Assembly (NCBI RefSeq): GCF_022531965.1
Contig: NZ_CP092831.1
Location: 2,675,001 to 2,739,000 of the forward strand
Direction: 5' to 3'
Length of the DNA stretch: 64,000 bases
DNA from: Paenibacillus peoriae
GTDB lineage: Bacteria > Bacillota > Bacilli > Paenibacillales > Paenibacillaceae
The notes under the pieces were generated by a model. The model saw only the letters and a program-made list of their open reading frames with translations, did no database searches and was not told the origin of the DNA. This document shows, piece by piece, positions 1 through 64,000 of the stretch. Positions within the stretch are counted from its first letter, which is position 1; every line of letters begins with the position of its first letter. A program made the position numbers and the translations under genes.

Positions 1-2399
<2,399 letters not shown>

Positions 2400-2552
2400 A
2401 AGAATAAAACGCAAATGAGTTTCGGATCCAGTTTTCAGGGTGTAACCTTGAACGTATGTACAAGAGACATACGACAAGCGCATGGCTATTCATTCACACG
2501 ATAAGTGATGAAGCGAATAGCCGTACGATAGAATTTGCACAGCAAATTCATG

Positions 2553-2669
2553 TTTGGTGGCGATAGCGGAGGGGTTCCACACGTACCCATCCCGAACACG
2601 ACCGTTAAGCCCTCCAGCGCCGATGGTACTTGGACCGCAGGGTCCTGGGAGAGTAGGACGTCGCCAAGC
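2553..2669 (+). rRNA. 5S ribosomal RNA
   Basis: About 117 bases with the typical 5S layout: the 5' strand TTTGGTGGCGATAGCGGAGG pairs with the 3' strand near GTAGGACGTCGCCAAGC, and the internal ACACGTACCCATCCCGAACACG loop B/C region is present (2579-2600). It lies directly downstream of 23S rRNA and upstream of an intrinsic terminator. The ends are set by the terminal helix and may be off by one or two bases. Confidence 0.96.
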
Positions 2670-2693
2670 ACGATAAAAGTATGACCTCTATAT

Positions 2694-2722
2694 AAAAAAC
2701 CGCGATAATCGCGGTTTTTTTG
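2694..2722 (+). terminator. rrn operon terminator
   Basis: Inverted repeat AACCGCGAT / ATCGCGGTT with a short loop, followed by a run of seven T residues, 25 bases after the 5S rRNA end. It is an intrinsic terminator for the rRNA operon. Confidence 0.93.
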
Positions 2723-2947
2723 TTTCCAAAAAGATGTGTTTGTCAAAAATCCTGTATGAATGCCATAAGTCAAGACAAGTAAGACAAAAGTAAACCCGTT
2801 TTGTTTTTGAAAAAAACATGTTAAACTTTTCTCATAAAAATAAATGTACTTTCTGAGGTGAGTTGAAGTGTTGGAACGTTCTATGGAGAATACAAGGGAA
2901 TTACACAAAGGAAAGGGAGTGATTTGAAAAAGAGAAGGTGATTATAA

Positions 2948-3799
2948 ATGAGCACTTATCAAACAGTTTTTAGTGATGGATTTGAGCTGAAATATGCTAT
3001 AAGAGGTAACGGAAGGCCGATATTGGTGATCGGCAGTAGTGTATATTATCCTCGTTTATTTTCAGACCATTTATATAAAAAGTTTCAGTTTATTTTTCTG
3101 GATCATCGAGGGTTTGCAAAACCGAATCGAGCTTTAAAACCAGAAGACTATACTTTGGATAAAGTTATTAATGATATAGAAACAGCAAGACAATGCCTTC
3201 ATCTAAATGAATTTATCATATTAGGACATTCCGGGCATGCCTTTATGGCTTTGGAATATGCTAAACAATACCCGGATTATGTTCAAAAAGTGGTGCTATT
3301 AAATTCAGCACCTACGAACAGCCAAGAAAGACAGCGGCAAAGCTCTTCATTCTTTTATGAAACGGCCAGCCCAGAAAGAAAGGAACGTTTTGAAAAGGAC
3401 ATTGTTTTATTAGAGGAAGATATCAAAAGAGACCCAGATAGAAGATTTGTTCACATGTGTATACGAATGGGAGCCCAAACCTTTTATGATTATGCTTACG
3501 ATGCGGCTTATATGTGGAAGGATGTATACACGAATATGCCTATCATTGATTATTTATGGGGAGAAGCTTTCGGTAACATGAATTTAATACAATCCTTGGC
3601 GGATATCCACAAACCTGTATATATTGGTTTGGGAAGGTATGATTTTTTGGTTGCGCCAGTTTCTTTATGGGATAGGGTCGATGACACCTACGAGAACGTG
3701 AAAAAAGTGATTTTTGAATATAGTGGGCATAACCCAATGTTTGAAGAACCTCATTGTTTTGATCAAACATTAGCTAAATGGATTAATGAAGATCACTAG
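2948..3799 (+). CDS. alpha/beta hydrolase
   Basis: The 283-residue product has the alpha/beta hydrolase plan. The nucleophile elbow is G-H-S-G-H (around residue 95, ILGHSGHAF), an acid lies in LGRYDFLVAP near residue 230, and the final histidine is in YSGHNPMFEEP near residue 260. No signal peptide is seen, so it should be cytoplasmic. The usual His-Gly oxyanion motif near residue 30 is replaced by IGSSVYYPRL. A proline-iminopeptidase-like or lactonase-like member is possible, but the substrate cannot be told from sequence. The start is supported by GAGAAGGTGATTATAA just upstream. It stands alone between the rrn terminator and its own hairpin terminator. Its base composition is AT-richer than the sugar genes further on. 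Confidence 0.85.
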   Translation: MSTYQTVFSDGFELKYAIRGNGRPILVIGSSVYYPRLFSDHLYKKFQFIFLDHRGFAKPNRALKPEDYTLDKVINDIETARQCLHLNEFIILGHSGHAFMALEYAKQYPDYVQKVVLLNSAPTNSQERQRQSSSFFYETASPERKERFEKDIVLLEEDIKRDPDRRFVHMCIRMGAQTFYDYAYDAAYMWKDVYTNMPIIDYLWGEAFGNMNLIQSLADIHKPVYIGLGRYDFLVAPVSLWDRVDDTYENVKKVIFEYSGHNPMFEEPHCFDQTLAKWINEDH

Positions 3800-3833
3800 G
3801 ATTTTTGCTAAATCATCTCTTAGATGCTCAGAA

Positions 3834-3874
3834 GCCCGTAAAATGAGAATCACCTTCATTTTACGGGCATTCTT
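3834..3874 (+). terminator. hairpin terminator after hydrolase gene
   Basis: Thirteen-base stem GCCCGTAAAATGA / TCATTTTACGGGC (3834-3846 and 3856-3868) followed by ATTCTTATT. The stem is strong and the T tract weak. Confidence 0.75.
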
Positions 3875-3934
3875 ATTGAGCGTTATTTACCTTTTGCACC
3901 GGTGACAAAATACTATGACTTTGTTATTAGTGAC

Positions 3935-3962
3935 TTGACGGTTTAACTAGGTTCTGTATAAT
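3935..3962 (+). promoter_or_regulatory. candidate SigA promoter for HAD gene
   Basis: TTGACG (3935-3940), 16-base spacer, TATAAT (3957-3962). This is a near-consensus vegetative promoter about 110 bases before the start codon at 4072. Confidence 0.55.
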
Positions 3963-4071
3963 AACCGAAAGGTAATAATGTATTGTTAGTTTTTCGTTGT
4001 GCTACTATCAGAAACAATCTAAGACTCATGGAACTGAACAATAGTCGTAAAGCAATGATATGGAGGTCGTT

Positions 4072-4794
4072 ATGAAATACGAAATTATTTTATTTGATGT
4101 CGATGACACGCTGTTTGATTTTAAAAAGGCAGAGAGTTATGCGCTACATAATACGTTTACCCAATTTGGCTTGCCACAAGGGGCCACGGAGTATAAAGCT
4201 AGTTATGATGAAATCAACAGTGTATTGTGGCGAGAGGCAGAGGAAGGACATATTACCTCAGCGCAACTGCGTGCGGAGCGGTTTAAGCGATTATTTACTT
4301 TTCATGATCTAGACTTTAATCCAGATGCTTTTAGTGCTGCATATTTACGTTATTTGGGTGAAGGTGCTTTTTTAATGGACGGAGCGGTTGAATTATGTGA
4401 TATGCTGTCTGATTGTCGCTTGGCGATCATTACGAATGGAATCAAAGAGGTGCAAACCTCCAGAATTCAGCTTTCACCGCTGCATGATGTATTTGAACAG
4501 ATAATTATTTCAGAGGAAGTGGGTTGCCAAAAGCCACAAGCTGGTATTTTCGATTACGCATTTACTAAGCTAGCCATTTCAGATAAGAGTAAGGTTCTCA
4601 TGGTCGGTGATTCTTTGACCTCCGATATTCAAGGAGGCAACAAATACGGAATTGATACCTGTTGGTTCAACCCTGCTGGGAAAACAAACGCGTCTGGCAT
4701 TCAACCTACTTATGAAATAAAAAGCCTGATGGAGTTATCGAATCGTGTGCTTTCAAAGCGTCCCATCCTGAATCGTACATCGGCGGAAATCTAG
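4072..4794 (+). CDS. HAD-family phosphatase, YjjG/YfnB-like
   Basis: The product (240 residues) is a haloacid dehalogenase-type hydrolase. Motif I DVDDTLFDF lies at the N-terminus, motif II Thr is in LAIITNG near residue 120, motif III Lys is in GCQKPQAGIF near 153, and motif IV is VGDSLTSDIQGG near 180. The DxDxTLFDF motif and the helical cap of about 90 residues match the YjjG/YfnB group, which dephosphorylates noncanonical pyrimidine nucleotides; this assignment is family-level. The start was moved from an upstream in-frame ATG at 4060 to 4072, because GGAGG at 4062-4066 is an ideal ribosome site for 4072 and would lie inside the gene otherwise. The last dozen residues (KRPILNRTSAEI) look like an extension. 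Confidence 0.85.
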   Translation: MKYEIILFDVDDTLFDFKKAESYALHNTFTQFGLPQGATEYKASYDEINSVLWREAEEGHITSAQLRAERFKRLFTFHDLDFNPDAFSAAYLRYLGEGAFLMDGAVELCDMLSDCRLAIITNGIKEVQTSRIQLSPLHDVFEQIIISEEVGCQKPQAGIFDYAFTKLAISDKSKVLMVGDSLTSDIQGGNKYGIDTCWFNPAGKTNASGIQPTYEIKSLMELSNRVLSKRPILNRTSAEI

Positions 4795-5025
4795 ATGAAT
4801 GAGAAATTGGAAATCAGGATGAATAATGTCGAAATCAGAAGACGGAAGTTAAAGACACCGAAAAGTTGAATGAATTGTTTAGAGTTGTGATTACAGACAC
4901 GTTCACTTAAGAAGGCATTGGTCATATGCTGGAAGATATAGAGGACGAAATTGAGACTAAGCGAGCGTATTTGGTAAGTGACATGGAGAGTCACGGTTAG
5001 CAACACGGGCACCAAAGTGATTAAA
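4795..5025 (+). pseudogene. possible decayed Spo0E-like small gene
   Basis: No intact frame fills this gap. Short in-frame pieces look like coding remnants: EKLNELF around 4860-4880, LEDIEDEIETKRAYLVSDM at about 4929-4985, and in another frame SNTGTKVI just after a stop. The second piece resembles the N-terminal half of Spo0E-like aspartyl-phosphatase proteins (IE-x2-R pattern), but the signature S-Q-x-L-D is missing. This is a weak reading; it may be plain intergenic sequence. Confidence 0.2.
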
Positions 5026-5068
5026 CAAGGCAGGCCGGAAAATCGGTCTGCCTTGTTTTGATTTTTTT
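5026..5068 (+). terminator. intrinsic terminator
   Basis: Stem CAAGGCAG / CTGCCTTG (5026-5033, 5048-5055) followed by TTTTGATTTTTTT. It ends transcription from the HAD gene before the convergent alpha-galactosidase gene. Confidence 0.85.
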
Positions 5069-5091
5069 ATCGTCACTGGCCAGATTCACAA

Positions 5092-7368
5092 TTAGCAGGA
5101 AATAGCTTTAAGGCGGAAAGTAGAGCTGGTGAAGTCTCCAGAGAGATCCGAGACAACAAGCCCAATTTTCATTAGGCGGTCGCCTCCAAAAATTTCGCCA
5201 TCAAATGCTACGCGGAAGGGGGAACCGCCATCTTCCACTAAGGTATTACCCGTATGGACTGCAGTGCTGCCTGTCGCCCCGTGTTCGATTATATACTTTT
5301 TATCTGGGTCAAGTCCTTTTAGAGTTAGTCGCCGGATGGGCCCATTTGGTTCAGCTAGTACGCGGAAGTAAGCGACAAACGCTTCGGATTGGTCCTCGCT
5401 AACGAACATCCAGGCCGTGTCGCCTCGGCCTTCAAACGGACTAAGAAGTCGATACATATCTCCCTGCTGTACAAGGGAACGGATTTCTTTATACTGGGCA
5501 ATTTGTTTGGCCGCGAGTTCTTTTTCTTCATTCGTAAATGCAGTAAGGTCGAGTTCGTAGCCAAAATTCCCGCTCATTGCCACGTCGCCGCGTATGGCGA
5601 GGGAGGTGTTTCGTCCCACCTGGTGGTTCGGCACGTTCGATACATGTGCGCCCATGGTACTGGCCGGGTACACGATACTTGTTCCATACTGGATAGCCAA
5701 TCTTTCAATGGCATCGGTATCATCACTGGTCCATGTCTGCGGCATATAGTAGAGCATTCCGGGATCAAATCGCCCACCGCCTCCAGAACAGCTTTCGAAC
5801 AAGATGTCCGGGAACTGGGAGGTCAGACGTTCCAACAGATCGTAAAGTCCGAGCATATAACGGTGCGCAGTTTCCTTTTGTCGTTCGCTAGGGGCTGTAG
5901 CCGAAGCAATCTCCGTCATGTTACGGTTCATGTCCCACTTGACATAAGTGATTGGAGCGATCGAAAATACGGAGCTAAGCGTCTCGTACAAGTAGTCGCA
6001 TACTTCCTTGCGGGAGAGATCGAGCACCAGTTGGGATCGGCCTTCCGTCCGCCGCCGACCTTCCGCATGCAGGCACCAGTCGGGATGGTTGCGGTACAGT
6101 TCACTATCAGGTGATACCATTTCCGGCTCAACCCACAAACCAAACTGTAATCCTTGTTCATTAACCCGTTTGGCCAGGTCAGTAAGACCGCCGGGCAACT
6201 TGTGGCGGTCTTCGAACCAGTCCCCAAGCGAACTGTTGTCGTTGTCTCGCTTACCAAACCAACCGTCATCAAGAACAAACAGCTCAATTCCAAGAGGCCC
6301 CGCTTCTTTGGCAATCGCCTCGATTTTATCGGCGTCGAAGTCGAAATAGGTGGCTTCCCAATTGTTCACGAGAATCGGACGTTCTTTGTCACGGTAAGCC
6401 CCTCGGCACAGACGTGTGCGATAGAGTCGGTGATAGGTGCGTGACATGCCCCCAAGACCTTCTTCGGAAAAGACCAATACGGCTTCAGGAGTCTGGAATG
6501 ACTGACCCGGCTCAAGCCGCCAGGAGAAGTCAAAGGGATTGATTCCGATACTTACACGAGTCTGATTGAACTGCTCTACTTCCGCCTGTGCGACGAAGTT
6601 GCTGCTGTAGATTAGACTGAAACCGTACACATCCCCTCGATCTTCAGTCACATCAGGCCGAAGCAGTGCCAGAAAGGGATTCATTTGGTGACTGCTGGAG
6701 CCCCGTCTACTCTCGAGCCGAATGGAGCCAGGTCCGAGGTCGCGGCGTTGGATATGTCTTTCCCGAACCCAGGCTCCAGGTAAGTAGAGGGCTTGGTAGT
6801 TGGAATCGGCGAAGTCGACAGAGGCGCTCATGGCGTGTTCAATATTCATGGTAGCGCTTCCCTTTTGTTCAAAAAGAGTAGATCTAGCAATGGCACTGTG
6901 GTCCGCAAATACAGTATAGAGCAGTGTAGTCTTAAGCCCCGAGTATTGATCCTCAAGGATCATATAGAGGGTTGTGGCTTCATCATCCGATTCGGCATAG
7001 ACGGAAGGAAGTCCCTCGAGCTTGGGTTTACCTGGTTCAATACGGTAACCACTATATTTTAGCTCAGTAGTTCGAGTACCGTCCGCAAGTGCAACCTGGT
7101 AAGCCGGTTGACGAAAGTCGCTTGTTCCATACTGGGGGTATTCCTGAGGAAGCGTGTCCAAAGAAATTATACGACTGGAAGAAACGGGAGTGGGAGAGAA
7201 GGAGCAACGCTCCCTAAGTTCCAATATACTTGCGAGACTTTGGTCATGATGAAGTTGAGCTCCCCAATAGACATGTGCGGGATATCCTTCTACTAGCTGG
7301 ATAATATAGCTGCAATCCTTGGACTGCAAATGAAACAAACCAAGCGCTTCGTTAACATGAATGTTCAT
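5092..7368 (-). CDS. alpha-galactosidase, GH36
   Basis: The enzyme (about 758 residues) hydrolyses terminal alpha-galactosides such as melibiose, raffinose or the side chains of galactomannan. The GH36 landmarks are visible: LFVLDDGWFGKRD in the barrel, the nucleophile Asp in YVKWDMNRN near residue 477, and the acid/base Asp in the WTSDDTDAIERL motif about 60 residues later. There is no signal peptide, so it acts inside the cell on imported oligosaccharides. The open frame reaches a GTG at 7377, but GAGGAG overlaps that codon and is well spaced for ATG at 7366-7368, so the latter was chosen. It lies 84 bases downstream of the lacI-type gene on the same strand, probably in one operon, and divergent from a sugar ABC importer. 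Confidence 0.95.
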   Translation of the reverse strand: MNIHVNEALGLFHLQSKDCSYIIQLVEGYPAHVYWGAQLHHDQSLASILELRERCSFSPTPVSSSRIISLDTLPQEYPQYGTSDFRQPAYQVALADGTRTTELKYSGYRIEPGKPKLEGLPSVYAESDDEATTLYMILEDQYSGLKTTLLYTVFADHSAIARSTLFEQKGSATMNIEHAMSASVDFADSNYQALYLPGAWVRERHIQRRDLGPGSIRLESRRGSSSHQMNPFLALLRPDVTEDRGDVYGFSLIYSSNFVAQAEVEQFNQTRVSIGINPFDFSWRLEPGQSFQTPEAVLVFSEEGLGGMSRTYHRLYRTRLCRGAYRDKERPILVNNWEATYFDFDADKIEAIAKEAGPLGIELFVLDDGWFGKRDNDNSSLGDWFEDRHKLPGGLTDLAKRVNEQGLQFGLWVEPEMVSPDSELYRNHPDWCLHAEGRRRTEGRSQLVLDLSRKEVCDYLYETLSSVFSIAPITYVKWDMNRNMTEIASATAPSERQKETAHRYMLGLYDLLERLTSQFPDILFESCSGGGGRFDPGMLYYMPQTWTSDDTDAIERLAIQYGTSIVYPASTMGAHVSNVPNHQVGRNTSLAIRGDVAMSGNFGYELDLTAFTNEEKELAAKQIAQYKEIRSLVQQGDMYRLLSPFEGRGDTAWMFVSEDQSEAFVAYFRVLAEPNGPIRRLTLKGLDPDKKYIIEHGATGSTAVHTGNTLVEDGGSPFRVAFDGEIFGGDRLMKIGLVVSDLSGDFTSSTFRLKAISC

Positions 7369-7452
7369 GATATTCACTCCTCAGGGGTTATCATATTGAT
7401 TGTTTTACGAAAGGATATTAATCAATGACAATAAGACTCTCAAGTACTAATT

Positions 7453-8445
<993 letters not shown>

Positions 8446-8452
8446 TCACACC

Positions 8453-8478
8453 TTTTTAGTTAATAATTTTACTAAAAA
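8453..8478. promoter_or_regulatory. candidate LacI-type operator
   Basis: Perfect 8-base inverted repeat TTTTTAGT-N10-ACTAAAAA located 14 bases before the lacI start codon, in the divergent region between lacI and the kinase gene. Position and symmetry suit binding by the adjacent LacI-type repressor; the site could equally be a promoter-proximal AT palindrome of no function. Confidence 0.45.
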
Positions 8479-8616
8479 TCGACTTTATCCTAACACATCT
8501 CTAAAGTACTTTCAAGATGGACGGTTGAATTTTTTAAACTTTATTTTTGATCTACTACTGTAGAGATTGTTTGTGTTAACATGATGGATATTCTCTTGAT
8601 GACGGAGGGGTTCTAG

Positions 8617-10425
8617 GTGAATATTCTGTCACTAGCTCGTAAGTGGTTTGGTCGACTTCGCTTTAAAAGCAAGGTTATAGCGGTATTTCTTCCGCTAATT
8701 ATTGTTTCTCTGCTTATTCTTGGACTATTGTCCAACCAACTTTTCAGCCGTTCTTTGATAGACCAAACTACCAGCAATGTGGTCGATGAGTCTCAGCTTA
8801 TCTTGTCTAGGACCGATTACATATTCAGGAGTGTGGAGACGGCGGCCAATATTATGGTCACGAATATTAACCGGATGTATGATTCATACGGTGCCAAACC
8901 TGATACTGCCATGGAGCCTATTCAGTTTGGAAACTTGATGCAGAGCCGCCTATCCATTGATTTGTCAATCTTTCGTGAGGTGGATGCCGCTGTCTTCATT
9001 GATAACGAAGGGAAGATTTTCGCCTCTTATACCGAAAGCGGGGATGATCGCAAGATCTATAGCATGCTTAAGCGGGTAAGGGAATCTGAAAGTTATGGAC
9101 AGGCCCTCTGGTTTGATATGGAGAAGAGGGATTTCCTAACACCAGATCCGAGCTCTCCCGTTTTGACGCTGGGGAAGACGGTCATTAATATAGACACCGG
9201 CGAACCATATGGAACGCTTTTTCTGTTAGTGAAGGAAGAAGGTTTGTCCGATTACTTTCGTTCCAGCGATCCAGATGCACCCAAATCTTATTATTTTTTA
9301 GATAACGAAATGCGCGTGGCTGTGGCAGAAGACAATGAGATGCTGATGAATCCGGTGAATCCACAGCTGGGTGAGGCCATCCAACGTTGTGCCCCTAATG
9401 CATCCCATGGAACGTGCTCATTCGAGTATGAGGGCAACCTGATAACGGTCACTGATTATAACCGAATGGAATGGAAGTTGGTCAATATTGTTTCTCTTAG
9501 CCTGCTTACAGCTGATGTCCGGCAAAATGTTAGATTGTCGCTATTAATCGGTGTGTTATGCCTTGTTTTTTCCTGGCTGGGTGCTAGCTTTCTGTCCAGA
9601 ATGGTCGTTAGTCCTCTCGAACAATTGACTAAGGCCATGCGAAAAGTAGTAACTGGTGATTTGCAACCTGTTGCGACAGTCCGTACTGAAGATGAAATCG
9701 GTACCATTGCGGAAGCGTTTAACTTTATGGTAAGACGGGTTCGGGAACTGCTGGATGAGGTAAGGCAGGAACAGAACCGTAAGCGTGAATATGAGCTTGC
9801 ACTGATAAGCGCCCAAATTAAACCGCATTTTCTGTACAACACTTTGGATACCATTTATGCACTCAATGAGTTAGATCGTAATGAGGAGGCTAGAGATACT
9901 ACAAAAGCGCTGGCAGATTTTTATCGAATGGTGCTGAACAAGGGACGGGAACTAATCACTTTAGAAAAGGAAGCTCAGATTACTGATGATTACCTGACGA
10001 TTCTGCAAATCCGTTATCCCGATGTGTTTCGCTATGAAGTGGATATTCCTCCCGAGTTTGAAGGTACACCGATCCCGAAGCTCTCGCTTCAGCCGCTTGT
10101 CGAGAATTCGATTTACCATGGCCTTAAGAAGAAAGGAACAAAAGGTTTTATCCGCATTTTTGCCTTTAGACAGGGCGATAAGGTGGTCGTTAGAGTGGAG
10201 GACAACGGCGTGGGGATGAACGAAATACAGGTTCAGACCATTATGTCCAGACATTTGCCGGAAGAAGGAATACGATCAATCGGCACCTACAGCGTTCAGC
10301 AGCGGCTGAGCCTGTATTTTGGCGAGGAGTATGGGATATCCGTGCAAAGTGTGCTCACGAAGGGAACAACTGTTGACCTGTCGCTGCCGATGCTGCCAAA
10401 GGGGAGTGAACACCAAAATGTATAA
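8617..10425 (+). CDS. YesM-type sensor histidine kinase
   Basis: The product (602 residues) has a membrane segment at about 19-41, an extracytoplasmic sensor of about 250 residues, a second membrane segment near 305-325, a HAMP linker, the His_kinase domain with phosphoacceptor His in AQIKPHFLYNTLDTIYAL (near residue 407), and a HATPase_c domain (PLVENSIYHGLKKK, VEDNGVGM). This is the YesM/LytS-like subfamily that pairs with AraC-type response regulators to control sugar uptake. The start codon is GTG with GGAGGGG upstream. The stop overlaps the start of the response regulator gene by 8 bases, so the two are translationally coupled. The signal is probably an extracellular oligosaccharide, perhaps presented by the nearby binding protein. 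Confidence 0.94.
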   Translation: MNILSLARKWFGRLRFKSKVIAVFLPLIIVSLLILGLLSNQLFSRSLIDQTTSNVVDESQLILSRTDYIFRSVETAANIMVTNINRMYDSYGAKPDTAMEPIQFGNLMQSRLSIDLSIFREVDAAVFIDNEGKIFASYTESGDDRKIYSMLKRVRESESYGQALWFDMEKRDFLTPDPSSPVLTLGKTVINIDTGEPYGTLFLLVKEEGLSDYFRSSDPDAPKSYYFLDNEMRVAVAEDNEMLMNPVNPQLGEAIQRCAPNASHGTCSFEYEGNLITVTDYNRMEWKLVNIVSLSLLTADVRQNVRLSLLIGVLCLVFSWLGASFLSRMVVSPLEQLTKAMRKVVTGDLQPVATVRTEDEIGTIAEAFNFMVRRVRELLDEVRQEQNRKREYELALISAQIKPHFLYNTLDTIYALNELDRNEEARDTTKALADFYRMVLNKGRELITLEKEAQITDDYLTILQIRYPDVFRYEVDIPPEFEGTPIPKLSLQPLVENSIYHGLKKKGTKGFIRIFAFRQGDKVVVRVEDNGVGMNEIQVQTIMSRHLPEEGIRSIGTYSVQQRLSLYFGEEYGISVQSVLTKGTTVDLSLPMLPKGSEHQNV

Positions 10426-11524
10426 AGTGATGATTGTCGATGATGAACCGCTGTTCCGAGACTTTCTGCGTATGAAGATAGATTGGGAAATTCATGGTTT
10501 TCGGGTTTGCTGCGAAGCAAGGAACGGACAGGAAGCACTTCAGGAAGCCGAGCGGCATCAGCCACATCTCGCCCTCGTAGATATCAATATGCCCTTCATT
10601 GACGGAATTGAATTAGCCAAGAGATTGAAAGTCAAGTTCGAACGCATCGTTATTGTATTCATATCTGGACATAACGAATTTGAATACCTACAGAAGGCGG
10701 TTCGAACCGGAGTACAGGATTATTTGTTGAAGCCGTTCAATGCAGAAGAAATGCTCTCGATGTTGGAACGCATTAAGCCGAAGCTACCGGTGCTTCCACA
10801 GGAGAGCGAAAGTGCAGAGTTAAGGGGACAGGGCGGCGAAGTGTTGCATAGCAGAGCAGGTATGCCTGATTTGGGCCATCTACGCGATGCGGTTGTGCTT
10901 GACCTCCGAATGAAAGACAGTGAAACGCTAGAGGAGGTCCGTAAGGCAATCCGTCAGCTTAGTAAATATAAATGGGGAGACGAATACGCAGATGCGATGC
11001 TTATGGGAATCGTATCTTTAGCCCTTTCCTTTGCCAGTGAACGAGGCATTCCTTATGACCGGCTATGGGAAAATGGAGGAGACAATTCTCCTTACGAACG
11101 GCTGCGAGAGTTAGATTCCTGGGAGGCTGCTGAAGGTTGGATGCTCGCTCTATACCGCAAGCTGATCCAACTGATGGAGAATATGCGTCCTACGAAGGCT
11201 TCCAATTTATTTGTGGCGGCGATCAACTATATTGAGGAACATTATGCAGACTCAGAGCTGTCTGCTGAGCAGGTTTCGTGCGGAGTATTCGTCGATCCCA
11301 GCTACCTGCGCCGCGTATTTCGCAAGGAGTCTGGCTTTTCCATAGTGGATCATATTACACACATCCGAATGAAGAAGGCTAAGGAGCTTTTGCTGAAAGG
11401 AAATCGGAAGCTGTCAGAAATCGCTGAAAGTGTAGGATACAGTGACCCCAATTATTTTGGCAAATGCTTCAAGAAACGCTTTGGCATGACACCCACTGAA
11501 TATGAGCAACTCAAAAAAAGGTAG
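10418..11524 (+). CDS. YesN-type response regulator with AraC domain
   Basis: The product (368 residues) has an N-terminal receiver domain (MYKVMIVDDEPLFRDFL; phosphoacceptor Asp in LALVDINMPF near residue 55; Lys in DYLLKPFNAEE near 105) and a C-terminal AraC/XylS pair of helix-turn-helices (SPxYLRRVFRKESG-like and IAESVGYSDPNYFGKCFKK). The frame is open further upstream, but ATG 10418 follows GGGGAG and begins exactly at the receiver fold. It overlaps the kinase gene. It should activate the sugar ABC importer that follows 200 bases later. Confidence 0.94.
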   Translation: MYKVMIVDDEPLFRDFLRMKIDWEIHGFRVCCEARNGQEALQEAERHQPHLALVDINMPFIDGIELAKRLKVKFERIVIVFISGHNEFEYLQKAVRTGVQDYLLKPFNAEEMLSMLERIKPKLPVLPQESESAELRGQGGEVLHSRAGMPDLGHLRDAVVLDLRMKDSETLEEVRKAIRQLSKYKWGDEYADAMLMGIVSLALSFASERGIPYDRLWENGGDNSPYERLRELDSWEAAEGWMLALYRKLIQLMENMRPTKASNLFVAAINYIEEHYADSELSAEQVSCGVFVDPSYLRRVFRKESGFSIVDHITHIRMKKAKELLLKGNRKLSEIAESVGYSDPNYFGKCFKKRFGMTPTEYEQLKKR

Positions 11525-11528
11525 CGCC

Positions 11529-11591
11529 TGTCCTGCGAGGCAGGACAACTTCGATTTAAGCCTGGCGGTTTTCCTATATACGGAGAACCGC
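11529..11591 (+). other. two hairpins between regulator and importer genes
   Basis: A compact hairpin TGTCCTGC / GCAGGACA (11529-11547) lies just behind the regulator stop codon, and a second GCGGTTTTCC / GGAGAACCGC (11565-11591) follows. Neither has a strong T tract directly behind it. They may be a weak terminator or protect mRNA ends. Confidence 0.4.
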
Positions 11592-11677
11592 TGCTCTATT
11601 TGTCCCGTTTTTTACTGGTTATGCCCGTTTTATTCCTTAATCAAGAATAGAAGCGGCAGTATACTGTAGTCATGCAA

Positions 11678-11693
11678 ATGAAAGCGCAAACAT
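11678..11693 (+). promoter_or_regulatory. cre site (CcpA operator)
   Basis: ATGAAAGCGCAAACAT fits the Bacillus cre consensus WTGNAARCGNWWWCAW at every position. It sits 31 bases before the start codon of the sugar-binding lipoprotein, so carbon catabolite repression of the importer by CcpA is expected. Confidence 0.8.
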
Positions 11694-11723
11694 AAAACAC
11701 ACTGCATGAGGGGGATTAAGCAA

Positions 11724-13025
11724 ATGAAAAAAACTTACAAAAGTTGGAGTGCAGCTTTGCTAGTGCTCACTATGTCGATTGGATTGATTGCTTGTGGGGA
11801 AGATAACTCGACCTCTTCCAAGAGCGAGGCAGGGGACGGTACGATCAAATTAAAGGTGTATGCACAACATTTTGATGACGATACCATAAAGCCGTTCGAT
11901 TATGCGGTGGAAGAGCTTAAAAAGAAGATGCCAAACGTAGAAATTGAACTGGATCCTGCCGTACAGGACGGAGGACAGAAGCTTAAAACCTATGCGGCAA
12001 CGGGCAATATGCCGGATGTCTATTTAGCGGATTGGGCTGTCCTGCAAACTTTCGCAAAATCGAAAAATGTTGAGGTGCTGGACAGCTATGACACAACGGC
12101 CGAATTCAAGAAGAATCTTAACCCGGGTGTTGAATCGCGTTTGATAGCTCCAGACAACCATGTGTATGCTTATCCCGAAACCGGCATTGAATTCCAAATG
12201 ATCTATTACAACAAGTCGATTTTCGAGAAGGTAGGAATTAAAACACCGCTTAAGACGATTGACCAGATGGCCGATGCAGCGAAAAAGTTGAAAGCTGCTG
12301 GTTACGTACCTATGTCAATTTTTGCCAAAGAAAAATGGATCACGACCGCTTTCTATAATGGGCTGGTTACAAGGGAGCAGCCGCGTGGGTTCGGAGCACT
12401 TGATGAGAAGGGTGTAAAAGCATTGCCGGAAGCATTCGTAACAGCGGCACAGCAGATGAAGCAACTGCAAACAGCCGGATTATTCGATGCAAACGCGACG
12501 AACACCAATTATGATCAGGCTTCGTCCCTGTTTTATCAGGGCAAAGCTGCCATGTTCGTGAATGGACAATGGGAAATTTACAGCTCACAGGAAAAGCTGG
12601 GCGACCAGGTCGACTGGATGTACTGGCCTGCAAAGGATGAAGCAACCTACGAGAAATCCAAATATTTCATTGACGGCTCAGGTTCTCCACAGGGCTACGC
12701 AGTATCATCGAGTAGCAAAAATAAGGAAACAGCCGTAAAGGTAGCGGCATTCCTTGCCACAAAGTCAGCCGAATACAGATACACTCAACTTGGAAGCCCA
12801 ATTGTTTCGCAGAAAGTGGATAAGCCAATCGCCTCCAATGTTCCAGCAATGATGCAGCGAGTTGTCAAAGAGTTGCTGCCAAATGCGCAGGAATATGCTC
12901 AACTTCTGAGTAGTACAAAAATTCAGAACACTATTAATGACAATACTCAGAATTTGATGGTAGACAACTTTTCTGAAAACGATTTTGTGAACAATCTGAA
13001 TAGCACATTGGATAAAGAAAACTGA
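11724..13025 (+). CDS. sugar ABC transporter substrate-binding lipoprotein
   Basis: This is the solute-binding protein (433 residues) of a CUT1-type carbohydrate ABC importer. It has a lipoprotein signal peptide with lipobox L-I-A-C at about residues 22-25 and then the family-1 binding-protein fold (TGNMPDVYLADWAVLQTF; IYYNKSIFEKVGIKTP; FYQGKAAMFVNGQWEI). The ATG at 11724 was preferred over the in-frame ATG at 11706 because GAGGGGG lies between them and fits the downstream start. With two permeases behind it and the alpha-galactosidase locus in front, the ligand is probably an alpha-galactoside. The ATPase is not encoded here, so a shared MsmX-type ATPase from elsewhere is likely. Confidence 0.93.
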   Translation: MKKTYKSWSAALLVLTMSIGLIACGEDNSTSSKSEAGDGTIKLKVYAQHFDDDTIKPFDYAVEELKKKMPNVEIELDPAVQDGGQKLKTYAATGNMPDVYLADWAVLQTFAKSKNVEVLDSYDTTAEFKKNLNPGVESRLIAPDNHVYAYPETGIEFQMIYYNKSIFEKVGIKTPLKTIDQMADAAKKLKAAGYVPMSIFAKEKWITTAFYNGLVTREQPRGFGALDEKGVKALPEAFVTAAQQMKQLQTAGLFDANATNTNYDQASSLFYQGKAAMFVNGQWEIYSSQEKLGDQVDWMYWPAKDEATYEKSKYFIDGSGSPQGYAVSSSSKNKETAVKVAAFLATKSAEYRYTQLGSPIVSQKVDKPIASNVPAMMQRVVKELLPNAQEYAQLLSSTKIQNTINDNTQNLMVDNFSENDFVNNLNSTLDKEN

Positions 13026-13104
13026 GAATTCAGGAACTCGGCTGCCCTTGGCGGCATAAGTCGCTAGGGGATGCTGTTCCGAAGATAAGGGGTGGAAGCA
13101 AGAC

Positions 13105-13983
13105 ATGAATAAATATTTGGGGAACAAACCGGCACTCGCACTGTTTCTCCTCCCTGCTTTGATACTGTATAGCGTGATTTTGATATATCCCGTTCTGCAA
13201 ACCGTTCTTCGCAGCTTTTATGATTGGGATGGCCTGAGTACGCTGACCTTTTCGGGACTGAGTAATTATCGGGAACTGTTCTCCGATCCTCTACTTGCTA
13301 CTTCGCTTAAGAACGGATTAATATTTGCCATTGTTCTGGCGGTCTTTCAGATCGGGCTGGGAACACTATTAGCGCTAATCTGTGCTGACCCGCGCACACG
13401 CGGGCGAAAAATACTGAAAACGTCTTATTTTATCCCAGTTGTCCTATCGGTAACCGTGGTGTGCCAGCTGTGGATCGCAATCTATGACCCAACTAACGGA
13501 TTGATCAACCGACTGTTTGATCTCTTGAACATCCCGTACCAGCAAAATTGGCTGAGCTCCCCGACAGCATCGATTATTGCCATTGCCTTCGTTAATGCCT
13601 GGCAGTTTATGGGTTATCAATTTGCGTTGTTATATGCGGGAGTTAAGTCAATACCCGAAGACTACTTTGAAGCCGCCACGATTGACGGTTGCAGCAAATG
13701 GAGAGCGCACTGGCATGTCACGCTTCCACTGATGAGGGAAACGTACAAATTCTGCTTCATCATTGCGATTACATCTGGAATAGGGGCCTTTGTGCAGATG
13801 CTGATTATGACAAACGGAGGGCCCGGCACTACAAACTATACATTGACATTCATGATTTACCGCTATGCTTTTATGGAAAGCAATTATGGGTATGCGTGTG
13901 CTGTATCCGTGCTGCTTGTACTAATCTCACTACTGGCAACTGTAGTTATCAATAAGCTGTTCGACCGCGGACAAACCGCCTGA
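13105..13983 (+). CDS. sugar ABC transporter permease, MalF/UgpA type
   Basis: The product (292 residues) is an inner-membrane subunit with six predicted helices and the cytoplasmic EAA loop (FEAATIDGCSKWRAHWHVTL, around residues 190-210) that contacts the ATPase. It lies 79 bases after the binding-protein gene and 28 bases before the second permease gene on the same strand. GGGGTGGAAGCAAGAC precedes the ATG. It forms the channel with the next gene product. Confidence 0.94.
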   Translation: MNKYLGNKPALALFLLPALILYSVILIYPVLQTVLRSFYDWDGLSTLTFSGLSNYRELFSDPLLATSLKNGLIFAIVLAVFQIGLGTLLALICADPRTRGRKILKTSYFIPVVLSVTVVCQLWIAIYDPTNGLINRLFDLLNIPYQQNWLSSPTASIIAIAFVNAWQFMGYQFALLYAGVKSIPEDYFEAATIDGCSKWRAHWHVTLPLMRETYKFCFIIAITSGIGAFVQMLIMTNGGPGTTNYTLTFMIYRYAFMESNYGYACAVSVLLVLISLLATVVINKLFDRGQTA

Positions 13984-14011
13984 TAAGGCGTGTATTGAAA
14001 AGGAGAACGAA

Positions 14012-14854
14012 ATGAGTAAAACTGCTTTGAGCAAGTTCAGACAAGCTGTTCTGCAGATACCGCTGTGGTTGTATTTTATTGTTTCGGTCTATCCGTTGTT
14101 CTGGATGGTTTCCTACTCGTTCAAGAACAACGATGAGATCTTTGTCTCTAACCCATTTGGACTGCCAACGCATTTTCGTTACGAAAATTACATCAATGCG
14201 TGGACGCAATTTAATATTCCCCGTTACTTTCTGAACAGTCTGGTCGTATCAACGATTTCGACTTTGTTCATTCTTTTGCTGGCTCTGATGTTTGCCTTCG
14301 CAGTGGCTCGTATGAGATGGAGGTTTCGTTCAGCTGTCCGGACTTATATGATCATAGGAATGTTTATGCCACTGCAGGTTATCATGATACCGCTGGCGAT
14401 TCTGGTTCGCGATTTTCATCTTACGAATACGTACGGAGCTCTTATTCTTCCTTATATCGCAATTGGGCTTCCTTTCTCGTCAATGATTTTCTATGGATTC
14501 CTAACAGCAATTCCTAAGGAGATTGAAGAGGCGGCATGCATGGATGGAGCTAATATTTATAGACTGTTCCTGAAAATCATTATGCCACTTGCATTGCCTG
14601 CAATTGCGACGGTAGCCATTTTTCAATTCTTGAACAACTGGAATGAGTTCACTTTGGCCTATATTCTAATTTCTGATGAAAATATGAAAACATTGCCTCT
14701 AGGCTTACTTTTCTTCCAGGGTTCCTACAGTACGGATTGGGGAGCCATGGGAGCTGTTATGACTATGGCCTCCTTACCGATGGTACTTGTCTACCTGTTC
14801 TTGAGTGAACAAGTGGAGCGGGCGATGACGGTAGGTTCTGCTGTAAAAGGGTAG
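14012..14854 (+). CDS. sugar ABC transporter permease, MalG type
   Basis: The product (280 residues) is the second channel subunit of the CUT1 importer, with six membrane helices, the N-terminal YPLFWMVSYSFKNNDEIF segment common to MalG-like proteins, and an EAA loop EEAACMDGANIYRLFLKII. AAAAGGAGAACGAA precedes the ATG. It is the last gene of the importer unit and is followed by a strong terminator. No ATP-binding subunit is found in the operon, as is usual for CUT1 systems in Bacilli. Confidence 0.94.
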   Translation: MSKTALSKFRQAVLQIPLWLYFIVSVYPLFWMVSYSFKNNDEIFVSNPFGLPTHFRYENYINAWTQFNIPRYFLNSLVVSTISTLFILLLALMFAFAVARMRWRFRSAVRTYMIIGMFMPLQVIMIPLAILVRDFHLTNTYGALILPYIAIGLPFSSMIFYGFLTAIPKEIEEAACMDGANIYRLFLKIIMPLALPAIATVAIFQFLNNWNEFTLAYILISDENMKTLPLGLLFFQGSYSTDWGAMGAVMTMASLPMVLVYLFLSEQVERAMTVGSAVKG

Positions 14855-14866
14855 AAAGGATAAAAT

Positions 14867-14912
14867 GCCCGGCTAGAGAATCAGAAAAAGATTCTCTAGC
14901 CGGACATTTTTG
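14867..14912 (+). terminator. terminator of sugar importer operon
   Basis: Fourteen-base stem CCGGCTAGAGAATC / GATTCTCTAGCCGG (14869-14882, 14890-14903) followed by ACATTTTTGA, 14 bases after the permease stop codon. Confidence 0.92.
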
Positions 14913-14961
14913 ATATGTACATACGTTAATTCAATCCGACGATGGTTTGTGGCTAATCAGA

Positions 14962-14991
14962 AACCTTACAGTAAAATAAAGGTTTTTGTAA
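14962..14991 (+). promoter_or_regulatory. candidate BceR-type operator, copy 1
   Basis: The element AACCTTACA-N..-AAGGTTTTTGTAA contains TTACA (14966-14970) and TGTAA (14987-14991) separated by 16 bases, and inside it AACCTT / AAGGTT. The same arrangement with the same spacing recurs at 17033-17062 in front of the transporter gene. BceR-like regulators are known to bind TnACA...TGTAA-type repeats, though normally with a shorter spacer. Confidence 0.55.
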
Positions 14992-15054
14992 GTTTAAACT
15001 GTTGTTCGTTATGTAGAAGCTGTTATGCTGGTAAACAGCTAGGCAAGGAAAGAA

Positions 15055-15231
15055 GTGAAGCAGACTTTGAAAGATCCAAAGCAAAGTTTCCATGAAACAT
15101 TAAAAAATCGTAAAAGAACTATTATAACAGTCACAGTTATCGTTATTATAATTATATTGTTAATCACTCTGGTGCTCGGCACCATGTATATAATTCGGGA
15201 TTCAATATACACCACCATGAAAAACTCCTAA
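15055..15231 (+). CDS. small membrane protein before bceRS-like genes
   Basis: A 58-residue frame starting at GTG with AAGGA six bases upstream. The first 25 residues are hydrophilic and basic (KQTLKDPKQSFHETLKNRKR), followed by one long hydrophobic helix (IITVTVIVIIIILLITLVLG) and a short tail ending KNS. It lies between the first operator-like element and the response regulator gene, 114 bases before the latter, so it is probably the first gene of the regulated unit. I do not recognise a named family. A single-span accessory to the sensor or transporter complex is an inference from position only. Confidence 0.55.
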   Translation: MKQTLKDPKQSFHETLKNRKRTIITVTVIVIIIILLITLVLGTMYIIRDSIYTTMKNS

Positions 15232-15345
15232 TCATCTACAACCAAAGGGGGTTAGATTGTTGTTATTGCTTGAACGATCAAATAAAGGCATTATATAGAG
15301 AAATCAGTTGTTAAAAATTCAAGCACTAAGAAGGTAGAAAACACG

Positions 15346-16047
15346 ATGCAGAAGATACTAATAGTAGAGGATGACCCTCAAATCAGCTCCTTGCTCCAAT
15401 CCTATCTTGAGAAATATGGTTATCAAGGAATTATTGTTTCAAATTTTGATCAAGTTCTGGCTATCTTTCAAGAGGTAAAGCCTGATTTGGTACTACTTGA
15501 TGTGAATCTACCTCGTTTTGATGGATTTTATTGGTGCAGGCAAATACGGACTCAGTCTACATGCCCCATCCTTTTTGTGTCTGCACGTGATGATAAAATG
15601 GATCAGGTCATTGCTTTGCAAAACGGAGCAGATGATTACATTACGAAACCATTTTATCCCGAAGTACTACTGGCCAAAGTAGAAAGTAATTTACGGCGTG
15701 CCTATGGTTCCTATGCCGTTGCTCCACCATCACGATCCTTAACGGTGTCAGGCTTGACTTTGTATCCCGAAATTATGGAACTTGTATACCATGACAAGCA
15801 GGTAGAGATGAGCCATAAAGAAGCGGCCCTACTGGAGCTATTGATGACATATCCTAAGCAGGTTGTAGGGAGAGTTCATATCTTAGAGGCTTTATGGGAT
15901 GATGACCAATATGTAGGGGAGAACACACTGAATGTTTATGTCACTCGTGTCCGCAAAAAACTGAGCGAGCTGGGACTAGGGGATATCATAGAGACGGTTC
16001 GAGGGGCTGGCTATCGGCTTCACTTGACTGAGGAGGAAGAACGGTGA
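15346..16047 (+). CDS. BceR-like response regulator
   Basis: The product (233 residues) is an OmpR-family regulator: receiver domain with acidic pocket EDD near residue 8, phosphoacceptor Asp in LVLLDVNLPRF near 52, Lys in YITKPFYPEV near 101, then a winged-helix DNA-binding domain ending in NVYVTRVRKKLSELG. Family context (kinase with no extracellular domain plus an ABC transporter with a large permease) marks it as BceR/GraR-like, controlling resistance to cell-wall-active peptides. Its stop overlaps the kinase start by 4 bases. Confidence 0.93.
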   Translation: MQKILIVEDDPQISSLLQSYLEKYGYQGIIVSNFDQVLAIFQEVKPDLVLLDVNLPRFDGFYWCRQIRTQSTCPILFVSARDDKMDQVIALQNGADDYITKPFYPEVLLAKVESNLRRAYGSYAVAPPSRSLTVSGLTLYPEIMELVYHDKQVEMSHKEAALLELLMTYPKQVVGRVHILEALWDDDQYVGENTLNVYVTRVRKKLSELGLGDIIETVRGAGYRLHLTEEEER

Positions 16048-17030
16048 AGCTTTTTTGGCGCGACCATTTTTCGCTGGTCATTTTTAATATCATCCAACTT
16101 TTTCTTGTGTTAAGTATCTATTGGATGGATGGTTACCGTAACTGGTCGACGGCCCTATATTCCGTCTTTTTTGGGTCCATCCTATTGGGGGTCTATTTGC
16201 TGTTCCGGTTCGTTATGTATTCTGGTTTATATCGCATATTATCCACTACAAACATTAAAGATTTAGATGAGCTTATTCAGATGAAGGTACTTAATCCGTT
16301 AGCCGCTTCTTTACAACATTTGCTTTTGCAATATTATCGATTGTATCAGTCCCGAATTCATCAGTTAGAGCACCAGCAGCGCGATCATATTACGTTTATC
16401 AATCAGTGGGTTCATCAGATGAAAACTCCTCTTTCTGTTATTCATTTAATCCTCAAAGGTAGAATAGACCCCGAATCGGATCAGATTCACGATGAGATTG
16501 ATCGAATGGGCAAAGGACTGGACATGATTTTGTATATGTCACGATTGGAATCCTTTGAACCTGACTTTCATGTGGAGCCTGTTGTATTACGTAAACTGGT
16601 TAGTGATGTGATTTATGATAACAAAAGATTATTGATCCGCAACGAAATTTATCCTTCCAATGAAGTGGACGAGCAGTTGAGTGTGATTACTGATGCCAAA
16701 TGGCTAAGATTTATCATTAATCAATTGGTGACTAATGCGATAAAGTACTCTTCAGGTCATGCTCACAGTCTGAAATTAATATCTGACGTGAGGGATCATG
16801 TGATTGTGTTGAAAGTACAGGATGAGGGGATTGGTATCCCAAAAAAAGATATAGAGCGGGTATTTGAGGCTTATTACACAGGTGAAAACGGACGGAAGTA
16901 TAGTGAATCTACCGGGATGGGGCTCTATTTAGTGGCAGAAGTCTGCAAAAGGCTGAATCACGACATTCAATTGAAATCGACGGTTGGTAAAGGGACGACG
17001 GTTCAAATCCTGTTTTCCATTGGCAAATGA
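16044..17030 (+). CDS. BceS-like intramembrane-sensing histidine kinase
   Basis: The product (328 residues) has two closely spaced membrane helices (about 12-28 and 37-58) with almost no extracellular loop, then a dimerisation domain with the His in INQWVHQMKTPLSVIHL and an ATPase domain (NQLVTNAIKYSS, DEGIGIPKKD, STGMGLYLV). This plan is typical of intramembrane-sensing kinases that detect peptide flux through the partner BceAB transporter rather than the drug itself. GTG start, overlapping the response regulator stop. A second operator-like element begins within a few bases of its stop codon. Confidence 0.93.
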   Translation: MKLFWRDHFSLVIFNIIQLFLVLSIYWMDGYRNWSTALYSVFFGSILLGVYLLFRFVMYSGLYRILSTTNIKDLDELIQMKVLNPLAASLQHLLLQYYRLYQSRIHQLEHQQRDHITFINQWVHQMKTPLSVIHLILKGRIDPESDQIHDEIDRMGKGLDMILYMSRLESFEPDFHVEPVVLRKLVSDVIYDNKRLLIRNEIYPSNEVDEQLSVITDAKWLRFIINQLVTNAIKYSSGHAHSLKLISDVRDHVIVLKVQDEGIGIPKKDIERVFEAYYTGENGRKYSESTGMGLYLVAEVCKRLNHDIQLKSTVGKGTTVQILFSIGK

Positions 17031-17032
17031 GA

Positions 17033-17062
17033 AACCTTACAACACATTTAAGGTTTTTGTAA
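17033..17062 (+). promoter_or_regulatory. candidate BceR-type operator, copy 2
   Basis: AACCTTACA (17033-17041) and AAGGTTTTTGTAA (17050-17062) repeat the element at 14962-14991, with identical 16-base spacing between TTACA and TGTAA. It lies about 70 bases before the transporter ATPase gene and directly behind the kinase stop codon. Confidence 0.6.
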
Positions 17063-17130
17063 TGTTAATCGGTCGCTTCACTTATCTGGATGGATTATGA
17101 TCATAGCATAGGAAAAGAAAGGAATGAACG

Positions 17131-17910
17131 ATGGAGATTGTACGAATGGATCAAGTTACCAAAATATACTATGGCAAGGTTCCCTACCGAGCTCTTAACA
17201 ATATCCATTTAACGATCAAACAAGGCGAGTTTGTTGGTATTATGGGGCCGTCTGGTAGTGGGAAGACTACATTATTAAATATGATTTCGACCATTGATAT
17301 GCCGACTTCTGGCGAGGTTAGCATTAAAGGAGAAAATCCACATCTGCTCAAGAAGGATAAGCTGGCTTTATTTCGCCGCAAAGAACTGGGCCTTGTATTT
17401 CAAGATTATAATTTGCTGGAAACCCTCACTTTGGGAGAAAACATACTGTTTCCTCTGATGCTCAATAAAAAAGGGTTAAAGGAAATGGAGCACAAACTGG
17501 AAGAGGTAGCGAAAAAACTGGATATTACAGATGTTTTGGACAAACGGCCTTATGAGGTATCGGGGGGACAAAAACAACGTGCAGCCATAGGCAGGGCTAT
17601 GATTCATTCTCCTTCGCTCCTGCTTGCAGATGAACCAACCGGAAATCTCGATTCCAAGTCTTCGCGTGTTGTAATGGAAATGCTGAGCCTTGTCCACCGT
17701 GTAGACTATTCTACAATTGTGCTGGTAACACACGGCGCCTTGGAAGCCAGCTATTGCGACCGGGTAATTTTTATTAAAGATGGTGAGTTATATAATGAAA
17801 TCCGTCGTAGTCATAGTCAGCAAATATTTTTTCAGGAAATCATAGATATGCTCTCCTTTTTGGGGGGAAGTAGACATGCACATGAGCTTTCGTCTGTTAG
17901 CATGGAATAA
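17131..17910 (+). CDS. BceA-like ABC transporter ATPase
   Basis: The ATPase subunit (259 residues) has Walker A GPSGSGKTT near residue 39, Q-loop FQDYNLLETLT, signature VSGGQKQRAAIGRA near 144, Walker [13 protein letters not shown] and the H-loop in VTHGALEA. It belongs to the MacB-like group and to the peptide-antibiotic 7 exporter type (BceA/YtsC/VraD). It pairs with the next gene product, whose start overlaps by 35 bases, giving close translational coupling. Confidence 0.94.
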   Translation: MEIVRMDQVTKIYYGKVPYRALNNIHLTIKQGEFVGIMGPSGSGKTTLLNMISTIDMPTSGEVSIKGENPHLLKKDKLALFRRKELGLVFQDYNLLETLTLGENILFPLMLNKKGLKEMEHKLEEVAKKLDITDVLDKRPYEVSGGQKQRAAIGRAMIHSPSLLLADEPTGNLDSKSSRVVMEMLSLVHRVDYSTIVLVTHGALEASYCDRVIFIKDGELYNEIRRSHSQQIFFQEIIDMLSFLGGSRHAHELSSVSME

Positions 17911-19888
17911 TCTCAAACGCAATGCGCGTGCTTACGTTCCTTATTATTTAAGCAGCTCCTTGATGATTACGATTTTTTTCGTATATGCGGTATTTATTTT
18001 TCACCCGGATGTCTCGAATGTAATCACAGCAGCTAATGTAAAAAAGGGATTACAGGTTGCGGATCTATTGATTTTTGTATTTTCCTTTTTTTTCGTATTA
18101 TACACAAATAATATCTTTGTTGCTGCACGTAAGAAAGAATTTGGTATACTCACCATTTTAGGAGCAAGTCATAGGCAAATTTATTTTTTGGTAGCTTTTG
18201 AAAATCTAATTATAGGCTTTTTATCATTGGTGACCGGGATGATCGGAGGATTTGTTTCAGCGAAGTTTTTCCTGCTTATGGGTTCCAATGTCATAGGAAT
18301 GTATTTAAGATTTTATTTTCCCTGGAAAGCACTTGCCTTTACAGGAATTGGATTTATGTTTTTGTTTATATTGATCTCACTTGTGTCTGTTTTCTTTATC
18401 CGACGTTTTAAACTACAGCAGCTTTTTAGCAAGGCTCCTCAGCTCAACAAAGAGCCTAAAGCTTCATGGAGTCTGTCCATTCTTGCCGTAGTATTAATCG
18501 GAGCGGCTGTATATTTAATGAAGCTTGATTTTTCACCCTACATTTATCTGGCACCTTATCGTTTAGGGACCCTTTCCTTTTATATATTGCACTATTCGGT
18601 TGGAGACACCTTTAAATATACAATTATAATGGGATCTCTGGGTATTTACTTATTTTATACTCAATCATGTGTACTATTCATTCAATTGCTTAGAGCTAAC
18701 AGGAAATGGTCTTGGAGCGGATCGCGTTTGTTATGGTTATCTGAGATCACATATAAAATGAGGAATAATGCCGGGCTTTTTTCATTGATTACCCTCATTT
18801 CTATCATTTCCTGTGTAGGAGCCGCATCAACTTTTGACTCCATGCAACAGCAAAAAAGATTTCTTAGGGAGCAATCTTATTCATTTGCATTTACTTCTGA
18901 TGTTGTAAGTTCTAACGAGCTTGAAAAAGAGATTGACCAAAATCTGTATACGGCTGGGGTGGATTATGGAAAAGGTGAAGTATTAGTCTTCCCTTTTCGG
19001 GAACAGATTGCGCCAGTGATGAAACAATCCAACTATGAAGCACTTGCTTCCAAGTTTAAGAAGCTAAAACAGGTACCTACGCTTCGGGAGAATCAAGGTT
19101 TTTTCATTATCGATCCAAACGAGATGCCTCTCGAAGAAAAGAAAACCCTTTTTGAAAAAAAGCTAACTTACAAGCAAGGGAAATCTCATATGATGAATCT
19201 TGAGATTATGGATACTAAGACGATAGATCATAACCTGAAGTTTGATGGAAATATCGTCTCTGAACTAGGAAGGCTACTTGTTGTTACTGATCGAACTTAC
19301 GACTATTTAATTGAACATCGGTATTTCAATGATCCGTTGGCATTTAAATCTACTTATTATTTTGTGCCAAAATGGAAGAATGGCCAGCTTTCCTTAGAAA
19401 CTTCTGAAACTCAACAAGAGGTATGGTTGTATTCTGTGTTGGCCAATAGGGTGAATAAAGGGGTGCTTAACTCTAGGGCCGTAGACTATTTGACATCGGA
19501 GATGGATCTGGTTATTAGTGAATTTATTGGCGGATTTATCGCCATTATTATGTTGGCAAGTACAGTAAGCCTGCTGTATTTCAGACTATATGTAGATCTT
19601 CAGCGAGATGAAGAAATATACCGAGCTTTATCGAAAATTGGACTAAACTCAAGGGAAATGAGACAATCGGCTTCCAGACAAATTGCATTCCTGTTTCTTC
19701 TGCCATTAGTCGTATCGTCTATGGGAATGGTGCTTTGTTTAGTGATGTCAGAACCATCTGTAATATATGGAGTACCCGTTCATCTTACGCTGATTCAGAT
19801 TATGCTGTGCTTCTGGGCCATCCAATTTCTTTCCTTTCTTATTGTACGTTCTCTGTATCTTCGTCAATTAGATTTAAAGATACTATAA
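17876..19888 (+). CDS. BceB-like ABC transporter permease
   Basis: The product (670 residues) has the ten-helix BceB/VraE plan: FtsX-like helices at both ends and one large extracellular domain, roughly residues 310-545, between helices seven and eight. Such permeases free cell-wall precursors from peptide antibiotics and signal to the BceS kinase. GGGGGGAAGTAGAC precedes the ATG at 17876; a second ATG two codons later is possible. The extracellular domain is the variable part that sets specificity, and nothing in the sequence tells which peptide is recognised. Confidence 0.92.
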   Translation: MHMSFRLLAWNNLKRNARAYVPYYLSSSLMITIFFVYAVFIFHPDVSNVITAANVKKGLQVADLLIFVFSFFFVLYTNNIFVAARKKEFGILTILGASHRQIYFLVAFENLIIGFLSLVTGMIGGFVSAKFFLLMGSNVIGMYLRFYFPWKALAFTGIGFMFLFILISLVSVFFIRRFKLQQLFSKAPQLNKEPKASWSLSILAVVLIGAAVYLMKLDFSPYIYLAPYRLGTLSFYILHYSVGDTFKYTIIMGSLGIYLFYTQSCVLFIQLLRANRKWSWSGSRLLWLSEITYKMRNNAGLFSLITLISIISCVGAASTFDSMQQQKRFLREQSYSFAFTSDVVSSNELEKEIDQNLYTAGVDYGKGEVLVFPFREQIAPVMKQSNYEALASKFKKLKQVPTLRENQGFFIIDPNEMPLEEKKTLFEKKLTYKQGKSHMMNLEIMDTKTIDHNLKFDGNIVSELGRLLVVTDRTYDYLIEHRYFNDPLAFKSTYYFVPKWKNGQLSLETSETQQEVWLYSVLANRVNKGVLNSRAVDYLTSEMDLVISEFIGGFIAIIMLASTVSLLYFRLYVDLQRDEEIYRALSKIGLNSREMRQSASRQIAFLFLLPLVVSSMGMVLCLVMSEPSVIYGVPVHLTLIQIMLCFWAIQFLSFLIVRSLYLRQLDLKIL

Positions 19889-20069
19889 GGAGCGGTACGT
19901 TGTGTGTAAAAAGTTGCAGAAGGGCAGGACGGTGTTCCTCCTTTCTGGAATGTGCACCGAATAGAAGGTAAGGTCTCAAGTGGGATACAGAAGAAAACAC
20001 ATAATTCATATAACAACTTATTTAAGAACCGACCTTAGTCGTTACCATATTTTTAAAGTGGGGATATCT

Positions 20070-21179
20070 ATGAAAAAACGTATGTTCATTTTATTGCTGC
20101 TCGCCTTGTCGGCCAGTTCTTTATCAGAGTCCTTTGTTCAAGCAGAGGAGGCGCAGCAGCAGGTTACCAAAGCAAGTGTGAAATTAACACTGAGTCAAGC
20201 CCAGCAGTGGGCACAATCCAATAGTTTTAGCTTGAAGGAAGCCCAGCAGACGATAGATCGCAACCGGATTATGCTAAAAAATGCAGGCAAGAATCTGGAC
20301 TTCATTCCGGCAGGTCAAGGCAACGGTGAAGAAGATGCGGCTAGTAGTTCAGCATGGAAGGGGTATGCTTCATCGACAGTTTCTTATTTGGAATCCAAAA
20401 AGCAAATCGAACTTGCCCAAGATCAGACAGATTACACTGCAATGAAGAATTATTATGACGTACTTCTGGCTGATAACAAAGTAAAGAGTAGTGAGGATGC
20501 ACTTTCGCTTGCGCTATTGGAGGAAAAAGCTGCTGAAGCGAAGGCCAACCGTGGAAAAATTTCTCCAGGTGATCGAAGTACGATTATTCAGACTCGTATA
20601 GAGGCTCAAAAGAATGTAGACATTGCTAAAGCTGCACTGCAAAAAGCGCAGGATTCGCTTAATACACAAATGGGACAGTCACAAGGAAATTTATATGAAC
20701 TGGTGGACAGACCCGTTTACCGGAAAATGGATAACACGAATCTGGATACGCTAGTGTCGCGTGCCATCTCAGCGAGTCCTTCGGTATGGAGACAGGAGGA
20801 GGCAGTCAAGCTAGCAAAAATGGAAATTAAATATTACACGTGGAACTCGGGAACGGATGACTATGAAATTAAACAGATAGATGTAGATTCAGCACAAGGT
20901 GGACTGGAAAATACCAAGGATCAACTGGCAGAAACACTGAAAAGTATGTACTTTAATTTACAGCAAAATGAAGAACAATACGAACAAATGCGAAGTAATC
21001 TACAGAACCTTAGTAAAGTGTTGGACATTTCTCGCAAAAGAAAGGCACGTGGATTTGCAACAGGTACGGAGGTCGCCACGAATCAGTTGAAAGTAAAGCA
21101 AATCGAACGGAATATGGATGAACTCATTGTTCAAATGACGCTGCTGCAACATGCTTTAAACAAGCCGTGGAGTGTATAG
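20070..21179 (+). CDS. TolC-like coiled-coil exported protein
   Basis: The product (369 residues) has an N-terminal signal peptide (KKRMFILLLLALSASSLSES, cleavage near SFVQAEE) and then the two-repeat helical coiled-coil plan of the outer membrane efflux (TolC) family: repeated LTLSQAQQWAQSNS- and LDTLVSRAISAS-type segments and long heptad helices. It is shorter than Gram-negative TolC, and the beta-barrel strands are replaced by short linkers, for example after DFIPAGQ. The start was set at 20070 because GGGGATATCT precedes it and the signal peptide begins there. It heads a four-gene unit with an adaptor and a MacB-like ABC pair. A periplasm-spanning role is not possible in a monoderm, so it may be a wall-embedded helical part of an export complex. 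Confidence 0.85.
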   Translation: MKKRMFILLLLALSASSLSESFVQAEEAQQQVTKASVKLTLSQAQQWAQSNSFSLKEAQQTIDRNRIMLKNAGKNLDFIPAGQGNGEEDAASSSAWKGYASSTVSYLESKKQIELAQDQTDYTAMKNYYDVLLADNKVKSSEDALSLALLEEKAAEAKANRGKISPGDRSTIIQTRIEAQKNVDIAKAALQKAQDSLNTQMGQSQGNLYELVDRPVYRKMDNTNLDTLVSRAISASPSVWRQEEAVKLAKMEIKYYTWNSGTDDYEIKQIDVDSAQGGLENTKDQLAETLKSMYFNLQQNEEQYEQMRSNLQNLSKVLDISRKRKARGFATGTEVATNQLKVKQIERNMDELIVQMTLLQHALNKPWSV

Positions 21180-21214
21180 GATTTAGCAAAAATACAATTT
21201 AAGGGGATATAACA

Positions 21215-22675
21215 TTGTCGGAAACAGAAAAGAAAGATAAAAATTCATTACAAGTATTAAGAAAGAAAAGAAGAGTGAAAAGGAGCATAGGTATTCTGAT
21301 CTTGCTCATTATAGCGGGAATTGGCGGTACGCTCTACATGAAAAGGGGCCAGGAAAAACCTGTGGAGGCTCCGGCGAATCAGGTCGTACAGGTACAGAAA
21401 GCTAACATAACCGAGTCGCTTAGCGTGACTGGAACCGTTCAGGCTTCCAAGGAAGTAAATATTAATTTTACAAATATCGAGGGTGCCAAGCTCGTCGCTG
21501 TCAATGTCAAAGCAGGAGATAGCGTCAAGGCAGGTCAGGTGCTAGCACGACTAGATGATTCAGATGCCAGGCTGCAAATTAAGGATGCCGAATCTAATGT
21601 CGCAATTGCAAGGGCCAAACTGGACGAAGCCAAGCGCGGACCCAAAACAAATGATATCGAGCTACAGAAAGCAAATGTCTTAAAGGCACAGATGGCGATT
21701 AAAACAGCCAAGAACGCGATGGAATTAGAGGAAGCTGCTGCGCAAAAGGAGGCAGCCAAGGTGACTTTGGATAAAGCCCAGAAGGATTATGATGACCAGG
21801 CTTATCTGGTTCAGAATGATGCGGCAGCAGAAAGTGACCTGGCGACAGCCAAGCAAAATCTGGATAAGGCAAAACTGGATATGAGCAATGCAGAGCTGCA
21901 GTACAAGAAGGCACAGACCAAGCAAACTGAGGCGATCGAAGAGGCGGAAATGGGCTATAAAACAGCATTAATACAATTAAAGGCTGCACAGTCCCCACCT
22001 GAAGCTTCCAACATCCAATCTGCACAAGCTTCTTTATTGCAGGCTGAAACGGCATTAGAGCAGAAGAAAAGTGTTCTAAGTAAATTACAGGTTACGGCGC
22101 CGTGGGACGGGATTATTTTGAAGGTCAACGGCGATGTGGGCACTAGTCCTACTGCACCTTTTATTGTCATGAATAACTCCAACACAGGGGTTATGAAGGT
22201 TCTTGCCAAGGTGAACGAAAGTGATATTGCTAAATTAAAGACCGGACTTCAGGCGACAATGCACTCGAATTCATTCCCGGACAAACAATTTAAAGGCGAA
22301 GTACGCTTTGTTTCTCCAGAGCCGGTGACGGAAGCCAATGTGACTACATACAAAATTGAATTGTCTTTGGATAGCCAAAACATAAGGCTGCAACTGGGGA
22401 TGAATATGGATGTATCTCTACTGTTAGCTGAACACAAAAATGCGCTGTCTGTGCCATTGTTTGCCTTGAGGTCTGAAGGCGGTGTGGATGGAGTATATGT
22501 GGCGAAGAACACAGCGAATCCGGCCGATTATGAGTTTAGACCCGTGAAACTGGGTGTCTATACAGCGGATCAGGCCGAAATCAAGTCCGGTGTCAAGGAA
22601 GGTGAAACCATTGTTATTCCTCCTCAGAACAGCAGTGCTGACCCGAATGGTAGTGGAGGGGGGCAGACACAATGA
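21215..22675 (+). CDS. HlyD/MacA-family membrane fusion protein
   Basis: The product (486 residues) has one N-terminal membrane helix (IGILILLIIAGIGGTLYM, residues 25-42), a biotinyl-lipoyl-like domain split around a very long alpha-helical hairpin of about 180 residues rich in Ala, Lys and Glu, then beta-barrel and membrane-proximal domains. This is the YknX/MacA adaptor plan. The start codon is TTG (21215) with AAGGGG upstream. Its stop overlaps the ATPase gene start (ATGA). It should connect the MacB-like permease with the TolC-like protein or the wall. Confidence 0.93.
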   Translation: MSETEKKDKNSLQVLRKKRRVKRSIGILILLIIAGIGGTLYMKRGQEKPVEAPANQVVQVQKANITESLSVTGTVQASKEVNINFTNIEGAKLVAVNVKAGDSVKAGQVLARLDDSDARLQIKDAESNVAIARAKLDEAKRGPKTNDIELQKANVLKAQMAIKTAKNAMELEEAAAQKEAAKVTLDKAQKDYDDQAYLVQNDAAAESDLATAKQNLDKAKLDMSNAELQYKKAQTKQTEAIEEAEMGYKTALIQLKAAQSPPEASNIQSAQASLLQAETALEQKKSVLSKLQVTAPWDGIILKVNGDVGTSPTAPFIVMNNSNTGVMKVLAKVNESDIAKLKTGLQATMHSNSFPDKQFKGEVRFVSPEPVTEANVTTYKIELSLDSQNIRLQLGMNMDVSLLLAEHKNALSVPLFALRSEGGVDGVYVAKNTANPADYEFRPVKLGVYTADQAEIKSGVKEGETIVIPPQNSSADPNGSGGGQTQ

Positions 22676-23409
22676 GTGAAACTCAATCCAATAACACCGT
22701 TATTGAAATTAAAGAGCTGAAAAAAAGGTATGAAGTAGGCGGTCAGGAGATTCAGGCTCTACGCAGTGTGAACTTATCTATTAGCGAAGGGGAGTTTGTT
22801 GCTATCATGGGACCCTCTGGTTCAGGCAAGTCCACCATGATGAATGTTATTGGTTGCCTGGATCATCCGGATACCGGTAAATACTATCTGGATGGTTACT
22901 CCATATTGGATGCTCGTGAGAACGAACTTTCAGAGATTAGAAATCAGAAGCTAGGATTTGTGTTTCAGAAATTCTATCTCCTGCCTCGTACTACAGCTTT
23001 AGCAAATGTGGAGCTGCCTATGATGTATGCAGGTGTTCCTGCCAAGGAGCGTCGGGAAAGAGCTATAGAGGCGCTTCGGATGGTGGGTCTTGCAGAACGG
23101 ATGTATAACAAGCCTAACGAGCTTTCTGGCGGTCAGCAGCAGCGGGTTTCCATCGCCCGAGCTTTGGTGAATCATCCGGTCATTCTGCTGGCAGATGAGC
23201 CTACGGGTGCACTGGACACGAAGACGAGCATCGAGATTATGGAGCTGTTCCAAGGCTTGAATGAGCAAGGAAAAACCATTGTCCTGGTTACTCATGAACT
23301 GGAAGTAGCGGAATATGCCAAACGATTGATCAGCTTTCGGGATGGTAACATTGAGCGAGATGAGCCTATTGCAAATAGACGAATTTCATCAAGGGTGGTA
23401 AGTCTATGA
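22672..23409 (+). CDS. MacB/YknY-like ABC transporter ATPase
   Basis: The ATPase (245 residues) has Walker [13 protein letters not shown] near residue 45, signature [14 protein letters not shown] near 148, Walker [13 protein letters not shown] and H-loop [11 protein letters not shown]. It is the MacB-type (type VII exporter) ATPase serving the permease encoded 3' of it. Both junctions are ATGA overlaps, so the adaptor, ATPase and permease are made in step. The relatives in Bacillus, YknXYZ, protect against an endogenous toxic peptide; a similar protective role is inferred here. Confidence 0.94.
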
Positions 23410-24620
23410 ATCTGATGGAAACGATCCGTGTATCGATGAACAGCTTAACTACCAACAAGATGCGCTCATTTTTAACGATACTCGGTATTATTATCGGGGT
23501 GGCAGCGGTGATTGCCATTATGGCCATCGGGAATGGCTCAAAGGCCAGTATTAAGGAGGAAATCAATAAGTTAGGAAATAACGTACTTTTGGTTGCTCCC
23601 GTCATGCCAATGACTGAGGAAGAAATAAATCAGGATACCTTGCCCTCATTTACGTGGACAGATGTCGAGGCATTGGAACAAAAGAGTTCGATTGCAGCAA
23701 TGATGCCCCGTATTTCAAGCAGTTCAAAAGCTGCATGGGGGCGATATAACTATAATGCAACCATTGTAGGGACATCTGCTTCATTTTACAAGGCCAAAAA
23801 GTTTTCCTTTGCCGAGGGCAGAACATTTACCAACGATGAGATGGATAAACGTAGGAATGTTGCCATTCTGGAAAGCCAAGCGGTTGTGCGTCTTTTTGGT
23901 GGAGATACCAAAGGCGTATTGGGACGAACGTTTCAAATCAAACAGATCCCTTTCAAAGTAATCGGAGTATTGAATTCTCAGCCTGTTACGAATTTAAGCT
24001 ACAGTACAAATGATCAAATCTACATCCCGGCTACAACCATGATGAACCGTCTGGGTGAGAAAAACATTACTGGTCTGGAGGTATCCGCCAAGTCACCAGG
24101 CTTGATGGGTCAGGCTCAATCAGACATATTGGAAAGCTTGCGTGTGACGCATCAGCTAAAACCTTCGGAACCGGATCAATTTCAAGTAATGAGTCTGTCC
24201 GAAGCAGCAGGTGCAGCATCCGGTGTAGATAATATCATGACCAGCTTGCTGGGAGGTGTAGCTGCGATCTCACTTGTGGTAGGGGGAATCGGAATTATGA
24301 ATATTATGATGGTGTCGGTTATAGAGCGCACGAAAGAAATTGGTATTCGAAAAGCTATTGGTGCCAAGCCAAGAGATATTATGATTCAATTCCTGTCCGA
24401 AGCGGTCATTTTTGGTCTGCTAGGGGGGATGCTCGGGGTTGTTACAGGCGTAGGCGCCTCCAAAATAATCGAAGCAACAGCACGCATGACCATTGAATTT
24501 ACAATCTCGCCGATCCTATATTCGTTTCTTAGCTCTGCAGGTACAGGCATTCTATTTGGGGTATATCCGGCTTATAAAGCAGCAAGATTAAAACCAATAG
24601 ATGCATTGAGATACGAATAA
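23406..24620 (+). CDS. MacB/YknZ-like ABC transporter permease
   Basis: The product (404 residues) has the MacB permease topology: one helix near residues 22-42 ([20 protein letters not shown]), a MacB-type extracellular domain of about 200 residues, and three C-terminal helices of an FtsX domain ([20 protein letters not shown] between them). It has four predicted helices, unlike the ten of the neighbouring BceB-type permease. With the adaptor and the TolC-like protein it forms a mechanotransmission-type exporter, probably for a peptide or lipid-linked toxin. Confidence 0.93.
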
Positions 24621-24686
24621 TTGAATGGGCACATGGTCGCAACATAAAACGTGAACTGCTTCTAGATTTTTGGAGGAATATATACT

Positions 24687-25628
24687 ATGGAAAAAAGCTA
24701 TGTGCAAAATAGAACCAGAGCTCATCGAATGAAGAGGAAGAGAAGAAGACTACTGTTTATTATTCTCATTTGTATGGTTCTAATGATTATAAAACTCTTT
24801 GACATCTTCAGTAGTAAACCACAGCCAGTAAAAACGATTGAATATGCAGAAAAAATAGAATCAGTATCAACCGACAAACTAAATAACAAATCCAAAGGGA
24901 GCGAATCTTCTCTACAAAATGTTTCGGATGTTGAAGATGCAGCATTTGTTGAAAAGTACTTAAATCAGCAAATGCAAGGGCAGCGACCTGAGGGGATCGA
25001 CGGTAAAAAAGTAGTCTATTTATCTTTTGATGATGGTCCATCGGTTACCGTAACGCCTAAAATATTAGATATTCTTAAAAAAGAAAGTGTGAAAGCAACG
25101 TTTTTTGTGTTAGGAAAAGCAGTAGAGGAAAATGAAGTGACTAAAAAAATAACAAAAAGATTGGTTAAGGAAGGACATGCGATCGGAAATCATACTTACT
25201 CACATGACTACAGTTATTTGTATCCGAATCAGACTGTGAATTCGAGCAGTTTTATGAATGATATTGAAAAAACAAATCAAGTTTTAAAGCAAATATTGGG
25301 GCAGAATTTTTCCACAAGAGCGATTCGATTTCCAGGCGGCCACATGACATGGCAGAGAAATGATCCCGATGGTATGGAAGTACTGGACAAAGCACTACAG
25401 GATAAGGATTACCATCAGATTGACTGGAATGTGTTACCTAAAGATGCAGAGGGTGCACGTAAGAATGCTGAGCAATTAATTAGTGAATTCATGAGAAATA
25501 TTGGGACTAGAGAAAAAGCAGTGGTACTCATGCATGACACTTATGGGAAGGAAGAAACAGCCAAAGCCTTGCCTGAAATCATAAGATATTTAAAAAAGCA
25601 GGGATATGAATTTAAGACTATCAAGTAA
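24687..25628 (+). CDS. membrane-anchored polysaccharide deacetylase
   Basis: The product (313 residues) has a basic N-terminus and one membrane helix ([19 protein letters not shown], about 23-41), then a linker and a NodB-homology domain: motif 1 SFDDGP with the DD pair near residue 113, motif 2 His-x3-His in [11 protein letters not shown], motif 3 RFPGGHM, and the C-terminal VVLMHDTYG. It should remove acetyl groups from peptidoglycan or another wall polymer, which gives lysozyme resistance in relatives. GGAGGAATATATACT precedes the ATG. It lies next to two peptide-defence transporters and a sigma factor, so a cell-envelope stress role is likely. Confidence 0.92.
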
Positions 25629-25668
25629 CGTACCGATTTCAATCAAAGCAGAAGGGATACGCAATAAT

Positions 25669-26145
25669 ATGGATGTTAAAGATCTGGAGGATCTATATTT
25701 ATCTTGCAAATCAGACCTCTTTGGCTATCTATTGAGGATATTGCATAACAAACAGGATGCTGAAGATTTGTTGCATGAGTGTTTTATTCGGTTTATAAGA
25801 GCTTCGCCTGACTTGCCCCAAGATCGTATTCGGTTTTACCTTTTGAGAATTGCCAAAAATTTAGCTATAGATTTAATCAGAAAACGAAAAAAGATGGAGG
25901 AATACATTTTACGTAAGGGGCTGCTCCACTATCACTGGGATATCCTTGATTTTGAAATTCAGGAGGAGGTCAATCAAATTCTCTTGATGGCAAGTAATAC
26001 CGAGCAAAGAACGGTACTTGAATTGCGATTAGTCCAAGGATACTCCATAAAGGAAACGGCTAGAATTTTAAACAAGAGTGAGAATGCAGTGAAGTCTTCG
26101 CTTCACAGAGCTTCCCAACGTATTAAATTGAGATATATTTCTTGA
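25669..26145 (+). CDS. ECF-type RNA polymerase sigma factor
   Basis: The product (158 residues) has sigma region 2 (DLFGYLLRILHNKQDAEDLL, DAED motif near residue 35) and region 4 with a helix-turn-helix (VQGYSIKETARILNKSENAV). The frame is open upstream to 25606, inside the deacetylase gene, but ATG 25669 is preferred because ECF factors usually start a few residues before the DLEDLY segment and AGAAGGG lies upstream. No anti-sigma gene follows; a terminator does. Whether the upstream deacetylase itself, with its single membrane span, helps to control the factor cannot be seen. Confidence 0.88.
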   Translation: MDVKDLEDLYLSCKSDLFGYLLRILHNKQDAEDLLHECFIRFIRASPDLPQDRIRFYLLRIAKNLAIDLIRKRKKMEEYILRKGLLHYHWDILDFEIQEEVNQILLMASNTEQRTVLELRLVQGYSIKETARILNKSENAVKSSLHRASQRIKLRYIS

Positions 26146-26157
26146 ACTGATTGGATG

Positions 26158-26195
26158 AAAAGAGGAGTAGACATAGAGTCTGCTCCTCTTTTCGC
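26158..26195 (+). terminator. terminator after sigma factor gene
   Basis: Stem AAAAGAGGAGTAGAC / GTCTGCTCCTCTTTT (26158-26172, 26179-26193) with one G-T wobble and a T-rich 3' arm. Confidence 0.88.
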
Positions 26196-26282
26196 TCAAT
26201 ACAGAGATAAAACAATAAGATCGATATTTTCCACCATAATAGATAATAAATATCCCCTTTTTTTGGATTGTTTCTATTTATA

Positions 26283-26298
26283 ATGAAAGCGCACCCAT
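26283..26298 (+). promoter_or_regulatory. near-match cre site before amylase gene
   Basis: ATGAAAGCGCACCCAT matches the cre consensus WTGNAARCGNWWWCAW except for two C residues at W positions. It ends 24 bases before the amylase start codon, the same relative place as the perfect cre at 11678. Confidence 0.6.
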
Positions 26299-26322
26299 AA
26301 CAATCAAAGGAGCTGATTTGTT

Positions 26323-27924
26323 TTGACACGTAACAAACGCTTAAGAAGATTGTCCACCGCCATGTTAACGGTGCCTATGCTCACGATGTTCGCTTCAAGC
26401 GCAATGGCAGAGCAGGAATCGAACGGACATAAGCCTCCGGTTTCTACTGGAAGCGGCGTATTTTATGAAATTTATATCAATTCTTTTTATGATTCGAATG
26501 GAGACGGACATGGTGATTTGAAAGGAATCACACAAAAGCTTGATTACTTAAACGATGGAAAACCCCATTCGGGTAGGGATTTGCAGGTCAGCGGCCTCTG
26601 GCTTATGCCCCTAAATCCATCTCCAAGCTACCATAAATATGATGCAACTGATTACTATCAGGTGGACCCACAGTATGGGAGTCTAAATGATTTCCGCACC
26701 TTGATGAAAGCAGCGGACCGAAAGGGCGTTAAGGTGATCATGGACCTTGTTATCAATCATTCAAGCAGCGAGCATCCATGGTTCAAGGAGGCCAGTGCCA
26801 ACCCGCAAAGCAAATTCCACGACTATTACGTATGGGCGGATGAGAACACAGATTTGGAAGAAAAGGGCTCGTGGGGTCAGCAGGTATGGCATAAGAATCC
26901 GAATGGCGAAGGGTATTTCTACAGTACGTTCTGGTCGGGCATGCCGGATCTGAACTTTGACAATCCCGAAGTCCGCAAAGAAATGATCAAAGTCGGCAAG
27001 TATTGGCTGCAGCAAGGTGCAGACGGGTTCCGACTTGACGCGGCGATGCATATTTTTAGAGGACAGACGAAAGATGGTGCGGATAAGAACATTGCCTGGT
27101 GGAGTGAATTTCGTTCCGAGATGGAGAAGGTAAATCCAAATGTATATCTGGCAGGAGAGGTATGGGACAAACCGGAGACCATAGCTCCTTATTACGGACA
27201 GCTCCACTCCTTGTTTAATTTTGACCTGGGCGGAACGATTTTGAAGTCCGTGAAAAACGGCCGAGATCAGGGTATCGCGGCATTCGCCGAGAAAACGCTG
27301 CAACTGTACAAATCATATAATAAGGCGGCACTCGATGCTCCGTTCCTGAGCAACCATGACCAGACTCGTGTCATGAGCGAGCTAGGCGGGGATGTGCGAA
27401 AAGCCAAGCTGGCCGCTTCCATTCTTTTAACGCTTCCGGGTCAGCCGTTCCTCTATTATGGCGAAGAAATTGGTATGAAGGGAGAGAAGCCTGATGAGTT
27501 TCTTCGTGAGCCTATGCGCTGGTACAAGGGAGAGGGCCCTGGTCAAACGACATGGGAGAAACCCAAATACAACAAAGGCGAGGTATCAGTGGAAGCGCAG
27601 CTGAGAGACGATGATTCCCTGCTGGAAAGCTATCGCACACTCATCCGTCTGAGGGAAAAACATGAAGCTTTACGCAGCGACAGTCTGCAACCTATACAAG
27701 CAGGCTCTGCCAGCGTGACCGCATTTAAACGTACTTCAGGCAAAGAAGCACTGTATGTATATCATAACCTGTCTGGAGAGCCGGTTACCTTGCAGATGAA
27801 AGATTCCGATAAGGGTAAATGGAAAGTGGTCTTCTCCACCTCAAAGGATGTGAAGGTGAAGAAAGGAACAGTTAAAATTCCGGCTTACAGTTCTCTGATT
27901 ACCGAAGAAGACAGAAAGAGCTGA
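26323..27924 (+). CDS. secreted alpha-amylase, GH13
   Basis: The product (533 residues) begins with a Sec signal peptide (cleavage after ASSAMA near residue 29). The four GH13 regions are present: [21 protein letters not shown] with the nucleophile Asp, the acid Glu in [10 protein letters not shown], and [11 protein letters not shown]-terminal beta domain follows from about residue 440. It should cleave starch or maltodextrins outside the cell; a maltogenic or oligosaccharide-preferring type is possible. The start is TTG with AAAGGAG ten bases upstream. It is monocistronic, with a cre-like site in front and a terminator behind. Confidence 0.93.
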
Positions 27925-27980
27925 ATATACGCAAAATTACCGTTCAGATGAAGCAGGGCATATATCGTTGAATCCAGTTT

Positions 27981-28005
27981 GGGGTGTTAACAGCACCCCT
28001 TTTTT
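27981..28005 (+). terminator. terminator after amylase gene
   Basis: GGGGTG (27981-27986) pairs with CACCCC (27994-27999), followed by six T residues. Confidence 0.85.
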
Positions 28006-28167
28006 CTATTGAACCGGAAACGTACGTGTTCTAACTATACCGATTTGACGTAAAGCACGCCCCTTAGAGTACACACAGGGAAGGAAAAATGACATTCTCC
28101 AGTGTATATTCCAAGGGGCATTATTTAATACCCTCAATCATAGTAAAGATCGGACGATTCCATATGA

Positions 28168-28950
28168 TTATAAAGGGGGTATGCCTTCCGGTATGTTTCG
28201 ACTCTTGCTCTTGGCAAGCAACTGCTCATCAAACGGCAAATTCTCTTTGATCGCCCACAGATCGTCATAGCTGAGAATACAGCGATCAGCTCTGGACAGA
28301 TCCTGCCGGCCGGAGCCGGGGTTATGGAAGCCGATACAGTACATTCCTGCACTTTTGGCTGCCTGGACCCCGTTATGTGAATCCTCAATAACGATGCAAT
28401 GGGCTGGTGCAATGCCTAGCTGCTCGGCGGCGTATAAGAAGATGTCCGGTGCCGGCTTACCCTGCAGTACCTCTTCACCGGTGATTCGAATGTCAAAGTA
28501 ACGGCCAAGTCCTGTCTTTTCCATAATGAGATCAATCAGCGCCCGCGGAGAGGAAGAGGCCACCGCGACCGGAATCCCTTTCTCTTGCAGCCAGTCCAAC
28601 CACCGCTCCAGTCCATCGATCGCCGCAAGGCCCTCGTGTGCAATCATTGTCTGCATCACATTTTTTCGGTGATAGGACAAGGCCTCTTCCACCGTATTGG
28701 TGAGCTGATGCCTGTCCAGCACTTGACGCCACATGGATTCGAGTGTCACTCCGACATAGGTGTGATGCTCTTCTTCCGTCATGGGCGCACCGAAATGGGC
28801 AAAGGAGCTGCGTTCGACCTCAAAGTAGATCGGTTCGCTGTCTACTAACACCCCGTCCATGTCGAAAATGACCGCTTTGACTGGAACGGACGCGGATAGG
28901 TCTCCTGTGCATTCATTATTCGTCGGTGTAACATGATGGATGCTCGTCAT
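28168..28950 (-). CDS. HAD phosphatase, beta-phosphoglucomutase-like
   Basis: The product (260 residues) is a subfamily IA HAD hydrolase: motif I VIFDMDGVLVDSEPIYFE near residue 30, a helical cap, motif II VAVASSS near 136, motif III Lys in GKPAPDIFLYAAEQLG near 168, and motif IV IVIEDSHNGVQAAKSAG. Members act as sugar-phosphate phosphatases or phosphomutases. It starts about 30 bases downstream of the dehydrogenase gene on the same strand, the last gene of a four-gene unit. The ATG at 28950 is preferred over that at 28956 because GGGGGAG is too close to the latter. An extended N-terminus of about 24 residues precedes motif I. Its likely job is to remove phosphate from the aminotransferase product; this is inference from context. 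Confidence 0.88.
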   Translation of the reverse strand: MTSIHHVTPTNNECTGDLSASVPVKAVIFDMDGVLVDSEPIYFEVERSSFAHFGAPMTEEEHHTYVGVTLESMWRQVLDRHQLTNTVEEALSYHRKNVMQTMIAHEGLAAIDGLERWLDWLQEKGIPVAVASSSPRALIDLIMEKTGLGRYFDIRITGEEVLQGKPAPDIFLYAAEQLGIAPAHCIVIEDSHNGVQAAKSAGMYCIGFHNPGSGRQDLSRADRCILSYDDLWAIKENLPFDEQLLAKSKSRNIPEGIPPL

Positions 28951-28980
28951 GTCCATTCTCCCCCTTGTTAGTAGCTAAAT

Positions 28981-30030
28981 TTAGTTGTCGGAGCCACTAG
29001 ATTGCAGCACAATCTTGATCGCCTGAGACGAGGGCTGAAGTGTCCGCTCGCTGATATTGCATCCAAGCGTCTTAAAGGCTTCATGGTAGTCATCCAGCGG
29101 ATACGAGTGGGTAATGATTTTTTTGGCGGGAATGATTTGCTGCTCAATCAGGTAATGCGCCGTGGAGAACGTGCCCAGAGAATCAATCGAACCGATGATT
29201 TTAAGGCTACGGTCAACTACCTCTTTCGGATTAAACGAGCTTATCCCATCTCTCAGCCCCACCAGCATCAAATACCCGCCGCTCGCAAGCTGGCTTAGTA
29301 CCTCAGTGCCGACCACTCCTGTGGTGTCCACAATCATGTCCACCTGATTTTTTAACGGAGCCAGCTTATGAATGGCCGATTCCAGTGTGGCGTGCGCGGA
29401 CCACCGTTCGGGAGCAATAGAATCTGCTATGGCGAGCCGTTCCTCCGAGATGTCAACAAGGCAACCAGTTACGCCTTTCGAAGCAAGAGCATAGCTGTAC
29501 AGAATCCCGATCGGACCTGCGCCTATAATAACGGTTGTGAAGTTCGGCAGCAGGTTAATCTGGTTGATTCCGGTCAGCATACAGCTCAGCGGCTCGGTCA
29601 GCGTCGCTTCTTCGTAGCTGATATGGTCCTTCAACTTGTACAAAAAACGGTCCTCAGTCACATAATAATCGGTGAACGTACCGTCTGCGCTGACTCCGGT
29701 CTCGGTTACGGATTTGTGTGTGCAATGATTTTGTCTTCCTGTCCGGCACATTTCGCATTGGCCGCAGTAGTAAGTTGGATCAATCACCACTCGGTCTCCA
29801 GGCTGCAGTGAACTGACGGCTGGTCCTACAGCGATCACATCCCCCGCTGATTCGTGCCCCAAAATCGTAGAAGGCACGGCATGATATTTGCCACTGATGA
29901 TACCTAGATCCGTACCGCATACGCCAGTTGCCCGAATCCGGACGAGTACATCGTTATCTTTTTTTATCTCCGGGATAGGTCTTTCCTCAAGTGCGACATC
30001 CCAAGCTGATTTATATACAAGTGCGAGCAT
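28981..30030 (-). CDS. zinc-dependent alcohol dehydrogenase, GutB/threonine-dehydrogenase type
   Basis: The product (349 residues) is a medium-chain dehydrogenase. Catalytic zinc ligands are Cys38 (ATGVCGTD) and the GHE pair at 59-60; the structural zinc loop has CGQCEMCRTGRQNHC; the nucleotide fold has IIGAGPIGILYSYALA. It should oxidise a hydroxyl of a polyol or amino-polyol with NAD(P). The frame is open 45 codons further upstream, but AAAGGAGGAATTATAC directly precedes the ATG at 30030, and the family fold begins there. It lies 34 bases downstream of the aminotransferase gene. In azasugar clusters an enzyme of this type oxidises the terminal hydroxyl and so triggers ring closure; that parallel is my inference. 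Confidence 0.93.
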   Translation of the reverse strand: MLALVYKSAWDVALEERPIPEIKKDNDVLVRIRATGVCGTDLGIISGKYHAVPSTILGHESAGDVIAVGPAVSSLQPGDRVVIDPTYYCGQCEMCRTGRQNHCTHKSVTETGVSADGTFTDYYVTEDRFLYKLKDHISYEEATLTEPLSCMLTGINQINLLPNFTTVIIGAGPIGILYSYALASKGVTGCLVDISEERLAIADSIAPERWSAHATLESAIHKLAPLKNQVDMIVDTTGVVGTEVLSQLASGGYLMLVGLRDGISSFNPKEVVDRSLKIIGSIDSLGTFSTAHYLIEQQIIPAKKIITHSYPLDDYHEAFKTLGCNISERTLQPSSQAIKIVLQSSGSDN

Positions 30031-30064
30031 GTATAATTCCTCCTTTTGCTTATTGGGTAGATCG

Positions 30065-31303
30065 TTAGTGAAGGGTAGCAAGAACGGCGTCAAGCCGTTT
30101 AACAATTTCGACAATCTCATCTTCGGTAGCCGTGAGGGAAGGTCTGACTTTGACCACATTCCCATAACCGTAACGGGAACCTCTCAGAATTAATTGTTGT
30201 TCCTCAAATGCGCGATCGATAATCCCATTGCTTTTCACTGCATCCGGGGCATCGTCCTCGTCTACAATTTCCAGTCCCCACATCAGTCCGACGCCACGAG
30301 CCTCACCAATGCAATCATACTTGTCGGCCATCTCCGTCAGCAGGGATCCGAGCAGGCTTCCTTTAGACCGGACGGCTTCCAGAAAACCAGGCTCGGTTAC
30401 AACCTCCAATGTGGATTTGGCTGCCGTGACCGAGATCAGATTGCTGCCCGAAGTAAAGGAATGTTCGTGCTTCTCCAGGACATCGAGACGAGACTGCATC
30501 AATACCGCCGCAACCGGGACTCCAATACCGCCCAGACCCTTAGCGAGAGTAATAATATCCGGTTGGATGTCAAACAGTTCACTTGCGAACATGTAACCTG
30601 TCCGCCCAATTCCGGTCTGCACTTCGTCTGCAATCAGAATCATCCCATGCTCGTCGCATAGCTGACGGAGGCGCTTGAAATATCCTGCAGGCGGGATGAT
30701 ATTACCTCCGTTGCCCAGAATGGGTTCAATAATCATGCAGGCCACAGACCCTGAGCTTCCATACTCAATGGCATCCGATATAGCGTCAATACAATGATGA
30801 CCACACTTGTCTGGTGAAGAATTAAAGGGACAGCGATAACAGTAGGGGGCAGGCACATGCAGAGAATTTGCTGCAACTGAGTTAGGAAAATTCTTGCGAC
30901 GAAAGGCATTACCGGAAATGCCTGTTGCAAACTGGGTTTGTCCATGATGTGACAGATGCAGACTGATGATATCGGTTGCTCCGGTGTATTTTTGGGCCAG
31001 CTTCACAGCACATTCGTTCGCTGTGGAGCCGGTAATATCTCTCATCCATCCGGCGTCTATGCCGTTCGGGGCATACTGGATTAGATGATCTAGGACTTCT
31101 TCGACATAAGGCTCTGTAAAAGTAGAAGACATGTGTGCAAGATTGCCGACTTGCTCCTGTACTTTGCTTACGACATGAGGGTGGTTATAACCGAGCGACA
31201 AGTTGAAGGTGCCGGATACGCCATCCAAATACTCCTTACCCGAATCGTCAATTAGAGTAATGCCTTTACCATATCTGAAACGTTCTTTGGTCAACGTATG
31301 CAC
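30065..31303 (-). CDS. class III (GabT-like) PLP aminotransferase
   Basis: The product (412 residues) is a class III aminotransferase. Landmarks are the GSTANECAVKLAQKYTG cofactor-phosphate loop, ILIADEVQTGIGRTG with the PLP-binding Asp, and the Schiff-base Lys in ITLAKGLGGIG. A CPFNSSPDKCGHHC cysteine-histidine segment in the middle occurs in the AGXT2-like branch. The open frame extends to 31333, but GGAGGGGAAATATC lies inside that extension and fits a GTG start at 31301-31303, chosen here. It lies in an operon with an MFS transporter (upstream), a zinc dehydrogenase and a HAD phosphatase. Substrate is unknown; a ketose phosphate such as fructose 6-phosphate is one possibility. Confidence 0.92.
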   Translation of the reverse strand: MHTLTKERFRYGKGITLIDDSGKEYLDGVSGTFNLSLGYNHPHVVSKVQEQVGNLAHMSSTFTEPYVEEVLDHLIQYAPNGIDAGWMRDITGSTANECAVKLAQKYTGATDIISLHLSHHGQTQFATGISGNAFRRKNFPNSVAANSLHVPAPYCYRCPFNSSPDKCGHHCIDAISDAIEYGSSGSVACMIIEPILGNGGNIIPPAGYFKRLRQLCDEHGMILIADEVQTGIGRTGYMFASELFDIQPDIITLAKGLGGIGVPVAAVLMQSRLDVLEKHEHSFTSGSNLISVTAAKSTLEVVTEPGFLEAVRSKGSLLGSLLTEMADKYDCIGEARGVGLMWGLEIVDEDDAPDAVKSNGIIDRAFEEQQLILRGSRYGYGNVVKVRPSLTATEDEIVEIVKRLDAVLATLH

Positions 31304-31390
31304 GATATTTCCCCTCCATATCAGAATATACATTCTTATTAAGTCATCTTTATAAAGTCTACCACCCTATCAGAGCATAACGAGGCTGAA

Positions 31391-31529
31391 CTCACCTCCC
31401 CAAAATAAGAAATCCACCTTCCTTGCCCTCATGGACAAGGGAGCATAATCCGGTGCTTCTGCGATAGGCCTCACCTCCCCTAAGAACTAAAACAATATCA
31501 TCCTTCCTTGCCCTGATGGGCAAGAGAGT
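31391..31529. repeat. imperfect tandem duplication at MFS gene 3' end
   Basis: The segment at 31391-31443 resembles 31470-31529: both begin CTCACCTCCCC and both contain CCTTCCTTGCCCT (31417, 31502) followed by TGGxCAAG. On the minus strand the second copy encodes the last codons of the transporter (LAHQGKEG, stop) and the first, downstream copy reads LVHEGKEGG. It looks like a partial duplication of the end of the gene plus a following GGGGAGGTGAG ribosome-site-like sequence. The period is about 79-85 bases. Confidence 0.6.
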
Positions 31530-32706
31530 CAACGACTCGGCTGCCCCGATCATTCCACAGATGCGTGAGAATAAGTGCCAGCAGCAAAATCAGAGTAAAC
31601 CCTCCTAAAATCCAGAGGCTAGCCGCCACTGGCCATTCGCTCATGCTCCAGCCAATTACATATTGAAGCACCGAGCCGCCAATTCCGCCCGACGCAATCA
31701 GAATGCTGGTCGTCCGCTCGGTCATTCCTGGAATCAGCACGTTGGCATAGACAAGCGCGATACAGAAGAGTCCAGACATGAATAGACCTGCACCGAAAAT
31801 TATAAGGTATGTAGCCCATTGGCTGGATATAAACACCATGGCAACTAGGAAACAGAAAGTACCGATTGCACTCCATAGCAGGTAAGGAATATATCCTGCT
31901 GACTCTGCAATCCTTCCTGAGAACATACGACCAATGATCATTGCAATCCAAAGCACGCTGACACCCAGCGAGGCTACGGATCCTTGAAGATGTAGCGTCT
32001 CTGTCAGAATAGAAGGTAGGAAGTTCATGAGCCCCAGTTCAAGACCCATATAAACAAAGAAGAATATAATGAAGATTCCTAGCAATACACGATGCTGTCC
32101 AGAGTAACGGGCTTGTTCAACTGAACGTTCAGTAGTTCGGATGTCTGCTTGGGTAAGGTGAGAGGAGGCGGATGTAGGCATGGTAAGCCACAACAGCGCT
32201 AAGACAAAAGTGAGAAGGGAGATGGTGTAAAAGGTTAGATTCCACATTCCAAGCCAGATATACAGGCTAACGATCGCCGGAATAAGCAGTGCACCAAGTG
32301 CAAAATAGACATCCAGCTTAGACATGGCCACGGCTTTTTGCTCCTCCGTGAACTCAATGGTAAACGCTCCGATGGACGATTCAATGATGCCTGAGCCGAA
32401 ACCAACCCAGATGGCCATTGCGATGACCCAATTCCATGAGGGTAGTACACCCAAGATAATGCACGCTGCCACGATACTACCCAGGGCTATGGATAACATG
32501 GACTTGCGACCCAGATGCAGAGCCATGAAGGGGGTGAGCAGAACACCGACAAGAAATCCGAAAAACTGCAGGAACAGCAGTAATCCACCATCGCTGTACC
32601 CCCGTCCATAGTGAGATAGTAAAGTCGGCAGTAATGCCCCAAGCACCACACTGGTGACGCCGATTAACAGATAGAAAGCACAACTTAAAGCGAATAGTCT
32701 CTTCAA
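31498..32706 (-). CDS. MFS transporter, 12-helix
   Basis: The product (402 residues) is a major facilitator protein with about twelve helices. The loop 2-3 motif appears as FMALHLGRKSMLS and a central cytoplasmic loop of about 25 residues (residues 180-205) is present. The order of helices and the N-terminus resemble FucP-like and other sugar-type MFS proteins, but this is only family-level. TTG start (32704-32706) with GGAGGG nine bases upstream. It is the first gene of the minus-strand unit with aminotransferase, dehydrogenase and phosphatase, about 195 bases before the aminotransferase. It could export a product or import a substrate; sequence alone cannot decide. Confidence 0.9.
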   Translation of the reverse strand: MKRLFALSCAFYLLIGVTSVVLGALLPTLLSHYGRGYSDGGLLLFLQFFGFLVGVLLTPFMALHLGRKSMLSIALGSIVAACIILGVLPSWNWVIAMAIWVGFGSGIIESSIGAFTIEFTEEQKAVAMSKLDVYFALGALLIPAIVSLYIWLGMWNLTFYTISLLTFVLALLWLTMPTSASSHLTQADIRTTERSVEQARYSGQHRVLLGIFIIFFFVYMGLELGLMNFLPSILTETLHLQGSVASLGVSVLWIAMIIGRMFSGRIAESAGYIPYLLWSAIGTFCFLVAMVFISSQWATYLIIFGAGLFMSGLFCIALVYANVLIPGMTERTTSILIASGGIGGSVLQYVIGWSMSEWPVAASLWILGGFTLILLLALILTHLWNDRGSRVVDSLAHQGKEG

Positions 32707-33216
32707 GGCCTGTCCCTCCAGTAGGTCATATTTTTTATATGAGTATTTTTTTTACTAGAATATACCATCACATTGGAAATGTATATATATTTTTATATAG
32801 AAAATGTAAAAAAATAATTTGACAATTTTACACGTATTTAACTTCAATTATGTTTAATCCAGTTAAGGTGAAACCTTTATCTAAAGAAACTGCAAGCGGC
32901 AGGAGGGAATAAGATCAGTCCAAATTGTTCTCGAACGCCAAACGGCTCATAATTAAGTCATAACTTTGAGTTTGCAATAATGTTAGTAAGGATACCTAGT
33001 AAAGATGCCTAACAGTTGCTTTACTTCATAGCAACTATGATTGATAGGGTAGAAAAACGAATGTTAAACGCTTACAATTCAAAAGGGAGAGGGAATTTTA
33101 TTCGCTAGTTGAGAAGGAGAAGCATGAAGAAGGGAAGAAAGGAATGCAGTGCAGCATAATTATCATTAGTCATGTGCACGGCTTTTTGAACTTTACTGCA
33201 AAAGGAGTCTACCAAA
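32707..33216. other. 510-base divergent control region, no gene
   Basis: AT-rich region between the divergent MFS operon and AraC-type gene. It holds a minus-strand promoter candidate (32782-32810), and TGTTAAACGCTTACAA at 33062-33077, whose complement is one base longer than a good cre site (TGTAAGCG-TTTAACA). An 11-codon frame with GAAGGAG in front starts at 33123 and ends at TAA; it is probably chance. No other gene is seen. Confidence 0.5.
32782..32810 (-). promoter_or_regulatory. candidate promoter of the MFS-aminotransferase operon
   Basis: Read on the minus strand: TTTACA (complement of 32805-32810), 17-base spacer, TATATA (complement of 32782-32787). The TTG start of the transporter is about 75 bases downstream. 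Confidence 0.4.
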
Positions 33217-34125
33217 ATGAATTTTTATTTAGAAATCCCGGAGCTTGACCGACATTTTCCTTTCCGGAGTTTTATTAATAAAGGCGACGTGCTTTGCTAT
33301 CCTCATTGGCATAAAGAAATTGAAATTATTTATGTGACCCAGGGAACCTTGGATCTGGGAATTAACGATATTTCGATACGCATGAAACAAGGTGAAGTTC
33401 AGTTTATAAATGGGGGTGATGTTCATTATTTCCTTGCCTCTCCCGACAGCGAACGGGTGGTTATTCAATTTGATCTGAGCTTTTTTCAAGAGGTTTCCAC
33501 ATTAAGTGATCAGAAACGCCCTCTAAGATATATATTTACGGAGATGGAGCAATCAAGCTGGAACTGGCCAGAAGAAACAGCAGCTAAAATGCTTCCTCTG
33601 ATTCAAAGCATTTATGATGAGAACGTCAACCGACACGAAGGCCATGCTTATATGATCAAAGCCAAGGTGTTTGAGATGTTGACTCTTATTATGCGTGAAG
33701 TGCCGAGAAGCATAACCCCAAGGCTTCCTGAACTCTCAGAAAGAACCTTAACACAATCCAAGGACACTCTTTATAAACTGGAACGTATTTTTGAGTATGT
33801 GGAATGTCATTATCATGAAACCATCTCGCTGAAGAATGTCGCTGATTATATGGGGTTCAGTCCTTATTATTTCGCCAGGCTGTTTAAGAAGAATACGGGG
33901 ATGACCTTTGTAGCATTTTTGAATGATTACAGACTAAATAAGGCAAAATGGATCTTGTTGAATGAAAACAATCCGATTACTGAGGTCGCAGAGGCGGCAG
34001 GGTTCAGTAGTGTAAAGACGTTTCATCATCTCTTTAAGGAAGCGACAGGAACATCACCATTGAAATACCGCAGGACAATATTCGGGAATAAAACAGCAAG
34101 AAATGAGGAGGAAAGCTTTTCATGA
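33217..34125 (+). CDS. AraC-family regulator, cupin type
   Basis: The product (302 residues) has an N-terminal cupin-like sensor (CYPHWHKEIEIIYVTQGTLDL, MKQGEVQFINGGDVHYF) and a C-terminal AraC DNA-binding pair from about residue 190 (LKNVADYMGFSPYYFARLFK; ITEVAEAAGFSSVKTFHHLF). Such proteins usually activate sugar-use genes. AAAAGGAGTCTACCAAA precedes the ATG. It is divergent from the MFS/aminotransferase operon and precedes a sugar-dehydrogenase-like gene by about 120 bases, so it could control either or both. Confidence 0.92.
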   Translation: MNFYLEIPELDRHFPFRSFINKGDVLCYPHWHKEIEIIYVTQGTLDLGINDISIRMKQGEVQFINGGDVHYFLASPDSERVVIQFDLSFFQEVSTLSDQKRPLRYIFTEMEQSSWNWPEETAAKMLPLIQSIYDENVNRHEGHAYMIKAKVFEMLTLIMREVPRSITPRLPELSERTLTQSKDTLYKLERIFEYVECHYHETISLKNVADYMGFSPYYFARLFKKNTGMTFVAFLNDYRLNKAKWILLNENNPITEVAEAAGFSSVKTFHHLFKEATGTSPLKYRRTIFGNKTARNEEESFS

Positions 34126-34246
34126 GATTTGTATGATAGAGCTATCCGACGAAGTTAAGGGTGAGTTACGAGGACATTGAAATTTATTGACATGAGCACC
34201 CACTTGATAGGCGGTGGGCTTAAATCAGGAGTGGAGGAAGATGAAA

Positions 34247-35305
34247 ATGGACAATCGTATATACAATGTAGTCATCATCGGTTATGGAGGCATGGGAAGC
34301 TACCATGTTCAATTGATCGAATCTAATCAGCAACTTGCCGTTGGCGGTGTATATGATATTGTCGATTACCGGATGGAACTGGCTGCGGCTGCCGGCTATA
34401 AAACCTACGCGAGCCTGGACGCCGTTCTGGCCGATGAGGCCGTCGATATTGTTTTGATAGCAACACCTAATGATGTTCATAAGGAAATCGCGATCCAGGC
34501 GCTACAAGCCGGAAAGCATGTCATTTGCGAAAAACCGGTTACGATAACGAGCGCGGATTTCTTGGATATTGTTGAGGTGGCAAAGAAAGAAAATCGTGTG
34601 TTTACGGTACATCAGAACCGTCGATGGGATGAAGACTTCCGAATTATCAAAGATATAATTGGCAATAAGACCGTGGGCGAGCTCTTCCAGCTGGAATCGC
34701 GAGTTCAGGGAGCTAATGGCATTCCAGGTGACTGGCGGCAACTAAAGGCGTATGGAGGAGGAATGCTACTGGATTGGGGAGTACATCTGTTGGACCAGCT
34801 GCTTCAGATTACGGACAGCAAAATAGAAAGCGTAGCTGCTACCCTAAGCTATATTTTGGGGACTGAAGTGGATGACGGCTTTGCCAGCTTTATTGAGTTC
34901 AAGGACGGCCTGACAGCAGTCATTGAAGTGGGTACAACCAATTACGTAAAGCTGCCACGCTGGTATATTAAAGGAACCGAAGGAACCGCAGTGATTCGAG
35001 ATTGGGATTTGAGCGGAGAGATCGTCACCCGAAATCCAGATGTTGCTCACGTGGAACCCAAGCCGATTCAAGCAGGTCAAGGATTGACGAAAACGATGGC
35101 GCCGCCGTCTGAGGAATCCACCCTTAAGTTCCCGATTGAGAAAATACCTGCTGCTGCAGAAAGCTTTTATGAGAACTTTGTCTCCACCATCGAAGGAAAA
35201 GCGGAGATTGCGATCAAAAATGAAGAAGTACACCGTGTATTGGTGCTAATTGAAACGATTTTTGAGGCGGCAGCAACCAAAAGCGTGATTCGAAGAACTA
35301 TTTAG
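34247..35305 (+). CDS. Gfo/Idh/MocA-family oxidoreductase
   Basis: The product (352 residues) has an N-terminal Rossmann domain (VVIIGYGGMGSYHVQLI; VLIATPNDVHKEIAIQAL; the EKP motif HVICEKPVTI near residue 95) and a C-terminal alpha/beta domain with GGGMLLDWGVHLLDQLL. Members oxidise or reduce sugars and inositols with NAD(P). GTGGAGG lies nine bases before the ATG at 34247; an ATG six bases earlier is also possible, and the open frame goes on to 34214. It follows the AraC gene and may be its target. In kanosamine and related pathways an enzyme of this family acts with an aminotransferase and a phosphatase, so a link with the neighbouring minus-strand operon is possible. Confidence 0.92.
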   Translation: MDNRIYNVVIIGYGGMGSYHVQLIESNQQLAVGGVYDIVDYRMELAAAAGYKTYASLDAVLADEAVDIVLIATPNDVHKEIAIQALQAGKHVICEKPVTITSADFLDIVEVAKKENRVFTVHQNRRWDEDFRIIKDIIGNKTVGELFQLESRVQGANGIPGDWRQLKAYGGGMLLDWGVHLLDQLLQITDSKIESVAATLSYILGTEVDDGFASFIEFKDGLTAVIEVGTTNYVKLPRWYIKGTEGTAVIRDWDLSGEIVTRNPDVAHVEPKPIQAGQGLTKTMAPPSEESTLKFPIEKIPAAAESFYENFVSTIEGKAEIAIKNEEVHRVLVLIETIFEAAATKSVIRRTI

Positions 35306-35879
35306 ATTTGCTCTATTTTTCGATCCATCATAAGAGAGATATATAGGAACCTGGAGAGAACCAAACAGATTTATTTAATGAAATTTTGGGATGCATTTAA
35401 GTAATCAGTAAACCTTTGAAATGGTGAGCAAAATAATTTTGCCCACCATAAAACTCAAGCGGGTATCGCTCCACAACCGAATTCTATGGCTTGATCATTT
35501 TTAAGTTGCTTTTTACATAAAAATTAAATCCGCTATTTCCTCCTTATAAATCAACACATTTCACTCTAAATCTTCCATGAAAACATAAAGTAATTGGGGG
35601 TTTAAAAACACACTCATAAACATATGGGTGTGTTTTTTGGTGTTGAGAATGAGTCGTTCAAGCCATTAACAGAATTTTATCATGATTAAGTAATTCGCCA
35701 AATCACTCGTCATTGATTGAAAGTAGCCCAGATAACAAGATGGTGTAACATTTTCCACAGCTTATTACGTTAATGTAGACACCTTAACGTACTTAAGAGT
35801 ATTCTTATGTGTACTTAAGAGGGACCCCATCGCAACCAAAACCAATGAATATGTAAGTATATAAAGGAGGCCCATATAT
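35306..35879. other. 574-base non-coding region with palindrome and terminator
   Basis: No convincing gene. A near-perfect palindrome, ATGGTGAGCAAAAT-A-ATTTTGCCCACCAT, spans 35421-35449 with one mismatched pair; it could end transcription of the oxidoreductase gene although no T tract follows. A second hairpin at 35604-35638 is a clear terminator. The 3' end carries AAGGAGG for the next gene. Confidence 0.6.
35604..35638 (+). terminator. intrinsic terminator
   Basis: Arms AAAAACACACTCAT (35604-35617) and ATGGGTGTGTTTTT (35624-35637) with one mismatch, ending in T6. It may work in both directions because the other arm begins with A5. Confidence 0.75.
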
Positions 35880-36908
35880 ATGAAGTCTCATACCTCTGAC
35901 CGTATTAAAATCCCGCCAGGATTGTGGGCAGGATTATGTCAGTTAGGGCTTGGCGCCCACGACGTAGCACGCAAAGCACGACTGCCGATCACCATTATTA
36001 CTGAACCAGTAGTCACCACCGCCCAATATTTCGCGATCTGGCAGGCATATTCTGATCTCATTGGTGACACAGCCCAAGGAATCATCAGGCTTGTGACCGT
36101 CTTTGATACAGCAAAGTACCCACCGACTGTCTTAGCGACTTACCACGCTCGGGACTATCGCGACGCTCTAAACCGAATGGCTCGGTACAAACAACTGTGT
36201 CCCCCGGAAAACCTACATATCACGGAGGAGGGCGAGCACTGTACAATTGATCTGGAGTGGCTATCTCCCGAGCAGTCTGGTCCGCCGATGCTGGTTGGTA
36301 GCACGCTGGCTTGTCTTCTGGAGATTGGGCGCCGGGGCACAGGTCAACCTTTGAAAGCGCAGCTTGTTGAATTTTCGCACTACATGGGCGATATACAAGC
36401 CCTTGAAGCTTATTTCGGCTGTCGTATCCGGATTGGTGCAAAATGTAACCGATTGACGCTACATCGAAGAGACCTGGACCGCCCCTTTGTCTCGTACAAC
36501 GAAGAGTTGCTGGAAATCTTGACTCCTGTTCTGGACCGATCGTTGGATGAACAGCAGCGCAGCCGTTCAATTACCGAGATGGTCAAATGGATCATGAAAC
36601 GCAGCCTTACAAGAGGGCGCCCCGACATTCAGGCTGTGGCGAAGGAGCTCAGTATGAGCGATCGTACCTTGCAGCGCCGTCTTACTGACGAAAATACGAG
36701 CTTCAAGATTCTATTGACAAAAGCTAGACATGAGCAGGCACGAGAGTACTTGGCAGACCCCTCGCTCGATATTAAAGAGGTAGCATTCCTGATTGGGTAC
36801 GAAGATCAAAACTCGTTTTACCGCGCCTTCCGCCAATGGGAGGGGGATACGCCTTCAAATTGGCGGACTGAACATTTAGGTACAAACTCGATATCAGGAG
36901 CACGCTAG
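35880..36908 (+). CDS. AraC-family regulator with arabinose-binding-type N-domain
   Basis: The product (342 residues) has an N-terminal effector domain of about 200 residues of the kind annotated as AraC arabinose-binding (as in OruR- or ArgR-like proteins of Proteobacteria), then a C-terminal helix-turn-helix pair (IQAVAKELSMSDRTLQRRLT and IKEVAFLIGYEDQNSFYRAF). AAAGGAGGCCCATATAT precedes the ATG. Its GC content is visibly higher than that of the SDR gene behind it, and this subtype is more common in Gram-negatives, so transfer is possible. It lies 135 bases before the SDR gene, a probable target. Confidence 0.9.
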   Translation: MKSHTSDRIKIPPGLWAGLCQLGLGAHDVARKARLPITIITEPVVTTAQYFAIWQAYSDLIGDTAQGIIRLVTVFDTAKYPPTVLATYHARDYRDALNRMARYKQLCPPENLHITEEGEHCTIDLEWLSPEQSGPPMLVGSTLACLLEIGRRGTGQPLKAQLVEFSHYMGDIQALEAYFGCRIRIGAKCNRLTLHRRDLDRPFVSYNEELLEILTPVLDRSLDEQQRSRSITEMVKWIMKRSLTRGRPDIQAVAKELSMSDRTLQRRLTDENTSFKILLTKARHEQAREYLADPSLDIKEVAFLIGYEDQNSFYRAFRQWEGDTPSNWRTEHLGTNSISGAR

Positions 36909-37043
36909 GACTGCCTAATGAGTTTTGTCATTTGGCGTGTTAAACAAGAACTTTGGCGCAATATGCTAGTTACTGGACAATCCAGACAAGATAATATAAT
37001 CACTATCCGGAGCACAATTGTTTTAAAAAAGGAGAAGTGTATT

Positions 37044-37838
37044 ATGGATATGGGATTAAAATATAAAACAGCTTTAGTTACAGGATCAACGAAAGGCATA
37101 GGTAAAGCAATTGCCATTGAACTAGCCAAAGAAGGTGCTAATGTACTAATTAATGGACGAAATTATGAAGAGGTAGAACGAACTGTAAATGAAATTAAGT
37201 CAGATTTCCCAGCTACCTCCCCTCAAAATGCTACAGCCGATATTGTGGATATTGGACAAAGAGAAGCCTTATTTGAAAAATGCCCCGAAATTGATATTTT
37301 AGTTAACAATATGGGTATTTATGAAATTATGCAATATGTGGACGTAGACGATGAAGTATGGGAAAAATACTTCCGCACTAACGTTCTTGCTGCAAATGGA
37401 TTATCAAAATTTTATTTACCTAAAATGTTGAAAAATGATTATGGTCGCCTTATTTTTATTGCGAGTGAAGAAGCAATTATGCCTTCAGGACAAATGCCTC
37501 AGTATGGTATGACAAAATCTATGTTGTTGTCATTGTCAAAAAGCTTATCTAAATTAACAATAGGAACAGAAGTTACAGTCAATACGATCATGCCGGGACC
37601 AACGCTCTCTGAGAATGTGCACCAAATAATTGAGAGTATGTATCCTCATGAAGATATGACTTTTTCAGAAAAAGAGAAAGATTTTATGGTTACAAACCTG
37701 CCTCAATCTGAAATACAGCGATTTATCAAGCCTATTGAAATAGGAAGACTAGCTACATTTGTATGTAGCCCTTATGCATCTGCATTTAAAGGTTCTCCAA
37801 TCCGTATGGATGGAGGAATGGTACCGACTATTTTTTAG
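37044..37838 (+). CDS. short-chain dehydrogenase/reductase
   Basis: The product (264 residues) is a classical SDR: cofactor motif TGSTKGIGKAIA near residue 13, NNMGIYE (NNAG position) near 90, catalytic Ser in IFIASEEAIMPSG and Tyr-x3-Lys in PQYGMTKSML near 155. The frame is open upstream to 36918, but AAAAAGGAGAAGTGTATT directly precedes the ATG at 37044, and the fold starts there. The substrate is not known. It is AT-rich compared with the AraC gene upstream. Confidence 0.92.
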   Translation: MDMGLKYKTALVTGSTKGIGKAIAIELAKEGANVLINGRNYEEVERTVNEIKSDFPATSPQNATADIVDIGQREALFEKCPEIDILVNNMGIYEIMQYVDVDDEVWEKYFRTNVLAANGLSKFYLPKMLKNDYGRLIFIASEEAIMPSGQMPQYGMTKSMLLSLSKSLSKLTIGTEVTVNTIMPGPTLSENVHQIIESMYPHEDMTFSEKEKDFMVTNLPQSEIQRFIKPIEIGRLATFVCSPYASAFKGSPIRMDGGMVPTIF

Positions 37839-37921
37839 CGTTTGTGGAGAAACTTGCTGAAATTACGCTGACATTGCGGAACATTATGATAAGATGAAGT
37901 CAAATTTCACTCGAGGGTAGG

Positions 37922-38233
37922 ATGAGGAACATGAACCATTTTGCTATGTATGGAAAGTTGATGGCACTTCCAGGGCAAAGGGATGCTCTTGCAGGCATCT
38001 TGCTAGAAGCGGCCGATCTGTTGAAGTCGAATACTGACTGCTATTTGTATATAGTCAATGTGTCAGACGATGACCCGAATGCGGTGTATGTGACCGAAGT
38101 GTGGAAAGATGCAGATGCTCATGCAGCCAGTCTTAAGAACGAAGAGGTACTGGCGTCGATACAACGCGGCCGACCGTTGATTGTCGGAGCGGAGCCTATT
38201 AAACTGCGTGCCCTAGGCGGAAAAGGCCTGTAG
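37922..38233 (+). CDS. antibiotic biosynthesis monooxygenase (ABM)-fold protein
   Basis: The product (103 residues) has the dimeric ferredoxin-like ABM plan: an N-terminal strand (MYGKLMALPGQRD), the helix ALAGILLEAADLL, the strand CYLYIVNVSDDDPNAVYVTEVWKD and a C-terminal segment with HAASLKNEEV. Such small proteins act as heme-free monooxygenases or simple quinol-handling enzymes; the function is not fixed by sequence. Starts at 37922 and 37931 are both possible. It is 83 bases after the SDR gene and may be co-transcribed. Confidence 0.85.
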   Translation: MRNMNHFAMYGKLMALPGQRDALAGILLEAADLLKSNTDCYLYIVNVSDDDPNAVYVTEVWKDADAHAASLKNEEVLASIQRGRPLIVGAEPIKLRALGGKGL

Positions 38234-38294
38234 GGTTATCACTCAATAACGAGTATTCTAATCACATTAATGAAAATTATTGTTGCATATTACG

Positions 38295-38441
38295 CTGAAG
38301 GAGTTCAAGCAGCTAAGTTATGTTTTTAGATATTTAAAGGTCGGAGGCTACATTCGATGTGCAATCCCAGATGGTTACTTTCCGGATGAATGGTATCAAA
38401 ATATAGTCAAAATCGGAGGACCTGGGAAAACGCTTTTGTAA
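38295..38441 (+). pseudogene. fragment of SAM-dependent methyltransferase-like gene
   Basis: A 48-codon open segment reads FRYLKVGGYIRCAIPDGYF then PDEWYQNIVKIGGPG before a TAA. This matches the region around the Y-L-K-x-G-G-Y-x-R-x-x-x-P-D-G motif of predicted SAM-dependent methyltransferases (the strand after the cofactor pocket), which is normally embedded in a protein of about 200 residues. Neither the N-terminal cofactor-binding part nor the C-terminus is found here, so this is a remnant. The exact ends are uncertain. Confidence 0.6.
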
Positions 38442-38875
38442 CAAGTGAAAGGTCAGCAGATAAAATTGGCCTTGGTATAATAAGGGTAATTCACTAAGGA
38501 GAGATTTTATTGTCTAGAGCTGTTCTTTACTAATCCAATTCCATAAAAAGGGGTTTTCATGTACTTACTATTTCTCTGCCCAATTTTTGTATTACGGGTG
38601 GGATTTGAAAGCTTCGGAATTAGTTAAGAACAACGGATATTACCAGATCCTTAGGGATACCTGTTATAATGAGTCCAATCCGTGTTGTTTCAGCGCGGAT
38701 TTTTTTGTGGCCCAAATAGCAGTTGATATGAGGGTAGGAATGACGTATGTTCATTCCTGCCCTTTTCCAATTTTTAGCAAAGTGGGATAGAAGGGAATTA
38801 CTCCAATTGGATCAAATACAACCAGATTTCTTGAATGAAAGATTCAATCTAAGTAAATAGAAAGGTGGACAATAT
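38442..38875. other. 434-base stretch without convincing gene
   Basis: An open frame of 67 codons at 38587-38790 runs straight through a terminator hairpin (38677-38706) and has no ribosome site, so I do not call it. Otherwise AT-rich spacer; AAAGGTGG at its 3' end serves the acetyltransferase gene. Confidence 0.5.
38677..38708 (+). terminator. intrinsic terminator
   Basis: AATCCGTG (38677-38684) pairs with CGCGGATT (38694-38701) with one wobble, followed by T6. Confidence 0.7.
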
Positions 38876-39354
38876 ATGAACTTCAAACGAATCGGCTCTT
38901 ATTAAAAACACTTGATCTTAATTTAATCGAAGCAGCAGCCCGACGTGATATAGGTGCTATTGAAGCTTTGGGTTATAAAACCAGTGATGAATGGCCGGGG
39001 CATGATAAAAATAATGGCACTAGAGGTTTTGATTCTTGGATCATTGTAGATAAGGATAACCAAGAAATTGTTGGAGGGATTGGTTTTTTAGGAGATCCTG
39101 ACCAGAACGGTATGATTGAGATCGGTTTTGCAACGAATGAAAGCCATCGCCGCAAAGGCTATTGCTATGAAGTCGCTCAAAAAATAATAGAGTGGTCATT
39201 AAATCATGAAGAAGTCCAAATCATAACGGCAAGATGCGTACCTGACAATATCAGCTCTAAGAATTTGTTATTGAAGTTAGGATTTCAAATTTGTCACAAG
39301 GATGAAGAATTGCTTTATTGGAAATATCAAATGAAGAAAGTAGGAGGGGTTTAG
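38876..39354 (+). pseudogene. GNAT acetyltransferase with frameshift at codon 2
   Basis: The acetyltransferase reading frame is intact from 38881 to the TAG at 39352-39354. Its N-terminus reads LQTNRLLLKTLDLNLIEAAA, the usual RimJ/RimL-like opening, followed by GGIGFLGDPDQNGMIEIGF and ATNESHRRKGYCYEVAQ (acetyl-CoA loop R-x-K-G-Y). But the only start codon with a good ribosome site (AAAGGTGG, ATG at 38876-38878) is separated from that frame by one missing base: ATG-AA-CTT-CAA. Translation from the ATG stops after nine codons. Either the gene is inactivated, or a sequencing error dropped a base, or a poor internal TTG at 38968 is used. Without the shift the product would be about 159 residues, normal for the family. 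Confidence 0.75.
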
Positions 39355-39522
39355 CAGAAAAGAATGCGAATACTGGAGGGTGAAGTTCGCTAAAGTAACT
39401 GAGAACGATAGTTCAACGCTATTTTCTCATTAATATCATCATTTTCTTTTGAAATGCCGATATAAAATTGAGTCTAGAGAACTATTTTATACATAAATTT
39501 TACCTAAAGGAAGTGGAAAGAG

Positions 39523-40290
39523 ATGTTGAAAAAGAAATGGCTTATCGCCCCGTTGGTTGCGACGACACTGTTTTTCGGTCAATCTGCCTTCGCGGCAAAC
39601 ACGTTTTCTGATGTGGAAGGAACAAAATATGAATGGGCTGCCGAATCGATTCGTTCCATGGTCGATAAGGGCATTGTCAAGGGCTATGAAGATGGGACCT
39701 TCAAGCCAAGCAAAACCATAACGAAAGCGGAATTTGTACATATGTTTCACAAGCTTTTTCTAGAAATTGATCGTTCTTCCGGCGAATCTTCCGATTTTGA
39801 GGATGCGCGTAAACACTGGGCGAATAAAGATTTTGCAGCAATATTCAACGGGGACTATGTTTGGCCGTATGCTGAAAGTGTTGGGGGGAAATATCCAAAC
39901 TATCAATTCTATGTCAAGCCTGACAAACCACTGACCCGCTGGGATGTGATGATGATTGCCTCTCTTCGGACGAATTATACCAATCAGACGCTTCATCCTG
40001 AGATTGAGGAAGTGATCTCAGCAGCTGCGCAGTACAAGGATATGAAAGTTCGTCAAGCCAATTACAATGATAATTTCTCGGCCTACTATCCGGTGCTGTA
40101 CATCGACAAGACTGGAGAAGAGTACTCCTATGATGGAGATTCCCAGGATCAAAAGGCAGAAGCATTCTACACCCTAACCAAGATGGGGGTCCTTACCGCT
40201 AATGAAGGATACCTTCACCCAAAAGCGCTAGTCACACGGGCTGAAGCTGTTACCATTTTACAGCGTTTGTACGAGGCCACAACGAAGTGA
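39523..40290 (+). CDS. S-layer homology (SLH) domain protein
   Basis: The product (255 residues) has a Sec signal peptide (cleavage after QSAFA near residue 24) and SLH motifs: the first from TFSDVEGTKYEWAAESIRSM with GIVKGYEDGTFKPSKTITKAEF, a degenerate middle part, and a last one with AFYTLTKMGVLT and LVTRAEAVTILQRLYE. SLH modules bind pyruvylated wall polymers, so the protein should be held at the cell surface. No enzymatic domain is present, and the length equals about three SLH units with divergent spacing. GGAAGTGGAAAGAG precedes the ATG. It stands alone. Confidence 0.9.
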   Translation: MLKKKWLIAPLVATTLFFGQSAFAANTFSDVEGTKYEWAAESIRSMVDKGIVKGYEDGTFKPSKTITKAEFVHMFHKLFLEIDRSSGESSDFEDARKHWANKDFAAIFNGDYVWPYAESVGGKYPNYQFYVKPDKPLTRWDVMMIASLRTNYTNQTLHPEIEEVISAAAQYKDMKVRQANYNDNFSAYYPVLYIDKTGEEYSYDGDSQDQKAEAFYTLTKMGVLTANEGYLHPKALVTRAEAVTILQRLYEATTK

Positions 40291-40450
40291 TTTTTAGATC
40301 AATGATTATCAGATAAAAGCAAAAAAAGATTCAACAAATGGCTTCATTTACACCTCAAAGGGTAGTGCTGTTAGGTTTTGATAAGCCGAATTCAGAAAAT
40401 AAACAAATCTAAAAGTATGTTGATGAATATGTGGGAAAATTGAGATTTCA

Positions 40451-40482
40451 AACCGCTGATCTGAACAAATCAGCGGTTTTTT
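40451..40482 (+). terminator. intrinsic terminator
   Basis: AACCGCTGAT (40451-40460) pairs with ATCAGCGGTT (40469-40478), followed by T tract TTTTTT. Confidence 0.85.
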
Positions 40483-40718
40483 AGTACGAAATGGGAGGGC
40501 GAATCACGTTACATCTGCTGATAAAGGGTCGACCTACCGCGCCATCGAGGCAAAAGTTAAGTCAAACCTTGATCAAGGTGGTCAGTGGATGATAGGCACT
40601 AGCCGCTTGCGCATTGTAGCCATCAAAGAAACTGAATAAGGAGATGAACTGCTTTGGAGTTTTCTACTTACTTAGTTACATATCTATGGCGACGCCTGAC
40701 CGTTCATTACTGTCGAAG

Positions 40719-40764
40719 GACAACAACTATGTATAAAAAGTCGCCAAATTGGCGTTTTTTGTTG
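40719..40764 (+). repeat. ACAACAA-terminator element, copy 1
   Basis: GACAACAACTATGTATAAAA then AGTCGCCAAATTGGCG and T6. The same order (GACAACAATAT, ACGCATAAGAAGTCGCCA, TTTTGGCGGC, T6) recurs at 49426-49478. Each copy ends in a Rho-independent terminator built on CGCCA / TGGCG and encodes a similar short peptide tail (KKSPxWR). Likely a dispersed intergenic element or the 3' end of related short genes. Confidence 0.5.
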
Positions 40765-41236
40765 TAACCATCTTTAAGCCAAAAACATTAAATCAAACGT
40801 TGTATTGTCCGATAGAATACCAAGAAACGACTGATTCGTATCCAAGAAGTTAAAAGATTATAGTGATGTACTGTGATTAACTAATGTAAACGACGAATAA
40901 AATATCATTTAAATATGTGTTGAGGAAGTTTTCCTGTTTGATTGTCCAATTTTCAATCGAACAAAAAAGCTTCCTTTTTATTAAAATCCTGAAGCTACTA
41001 GAGTTTTCCCAGTATATCAAAAGCTGGGGAAATGTTATTCTTTCTTTCGGATTCTTCCCTTCTTCGATTTATGTGATGTACCTAGATTATCTAGTGTTTA
41101 TTTATAAACTTTCTTTCCACCATCCTGCGTAAAGCCTTCCATTTTGAGGGGAGACACCATCTTTACGCCAGATAAATGACATTTGATTCATGATGATCCG
41201 TGCCACGCATTGGTTTGAGATATGAACTTGGTGAAC

Positions 41237-42622
41237 CTATGACTCATGCAATTGCGCTGACTTCTGGTGCCGCCGACTTATGAATACCAAAGACAATGCA
41301 ATTACCGTGAGGATAATCCCAAGCATTTGAAATCCCTTGAAGCTAAATGTACCTCCCATTACGATACCTATCAATAATGAAGAGATAATGGTTCCCAGAT
41401 ATCTTGATGTGCTAAATAATCCGGATGCTACACCGATTATTTCTTTTGGAGAACTTTGAAACAGGGCTGCTTGCATACCTACATTGTTCAAACCGTTGCT
41501 AATACCGAATGCAGCTAAAGCCAAACACACGCTGATAACCGGTGAATTTGGATTCAATGTCACCAGCCACACTGACCCCAATGTCATCAGAATTGCGGAC
41601 ACCAGCAATGCCGGTCTGGGTCCTGATTTATCGATCCATTGTCCTGCAATGGGAGAAGTAATTAGCGAGCACAAGCCTAAGCTTAGCATGAGAATGCCTG
41701 TTTGGAATTCGCTGACATGACGTACCATTTGCAAGTAGGACGGAAGCCCGAAAAAGAGCGAGTAATATAGTACGTTAACGAGCATGAATTCGACATTAAT
41801 CCAAATCATCGCAGGGTAACTGGCGAATGTGCGTAAAGGAATGAAGGGTGATGTCGCTTTTAACTCATGTCGTACGAATGCCCCCAGCGCAACGAAGCCT
41901 ATCAGCCCGACAATGACATTTCCTAATGAGATATGCCCAGATGATTTTGCCGAGAGTAACCCAACGAGCAGGGCAACCAGACCCAATGTGAAGAGCAGAA
42001 TCCCTGTTGCATCAATCAAATCAAACCATTTACGAAAAGACATGTTGCGTGCTACGGATGTTGGCAGTTCGTCCTTAGGAATATTCCTCCAAGCCAATAC
42101 AAAGCTGGCCACCACAAACGGAATATTGATGAAAAAGATAGCAGGCCAATTCCACCAATGAATCAACACCCCGCCAATAAAGGGGCCAATTGCTGCTGCT
42201 CCAGATAGGAATATGGACAAAACAGACAACGCAGTTGCTTGTTTCTCTGTAATATGAATTCGAACAATAGCCATTCCAACTCCAACCATCATGCTTGTTC
42301 CGATGGATTGCACAATGCGGAACATGATGAGCCACCCGAAATTTAGTGATAATGGAGCTAATAATGATGCAATGAAGGCTACAACAAGCCCGGTAAGGAA
42401 TATCTTCCTACGACCAAATAAATCGCTGGCCTTACCCATGACAGGTTGAGCGATGCTACTTGCAATGTAGAAAGAAAAAATAATCCAGGAAACACCTGTA
42501 AAGTCAAGATGGAACACATTTTGTAGACTTGGAATAGCAACTGAAACCATCGAAGAATTTAATGGGTTCAATAGTATCCCTAGACCAACTGAAATCATTA
42601 ACCACCAGCTGCGAACGCTCAT
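41237..42622 (-). CDS. MFS drug transporter, 14-helix DHA2 type
   Basis: The product (461 residues) has fourteen predicted helices and the DHA2 drug:proton antiporter features: the N-terminal NPLNSSMVSVAIPSLQ segment (motif D1-like), loop 2-3 motif GKASDLFGRRKIFLTG, and the antiporter motif region GAAAIGPFIGGVLIHWWNWP. It is likely a multidrug exporter. The open frame reaches 42637, but GGGGGGACCAGAA precedes the ATG at 42620-42622. It is divergent from a LysR gene 110 bases away, which probably controls it. Its terminator is not evident. Confidence 0.92.
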   Translation of the reverse strand: MSVRSWWLMISVGLGILLNPLNSSMVSVAIPSLQNVFHLDFTGVSWIIFSFYIASSIAQPVMGKASDLFGRRKIFLTGLVVAFIASLLAPLSLNFGWLIMFRIVQSIGTSMMVGVGMAIVRIHITEKQATALSVLSIFLSGAAAIGPFIGGVLIHWWNWPAIFFINIPFVVASFVLAWRNIPKDELPTSVARNMSFRKWFDLIDATGILLFTLGLVALLVGLLSAKSSGHISLGNVIVGLIGFVALGAFVRHELKATSPFIPLRTFASYPAMIWINVEFMLVNVLYYSLFFGLPSYLQMVRHVSEFQTGILMLSLGLCSLITSPIAGQWIDKSGPRPALLVSAILMTLGSVWLVTLNPNSPVISVCLALAAFGISNGLNNVGMQAALFQSSPKEIIGVASGLFSTSRYLGTIISSLLIGIVMGGTFSFKGFQMLGIILTVIALSLVFISRRHQKSAQLHES

Positions 42623-42732
42623 TTCTGGTCCCCCCATAGCGAATTAATGTCATCGTACTTGAAATCGATTATTTATTCCAACGCATTTGATGTTATAATC
42701 TCATTGACTTGAGGGAATGAATGGAGGGCATA

Positions 42733-43620
42733 ATGGAACTTCTTCAACTGCAATATTTTCTGACGGTAGCTCGTTTGGAACATGTGACCGAAGCTGCACG
42801 AAGTCTGCACGTTACTCAATCGTCGCTGAGCAAAACGATTCAACGCCTGGAGGAAGATCTGGGGGTTCCTCTATTCGATCGAACAGGGAGGAAACTGCGA
42901 TTGAATGAGTTCGGAAGCAGATTCCTTCATCGAGCAGAGAGGGCTTTATTTGAATTGGAGCAGGGGAAGCAGGAGCTTAGTGATTTATCCAGCCCGGAAC
43001 ATGGCACTCTCGAATTGGCGGTGACCACCGCTAGCACATTACCCAATATCCTGCGAGAGTTTCGGAAAAAGCGACCCTATATTCAATTTCATGTGCAAAT
43101 GCTGACTACGCAGGAAATGGTAACGCTTCTTCATAGAGGCGAGGTCGATTTTTGCTTGTCCTCACCTCCAATAGAGGGAGATGACATCGAATGCCAAATC
43201 GTGTTTATCGACCCAATCCTTGTAGCTGTTCCAAAGGGGCATCGGTTGGCAGATCGAAGCAGTGTAACGTTGAAAGATCTAAGGGATGAATGGTTTGTCG
43301 GTGTAAAGAGAGGCTACGGTACTCGCGATTTAGTGGACTCTGTATGCAAATCGGAAGGTTTCGTACCTAAATATGTGTATGAGGGGGATGAACCTGCAAG
43401 GCTTAGTACGCTTGTGGAAGCTGAAATTGGCATAGCCTTCATACCAAGCACGGCAAGGAATTCACGGGAACATCTTAAATATCTCCAAGTAGAAAATCAC
43501 GAATTGGTACGGGAGATCGCTTTATTATGGCACAGAAGTCGGTATATTTCGCGGGCTGCTTTGGAATTCCGTGAGGTAGTTGTAGAATATTTCGGAGCGA
43601 TATCCAAACAGACAATATAA
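42733..43620 (+). CDS. LysR-family transcription regulator
   Basis: The product (295 residues) starts with the LysR winged helix (LQLQYFLTVARLEHVTEAAR, LHVTQSSLSKTIQRLEEDLG, residues 3-45) and continues with a type-2 periplasmic-binding-like effector domain. The resemblance in order and length is to the GltC/CynR-like group. GGAGG lies before ATG 42733; an upstream in-frame ATG at 42721 would place that ribosome site inside the gene. Divergent from the MFS exporter gene, it is the likely regulator of drug or metabolite export. Confidence 0.93.
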   Translation: MELLQLQYFLTVARLEHVTEAARSLHVTQSSLSKTIQRLEEDLGVPLFDRTGRKLRLNEFGSRFLHRAERALFELEQGKQELSDLSSPEHGTLELAVTTASTLPNILREFRKKRPYIQFHVQMLTTQEMVTLLHRGEVDFCLSSPPIEGDDIECQIVFIDPILVAVPKGHRLADRSSVTLKDLRDEWFVGVKRGYGTRDLVDSVCKSEGFVPKYVYEGDEPARLSTLVEAEIGIAFIPSTARNSREHLKYLQVENHELVREIALLWHRSRYISRAALEFREVVVEYFGAISKQTI

Positions 43621-43668
43621 TCCCATAATATAAGCGAAATAAAAAATACATTAACAGAAGCGGTAGCG

Positions 43669-43703
43669 TAGGACATGTTAATCAAACGTCCTAAGCGGCC
43701 GCT
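43669..43703. other. inverted repeats between convergent genes
   Basis: TAGGAC (43669-43674) and GTCCTA (43688-43693) can pair, and AGCGGCCGCT (43694-43703) is a perfect palindrome. This is the gap between the convergent LysR and AraC genes, so a weak two-way terminator is possible; no T tract follows. Confidence 0.3.
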
Positions 43704-43790
43704 TATTCTTTATTCAACTACAAAATTTGTGTTTTCGATTTGTACGCTGCCTACACACCTGCCTAGCTATTAAAGGAGTTCTTGCATTGA

Positions 43791-44633
43791 CTAACCCATC
43801 CTTCTTAGCTGACGAAACTGCTCCGGTGTGATACCTGTTTGCTCCCGAAACCTCTTGATAAAATAGCTGCTTTGATGAAAACCAGATTCCAGTGCAATCT
43901 GCTTTACAGTGAGTGCCGTGGATACAAGGAGCTGTTTAGCCAGCGTTATTCGGCATTGGAGTAAATATTGAGCTGGGGTACTGCCCATGATCTGATGGAA
44001 GAGCCGGCTAAAATGAAAGGAGCTATAACCTGACGTCGCAGCCATTGTCTTCAAATCGAGCATGTTCTGACATTGCATACGAATATATTCCGCCGTATGA
44101 CGAATCCTCTCATGGACGGTGCCGCCGGGAGAGGTCCCGAAAATTTGGTTGGAATGGTGGACGATCTCCAGAAGAATTTCATAAAGCAGGGAAGAGATCC
44201 GTACATCATAGTCGTGACGGTAAGTTTGGGCAAGTTGCAACATTTCTTCCATCAGCGGTTTTAAACGTTCTGGCCGGTGGAGCGAGAACAGATACGGTTC
44301 GTGCATGCTTCGGCCTTGTAATAGCGAATCTACATCTTGCCCGTCAAAATGAATCCATCGGACATCCCAGGGATCCTCGGGTTTAGTTCGATATTGCTGT
44401 GTCGTATGCTTGCCGAAAAGAAAGCCCATGCCAGGAGTAAGCTCGATTTCCTTCCCATCATGCACAATAGCGCCTTTGCCTGCAAAAATGATATGTAAAT
44501 TGTATTCTATCAGTAATCCTGCATTCCTTCGCTCCCCATGATTGGGGAAATTCTTGTAATGCCCTAACGATTCGGGAAACAGTATACCTTTATTTAGAAT
44601 GGGTGAAGGAAGATAACAATCTATTTTAATCAT
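43791..44633 (-). CDS. AraC-family regulator
   Basis: The product (280 residues) has an N-terminal cupin-like sensor (IEYNLHIIFAGKGAIVHDGKE-type strands, LTPGMGFLFGKHTTQQY) and a C-terminal helix-turn-helix pair (LKTMAATSGYSSFHFSRLF; VKQIALESGFHQSSYFIKRF). AAGGAGATGGATAC precedes the ATG. It is divergent from the GH42 beta-galactosidase gene 149 bases away and is the likely activator of it. Confidence 0.93.
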   Translation of the reverse strand: MIKIDCYLPSPILNKGILFPESLGHYKNFPNHGERRNAGLLIEYNLHIIFAGKGAIVHDGKEIELTPGMGFLFGKHTTQQYRTKPEDPWDVRWIHFDGQDVDSLLQGRSMHEPYLFSLHRPERLKPLMEEMLQLAQTYRHDYDVRISSLLYEILLEIVHHSNQIFGTSPGGTVHERIRHTAEYIRMQCQNMLDLKTMAATSGYSSFHFSRLFHQIMGSTPAQYLLQCRITLAKQLLVSTALTVKQIALESGFHQSSYFIKRFREQTGITPEQFRQLRRMG

Positions 44634-44782
44634 GTATCCATCTCCTTGAGTAAGTTAGCAAAAAAGTAATTCATTTAGCAAAATCGAGTTATTCTAATCC
44701 TTTTATTCCTATATTACAATAGATACAATTATAAGAGAATCACATTTTTGTACTATCACTTCTACTGAAGGAGAATTGGAGC

Positions 44783-46843
44783 ATGCCGAAATCCTTATCT
44801 TTAGATCGCTTTCATTTGGGAGCTTGTTATTATCCTGAACACTGGGACGAATCGTTGTGGTCGGACGATCTCATAAGAATGAAGGAACTGGGCTTCAGCG
44901 TCATTCGGATTGGGGAATTTGCTTGGTCGATCTTCGAGCCGGAGGAAGGAAAGTTCGACTTCACGCTGTTTGACCGTTTCTTGGAGCAGGCAGACGCGAT
45001 CGGGATTCAAGTGATCATGGGCACACCAACAGCTACGCCTCCGGCATGGCTTACTTATAAGTATCCAGAGGTGCTGAATGTGTCTATGGAGGGGGTCACG
45101 TTCCAACATGGTCAGCGTCGGCATTATAACTACAGTAGTCCCATTTATTTGGAGCTTTGCGCACGTATTACAAGAGAGATGGCACAACATTACAAAGATC
45201 ATCCGGCCATCATGGGTTGGCAAATTGATAATGAGCTGAACTGCGAGATAAATGTTTTTTATGCCGAGGCAGATCATCAGGCCTTCCGATGCTGGCTAGA
45301 GGAAAAATACGGTACGTTGGAGCAACTCAATAAGACCTGGGGTACTGTATTCTGGAATCAAACTTATGACAGCTGGAAGCAGGTTCATCTAACTCGTCCA
45401 ACCGTATCCGGGTCAACGAACCCTCATCAGTCTTTGGACGAGAAACGGTTTATATCCGATAACACCATTTCGTTTGCCAAACTACAAGTGGACATCCTTC
45501 GGTCAGTGGCGCCTAATCAGTGGGTGACAACCAACGGTGTATTCGGGCATTTGGATAGTCATAGGATGACGGATCAATTACTTGATTTTTTCTCGTACGA
45601 TTCTTACCCTCAATTCAGTACCATTTATCCGGACCAAGGGGAGATGCCATTGCTGGATCGCAAGTGGGGGCTTTCTTTAAGTAACGTCAGAGGGATGTCA
45701 CCAAATTTCTGCGTGATGGAGCAGCAATCCGGTCCGGGAGGATGGGTGAACAGGATGGAGATGCCATCCCCGCGTCCGGGGCAGATGCGATTGTGGACCT
45801 ACCAAAGCATTGCTCACGGGGCAGACATGATTTTGTATTTCCGCTGGAGAACGGCAACGTTTGGTACAGAAATGTACTGGCATGGAATTAATGATTATCA
45901 CAATCAGCCGAATCGTCGGGTCGCAGAAGCAGGCCGCGTCGGAAAGGAGCTGCAAAAGGTTGGAGGACGGATTCTTGGCAAACGCTACGTGGCAGAAGTT
46001 GCTCTACTTCGCGATTATGATAACGAGTGGGATGGCGAGTTGGATAAATGGTATGGTCCCTTGACAAAGCAAAGTGAGCTCGGCTGGTACAAGGCACTGC
46101 AGTATGGACATATACCTTCGGATATGGTTACAATCCGTCCGGGTATGGAATCAGAGCAGCTGCGGGAACTGGGAAATTACAAGGTGTTGGTATACACGCA
46201 TCCGGCGATCCTAAGAGACAGTACAGCAGCTATGTTGCAGAAGTATGTAGAGGATGGGGGCATCCTGATCTTCGGTTGCCGCACCGGTTATAAGAACGAG
46301 TTTGGTCACTGCCGTATGCAGCTACTCCCAGGGCCTGCAGCCGAAATGAGTGGCGTTCATGTAGAGGACTTTACGATGGTAAATGGGACGGCATCACCTG
46401 TATCGGTGCGGTTTAAGGAACAAGCCCTTGATTTTTGGGCTCCAGACTTCAACGACATTTTGAATGTTCATGCTGATACGGTAGAAGTACTTGCAGAGTA
46501 CGCATCAAGCTACTATGAAGGAAAACCGGCCTTGACCGTCAATCGTGTTGGCGAGGGACTGGTCTACTATTGGGGCGCAGCTTTTGACTTACCGATAGCG
46601 GCTGAGCTTCTAAGACAGCTGCCGGTGGCATCTCCGCTTGCGGGGTGGTGCCAAGCTCCTTCGACGGTAGAAGTTGCTATTCGTGCGGATGTACAAGAAG
46701 AGCTGGTATTTCTATTGAATTACAGCGGAGAAACGGCTCAGGTTAAACTGAGTGTGGAGACGGAAGATCTCCTTTCCGGTAGCAAGCTTACTGGTACCGT
46801 ACCATTGGAACCGTATGGAGTATGGGTATTAAAGAAAGTTTAA
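44783..46843 (+). CDS. beta-galactosidase, GH42
   Basis: The product (686 residues) is a cytoplasmic GH42 enzyme. The acid/base Glu is E151 in WQIDNELNCE and the nucleophile E313 in VMEQQSGPGG. The N-terminus GACYYPEHWDESLWSDDL is typical of the family, and the trimerisation and C-terminal beta domains follow. It should release galactose from short beta-galactosides such as galactobiose or lactose. GAAGGAGAATTGGAGC precedes the ATG. It is followed by a terminator and then by the wreck of a second, GH2-type beta-galactosidase gene. Confidence 0.95.
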   Translation: MPKSLSLDRFHLGACYYPEHWDESLWSDDLIRMKELGFSVIRIGEFAWSIFEPEEGKFDFTLFDRFLEQADAIGIQVIMGTPTATPPAWLTYKYPEVLNVSMEGVTFQHGQRRHYNYSSPIYLELCARITREMAQHYKDHPAIMGWQIDNELNCEINVFYAEADHQAFRCWLEEKYGTLEQLNKTWGTVFWNQTYDSWKQVHLTRPTVSGSTNPHQSLDEKRFISDNTISFAKLQVDILRSVAPNQWVTTNGVFGHLDSHRMTDQLLDFFSYDSYPQFSTIYPDQGEMPLLDRKWGLSLSNVRGMSPNFCVMEQQSGPGGWVNRMEMPSPRPGQMRLWTYQSIAHGADMILYFRWRTATFGTEMYWHGINDYHNQPNRRVAEAGRVGKELQKVGGRILGKRYVAEVALLRDYDNEWDGELDKWYGPLTKQSELGWYKALQYGHIPSDMVTIRPGMESEQLRELGNYKVLVYTHPAILRDSTAAMLQKYVEDGGILIFGCRTGYKNEFGHCRMQLLPGPAAEMSGVHVEDFTMVNGTASPVSVRFKEQALDFWAPDFNDILNVHADTVEVLAEYASSYYEGKPALTVNRVGEGLVYYWGAAFDLPIAAELLRQLPVASPLAGWCQAPSTVEVAIRADVQEELVFLLNYSGETAQVKLSVETEDLLSGSKLTGTVPLEPYGVWVLKKV

Positions 46844-46859
46844 AATAAAAAGAGCATCA

Positions 46860-46894
46860 GCCGCTGATCTTAATCCGAAGATCAGTGGCTTTTT
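46860..46894 (+). terminator. terminator after GH42 gene
   Basis: Stem GCCGCTGATCTT / AAGATCAGTGGC (46860-46871, 46878-46889) with one wobble, followed by TTTTTATT. Confidence 0.9.
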
Positions 46895-47059
46895 ATTGTA
46901 TTAAGCAAGGGAATAACATGTTGTTTTTGTGTACAAGGTTCGGCTCAATAATCGCTGTCTTTCCTATGGGTTCTTGAACCAGAGAAATCGAACATGATCG
47001 GTATTTAATACAAAATTAATAATTTAATACAATATTATTGACGCTTTTTATATTGGTGT

Positions 47060-47621
47060 GATGTGAAAGGCATGCTCGTCTGGTCGGAAATGGCGTCGAC
47101 CTTTGAGTTCAATGATCAGGCGGTTAGCCGCTTTACAAGGAATGGCTGGAAATCGTACCGCAGCAGTACAATCATCCAAGTATCATAACTTGGGCCCGTT
47201 CAATGAATCGTGTGGCATATCGACCATTGAACATGATGTAAGGCAGCAGTAGTTCACGCAAACCATTTATCATCTGACGAAGACTATTGATCCGTATCGT
47301 CCGGTGGTTACCAATGACGGATGGGAGCATAGGGTCTCGGATATTTTTAACTCTTCATGATTATGTGGAAACGGGCGAAGAGTTTTTGGGGCGATATCAG
47401 GAAAAGGAAAGCATCGTAAACAACAGCATTTCCTTTATTCAGTCGAAGCTTCTATCGAACGTTTCCGTGCAATCACCGGAGCAATTAAAGCGACCCCCTA
47501 TCTCTCGGGCTATTGCTATACACAGGTGACCGATGTACAGCAGGAAGTCAACGGGTTGTTGACGGAAGACCGAAAACCGAAGGTTCCGCTTGAAGTGATT
47601 CGGGAGATAAATCTGGCTTGA
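47060..47621 (+). pseudogene. decayed GH2 beta-galactosidase gene, 3' part
   Basis: Pieces of one glycoside hydrolase family 2 protein can be read in different frames: [20 protein letters not shown] at 47060, [14 protein letters not shown] near 47290, [15 protein letters not shown] near 47360, and AITGAIKATPYLSGYCYTQV followed by TDVQQEVNGLL and a stop at 47619-47621. The last piece matches the C-terminal barrel end of GH2 sugar-acting enzymes. At least three frame changes and several internal stops are present, a segment between 47450 and 47470 including the nucleophile region appears deleted, and the 5' half is missing. It lies behind the intact GH42 gene, so the two may once have been an operon. 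Confidence 0.8.
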
Positions 47622-47743
47622 AGCGATAATTAAGATAATAGTATTTGCAGAACGGCTGTATGCTGTCTCTTCCGTTGGAGAATAAGGAATGCGGCATCTT
47701 CAGCATACTTTTCGCATATAGGCTTTTTAGTAGAAAACTGGAT

Positions 47744-48085
47744 TTAACTATTTTGATTTTTTGTTCCCCACTCACATAACCCTTCCAAAACAGGTAATAG
47801 CGTTTCTGCTTTATCTGTGAGACTGTACTCGACTTTAGGAGGAATTTGCGGATATTCTTTTCGATTTACCAGACCATCCGCTTCCAATTCTTTTAGTTGT
47901 GAACTCAATGTTTTATAAGTAATAGCCCCTATCTGTCTTTTCAGATCATTAAAGCGAACGGTCCGGTTTTCGGCTAGGAGATAAATAATAACCATTTTCC
48001 ATTTACCACCAATCAATGAAACTGTATAACCAAAAGGTGTATCTTGAATATTTTTAACTTTACCTTTAAATTCAGCCATACTCAT
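47744..48085 (-). CDS. HxlR-family transcription regulator
   Basis: The product (113 residues) has the HxlR/DUF24 winged helix: PFGYTVSLIGGKWKMVIIYL, FNDLKRQIGAITYKTLSSQL and VNRKEYPQIPPKVEYSLTD. The common N-terminal cysteine of redox-sensing members (YodB type) is absent here, since the segment begins IQDTPFGY. The frame is open to 48118, but AAAGGA lies ten bases before the ATG at 48083-48085. It is divergent from the arginase-like gene and probably regulates it. Confidence 0.9.
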   Translation of the reverse strand: MSMAEFKGKVKNIQDTPFGYTVSLIGGKWKMVIIYLLAENRTVRFNDLKRQIGAITYKTLSSQLKELEADGLVNRKEYPQIPPKVEYSLTDKAETLLPVLEGLCEWGTKNQNS

Positions 48086-48104
48086 GGTTACAATATCCTT
48101 TCGG

Positions 48105-48133
48105 GTAGTACCTATCAAAATAGTGCGTACTAC
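48105..48133. promoter_or_regulatory. candidate HxlR operator
   Basis: GTAGTAC (48105-48111) and GTACTAC (48127-48133) form an inverted repeat with a 15-base centre, about one and a half turns apart, in the 106-base divergent region between the HxlR gene and the arginase-like gene. Confidence 0.45.
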
Positions 48134-48191
48134 GTTTTTATTTGTGTTCAGTTTATACTAACCTTACTTTTGAAGTAAAGGAGAGAATAAC

Positions 48192-49106
48192 ATGACTAAA
48201 AAAACAATACGCCTGTTAATGCCACAATGGCAAGGGGGAAACAATCCTAATTACTCTTTTGGAGCCGAACTGCTTGCTTGGCTAGCTCCGGATAATGATC
48301 AACCCCTTATTCATGTTCCAGTTCAAGCTTATGATGGAACTCCACTTGAAAACGAAAACGGTATGAATGGGAGAACACAGCTACTTGAACAATTAGAGGC
48401 TGCTCAGCATATCATTGATGCTCATAAGCCAGATCGCATTGTAATGTTTGGTGGTGACTGCTTAGTGGAACAAGCTCCATTTGCCTATTTAAACGAACGA
48501 TATGGTGGGGAATTAGGTTTAATTTGGATCGATGCTCACAGTGATTTAGTTAGATATGTAGGCTATGATAACGGACATACATTACCGCTCGGAAATCTGT
48601 TGGGAGAAGGAGATGAGGAATTCGCAAAGCATGTGAAAATCCCTCTAAAACCAGAAAATGTTTTTATCGCAGGATTAGCAACTCCTACAGAGCAAGAAAT
48701 AGAAGTGATTTCAGAAGCGTTTCAAAGACTAGGTATAGCACCAACAGAACCAGATACAGAAGTGATTCAAAGACTAGGGATTAGAACTGCAGAAGCCCAA
48801 GAGTTAACAAACAGTACTGAATCTATAAAAGAGTGGATTAAAGAAAGTGGCATTAAGCATCTGGCTATTCACCTTGATTTAGATGTGCTTGACCCAAAAA
48901 CATTTCGTTCTTTAATATTCGCCAACCCTGAAGCACCTTATAATTATTCTCCTGCGGGAACAATGCAAATGCCCCAACTACTTAATCTGATTAGAGAACT
49001 ATCTGAAGAAACAGATGTAGTTGGCTTAGGTATAACGGAGCATATGCCGTGGGATTCTATTAATTTAAAAAATCTGCTTGGAGAGATACCTATATTAAAT
49101 AACTAA
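48192..49106 (+). CDS. arginase/agmatinase-family protein with Cys at a metal site
   Basis: The product (304 residues) has the ureohydrolase fold. Metal motifs are LIWIDAHSDLV (D-A-H-x-D) near residue 117 and HLDLDVLDPK (D-x-D) near 230. The first motif, usually G-G-D/N-H, reads MFGGDCLVEQ (near residue 95), so one manganese ligand His is replaced by Cys. In addition, residues about 174-192 contain an internal repeat: EVISEAFQRLGIAPTEPDT is followed by EVIQRLGIRTAEAQE. The substrate is unknown; it need not be arginine. AAAGGAGAGAATAAC precedes the ATG. Divergent from an HxlR regulator. Confidence 0.85.
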   Translation: MTKKTIRLLMPQWQGGNNPNYSFGAELLAWLAPDNDQPLIHVPVQAYDGTPLENENGMNGRTQLLEQLEAAQHIIDAHKPDRIVMFGGDCLVEQAPFAYLNERYGGELGLIWIDAHSDLVRYVGYDNGHTLPLGNLLGEGDEEFAKHVKIPLKPENVFIAGLATPTEQEIEVISEAFQRLGIAPTEPDTEVIQRLGIRTAEAQELTNSTESIKEWIKESGIKHLAIHLDLDVLDPKTFRSLIFANPEAPYNYSPAGTMQMPQLLNLIRELSEETDVVGLGITEHMPWDSINLKNLLGEIPILNN

Positions 49107-49249
49107 GTTCATACACGGATTATAAGAGAACAATGATCTGCTTACAGTTTGTCTGGTTCTACTCCGCTTGTACTTTTCGGAAGCTGCACATTAGGCGAAT
49201 ATCCCCTATAATGGATCTTAAAACTAATTACAGACGTCTTATTATGTAA

Positions 49250-49372
49250 AAGTACGTTGAAATCGGTTACCCAATATATGAAGAAATGCCTGTTTATCCA
49301 GGATTGCCAGAAGTGAGGTTAGAGCCTAGAGAGCGTTTGGACAAAGGGGATGACTGGAATGGAGTGTGTTAA
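49250..49372 (+). pseudogene. N-terminal fragment of a cyclase-family gene
   Basis: Forty codons read YPIYEEMPVYPGLPEVRLEP then RERLDKGDDWNGVC before TAA. This is the N-terminus of cyclase-family (kynurenine formamidase-like) metal hydrolases, which open with S-x-P-I-x-x-x-M-P-V-Y-P. The rest of the protein is missing and the start codon region reads ATG-TAA, so the fragment is dead. Confidence 0.65.
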
Positions 49373-50017
49373 GTATAGGCTATTTTGTTCACTATGGCTT
49401 GGTTAACATCATCAGCACTGCAAGGAGAGACAACAATATATACGCATAAGAAGTCGCCATTTTGGCGGCTTTTTTGTTTTGGATAAAATTTATAGTAAGC
49501 CTTCAAAGGTGCCTATAATCTTTATAATGATGGTTTGACACTGAATTAGTGGGAAATGTGGGAAGGCGGTTCACTTGCTTCATTTGCTGAATAATTGATC
49601 ATTAGCTCATAGTCTCTTTAAAAAACGTTTCTTTTAGGGAGTTACAATAACAGCTATTAAATAATTTGCATGATTCAGGTGCATTGTTATGAGTTTTTCA
49701 AATAGATTTTAAAACTTTTTATTAATCAAGGAATAGTGCTGGAGGACAAAAATATATATGCTTTAGGTCGCTTTGATGAATTTTATCTCTGGAGGACGAT
49801 ATAGAAAATCAATCGAAGCGAAATAAGTGATGTAACTCTAAATGAAAGCGGTTAAAGGAGGAGCCTTTATTAAGCCTTTGGGATGAAGATTTGAATAGAA
49901 AACTATGAAGGGAGGGTCGACCTAGAAAAGACAATTTAGGTAAATTAGTGAACTTCAAGATGAATAATACAGGACTAATCAAGCAGTTGTTTATTTATAT
50001 GAATTGGAGGTTTTGAG
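49373..50017. other. 645-base non-coding region before mannanase gene
   Basis: Contains copy 2 of the ACAACAA-terminator element (49426-49478) and ATGAAAGCGGTTAAAG at 49842-49857, which matches cre in the first thirteen positions but not in the last CAW. AATTGGAGGTTTTGAG precedes the mannanase ATG. No gene is seen. Confidence 0.5.
49426..49480 (+). terminator. ACAACAA-terminator element, copy 2
   Basis: AAGTCGCCA (49451-49459) pairs with TGGCGGCTT (49463-49471) and is followed by T6; the preceding GACAACAATATATACGC parallels copy 1 at 40719. Confidence 0.75.
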
Positions 50018-52411
50018 ATGAAAAAAACCATAACATGTTTGATTTTGTTTGGTCTGCTTATTAGTCTGTTGCCGATCAAAAATGTGAGCGCTTCCGAAAG
50101 CCTTGTTCTCACCAAATCGGCAACTGCAAGCTCCGTCGAAGATTCGAGTAAGGCGGCTGATTTTGCGATTGACGGGAATTCGCTAACTAGATGGTCTTCA
50201 CAATATTCAGATCCACAGTGGATAAGTGTAGATCTCGGCAATACTACCGAAATCAATGGGGTTACGCTTAACTGGGAAGCGGCTTATGCGAAGTCCTTCC
50301 AAGTTCAAACATCAACGGATAATGATCATTGGGCTACCGTCTATTCCACTACGACTGGAGAGGGAGGAATTGAGAAGATATCTTTCGAAGCAACAAACGC
50401 AAGGTATGTAAGAATGAACGGCATCGAAAGGGCTACTGGCTACGGATATTCCCTCTGGGAATTCGAAGTGCATTCAGCCGACGAACCGGGGGATAACACA
50501 CCTCCAACAGCGCCCTCCGGCCTGACTAGTTCCTCTATATCTGATACGACGGTAAGCTTAGAGTGGACGGAATCTACAGACAATGTAGGGGTTGCCGAAT
50601 ACGACATCTACAACGGATCAAACCTCATAGGCTCCAGTGCGTCTACGTCCTTTATCGTTACCGGCTTAACAGCTAACATGGCGTACAGCTTTTATGTGAA
50701 AGCCAGAGATGCTGCTGGGAACGCGTCGGCTGCAAGCAATGTGATTGATGTGAACACTAGCGCATCCGACACAAGTATTGTTTCAGGTGAAATTTATAAA
50801 CTAACAGCACAACATAGCGGAAAAAACCTAGAGGTAGCAGGAAACTCCACTGCCGATGGAGCCAAGGTGCAGCAGTGGACGGACAGCGGCAGACCCCAGC
50901 AGAAATGGAAAGTGATCGACGTTGGCGATGGATACTATAAACTGATTGTGCAATCCAGCGGTAAAGCATTAACAGTAGCTGGAGGTTCTCTCGAAGATGG
51001 TGCTAATGTGCAGCAATGGACAGACAACGACTTATCTAATCAAAAGTGGAAGATTATTAGCGTCGGCGGCGGATATTATAAGTTGCTCGTTAAATCTAGC
51101 GGTAAAGCGCTGGATGTAATCGGGGGTTATACTAATGATGGGGCAAATGTACAGCAATGGGTGGATAACGGAAATGATCAGCAGAAATGGAAGTTTACGC
51201 TTGTCGAATCAACCGCTGATACTACAGCACCAACGGCACCAGCGAACCTGAAAAGCTTTTCCAAAACAAACACTTCGGTAAGTCTTGTATGGGATGCTTC
51301 AACAGACGATGTAGGTGTTACCAGCTACGATGTGTATAATGGAACAATCTTGGTCGATTCAACCGACACGACAAGTTATACGGTGACAGGACTTACCGCC
51401 GATACAACGTATAGCTTCACCGTAAAAGCCAGGGATGCAACAGGGAATGTTTCAACAGCAAGCAATATCATAAATGTGACGACAAATGCTACCTCTGAGA
51501 ATACAGGCTTTTATATTAACGGAACAACGCTGTACGATGCCAACGGAAATCCGTTCGTAATGAGAGGAATCAATCACGCTTATACATGGTATAAGGGTCA
51601 AGAGTCAGCAGCGATCCCTGCCATTGCGAGAACGGGAGCGAACACCATCAGAATCGTACTGTCGGATGGTCAGCAATGGACAAAAGACAATCTGTCTGAG
51701 CTACAGAATTTAATCACTTTATCAGAGCAAAACAAATTGGTTGTTGTCCTTGAAGTACATGATGGTACAGGGTCTGATAGCGCTACTGTATTGAATAATA
51801 TTGCGAATTACTGGATTGAAATGAAAGGTGCACTCATTGGAAAAGAAAGCACCGTTATCCTCAATATTGCGAACGAATGGTATGGAACATGGGATGGCGG
51901 AGGCTGGGCGCAAGGCTATAAGTCTGTTATACCCAAGCTTAGAAATGCCGGCATCAAAAACACAATCATGGTTGACGGAGCAGGATGGGGACAGTATCCG
52001 CAATCTATTTTTGACTACGGAACAGAAGTCTTTAATGCAGATCCGCTAAAAAATACGATGTTCTCTATTCATATGTATGAATATGCCGGTGGAAATGCTG
52101 CTACAGTAAAAAGCAACATGGAGAATGTACTGAATAAAAACCTGGCTTTTGTGATTGGCGAATTCGGCATCAAGCATACGAGTGGTGATGTTGATGAGGC
52201 TACCATTATGAGTTACGCTGAGCAAAAGGGGGTAGGTTATCTAGCATGGTCTTGGAAAGGAAACAGCGCGGGTCTCGATTATTTGGATATGGCTACTGAC
52301 TGGGAAGGAACAAGTTTTACGGAACAAGGTCGTATTATTATTGAAGGTCCCAATGGTATTAGGGCGACATCGAAATTAAGCACAGTTTATAGTGGTTCAG
52401 CCGACAAATAG
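50018..52411 (+). CDS. secreted multidomain beta-mannanase, GH5 (subfamily 8 type)
   Basis: The product (797 residues) has five modules. After a signal peptide (cleavage near NVSASES, residue 26) come: an F5/8 type C (discoidin, CBM32-like) domain at about 30-150; a fibronectin III domain at 163-247; a ricin-type beta-trefoil at about 253-395 with three Q-x-W repeats (VQQWTDSGRPQQKW, VQQWTDNDLSNQKW, VQQWVDNGNDQQKW); a second fibronectin III domain at 405-490; and the catalytic domain from about 497. Acid/base Glu is E620 in IANEWYGTW and the nucleophile E715 in VIGEFGIKH. The catalytic segment, with TLYDANGNPFVMRGINHAY, resembles Bacillus endo-1,4-beta-mannanases. It should degrade (galacto)mannans outside the cell. 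The two linker domains are similar to each other. Confidence 0.93.
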   Translation: MKKTITCLILFGLLISLLPIKNVSASESLVLTKSATASSVEDSSKAADFAIDGNSLTRWSSQYSDPQWISVDLGNTTEINGVTLNWEAAYAKSFQVQTSTDNDHWATVYSTTTGEGGIEKISFEATNARYVRMNGIERATGYGYSLWEFEVHSADEPGDNTPPTAPSGLTSSSISDTTVSLEWTESTDNVGVAEYDIYNGSNLIGSSASTSFIVTGLTANMAYSFYVKARDAAGNASAASNVIDVNTSASDTSIVSGEIYKLTAQHSGKNLEVAGNSTADGAKVQQWTDSGRPQQKWKVIDVGDGYYKLIVQSSGKALTVAGGSLEDGANVQQWTDNDLSNQKWKIISVGGGYYKLLVKSSGKALDVIGGYTNDGANVQQWVDNGNDQQKWKFTLVESTADTTAPTAPANLKSFSKTNTSVSLVWDASTDDVGVTSYDVYNGTILVDSTDTTSYTVTGLTADTTYSFTVKARDATGNVSTASNIINVTTNATSENTGFYINGTTLYDANGNPFVMRGINHAYTWYKGQESAAIPAIARTGANTIRIVLSDGQQWTKDNLSELQNLITLSEQNKLVVVLEVHDGTGSDSATVLNNIANYWIEMKGALIGKESTVILNIANEWYGTWDGGGWAQGYKSVIPKLRNAGIKNTIMVDGAGWGQYPQSIFDYGTEVFNADPLKNTMFSIHMYEYAGGNAATVKSNMENVLNKNLAFVIGEFGIKHTSGDVDEATIMSYAEQKGVGYLAWSWKGNSAGLDYLDMATDWEGTSFTEQGRIIIEGPNGIRATSKLSTVYSGSADK

Positions 52412-52560
52412 CCTTCTACCGCTCCTTCCAATCTTGCGGGCGCAGTTATATGTACTAAATCCCTTATCGGCCGATTCCACATGCAGCTACATTTCTCGCT
52501 TCCAAGAAGGCTAGTTGGCTTATCCAGATTACACCCTGAGTTATTCCAAAAACCAACGAA
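52412..52560 (+). other. in-frame coding-like sequence after the mannanase stop
   Basis: Directly after the TAG stop, the same frame continues PSTAPSNLAGAVICTKSLIG, which looks like the start of another linker or fibronectin III domain (compare TAPTAPANLKSF in the gene). The open frame goes on for about 53 codons but loses family likeness after AGAV. The gene may once have encoded a further C-terminal module that was lost. Confidence 0.4.
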
Positions 52561-52644
52561 TTTAGTTTTATGAATGAACAGAGCTGAGAAATGACAACTT
52601 AAGAAAGTAGTATACATCACAATTTCCAAAGGAGGATATCTGCT

Positions 52645-52749
52645 ATGGCTCACCAGAAGAAAAGGAAAGAAGCAGCCTGGAAGTCACGAAAGCAAGAACA
52701 GCATCCCCATGGTAAAGTCAAATCGCTCAAGGAGTTGTCCAGCGAATAG
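52645..52749 (+). CDS. small basic conserved-looking protein, 34 residues
   Basis: ATG at 52645 is preceded by a perfect AAAGGAGG nine bases upstream, and TAG ends the frame at 52747-52749. The peptide is hydrophilic and basic (AHQKKRKEAAWKSRKQEQ; HPHGKVKSLKELSSE). I believe short proteins with the HPHGKVKSLKEL ending are conserved in Bacilli without known function, but cannot verify this here. A terminator follows 26 bases later, which makes a real single-gene unit likely. A nucleic-acid-binding role is only suggested by charge. Confidence 0.65.
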   Translation: MAHQKKRKEAAWKSRKQEQHPHGKVKSLKELSSE

Positions 52750-52775
52750 GATTGAGGAGTATACTGCGTAAAAGA

Positions 52776-52813
52776 GAAGAGCTGTCGATGAAATTCATCG
52801 GCAGCTTCTTTTT
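52776..52813 (+). terminator. terminator after small protein gene
   Basis: GAAGAGCTGTCGATG (52776-52790) pairs with CATCGGCAGCTTC (52796-52808), with a bulge/wobble, followed by T5. Confidence 0.88.
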
Positions 52814-53140
52814 GCAATAATTTCGCTTACACAAAGAATTCCCTTAATGCTGCAACTCGATTTACTAGCAACCATCCAGCTATTGCTTGTAAGCTTTTCA
52901 GATTGAGGGACTTGCAAAAAATATATCTTGATGACAGACATCTAGGGTTGGGTGGGGATCAAGCAACGCAATGATCTTTCGGACATTTTAAGCTCGATAG
53001 AAGACATGTCTTCATACATCAAATTGCTATGTGCTACATTCATCTTCACCAATTTTAGACCAGTAACTTATAGTGTTCTAGTATAGAAGGTATCTTCTTA
53101 AATTCGTTTTTCAGAAGGGTGCCTGTTCCGGCTAAAAATT
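52814..53140. other. 327-base spacer without gene
   Basis: AT-rich spacer between the small gene and the convergent dapA-like gene. No open frame with a ribosome site, no repeat and no RNA motif recognised. Confidence 0.5.
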
Positions 53141-53168
53141 GAAGCATCTCCTGACTAGGAGATGCTTC
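53141..53168 (-). terminator. terminator of dapA-like gene
   Basis: Twelve-base stem GAAGCATCTCCT / AGGAGATGCTTC (53141-53152, 53157-53168). On the minus strand the stem is followed by AATTTTTAG, so it serves the minus-strand gene; on the plus strand only TTCT follows. Confidence 0.8.
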
Positions 53169-53208
53169 TTCTACGTTATGATTGGGTAGTCTGAGATAAG
53201 CTGATTTA

Positions 53209-54096
53209 TCAGGATACGATTGAATTCAGGAGACCTTGCTTCACCTGATCCGACAGTGGCATAAGTGGCAGGCGCAATTGCTCGGCAGCAATAATCTCTT
53301 GCTGGGTAAGCCACCACTTGATCGCGGCCGGGGCTGGCTCTGCAAATACATGCTGGATCAGCGGTTCCAGTAGCTTAAAACTGTCTCGCGATCCGTTCAT
53401 GTCGCCAGCTACAAAACGTTGGTACGTATCCACATACTTCTGGATATTGAGATGGGCGGATGCAAGCATACCGCCGGTAGCGCCTTGGCATAGCATGGCA
53501 TGGAAATAGGCATCCTCTCCGCAGAGGACAGGCTTGGTCTCATACTGGGTCAATTTTAAGAGCAGATCAAGACCGCCCGTGCTGTCCTTGAGCCCAATTA
53601 CGCCATCTAGGTCCAGCACCTTGCGTATGGTATCTATTGTCATGCGACTGCCCGTGCGAACCGGAATCTCATATACAAGCACAGGCAGGCCTACACGAGA
53701 TACGACACGGAAATGCTCCAAGATTCCTTCCTGCGTCGGTCGGTTGTAATACGGAGTGACCACCATGGCTGCATCCGCTCCTAATTCAACCGCCATTTCC
53801 GTCCGATGCACCGTTGAATAGGTATCGTTCGTTCCCGTGCCAATGACGATCGGAATGGTTTTGTTCATGCTCTTCAGAACATCCTGCGTCACCTGTACCA
53901 TTTGCTTCACTTCATCCCAGGATACGGTTGGCGACTCTCCTGTCGTACCGTTAACAACCAGTCCCTGAATGTCATGACCTGCAAGATAGGTAACATACTT
54001 CCGGTACGAATTGATGTCCAACTTATAGTCACGCGTAAAAGGTGTAATCAGCGGTATGAAAATCCCATGAATATGTTGTTCGTTCATCATCATCAT
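53209..54096 (-). CDS. DapA-family (dihydrodipicolinate synthase/NAL-like) aldolase
   Basis: The product (295 residues) is a class I aldolase of the DapA/NAL superfamily: GTTGESPTVSWDE near residue 50, the catalytic Tyr in VVTPYYNRPTQEG near 138, and the Schiff-base Lys in GVIGLKDSTGG near 166. It could be the lysine and dipicolinate pathway synthase or a paralogue acting on another 2-keto acid; the solitary position with a divergent LysR gene favours a paralogue. Four ATG codons follow each other at the start; the outermost, 54096, is used, with GGAAGGG eight bases upstream. The exact first codon is uncertain by up to three residues. Confidence 0.9.
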   Translation of the reverse strand: MMMMNEQHIHGIFIPLITPFTRDYKLDINSYRKYVTYLAGHDIQGLVVNGTTGESPTVSWDEVKQMVQVTQDVLKSMNKTIPIVIGTGTNDTYSTVHRTEMAVELGADAAMVVTPYYNRPTQEGILEHFRVVSRVGLPVLVYEIPVRTGSRMTIDTIRKVLDLDGVIGLKDSTGGLDLLLKLTQYETKPVLCGEDAYFHAMLCQGATGGMLASAHLNIQKYVDTYQRFVAGDMNGSRDSFKLLEPLIQHVFAEPAPAAIKWWLTQQEIIAAEQLRLPLMPLSDQVKQGLLNSIVS

Positions 54097-54204
54097 CAGT
54101 TATCCCTTCCCGTTGAATTAAATCTAATGTAACATAGGAGACAGCATCGGAGTTATCTATAATAAGCGATGATTCTAATCAAAATTTTTGATGGGGTGGC
54201 CAGA

Positions 54205-55077
54205 ATGGATTTCATTTATCTTCAGACATTTCGGGAAGTGGCTATTCGTGAAAGCTTTACGAGAGCAGCAGAAGTGCTCGGTTACGCACAATCCAGCGTC
54301 ACGACCCAGATTCAGAAGCTGGAGAAAACGTATCAAGTCAAATTGTTCGAACGCTACAGCAACAACAAGATTCGTCTTACCTCTGCCGGGGAAGAACTGT
54401 TCAAGCTTGCTGGACAAATGCTGGAGCTTTTCGAGCAATCGAAAGAAAAATTGGCCAAGCAGGGCGGGGGCTCTATGACGATCGGTACTATGGATTCCAT
54501 CGCTTCGTATTTTCTGCCGCCGTTTATGCAGGCGACTCGCAAAGAATACCCTGATCTGAACATACGATTGCATACGGATCGCGAAGAGATGATTTTGCAC
54601 CAGGTCAGGGAAGGGGAGGCCGATGTTGGACTGATCCTCGCGGACGATTCAAGCAATCCGGCCTTGCAGTGGATTACGATTCGAGAAGAACCGCTTGTGC
54701 TGATTGTCCATCCGAACCATCCGCTTATCGCTAAAGAGCGAATCGGCCTGGATGATCTGGTGGATGCGGAGTGGATTATGCCCGAGCATACGTGCAACTA
54801 CAGACAACTGCTGGAGAGAGTGCTTCGAGCAAATGGAATCACCTATCGCGTAAGCCTAGAGCTGGGTAATCCGGAAGCGATCAAACGGAGCATCAAGACT
54901 GGAGAGGGTATATCCATTCTACCTCTAATGGCTGCGCTGGAGGAGATTGAACGGGAAGAGCTGAAGGTGTTACCCTTTGAGCATGCCGAGTTCAAGCTGG
55001 AAATTCAGCTTGTTCTTCATCCCAAGAAGTGGGTGTCCAACGCATTGAGCTTTTTTATGGAGAGCATGAGAATGTAG
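54205..55077 (+). CDS. LysR-family transcription regulator
   Basis: The product (290 residues) has the LysR winged helix at residues 1-58 (MDFIYLQTFREVAIRESF, EVLGYAQSSVTTQIQKLE) and an effector domain. The frame is open from 54169, but GGGGTGGCCAGA precedes ATG 54205 and the fold starts there. It is divergent from the dapA-like gene by 108 bases and is the likely regulator of it, probably with the aldolase substrate or product as effector. Confidence 0.93.
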   Translation: MDFIYLQTFREVAIRESFTRAAEVLGYAQSSVTTQIQKLEKTYQVKLFERYSNNKIRLTSAGEELFKLAGQMLELFEQSKEKLAKQGGGSMTIGTMDSIASYFLPPFMQATRKEYPDLNIRLHTDREEMILHQVREGEADVGLILADDSSNPALQWITIREEPLVLIVHPNHPLIAKERIGLDDLVDAEWIMPEHTCNYRQLLERVLRANGITYRVSLELGNPEAIKRSIKTGEGISILPLMAALEEIEREELKVLPFEHAEFKLEIQLVLHPKKWVSNALSFFMESMRM

Positions 55078-55457
55078 ATTTTCCTCCACATCAAAAATTA
55101 ATATACAGTACGAGCGCTTCCTAGTGGAAACCAGAAGCGCTCACAGTTTATTCAAATCATCCACGTATTTTTTTGAAAAATAAGCAATCAAAATGTGTAT
55201 TAATTAATTTGAAAAGCGGGATCACTATGAAGAATAGCGTATGGCTCCGATGACTACGTGGTCAGGCAATGCCGGTTTTACGATATAGACGAAGAAGTAG
55301 CTTACTATAACAAACGAGTAAATGACGTAATCTTACTTTGAAGAGTCTGAAATCATGCTTAGAGTTGACAAATGAAACAAACATGTTAGTATATATGCAT
55401 GTGCATGCATTTTGTTGTTGTATTTCCTAATATAACTCAGAGAGGAGTCTTTCTCAC
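55078..55457. other. 380-base region with hairpin and promoter
   Basis: A hairpin GAGCGCTTC / GAAGCGCTC (55112-55120, 55134-55142) may end the LysR transcript, though no T tract follows. A promoter and a palindrome for the next gene lie at 55365-55410. Between them is a short coding-like piece without start (CRFYDIDEEVAYYNKRVND, around 55280-55340) that I cannot assign. Confidence 0.5.
55365..55410 (+). promoter_or_regulatory. promoter and palindromic operator of the OYE gene
   Basis: TTGACA at 55365-55370 is a consensus -35 element; a -10 region TAGTATATA lies 16-19 bases downstream (55387-55395). It is directly followed by the inverted repeat ATGCATG-TG-CATGCAT at 55395-55410, placed where a repressor would block transcription start. 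Confidence 0.6.
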
Positions 55458-56480
55458 ATGAAAGATTTATTTAGTCCCTATACAATTAAAGGTTTGGAAT
55501 TGAAAAATCGCGTAGTTATGCCTCCAATGTGCCAATACTCGGTTGACCAAAAGGACGGGGTTGCCACAGATTGGCATTATATGCACTACGTTAGCCGTGC
55601 AGTAGGCGGAGCTGGTTTTATCATAATTGAAATGACAGATGTAGAGCCGGATGGTCGTATCTCCGATTTTGATCTTGGTTTATGGTCAGATGAGCAGATT
55701 CCTGCTCTCAAACGGATTGTAGATGCTTGTCATAGCTACGGTGCCAAAGTGGGAATCCAGATCGCGCATGCCGGACGCAAGGCGGAAGATGCTGAAGTTC
55801 CTGTAGCACCATCTGCTATTGCATTTGATGAAAATTCAAAACAACCTCGCGCGCTTACAACAGAAGAGGTTAAAGGCCTGGTTGAGAAATTTCGTGCTGC
55901 TGTAGCTCGCGCTGTCAAGGCTGGATTCGACAGCATTGAAATTCATGGTGCACATGGCTATTTGATTCATCAATTTCATTCGCCGCTTACGAACAAACGG
56001 GAAGATGAATATGGTAAAGAACTTACCCTTTTTGGTCGGGAAATCATCCAGGCAGCGAAGGGTGAAATGCCAGAAGATATGCCGCTCTTGATGCGTATTT
56101 CTGCCAAAGAATACGTAGAAGGTGGATATGGTATTAAGGAAACCATTGCTTTTGCCAAGGAATATCAAAAGGCAGGAGTAGATATGTTTGATATTTCATC
56201 TGGTGGTGAGGGACCTATAGCTGCATGGGGCAGACCAGGAACTCACGCAGCGTATCAAGTCCCCTTAGCAAAAGAGATCAAAGAAGCTTTGGATATTCCG
56301 GTGATGGCCGTTGGAAGACTAGAAGATCCAATATTGGCGAATGCAGTTATCGGAAATGAAGAGGCCGATCTAGTTGCTGTGGGTAGAGGGATGTTGAGAA
56401 ATCCTTATTGGTCACTGGAAGCCGCATCAAAATTGAAAAAAGAAACTGCAATCCCTACACAGTATACTACAGGGTTCTAA
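55458..56480 (+). CDS. namA: NADPH-dependent flavin oxidoreductase, Old Yellow Enzyme (YqjM type)
   Basis: The product (340 residues) is an OYE-family TIM barrel with FMN. Family features are LKNRVVMPPMCQYS at the N-terminus (with the Cys near residue 25 found in YqjM-type enzymes), IQIAHAGRK, the active-site pair in IEIHGAHGYLIHQFHSPLTN (two His), and VGRGMLRNPYW near the end. It reduces activated alkenes such as alpha,beta-unsaturated carbonyls and quinones, a stress-detoxification role. AGAGAGGAGTCTTTCTCAC precedes the ATG. The strong promoter with a palindrome right behind it implies induction by electrophiles. Confidence 0.93.
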   Translation: MKDLFSPYTIKGLELKNRVVMPPMCQYSVDQKDGVATDWHYMHYVSRAVGGAGFIIIEMTDVEPDGRISDFDLGLWSDEQIPALKRIVDACHSYGAKVGIQIAHAGRKAEDAEVPVAPSAIAFDENSKQPRALTTEEVKGLVEKFRAAVARAVKAGFDSIEIHGAHGYLIHQFHSPLTNKREDEYGKELTLFGREIIQAAKGEMPEDMPLLMRISAKEYVEGGYGIKETIAFAKEYQKAGVDMFDISSGGEGPIAAWGRPGTHAAYQVPLAKEIKEALDIPVMAVGRLEDPILANAVIGNEEADLVAVGRGMLRNPYWSLEAASKLKKETAIPTQYTTGF

Positions 56481-56634
56481 GACTGAGCTCTTGCTAATCA
56501 TAATTGGCCTGTCAAAGTTAAAATGGTGGTGAACCGCTAGCTATATTTGACCAGGAAAAGATTTTAAGACCGAATGCAACGATAAAAGACTTTGAAATGG
56601 AAATGGTCGATTAAGCGAAAAAAGTACGTCCTTT

Positions 56635-56681
56635 AGACCTTTTGTAAAGTACTCTATCAAGGTACTCTACAGAAGGTCTAA
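56635..56681. repeat. 47-base near-perfect inverted repeat
   Basis: Left arm TAGACCTTTTGTAAAGTAC (56635-56653), nine-base loop, right arm GTACTCTACAGAAGGTCTA (56663-56681). The arms pair over 19 bases with two G-T wobbles when read as plus-strand RNA. No T tract follows. It stands alone in a spacer; a decayed miniature element or a structured RNA are both possible. Confidence 0.6.
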
Positions 56682-56964
56682 TTCAATGAACTATGCGACC
56701 ACAGAGAGCATGTCAGAGGAAGATACATAAGATGAGATTCGGTTTTAGCTCTTAGGTGTTGTGATATGTGGCACTATAAGATGGTTATTCATACCATGGA
56801 CGTTACAATGCAATGTAGCTTCCAATGTTAGAAGTGAAGGTTGGTAAAAGCCTTGCAAACCACTCCTCGAGTTTTTGGCATTTCCATTGAACTTTTTGTG
56901 TGGAAAATTTGGTGAAAATACAAGCTGGTTACGGAGGATTTTTTGTATTCCATATTTTCTCTAA

Positions 56965-57030
56965 TTGACTTTGTAACCCAACATTATTATTATCTTATAC
57001 TATAAGATTAATTATCTCATACTATAAGGT
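56965..57030 (+). promoter_or_regulatory. marR promoter with two tandem palindromic operators
   Basis: TTGACT (56965-56970), 17-base spacer, TATTAT (56988-56993). The perfect 17-base palindrome ATCTTATAC-TATAAGAT (56992-57008) starts in the -10 box; a second, imperfect copy ATCTCATACTATAAGGT (57014-57030) follows exactly 22 bases on, that is, on the same face of the helix. This is the classic layout for autorepression by the MarR protein encoded 25 bases downstream. Confidence 0.75.
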
Positions 57031-57054
57031 ATTAGCGAGAAGGTGTTGTGACCA

Positions 57055-57465
57055 TTGGATTATAAAGCATTAGCGACAGAACTATTCGAGTATATCGTCA
57101 AATCGCAGAAACCAGCATTAGAGGAACGAGGGCACTTCTCACGTGGCGAAATGGGGATTCTCATTTGTCTGAATTTTAATAAGGACGGGGTTACCTCTGG
57201 CCACTTGAGCGAATACTTGTCCGTCAGTACGGGACGAGTAGCAACGGCACTGAAGAGCCTTGAGAAGAAAGGACTAGTTGTACGGCGTACTGATGTCAAT
57301 GACAAACGTAAGGTGATTGTATTCATTACGGATTCAGGTAAGCAATTTATGATTGATAGGCATAAGGAAGGAATCACATGGACCGAGAATGTTCTTCGAA
57401 AGTTAGACGAACAGGATGCCAAAGAACTGATCCGGCTCATTAAGCTTATTGTCTCTAGAAGCTGA
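57055..57465 (+). CDS. MarR-family transcription regulator
   Basis: The product (136 residues) has the MarR winged helix: VTSGHLSEYLSVSTGRVATA as recognition part near residues 45-65, and the wing VRRTDVNDKRKVIVFITDSG near 82-101. TTG start with AAGGTG upstream. It lies 73 bases before the two ABC exporter genes on the same strand, with palindromic operators in its promoter, so it should repress itself and the exporter until a drug-like ligand binds. Confidence 0.93.
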   Translation: MDYKALATELFEYIVKSQKPALEERGHFSRGEMGILICLNFNKDGVTSGHLSEYLSVSTGRVATALKSLEKKGLVVRRTDVNDKRKVIVFITDSGKQFMIDRHKEGITWTENVLRKLDEQDAKELIRLIKLIVSRS

Positions 57466-57538
57466 ATTTCTATGCAGACGCAGGAGCACCATACTTCACC
57501 AGACATCAAAGACTATCAGATAAAAGGAGAGCAACGGA

Positions 57539-59302
57539 ATGCTAAAGATATTCAAATATCTCAAAAAAAATGAATGGATGCTCGTGCTTTGCAGCCTGGC
57601 TTTCATCGTTGTGCAGGTATGGCTTGATCTGAAGCTACCTGATTATATGGCGGAAATTACGACCAAGCTGCAAACAGAAGGAACACCTATGTCCGAACTG
57701 CTGATTCCCGGCAGTTACATGTTGTTTTGTGCCGTCGGCAGTATGATTGCATCTATTATTGTCGGCTATTTTGCGGCAAAGGTCGCGGCAGGGCTGGCCA
57801 TGCGTCTGCGTGCGATGGTCTTTGACAAGGCCTTATCTTTTTCCATGGAAGAGATGAACAACTTTTCAACAGCCAGCCTTATCACCCGCTCCACGAACGA
57901 TGTTACCCAAATTCAAACGGTGGTTGCGCTGGGGCTGCAGGTGATCATCAAGGCGCCGATTCTGGCCGTGTGGGCCATTGCAAAAATTGCGGATAAAAAC
58001 TGGCAGTGGACCGCCTCTACAGGAGTGGCTGTGGCTGTCCTGATCCTGATGCTGAGTGTCATTGTTATTTTCGCTCTTCCGAGTTTCCAAAAAATCCAAC
58101 GTCTCACCGATAATCTGAACAGAGTAACACGTGAGCATCTGACCGGGCTTCGGGTGGTGCGCGCTTATAATGCAGATCAGTATCAGGAGGAGAAGTTCGG
58201 GCAGGCTAATGCCGAATTGACGAATACAAACCTGTTTGCGAACCGGTTAATGGCAATGGTTGGCCCGGGTATGACCTTTATTATGTCGGGTCTGAGTGTC
58301 TCGATCTATTGGGTTGGCACTTACCTGATTAACGGAGCGGCCGTGCCGGACCGCATTACGCTATTCTCTAATATGGTCGTATTCTCCTCTTATGCGGTGC
58401 AGGTGGTCATGGCCTTTATGATGGTAAGTATGATTTTCTTCCTGATGCCTCGAGCTTCGATTTCTGCCAAACGGATCATGGAGGTTTTGAATACCGAATC
58501 CAGTATCGTTAACGGGCATGAGACGACTGGAGAAGAAAGCGTTATGGGGCAAGTGGAATTCCGTAATGTCAGCTTCAAATATCCGGACGCGGAGGAGGCC
58601 GTGCTTCGCAATATTAGCTTTACGGCGAAACGAGGCGAGACGGTTGCCTTTATTGGCGCTACAGGCAGCGGCAAAACCAGCGTGATCAATCTAATTCCCC
58701 GCTTCTATGATGTGACCGAGGGAGAGGTACTCGTGGACGGTGTGAATGTCAGGAACTATAATCAGCAGGCACTCCATAACAAAATCGGATATGTTCCCCA
58801 GAGAGCTGTACTGTTCAACGGTACGGTGGTATCCAACGTTTCGTATGGTGTTAACGGAAGAGCAGGAGCTTCAGAGAAACTCGTCAAAGAAGCCGTTGGT
58901 ATTGCTCAAGGAACGGAGTTTGTTGAAAAAATGGATGGTCAGTATCAGGGTAGAATTTCGCAAGGTGGAGCGAACGTGTCCGGTGGTCAAAAGCAACGGC
59001 TGTCGATTGCGCGTGCCATCTACCGACAGCCGGAAATTTATATTTTCGATGATTCCTTCTCGGCACTAGATTACAGAACAGATCGGATTCTGCGCTCCGC
59101 TCTCAAAAAAGAAACCGGCCACGCTACGACACTTATTGTTGGTCAGCGCATAGGCACTATCAAAGACGCTGACCGAATTATCGTGCTGGACCAGGGGGAG
59201 ATTGTAGGGAGTGGCACGCATGAAGAGCTGATGACGAACTGCAGCACCTATCAGGAGATCGCATATTCGCAGCTTTCGAAGGAGGAACTCATACATGGAT
59301 AA
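57539..59302 (+). CDS. heterodimeric ABC exporter subunit A (degenerate ATPase site)
   Basis: The product (587 residues) joins a six-helix ABC exporter membrane domain (1-310) with an ATPase domain: Walker A GATGSGKTS near 375, signature VSGGQKQRLSIARA near 480, Walker B IYIFDDSFSALD. The residue after the Walker B Asp is Asp rather than the catalytic Glu, as in the degenerate half of BmrC/D- or TM287/288-type heterodimers. AAAAGGAGAGCAACGGA precedes the ATG. It overlaps the next gene by 8 bases. Likely a multidrug exporter under MarR control. Confidence 0.94.
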   Translation: MLKIFKYLKKNEWMLVLCSLAFIVVQVWLDLKLPDYMAEITTKLQTEGTPMSELLIPGSYMLFCAVGSMIASIIVGYFAAKVAAGLAMRLRAMVFDKALSFSMEEMNNFSTASLITRSTNDVTQIQTVVALGLQVIIKAPILAVWAIAKIADKNWQWTASTGVAVAVLILMLSVIVIFALPSFQKIQRLTDNLNRVTREHLTGLRVVRAYNADQYQEEKFGQANAELTNTNLFANRLMAMVGPGMTFIMSGLSVSIYWVGTYLINGAAVPDRITLFSNMVVFSSYAVQVVMAFMMVSMIFFLMPRASISAKRIMEVLNTESSIVNGHETTGEESVMGQVEFRNVSFKYPDAEEAVLRNISFTAKRGETVAFIGATGSGKTSVINLIPRFYDVTEGEVLVDGVNVRNYNQQALHNKIGYVPQRAVLFNGTVVSNVSYGVNGRAGASEKLVKEAVGIAQGTEFVEKMDGQYQGRISQGGANVSGGQKQRLSIARAIYRQPEIYIFDDSFSALDYRTDRILRSALKKETGHATTLIVGQRIGTIKDADRIIVLDQGEIVGSGTHEELMTNCSTYQEIAYSQLSKEELIHG

Positions 59303-61145
59303 GAATGAACACACCGTCGACAGCCAGCAAATGAAAATGAATCAGCCAGGTCCCATGGGCAAAGGTCCCGCGGGGGGCAGGGGTGGTGGTGAAAAAGCAA
59401 ATAATTTTAAAAAGACCATCAGCCAGCTTGCATCCTACAGCAAGGCCTATGTGCCTATGATTATACTCGCTATGGTACTGGCCCTGGTCGGCTCTACCCT
59501 CAACGTGATTGGCCCAGATAAGCTCAGTGATATTGCCAACCTGATTCAGGAAGGAATCGTAACCGGGATTGATGTAAGTGCTGTTCAGAAGATTGTTTTT
59601 GTATTAGCGCTTTTATATGGATTTGGTCTTATTTTTAACTATTTTCAGGGCTTCATTACAGCAACCGTCTCACAGCGTCTTACAAAGAAGATGCGAACAG
59701 AGCTGTCTCGAAAAATCGATCATATGCCTTTGAAGTATTTTGACTCTACGAGTTATGGTAATGTGCTTAGCCGCGTAACCAACGATGTCGATACCATCGG
59801 ACAAACGCTAAACAACAGTCTCGGCACGCTTGTTAGTGCGCTGGCCACTTTCGTGGGAGCCTTGATTATGATGCTTTATACGAACTGGATCATGACCGTT
59901 ACCGGAATTGTAGCTACGCTGATCGGCTTTAGCCTGATGAGCGTGATTATGAAGCATTCACAGAAATATTTTGTAGCACAGCAAGCGGAGCTTGGCCAGA
60001 TCAACGGTCATATCGAAGAAACCTATGCTGGTCATAACGTAGTCAAGGTCTATAACGGGGAACAAGCAGCCAAGGAAGTGTTTCATGGCATTAACACCCG
60101 CTTATATACAAATGCATGGAAGTCCCAGTTCATGTCTGGTCTGATGATGCCAGTCATGATGTTCATTGGAAATTTTGGTTATGTCGCGGTCTGTGTTGTG
60201 GGAGCTTTGCTGGTCAACCAACAGACTATAACCATCGGAACTATTGTCGCCTTCATGGTGTATATTCGTCTGTTTACACAGCCCTTGTCACAGCTGGCAC
60301 AGGCTGCAACCAATCTGCAATCGGCGGCCGCTGCCAGTGAACGTGTATTCGAATTTTTGGGTGAAGAAGAATTGGCGGATGAAAGTGACAAGACTATGAA
60401 GCTGGATAACGCCAAAGGGGATGTTGAATTCAAACATGTTCGTTTCGGTTATAACGAAGACCATATGATTATCAAAGACTTCTCTATGAAAGCTAAAGCT
60501 GGTCAGAAAGTCGCCATTGTCGGTCCGACAGGCGCTGGTAAGACCACGCTCGTGAATTTACTCATGCGGTTTTATGAGCTGAACGATGGAGAAATCTACA
60601 TTGACGGAACTCCGATCAGCCAATTAACGCGTGAGAATATTCATGAATTATTCTGTATGGTGCTTCAGGATACCTGGCTGTTCGAAGGAACGATTCGTGA
60701 CAATATCGTCTTTTCCAAAGATCATGTTACTGATGAGCAGGTAGAAGCTGCATGTAGAGCGGTGGGACTGCACAGTTTCATTAAAACACTGCCGCAGGGA
60801 TATGATACAGTTCTGGATGACAAAGCCAATCTCTCTGCGGGTCAAAAGCAATTGATTACCATTGCAAGGGCGATGATTGAAGATTCACCTATGCTCATTC
60901 TGGATGAGGCCACAAGCTCGGTCGATACGCGTACGGAATTGCTGATTCAACAAGCGATGGACCAGCTGACTGTGGGGAAAACCTCCTTTGTGATTGCTCA
61001 CCGACTTTCGACGATCAAGAATGCGGATCTGATTCTGGTCATGAAGGACGGTGACATTATCGAAATGGGTAACCATGAGGAATTGCTAGCAAAAGGCGGC
61101 TTCTATGCCGATCTATACAACAGTCAGTTTGAACATGCGTCCTAA
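59295..61145 (+). CDS. heterodimeric ABC exporter subunit B (catalytic Glu present)
   Basis: The product (616 residues) starts with a Gly- and Met-rich soluble stretch of about 45 residues (MGKGPAGGRGGGEKANNFKK), then six membrane helices and an ATPase domain: Walker A GPTGAGKTTLVN near 418, signature LSAGQKQLITIARA near 515, Walker B LILDEATSSVD with the catalytic Glu, and H-loop VIAHRLSTIK. The signature is LSAGQ instead of LSGGQ, so the composite site with subunit A's Asp is degenerate while the other is canonical. AAGGAGGAACTCATAC precedes the ATG. Both subunits together form the pump. Confidence 0.94.
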   Translation: MDKNEHTVDSQQMKMNQPGPMGKGPAGGRGGGEKANNFKKTISQLASYSKAYVPMIILAMVLALVGSTLNVIGPDKLSDIANLIQEGIVTGIDVSAVQKIVFVLALLYGFGLIFNYFQGFITATVSQRLTKKMRTELSRKIDHMPLKYFDSTSYGNVLSRVTNDVDTIGQTLNNSLGTLVSALATFVGALIMMLYTNWIMTVTGIVATLIGFSLMSVIMKHSQKYFVAQQAELGQINGHIEETYAGHNVVKVYNGEQAAKEVFHGINTRLYTNAWKSQFMSGLMMPVMMFIGNFGYVAVCVVGALLVNQQTITIGTIVAFMVYIRLFTQPLSQLAQAATNLQSAAAASERVFEFLGEEELADESDKTMKLDNAKGDVEFKHVRFGYNEDHMIIKDFSMKAKAGQKVAIVGPTGAGKTTLVNLLMRFYELNDGEIYIDGTPISQLTRENIHELFCMVLQDTWLFEGTIRDNIVFSKDHVTDEQVEAACRAVGLHSFIKTLPQGYDTVLDDKANLSAGQKQLITIARAMIEDSPMLILDEATSSVDTRTELLIQQAMDQLTVGKTSFVIAHRLSTIKNADLILVMKDGDIIEMGNHEELLAKGGFYADLYNSQFEHAS

Positions 61146-61266
61146 AAAGTAACTGCTTGAAAGTATAATGAATATCCATATAGTTCCAACTTAATTAACA
61201 TCATCATGTGGACATTATAAGGTATAAGAGTCAGAATTTCTTAATCATAATTGTGGAGGCAGATCA

Positions 61267-61575
61267 ATGAACCAGCGTTTTCGAATCACCCGTTCCATGC
61301 AGGAAAATCCTGTGGAGCAATCCATTTCCCTGGAGGAGTGCAAAGATTACTTTGCATCCCTGCCAGACTTTTCGTATTCACGGGAGCTTATCATACAAGG
61401 TGCTGAGAGCACCATGTCGATCGAGGGAGATTTTTTCATGTGGAAGTATGCTGACGTAGAAATACCTTTTCGTCATTACATGGGGGATGTGTACGTGGCT
61501 ATTTCCAATGAGGCTGTCGTGCCTAAGATGATTGAAATTGCAACAGATTTACAAGCAGATGTAGTGGATGGGTGA
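61267..61575 (+). CDS. small protein of unknown function, 102 residues
   Basis: I do not recognise this protein. It is acidic and soluble with no membrane helix or signal peptide, and contains aromatic-rich segments (FASLPDFSYSRELIIQGAES, GDFFMWKYADVEIPFRHYMG) suggesting a compact beta-rich fold. GTGGAGGCAGATCA precedes the ATG, which supports expression. It follows the exporter genes by 121 bases on the same strand. An immunity-like or accessory role is possible, with no direct evidence. Confidence 0.7.
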   Translation: MNQRFRITRSMQENPVEQSISLEECKDYFASLPDFSYSRELIIQGAESTMSIEGDFFMWKYADVEIPFRHYMGDVYVAISNEAVVPKMIEIATDLQADVVDG

Positions 61576-61800
61576 AGAACGATTCTTATTGCAGCAAAGT
61601 AGGCGTAGAAGCCAAGCTCTGATTATCCGGTTCAGTTCTCGCACCAGTTTGAATCGGTTAATGTGGACAGCCGCGGGAATCCCTTGTCATCTAAAAGACG
61701 TGATATACGATTGCTTGTCTGGATATCTGGTGAGTGGTTGCAAAGGATTTGTTCCATGTCTGATCACAGGGCAGAAGCTCAATCGGTTGTGATGAGCTCG
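61576..61800 (+). other. coding-like sequence with frame changes, unknown
   Basis: Short peptides in two frames seem to belong together: KNDSYCSKVGVEAKL, then after a shift SDYPVQFSHQFESVNVDSRG and NPLSSKRRDIRLLVWISGEW. No start codon or ribosome site and no family is recognised. Probably the remains of a lost gene. Confidence 0.3.
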
Positions 61801-61904
61801 GCAACAAAAACGATTCGATTCGTACACAGTATACATCACACAACAAATGTTTCTGGTACGTTCGCTGTGGCAGTATTCACTTCATTCTTAAGGGTCAAGT
61901 CGCC

Positions 61905-61960
61905 AAAACATAAAAATAGCAAGTCTCTTGCAACATGGAGGCTTGCTATTTTTATGTTTT
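61905..61960. terminator. strong bidirectional terminator hairpin
   Basis: AAAACATAAAAATAGCAAG (61905-61923) pairs with CTTGCTATTTTTATGTTTT (61942-61960), 19 bases, with A- and T-rich ends so that it can work in both directions. Confidence 0.8.
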
Positions 61961-63600
61961 CGGTTCATTGAATTTTGCGAAAAAAATAGTTCCATAGTTA
62001 TGATTTTTCTAAAAATTTATACTTTTAAAGGAAGATCAAAACGTTTCTATTAAATAAAAAGCAAAGTTTCTAGCTAAAATTAGAGAAAAATTTAATCTGA
62101 ACTGAAATTTCAGAAGAAAATTAAAGAAAATTTTGCATGTGAATTAGTTCAAAAGAGCTATGAAAAGTCACTATCTATTTAAAAAATGAAGAGTTATTAA
62201 TTTTGAATCACTTCAGCTTGATGTGAATAAATTCCATTATATAGGTGATTAAAGAATATTGCTGAAAAAGTTGAAATTTGTCGGATGATGTCAGAATTGA
62301 TTTGTTACATTTGTGTTAATGATGTGTAACGTAAAATTTGTTTTGATACAAGGGTTTTGGACTTTTTTGCAAGTCTACGTCATTTTGATTTTATCAATTT
62401 ATAAAATCAAAAATTTTGTCTTAAATCACGTTAACGGGTCATGATCGGTATTCAATTTAATAAAAAAGTGAAATTCTTGTATTTGAAGATATAAAAATAA
62501 TAGAATAATATGGGTTATTTATGGATTTCATGAAATCTATCAATTTGGAACTTTTGTCCCATGCTAATCGGTTTTAAAGTTTGTATATTTAAAATAGCTA
62601 GAAAGTATTGGGAGGAAAAAAGGGATATAAGGATTTATTGTGAAATTTTGGGCAATAAGAGGATTTGAGAAATTTATATGGCGACTCCGATCATGTCTTA
62701 GTTTTTAAAAATCGTGATCTATCTGACTGAGAAGATCCAGTTATTTTCGCCCGATATGAGGACTTTGCTTAATGGCTTGCAGAACATAGAAGTTGTTCAA
62801 CAGAAGCTCCATGGACATCAAGCAGGACAACATGCCCTCACTGCTTCCCGAAATGGCTTCATAAGTACATAAGCTGTTCTCTTTTTTAGACAATGTATGG
62901 GGGCACTGATTGTAATTGAAACAGCATGGCAGTTGTATAGGCCAAACTGTAAGATTCCCTGTCCATAGCATCATATCCAGTAAATCCGTCCCACATCTCC
63001 CGTATTGCAAAAGACAACTTCATTATTTTTAAGGTATGTGAAACGTATCCTTAGCAGCCTGGGAACCCCGTTGGCCCGTCCGATGACCATCATTTTTCAT
63101 CCATGTACAAAATCAGGAAGTCATAAGCGCAGTCGTGAATCACGCTCCTAACCACGCTGCAGCAGCTCATGTATCTCACAGCATCGATACCCTCCAGCCA
63201 AGATTCGACAGCACACATCATGATACACTACGTTGTTAATATTGTGGCAACCATTCTACAACCCACCACCAAGATGTACTCTCAGCATAATTCAAAAATA
63301 TTCTCATTCCATGCACATTTTCATACATCCAGAGTCAGAGTTATTTGCTATGTCCGCACAACTAAAAAAGCTTGCACTGCGAAAGTGTGAGCGATGAAAA
63401 AGAAGATGCGCTTGTTTCGATTCAAATTCAGCTCTTTGAAGGCACCCATATCTCAATGGTATATCAGGAGTGATCGCTTTTGCCGACTACCATTGGCAAT
63501 TTAATGCCGGAGAAAAGACACGCATGACTAGTTCCTTGACAAGGGCGGTCATTTATGAGGAGTTACTTTACCTCTATCTATTTCGCGAGGAGAGATACGT
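61961..63600. other. 1.6-kb AT-rich region upstream of NRPS gene, no gene
   Basis: From 61961 to about 62700 the sequence is very AT-rich and non-coding, with a 12-base inverted repeat TTTTGATTTTAT / ATAAAATCAAAA (62383-62394, 62401-62412). From about 62740 base composition changes to that of genes, but no intact frame with a ribosome site is found: a minus-strand segment (62741-63010) and a plus-strand one (VSDEKEDALVSIQIQLFEG, about 63388-63470) look like remnants that I cannot assign. The last 20 bases carry GAGGAGAG for the NRPS start. AT-rich leaders of this kind are typical AbrB targets; that is inference. Confidence 0.5.
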
Positions 63601-64000
63601 ATGACTCAGCACAATGTTCAACTGTTTGCATTAAGCCAACCACAGCAACGTATTTGGTACACGGAGCTTGTGTATCCCAATCGCAACACGTCCACGATTA
63701 TTACCACTGTTAAAATCAAGGGAACGGTTCGAATAGATGCATTGCAGCAGGCAATGAACCGGGTGATTGCACAAAACGATTCTTTTCGTATCAAAATCAC
63801 GGCTCGGGATGGCATCCCCTATCAATATGTGGAACCGTTTGCTGCTCAAAGCATAGAAACGCTTCAGGTTACCCCGGAGGAAGCTGAGCTATGGGTCAGC
63901 CATCACAACGCACAGCCGTTCCCCTTACTGGATTCGCAGCTGTATCGGTTTACTATTTTGCAGCTGGGGGCAGAAGACACCTGGTTTAGTTTCAAGATGC
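63601..64000 (+). CDS. nonribosomal peptide synthetase, N-terminus (window ends inside)
   Basis: Only the first 133 codons are inside the window. They read as the start of a condensation domain: ALSQPQQRIWYTELVYPNRN (the S-x-A/P-Q-x-R-x-W/I core motif C1), then IDALQQAMNRVIAQNDSFRI (motif C2 region, with R-x-x at NDSFRIK). A condensation domain as the first module points to a starter that attaches a fatty acyl chain, so a lipopeptide, or to a non-initiating subunit. GAGGAGAGATACGT precedes the ATG at 63601. In the polymyxa group candidates would be fusaricidin, polymyxin or tridecaptin synthetases, but the fragment is too short to tell. Confidence 0.85.
   Translation, partial: MTQHNVQLFALSQPQQRIWYTELVYPNRNTSTIITTVKIKGTVRIDALQQAMNRVIAQNDSFRIKITARDGIPYQYVEPFAAQSIETLQVTPEEAELWVSHHNAQPFPLLDSQLYRFTILQLGAEDTWFSFKM

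Follow-up and report, generated by a model that had tools for sequence, protein, structure and literature searches.

The four co-directional genes in the window (the whole 64 kb stretch of DNA that was analysed) are with high confidence assigned, on sequence grounds, to a Paenibacillus-type azasugar three-gene cluster together with its transporter, and the operon is a member of an already known system, not a novel one. The azasugar reading of the original prediction was supported by the clade of the aminotransferase (AT) in a phylogenetic tree, by its complete match to a published azasugar motif and by the agreement with the available excerpts of the published Paenibacillus polymyxa work. The variant with a HAD phosphatase and a transporter, which had been put forward as new, is present, but its newness did not stand, as Beal & Horenstein (2021, PMC8382821) had earlier reported AT-dehydrogenase (DH)-phosphatase clusters with a HAD phosphatase from Paenibacillus and Chitinophaga, and had noted that azasugar three-gene clusters commonly have an MFS transporter associated with them. 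The window shows this Paenibacillus/Chitinophaga type, with a PF08240-type DH and an adjacent PF13419 HAD gene in the order AT-DH-phosphatase, and the MFS gene expected beside such a cluster is present.

Table 1. Genes of the putative azasugar operon and an associated repeat (positions in the window)
Feature	Position	Strand	Family model or basis
MFS transporter, first gene, 402 aa	31498..32706	-	PF07690 (MFS_1)
Class III PLP aminotransferase, putative GabT1 ortholog, 412 aa	30065..31303	-	PF00202 (Aminotran_3)
Zinc-dependent aminopolyol dehydrogenase, putative GutB1 ortholog, 349 aa	28981..30030	-	PF08240 (ADH_N/Glu_dehyd_C)
HAD phosphatase, beta-phosphoglucomutase-like subfamily, 262 aa	28168..28956	-	PF13419 (HAD_2), TIGR02009
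Short direct duplication, ~31520-31470 and 31434-31391	31391..31520	-	Read by eye and by alignment with relatives

The predicted coordinates and families of the four genes were borne out on the minus strand by Pfam matches, except for the start of the DH gene, which is likely the ATG at 30030 (1050-bp ORF) and not position 30165. The AT likely starts at the GTG at 31303, as annotated in a P. polymyxa relative, with the longest ORF running from the ATG at 31333. The active-site motifs are intact throughout this compact run, in which the intergenic gaps are 194 bp (MFS-AT), 34 bp (AT-DH) and 24 bp (DH-HAD), respectively. Since the order MFS-AT-DH-HAD recurs in 36 of 40 Paenibacillus loci, the run was not attributed to chance. 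At the clustering used, every additional family was confined to at most 18 of these loci, and kinase, isomerase, aldolase and deaminase were therefore placed outside the conserved unit. The divergent AraC gene (33217-34125) and the divergent Gfo/Idh/MocA gene (34214-35305), considered as the regulator of the cluster and as the missing reductase, respectively, were rejected as members because full-length matches of both stand beside the operon in only 3/40 Paenibacillus loci (L033, L034 and L069; also in L131). The flanking genes, not being conserved with the operon, are thus a poor place to look for late-step enzymes.

The AT phylogeny, named beforehand as a check, was constructed with 54 of the 137 available rows (42 rows as the azasugar clade and 12 paralogs as the outgroup), in which the named azasugar-producer strains were represented by the species Chitinophaga pinensis only. 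The window AT was placed with C. pinensis YS-16 and the Bacillus-type azasugar enzymes in a clade with 100/100 support, outside of which all 12 paralogs fell. In this tree, which holds no GABA- or AGXT2-labelled row, it stood apart from ArgD, HemL (two rows), diaminobutyrate-type (L022, L026, L135 and L137) and general class III rows, with the outgroup labels taken from NCBIfam (L023 bears none). The published azasugar consensus SGNXFRXXXFPNXXXXXXXLXVPXPYCXRC was matched at 16/16 fixed positions, with a spacer of six residues between N and L as compared with the printed seven. Even with a spacer of six or seven allowed, the strict motif was present in 14/120 of the nearest homologs among those listed, and was therefore judged too strict for defining the clade. 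The Xenorhabdus and Pantoea rows of the clade match only 8/16 positions, and the outgroup-type rows L020, L025 and L030, together with L021, match 9. The lysine of the AKGL motif is residue 254. When the own genome was searched with a Bacillus-type GabT1, the window gene was the best match by far (2e-120, with the next at 5e-31). The AT was found at an identity of at least 80% in 18/35 same-genus relatives, and a match at 1e-75 was found in 18/398 genomes of the class, the own genome counted. Close homologs are annotated in generic terms only, for example as 'aspartate aminotransferase family protein'.

The DH carries CGTD at residue 38, GHE at residue 58 and a four-cysteine stretch from residue 89, and was by far the best own-genome match of a Bacillus-type GutB1 (7e-55 vs 1e-34). 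The HAD protein exceeds the TIGR02009 cut-off (163.1 vs 153.35 bits), with its HAD motifs at residues 32, 133, 166 and 191; a search of the own genome with a YktC1-type query found nothing at 1e-3.

In P. polymyxa O 2.11 (pPpO211), the four genes, their order and their strand are as in the window, with protein identities of 97.2% (AT), 98.9% (DH), 93.5% (MFS) and 87.7% (HAD), respectively, and the DH counterpart is annotated as 2-amino-2-deoxy-D-mannitol dehydrogenase GutB1. The flanks are amylase, AraC and Gfo genes in the window and SDR, mannitol dehydrogenase, mannonate dehydratase and DUF1349 genes in O 2.11; the gene comparison gave no functional difference between the two clusters. The accession CP002213 is presumably that of P. 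polymyxa SC2. According to the available excerpts of PMC10904899, P. polymyxa GutB1 lies at CP002213:2685402-2686451 and is 1050 bp long, as is the DH ORF of the window; GabT1 of SC2 was assayed (4.9 nmol/min/mg), and GutB1 in a cascade with an engineered transaminase gave mannojirimycin via 2-amino-2-deoxymannitol, as tracked by glucosidase inhibition. PMC8466323 lists GabT1 (ADO56555.1) and GlcP1 (ADO56556.1) of SC2 and counts eight genes in this strain, as against the four conserved across the 40 Paenibacillus loci. The orthology of the window genes to the SC2 enzymes would rest on O 2.11, the equal DH ORF length and the published gene order, and these near-identical orthologs are expected to act as the P. 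polymyxa enzymes do.

In the proposed pathway, C2 of fructose 6-phosphate would be aminated by the AT to give 2-amino-2-deoxy-mannitol 6-phosphate, from which the HAD enzyme, presumed to act on amino-hexitol 6-phosphate, would take off the phosphate; the freed C6 hydroxyl would be converted to an aldehyde by the zinc dehydrogenase, and amine and aldehyde would cyclise spontaneously to mannojirimycin. Enzymes encoded away from the operon would then form 1-deoxynojirimycin (DNJ) or 1-deoxymannojirimycin as the putative final product, which the MFS protein would most likely carry across the membrane. The Paenibacillus strain would, as predicted from its genes, very probably make a deoxynojirimycin-type glycosidase inhibitor.

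The MFS protein is a probable azasugar or aminopolyol transporter. It is 35-39% identical to the MFS proteins beside the Bacillus-type clusters L124-L126, and each of these three genomes gave a single strong match to it in the forward test. In the backward test, a second own-genome MFS scored 1.4e-75 vs 1.6e-73 for the window one, to which it is 41% identical and thus closer than the Bacillus-type proteins. Orthology with the Bacillus-type cluster transporter was dropped on this ambiguous reverse search, and membership of the same subfamily alone is claimed. Export of the product is presumed, but import is conceivable, since the second own-genome MFS, of the same subfamily, adjoins a GH42 beta-galactosidase gene.

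The Bacillus velezensis/amyloliquefaciens gabT1-yktC1-gutB1 cluster was compared through the Bacillus-type loci L124-L126, in which AT and DH are 47-48% and 33-34% identical to those of the window, respectively, and the MFS is of the same subfamily. Their phosphatase is PF00459 (checked in L124 and L125) in the order AT-phosphatase-DH, whereas the window phosphatase is of the HAD type and comes after the DH, with no PF00459 phosphatase between AT and DH. The C. pinensis DAB-1 cluster was compared through C. pinensis YS-16 (L091), which has the order AT-DH-HAD-MFS with a HAD_2 phosphatase; its AT and DH are 60% and 45% identical to those of the window, while neither its phosphatase (best E 0.014, across 51 aa) nor its MFS (best E 1.9) significantly resembles the window counterpart.

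Gene content by itself does not reveal the product, because DAB-1 is the reported product of C. pinensis, which has a related cluster. Another azasugar, either a pyrrolidine such as DAB-1 from a pentulose phosphate or a halt at mannojirimycin or deoxymannojirimycin, is unlikely but of some weight: the three enzymes of C. pinensis stand in the identical order (PMC8382821), and the window AT is nearer to that of YS-16 than to the Bacillus-type ones. Against it, the P. polymyxa GutB1 cascade in the excerpts of PMC10904899 yielded mannojirimycin, and C. pinensis is the only known producer making DAB-1 instead of DNJ on the list of PMC8382821, which includes P. polymyxa DSM 365.

Amino-sugar breakdown, named in the original prediction as the main alternative, was disfavoured by the tree, the NCBIfam scores and the lack of a further conserved gene family. 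Catabolic pathways commonly include class III aminotransferases, polyol dehydrogenases and HAD phosphatases, and the MFS neighbour of the GH42 gene would also suit an operon for import, transamination, oxidation and dephosphorylation of an amino sugar or amino-polyol for growth. Such an operon is nevertheless highly improbable, given the full support that sets the AT apart from the 12 paralogs of the tree, a conserved unit holding none of the four catabolic enzyme types listed above, and the P. polymyxa assays, which in the excerpts of PMC10904899 point towards azasugar synthesis. The AT also reached none of the NCBIfam cut-offs among the 25 listed of 69 matched models (GABAtrnsam, 215.4 vs 506.65; argD, 245.6 vs 410.05), whereas the own-genome ArgD, as a control, passed the argD model cut-off (503.1 vs 496).

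The azasugar system being already published, the value of the assignment is mostly annotation; the comparative additions are the four-gene conservation, the excluded flanks, the exchange of phosphatase and transporter families around a constant transaminase and dehydrogenase, and a DUF1349 gene recurring beside azasugar-type clusters in four phyla. No such gene is in the window; the nearest one of the own genome is ~112 kb away from the operon. Among the papers listed for DUF1349, none had a title concerning azasugars. A modular cluster with a fixed AT-DH core, lineage-specific phosphatases and transporters, and the DUF1349 protein as a fifth component that could supply a late step (mannojirimycin epimerisation or reduction) or protect or bind the product, is a speculative and rather doubtful proposal.

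The glycosidases predicted for the stretch were confirmed as GH36, alpha-amylase, GH42 and GH5 genes, counted within the 64 kb window alone. The direct duplication between the MFS and AT genes overlaps the 3' end of the MFS gene, and both copies terminate in GGGGAGGTGAG, which by eye resembles a ribosome-binding site. No Rfam family reached the gathering score within 20000-41000. Promoter-like sites were at chance level (8 found vs 8.4 expected) and hence none is claimed; terminator-like sites numbered 8 vs 5.4 expected (sd 2.4). The hairpin at 27981-27999 was rejected as the operon terminator, and fits the convergent amylase gene because its T run is on the plus strand.

Four consecutive genes are carried on the minus strand of the window in the order MFS transporter, class III aminotransferase (AT), zinc dehydrogenase (DH) and HAD phosphatase, as the original prediction had it. 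The intergenic spacings are 194 bp (MFS-AT), 34 bp (AT-DH) and 24 bp (DH-HAD), respectively, and the three enzyme genes are thus tightly coupled. The DH ORF as listed, from 30165, runs into the AT gene; its start is almost surely the ATG at 30030 after AGGAGG, by which the ORF comes to 1050 bp. The PLP lysine of AT, the zinc motifs of DH and the four HAD motifs of the phosphatase, which are the catalytic motifs of the respective enzymes, are unbroken. Between the MFS and AT genes there is a short direct duplication, which takes in the final MFS codons. By alignment it is shared with P. ottowii, P. farraposensis and P. polymyxa O 2.11, and the window carries a deletion between the two copies.

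Coordinates of the features in the window and elsewhere in the same genome (one contig, C1, of 5.84 Mb, with the window at 2,675,001-2,739,000)
Feature	Location	Coordinates	Strand
MFS transporter	window	32706-31498	minus
Class III aminotransferase (AT)	window	31303-30065	minus
Zinc dehydrogenase (DH)	window	30030-28981	minus
HAD phosphatase	window	28956-28168	minus
Direct duplication	window	31391-31520	
DUF1349, full-length copy	C1	2591127-2591654	
DUF1349, full-length copy	C1	2024342-2024866	
Second MFS transporter (L132)	C1	2111320-2112504	

Azasugar synthesis in bacteria has been defined by adjoining aminotransferase, phosphatase and dehydrogenase genes, with an AT consensus supplied (Beal & Horenstein 2021, PMC8382821). 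In that paper, C. pinensis and the putative Chitinophaga/Paenibacillus producers have the order aminotransferase-dehydrogenase-phosphatase with a HAD protein as phosphatase, Paenibacillus has 135 hits in the table, and a commonly associated MFS protein is suggested as a possible mover of the azasugar. Each of these sequence features (gene set, order, HAD, MFS and AT consensus) is shared by the window. The AT motif SGNAFRRKNFPNSVAANSLHVPAPYCYRC matched 16/16 fixed positions of the consensus, with a spacer of six residues ahead of the leucine versus seven in the published one; the closest AT from a named organism was that of P. ottowii (98%), and by its relatives the genome belongs to a Paenibacillus close to P. 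polymyxa. In the maximum-likelihood tree, for which 54 of the 137 available rows were used, the AT of the window, that of C. pinensis YS-16 and those of the Bacillus-type loci were placed in a clade of 42 rows with support of 100/100, and the 12 outgroup paralogs fell outside it. The NCBIfam scan covered 11 of these paralogs (all but L023) and gave the labels ArgD, HemL (two), diaminobutyrate-type (four, one of them under its cut-off) and general class III families (four), with no GABA or AGXT2 label among the 11. Motif positions matched ranged from 8 to 16 of 16 in clade rows and from 2 to 9 in outgroup rows, and since these ranges overlap, the motif alone cannot tell clade from outgroup. Based on the consensus, the clade and the match to the published features, the azasugar interpretation holds. 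The four-gene run is an already described system, and the predicted novelty of a variant with a HAD phosphatase is not sustained, such a phosphatase having been described for Paenibacillus and Chitinophaga in PMC8382821.

Among 40 named Paenibacillus loci, the order MFS-AT-DH-HAD was found in 36. Two loci (L061 and L062) have the order HAD-MFS-AT-DH, and in a third (L064) another HAD-family protein stands after MFS-AT-DH. That of P. ehimensis NBRC 15659 (L070) has just DH and a partial AT match lacking the N-terminal part, with no MFS or HAD match inside the 8 kb flanks; this cluster looks decayed. AT, DH, MFS and HAD were counted in 40, 40, 39 and 38 loci, respectively, and the next commonest family in 18; by this drop the conserved unit is the four genes. 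By the same count, the AraC, Gfo/Idh/MocA and amylase genes that flank it in the window were ruled out as cluster members.

P. polymyxa O 2.11 (CP097774.1) has the same four genes; its DH carries the annotation '2-amino-2-deoxy-D-mannitol dehydrogenase GutB1' and is followed by a gene annotated as 'HAD family phosphatase'. Protein identities to the window are 97.2% (AT), 98.9% (DH), 93.5% (MFS) and 87.7% (HAD, residues 1-252). This operon sits on a record (pPpO211) deposited as a 248 kb plasmid; the record may represent a genuine plasmid or a wrongly labelled piece of chromosome. The cluster of P. polymyxa SC2 is given as eight genes, including GabT1 and a fucose-permease-like GlcP1 (PMC8466323). 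According to PMC10904899, SC2 GabT1 has an activity of 4.9 nmol/min/mg, credited to Arciola & Horenstein 2018, and mannojirimycin was made with P. polymyxa GutB1 and an engineered transaminase, the product being tracked by glucosidase inhibition. In the proposed pathway, AT would transaminate fructose 6-phosphate at C2, the HAD protein would remove the phosphate and DH would oxidise C6, upon which the ring would close spontaneously to mannojirimycin; epimerisation and reduction would follow, with the genes for both steps apparently outside the cluster. The route from fructose 6-phosphate to mannojirimycin, with apparently unclustered later steps, is as published (PMC8382821), and transamination and C6 oxidation have been reported for P. 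polymyxa enzymes (PMC10904899). Gene position and TIGR02009 membership point to the HAD protein of the window as the probable phosphatase, and the MFS protein would export the product.

By sequence comparison, both the phosphatase and the transporter are swapped between lineages. The Paenibacillus phosphatase is a beta-phosphoglucomutase-like HAD protein, whereas the Bacillus-type loci L124-L126 (MFS, AT, phosphatase and DH, as published for B. velezensis) have a PF00459 phosphatase, as confirmed in L124 and L125. The C. pinensis phosphatase is a HAD protein without significant similarity to that of the window (best E 0.014), and this type accompanies the C. pinensis-type MFS in 27/40 other named loci. 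Distant relatives of the Paenibacillus HAD (26-28%) were found in a gammaproteobacterium (L101), Nocardiopsis (L102) and Xenorhabdus (L110). The Bacillus-type MFS resembles the window MFS (35-39%), but those of C. pinensis (best E 2e-0) and Xenorhabdus (best E 5e-6, over half of the length) are unlike it and mutually alike (34%). The second MFS in the own genome belongs to the subfamily of the azasugar-linked MFS (41% identity between the two) and is encoded immediately downstream of a GH42 beta-galactosidase gene.

DUF1349 (PF07081), with family assignment confirmed in two loci, was found within the AT flanks (up to 8 kb) in 15/40 Paenibacillus and 10/40 other named loci, a count of 25/80 over four phyla. 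In seven non-Paenibacillus loci (L072, L076, L082, L084, L102, L109 and L110) of Bacteroidota, Actinomycetota and Pseudomonadota, it is the next gene after the transporter and has the same orientation. DUF1349 is possibly an unrecognised fifth component of azasugar clusters, as a lead only, because it is over the cut-off in 38/59 genomes searched (own genome included), the loci are kin by descent, 55/80 are without it (C. pinensis YS-16 among these) and the comparison is uncontrolled. Cluster-linked copies scatter over several distinct groups in the tree. There is no DUF1349 gene in the 64-kb window; of the two full-length copies elsewhere in the genome, one stands ahead of a gene resembling GH1 on visual inspection. 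In PMC8382821, PF07081 is grouped with families annotated as HAD-like phosphatases, in contrast to its Pfam entry as a domain of unknown function.

In the loci of Myxococcus (L094), a Frankiaceae MAG (L104) and Chelatococcus (L107), the AT-DH pair is followed by a gene judged by eye to be P-loop kinase-like; these loci perhaps hold another variant pathway. The kinase-like gene of Myxococcus gave no Pfam match; a PfkB-type kinase gene is next in that locus, and a HAD gene is upstream on the opposite strand. Another AT (L123, genome G259), 49% identical to that of the window, has a different gene setting, with no dehydrogenase match across 12 kb around it and an adjoining ORF of 769 aa without a Pfam match.
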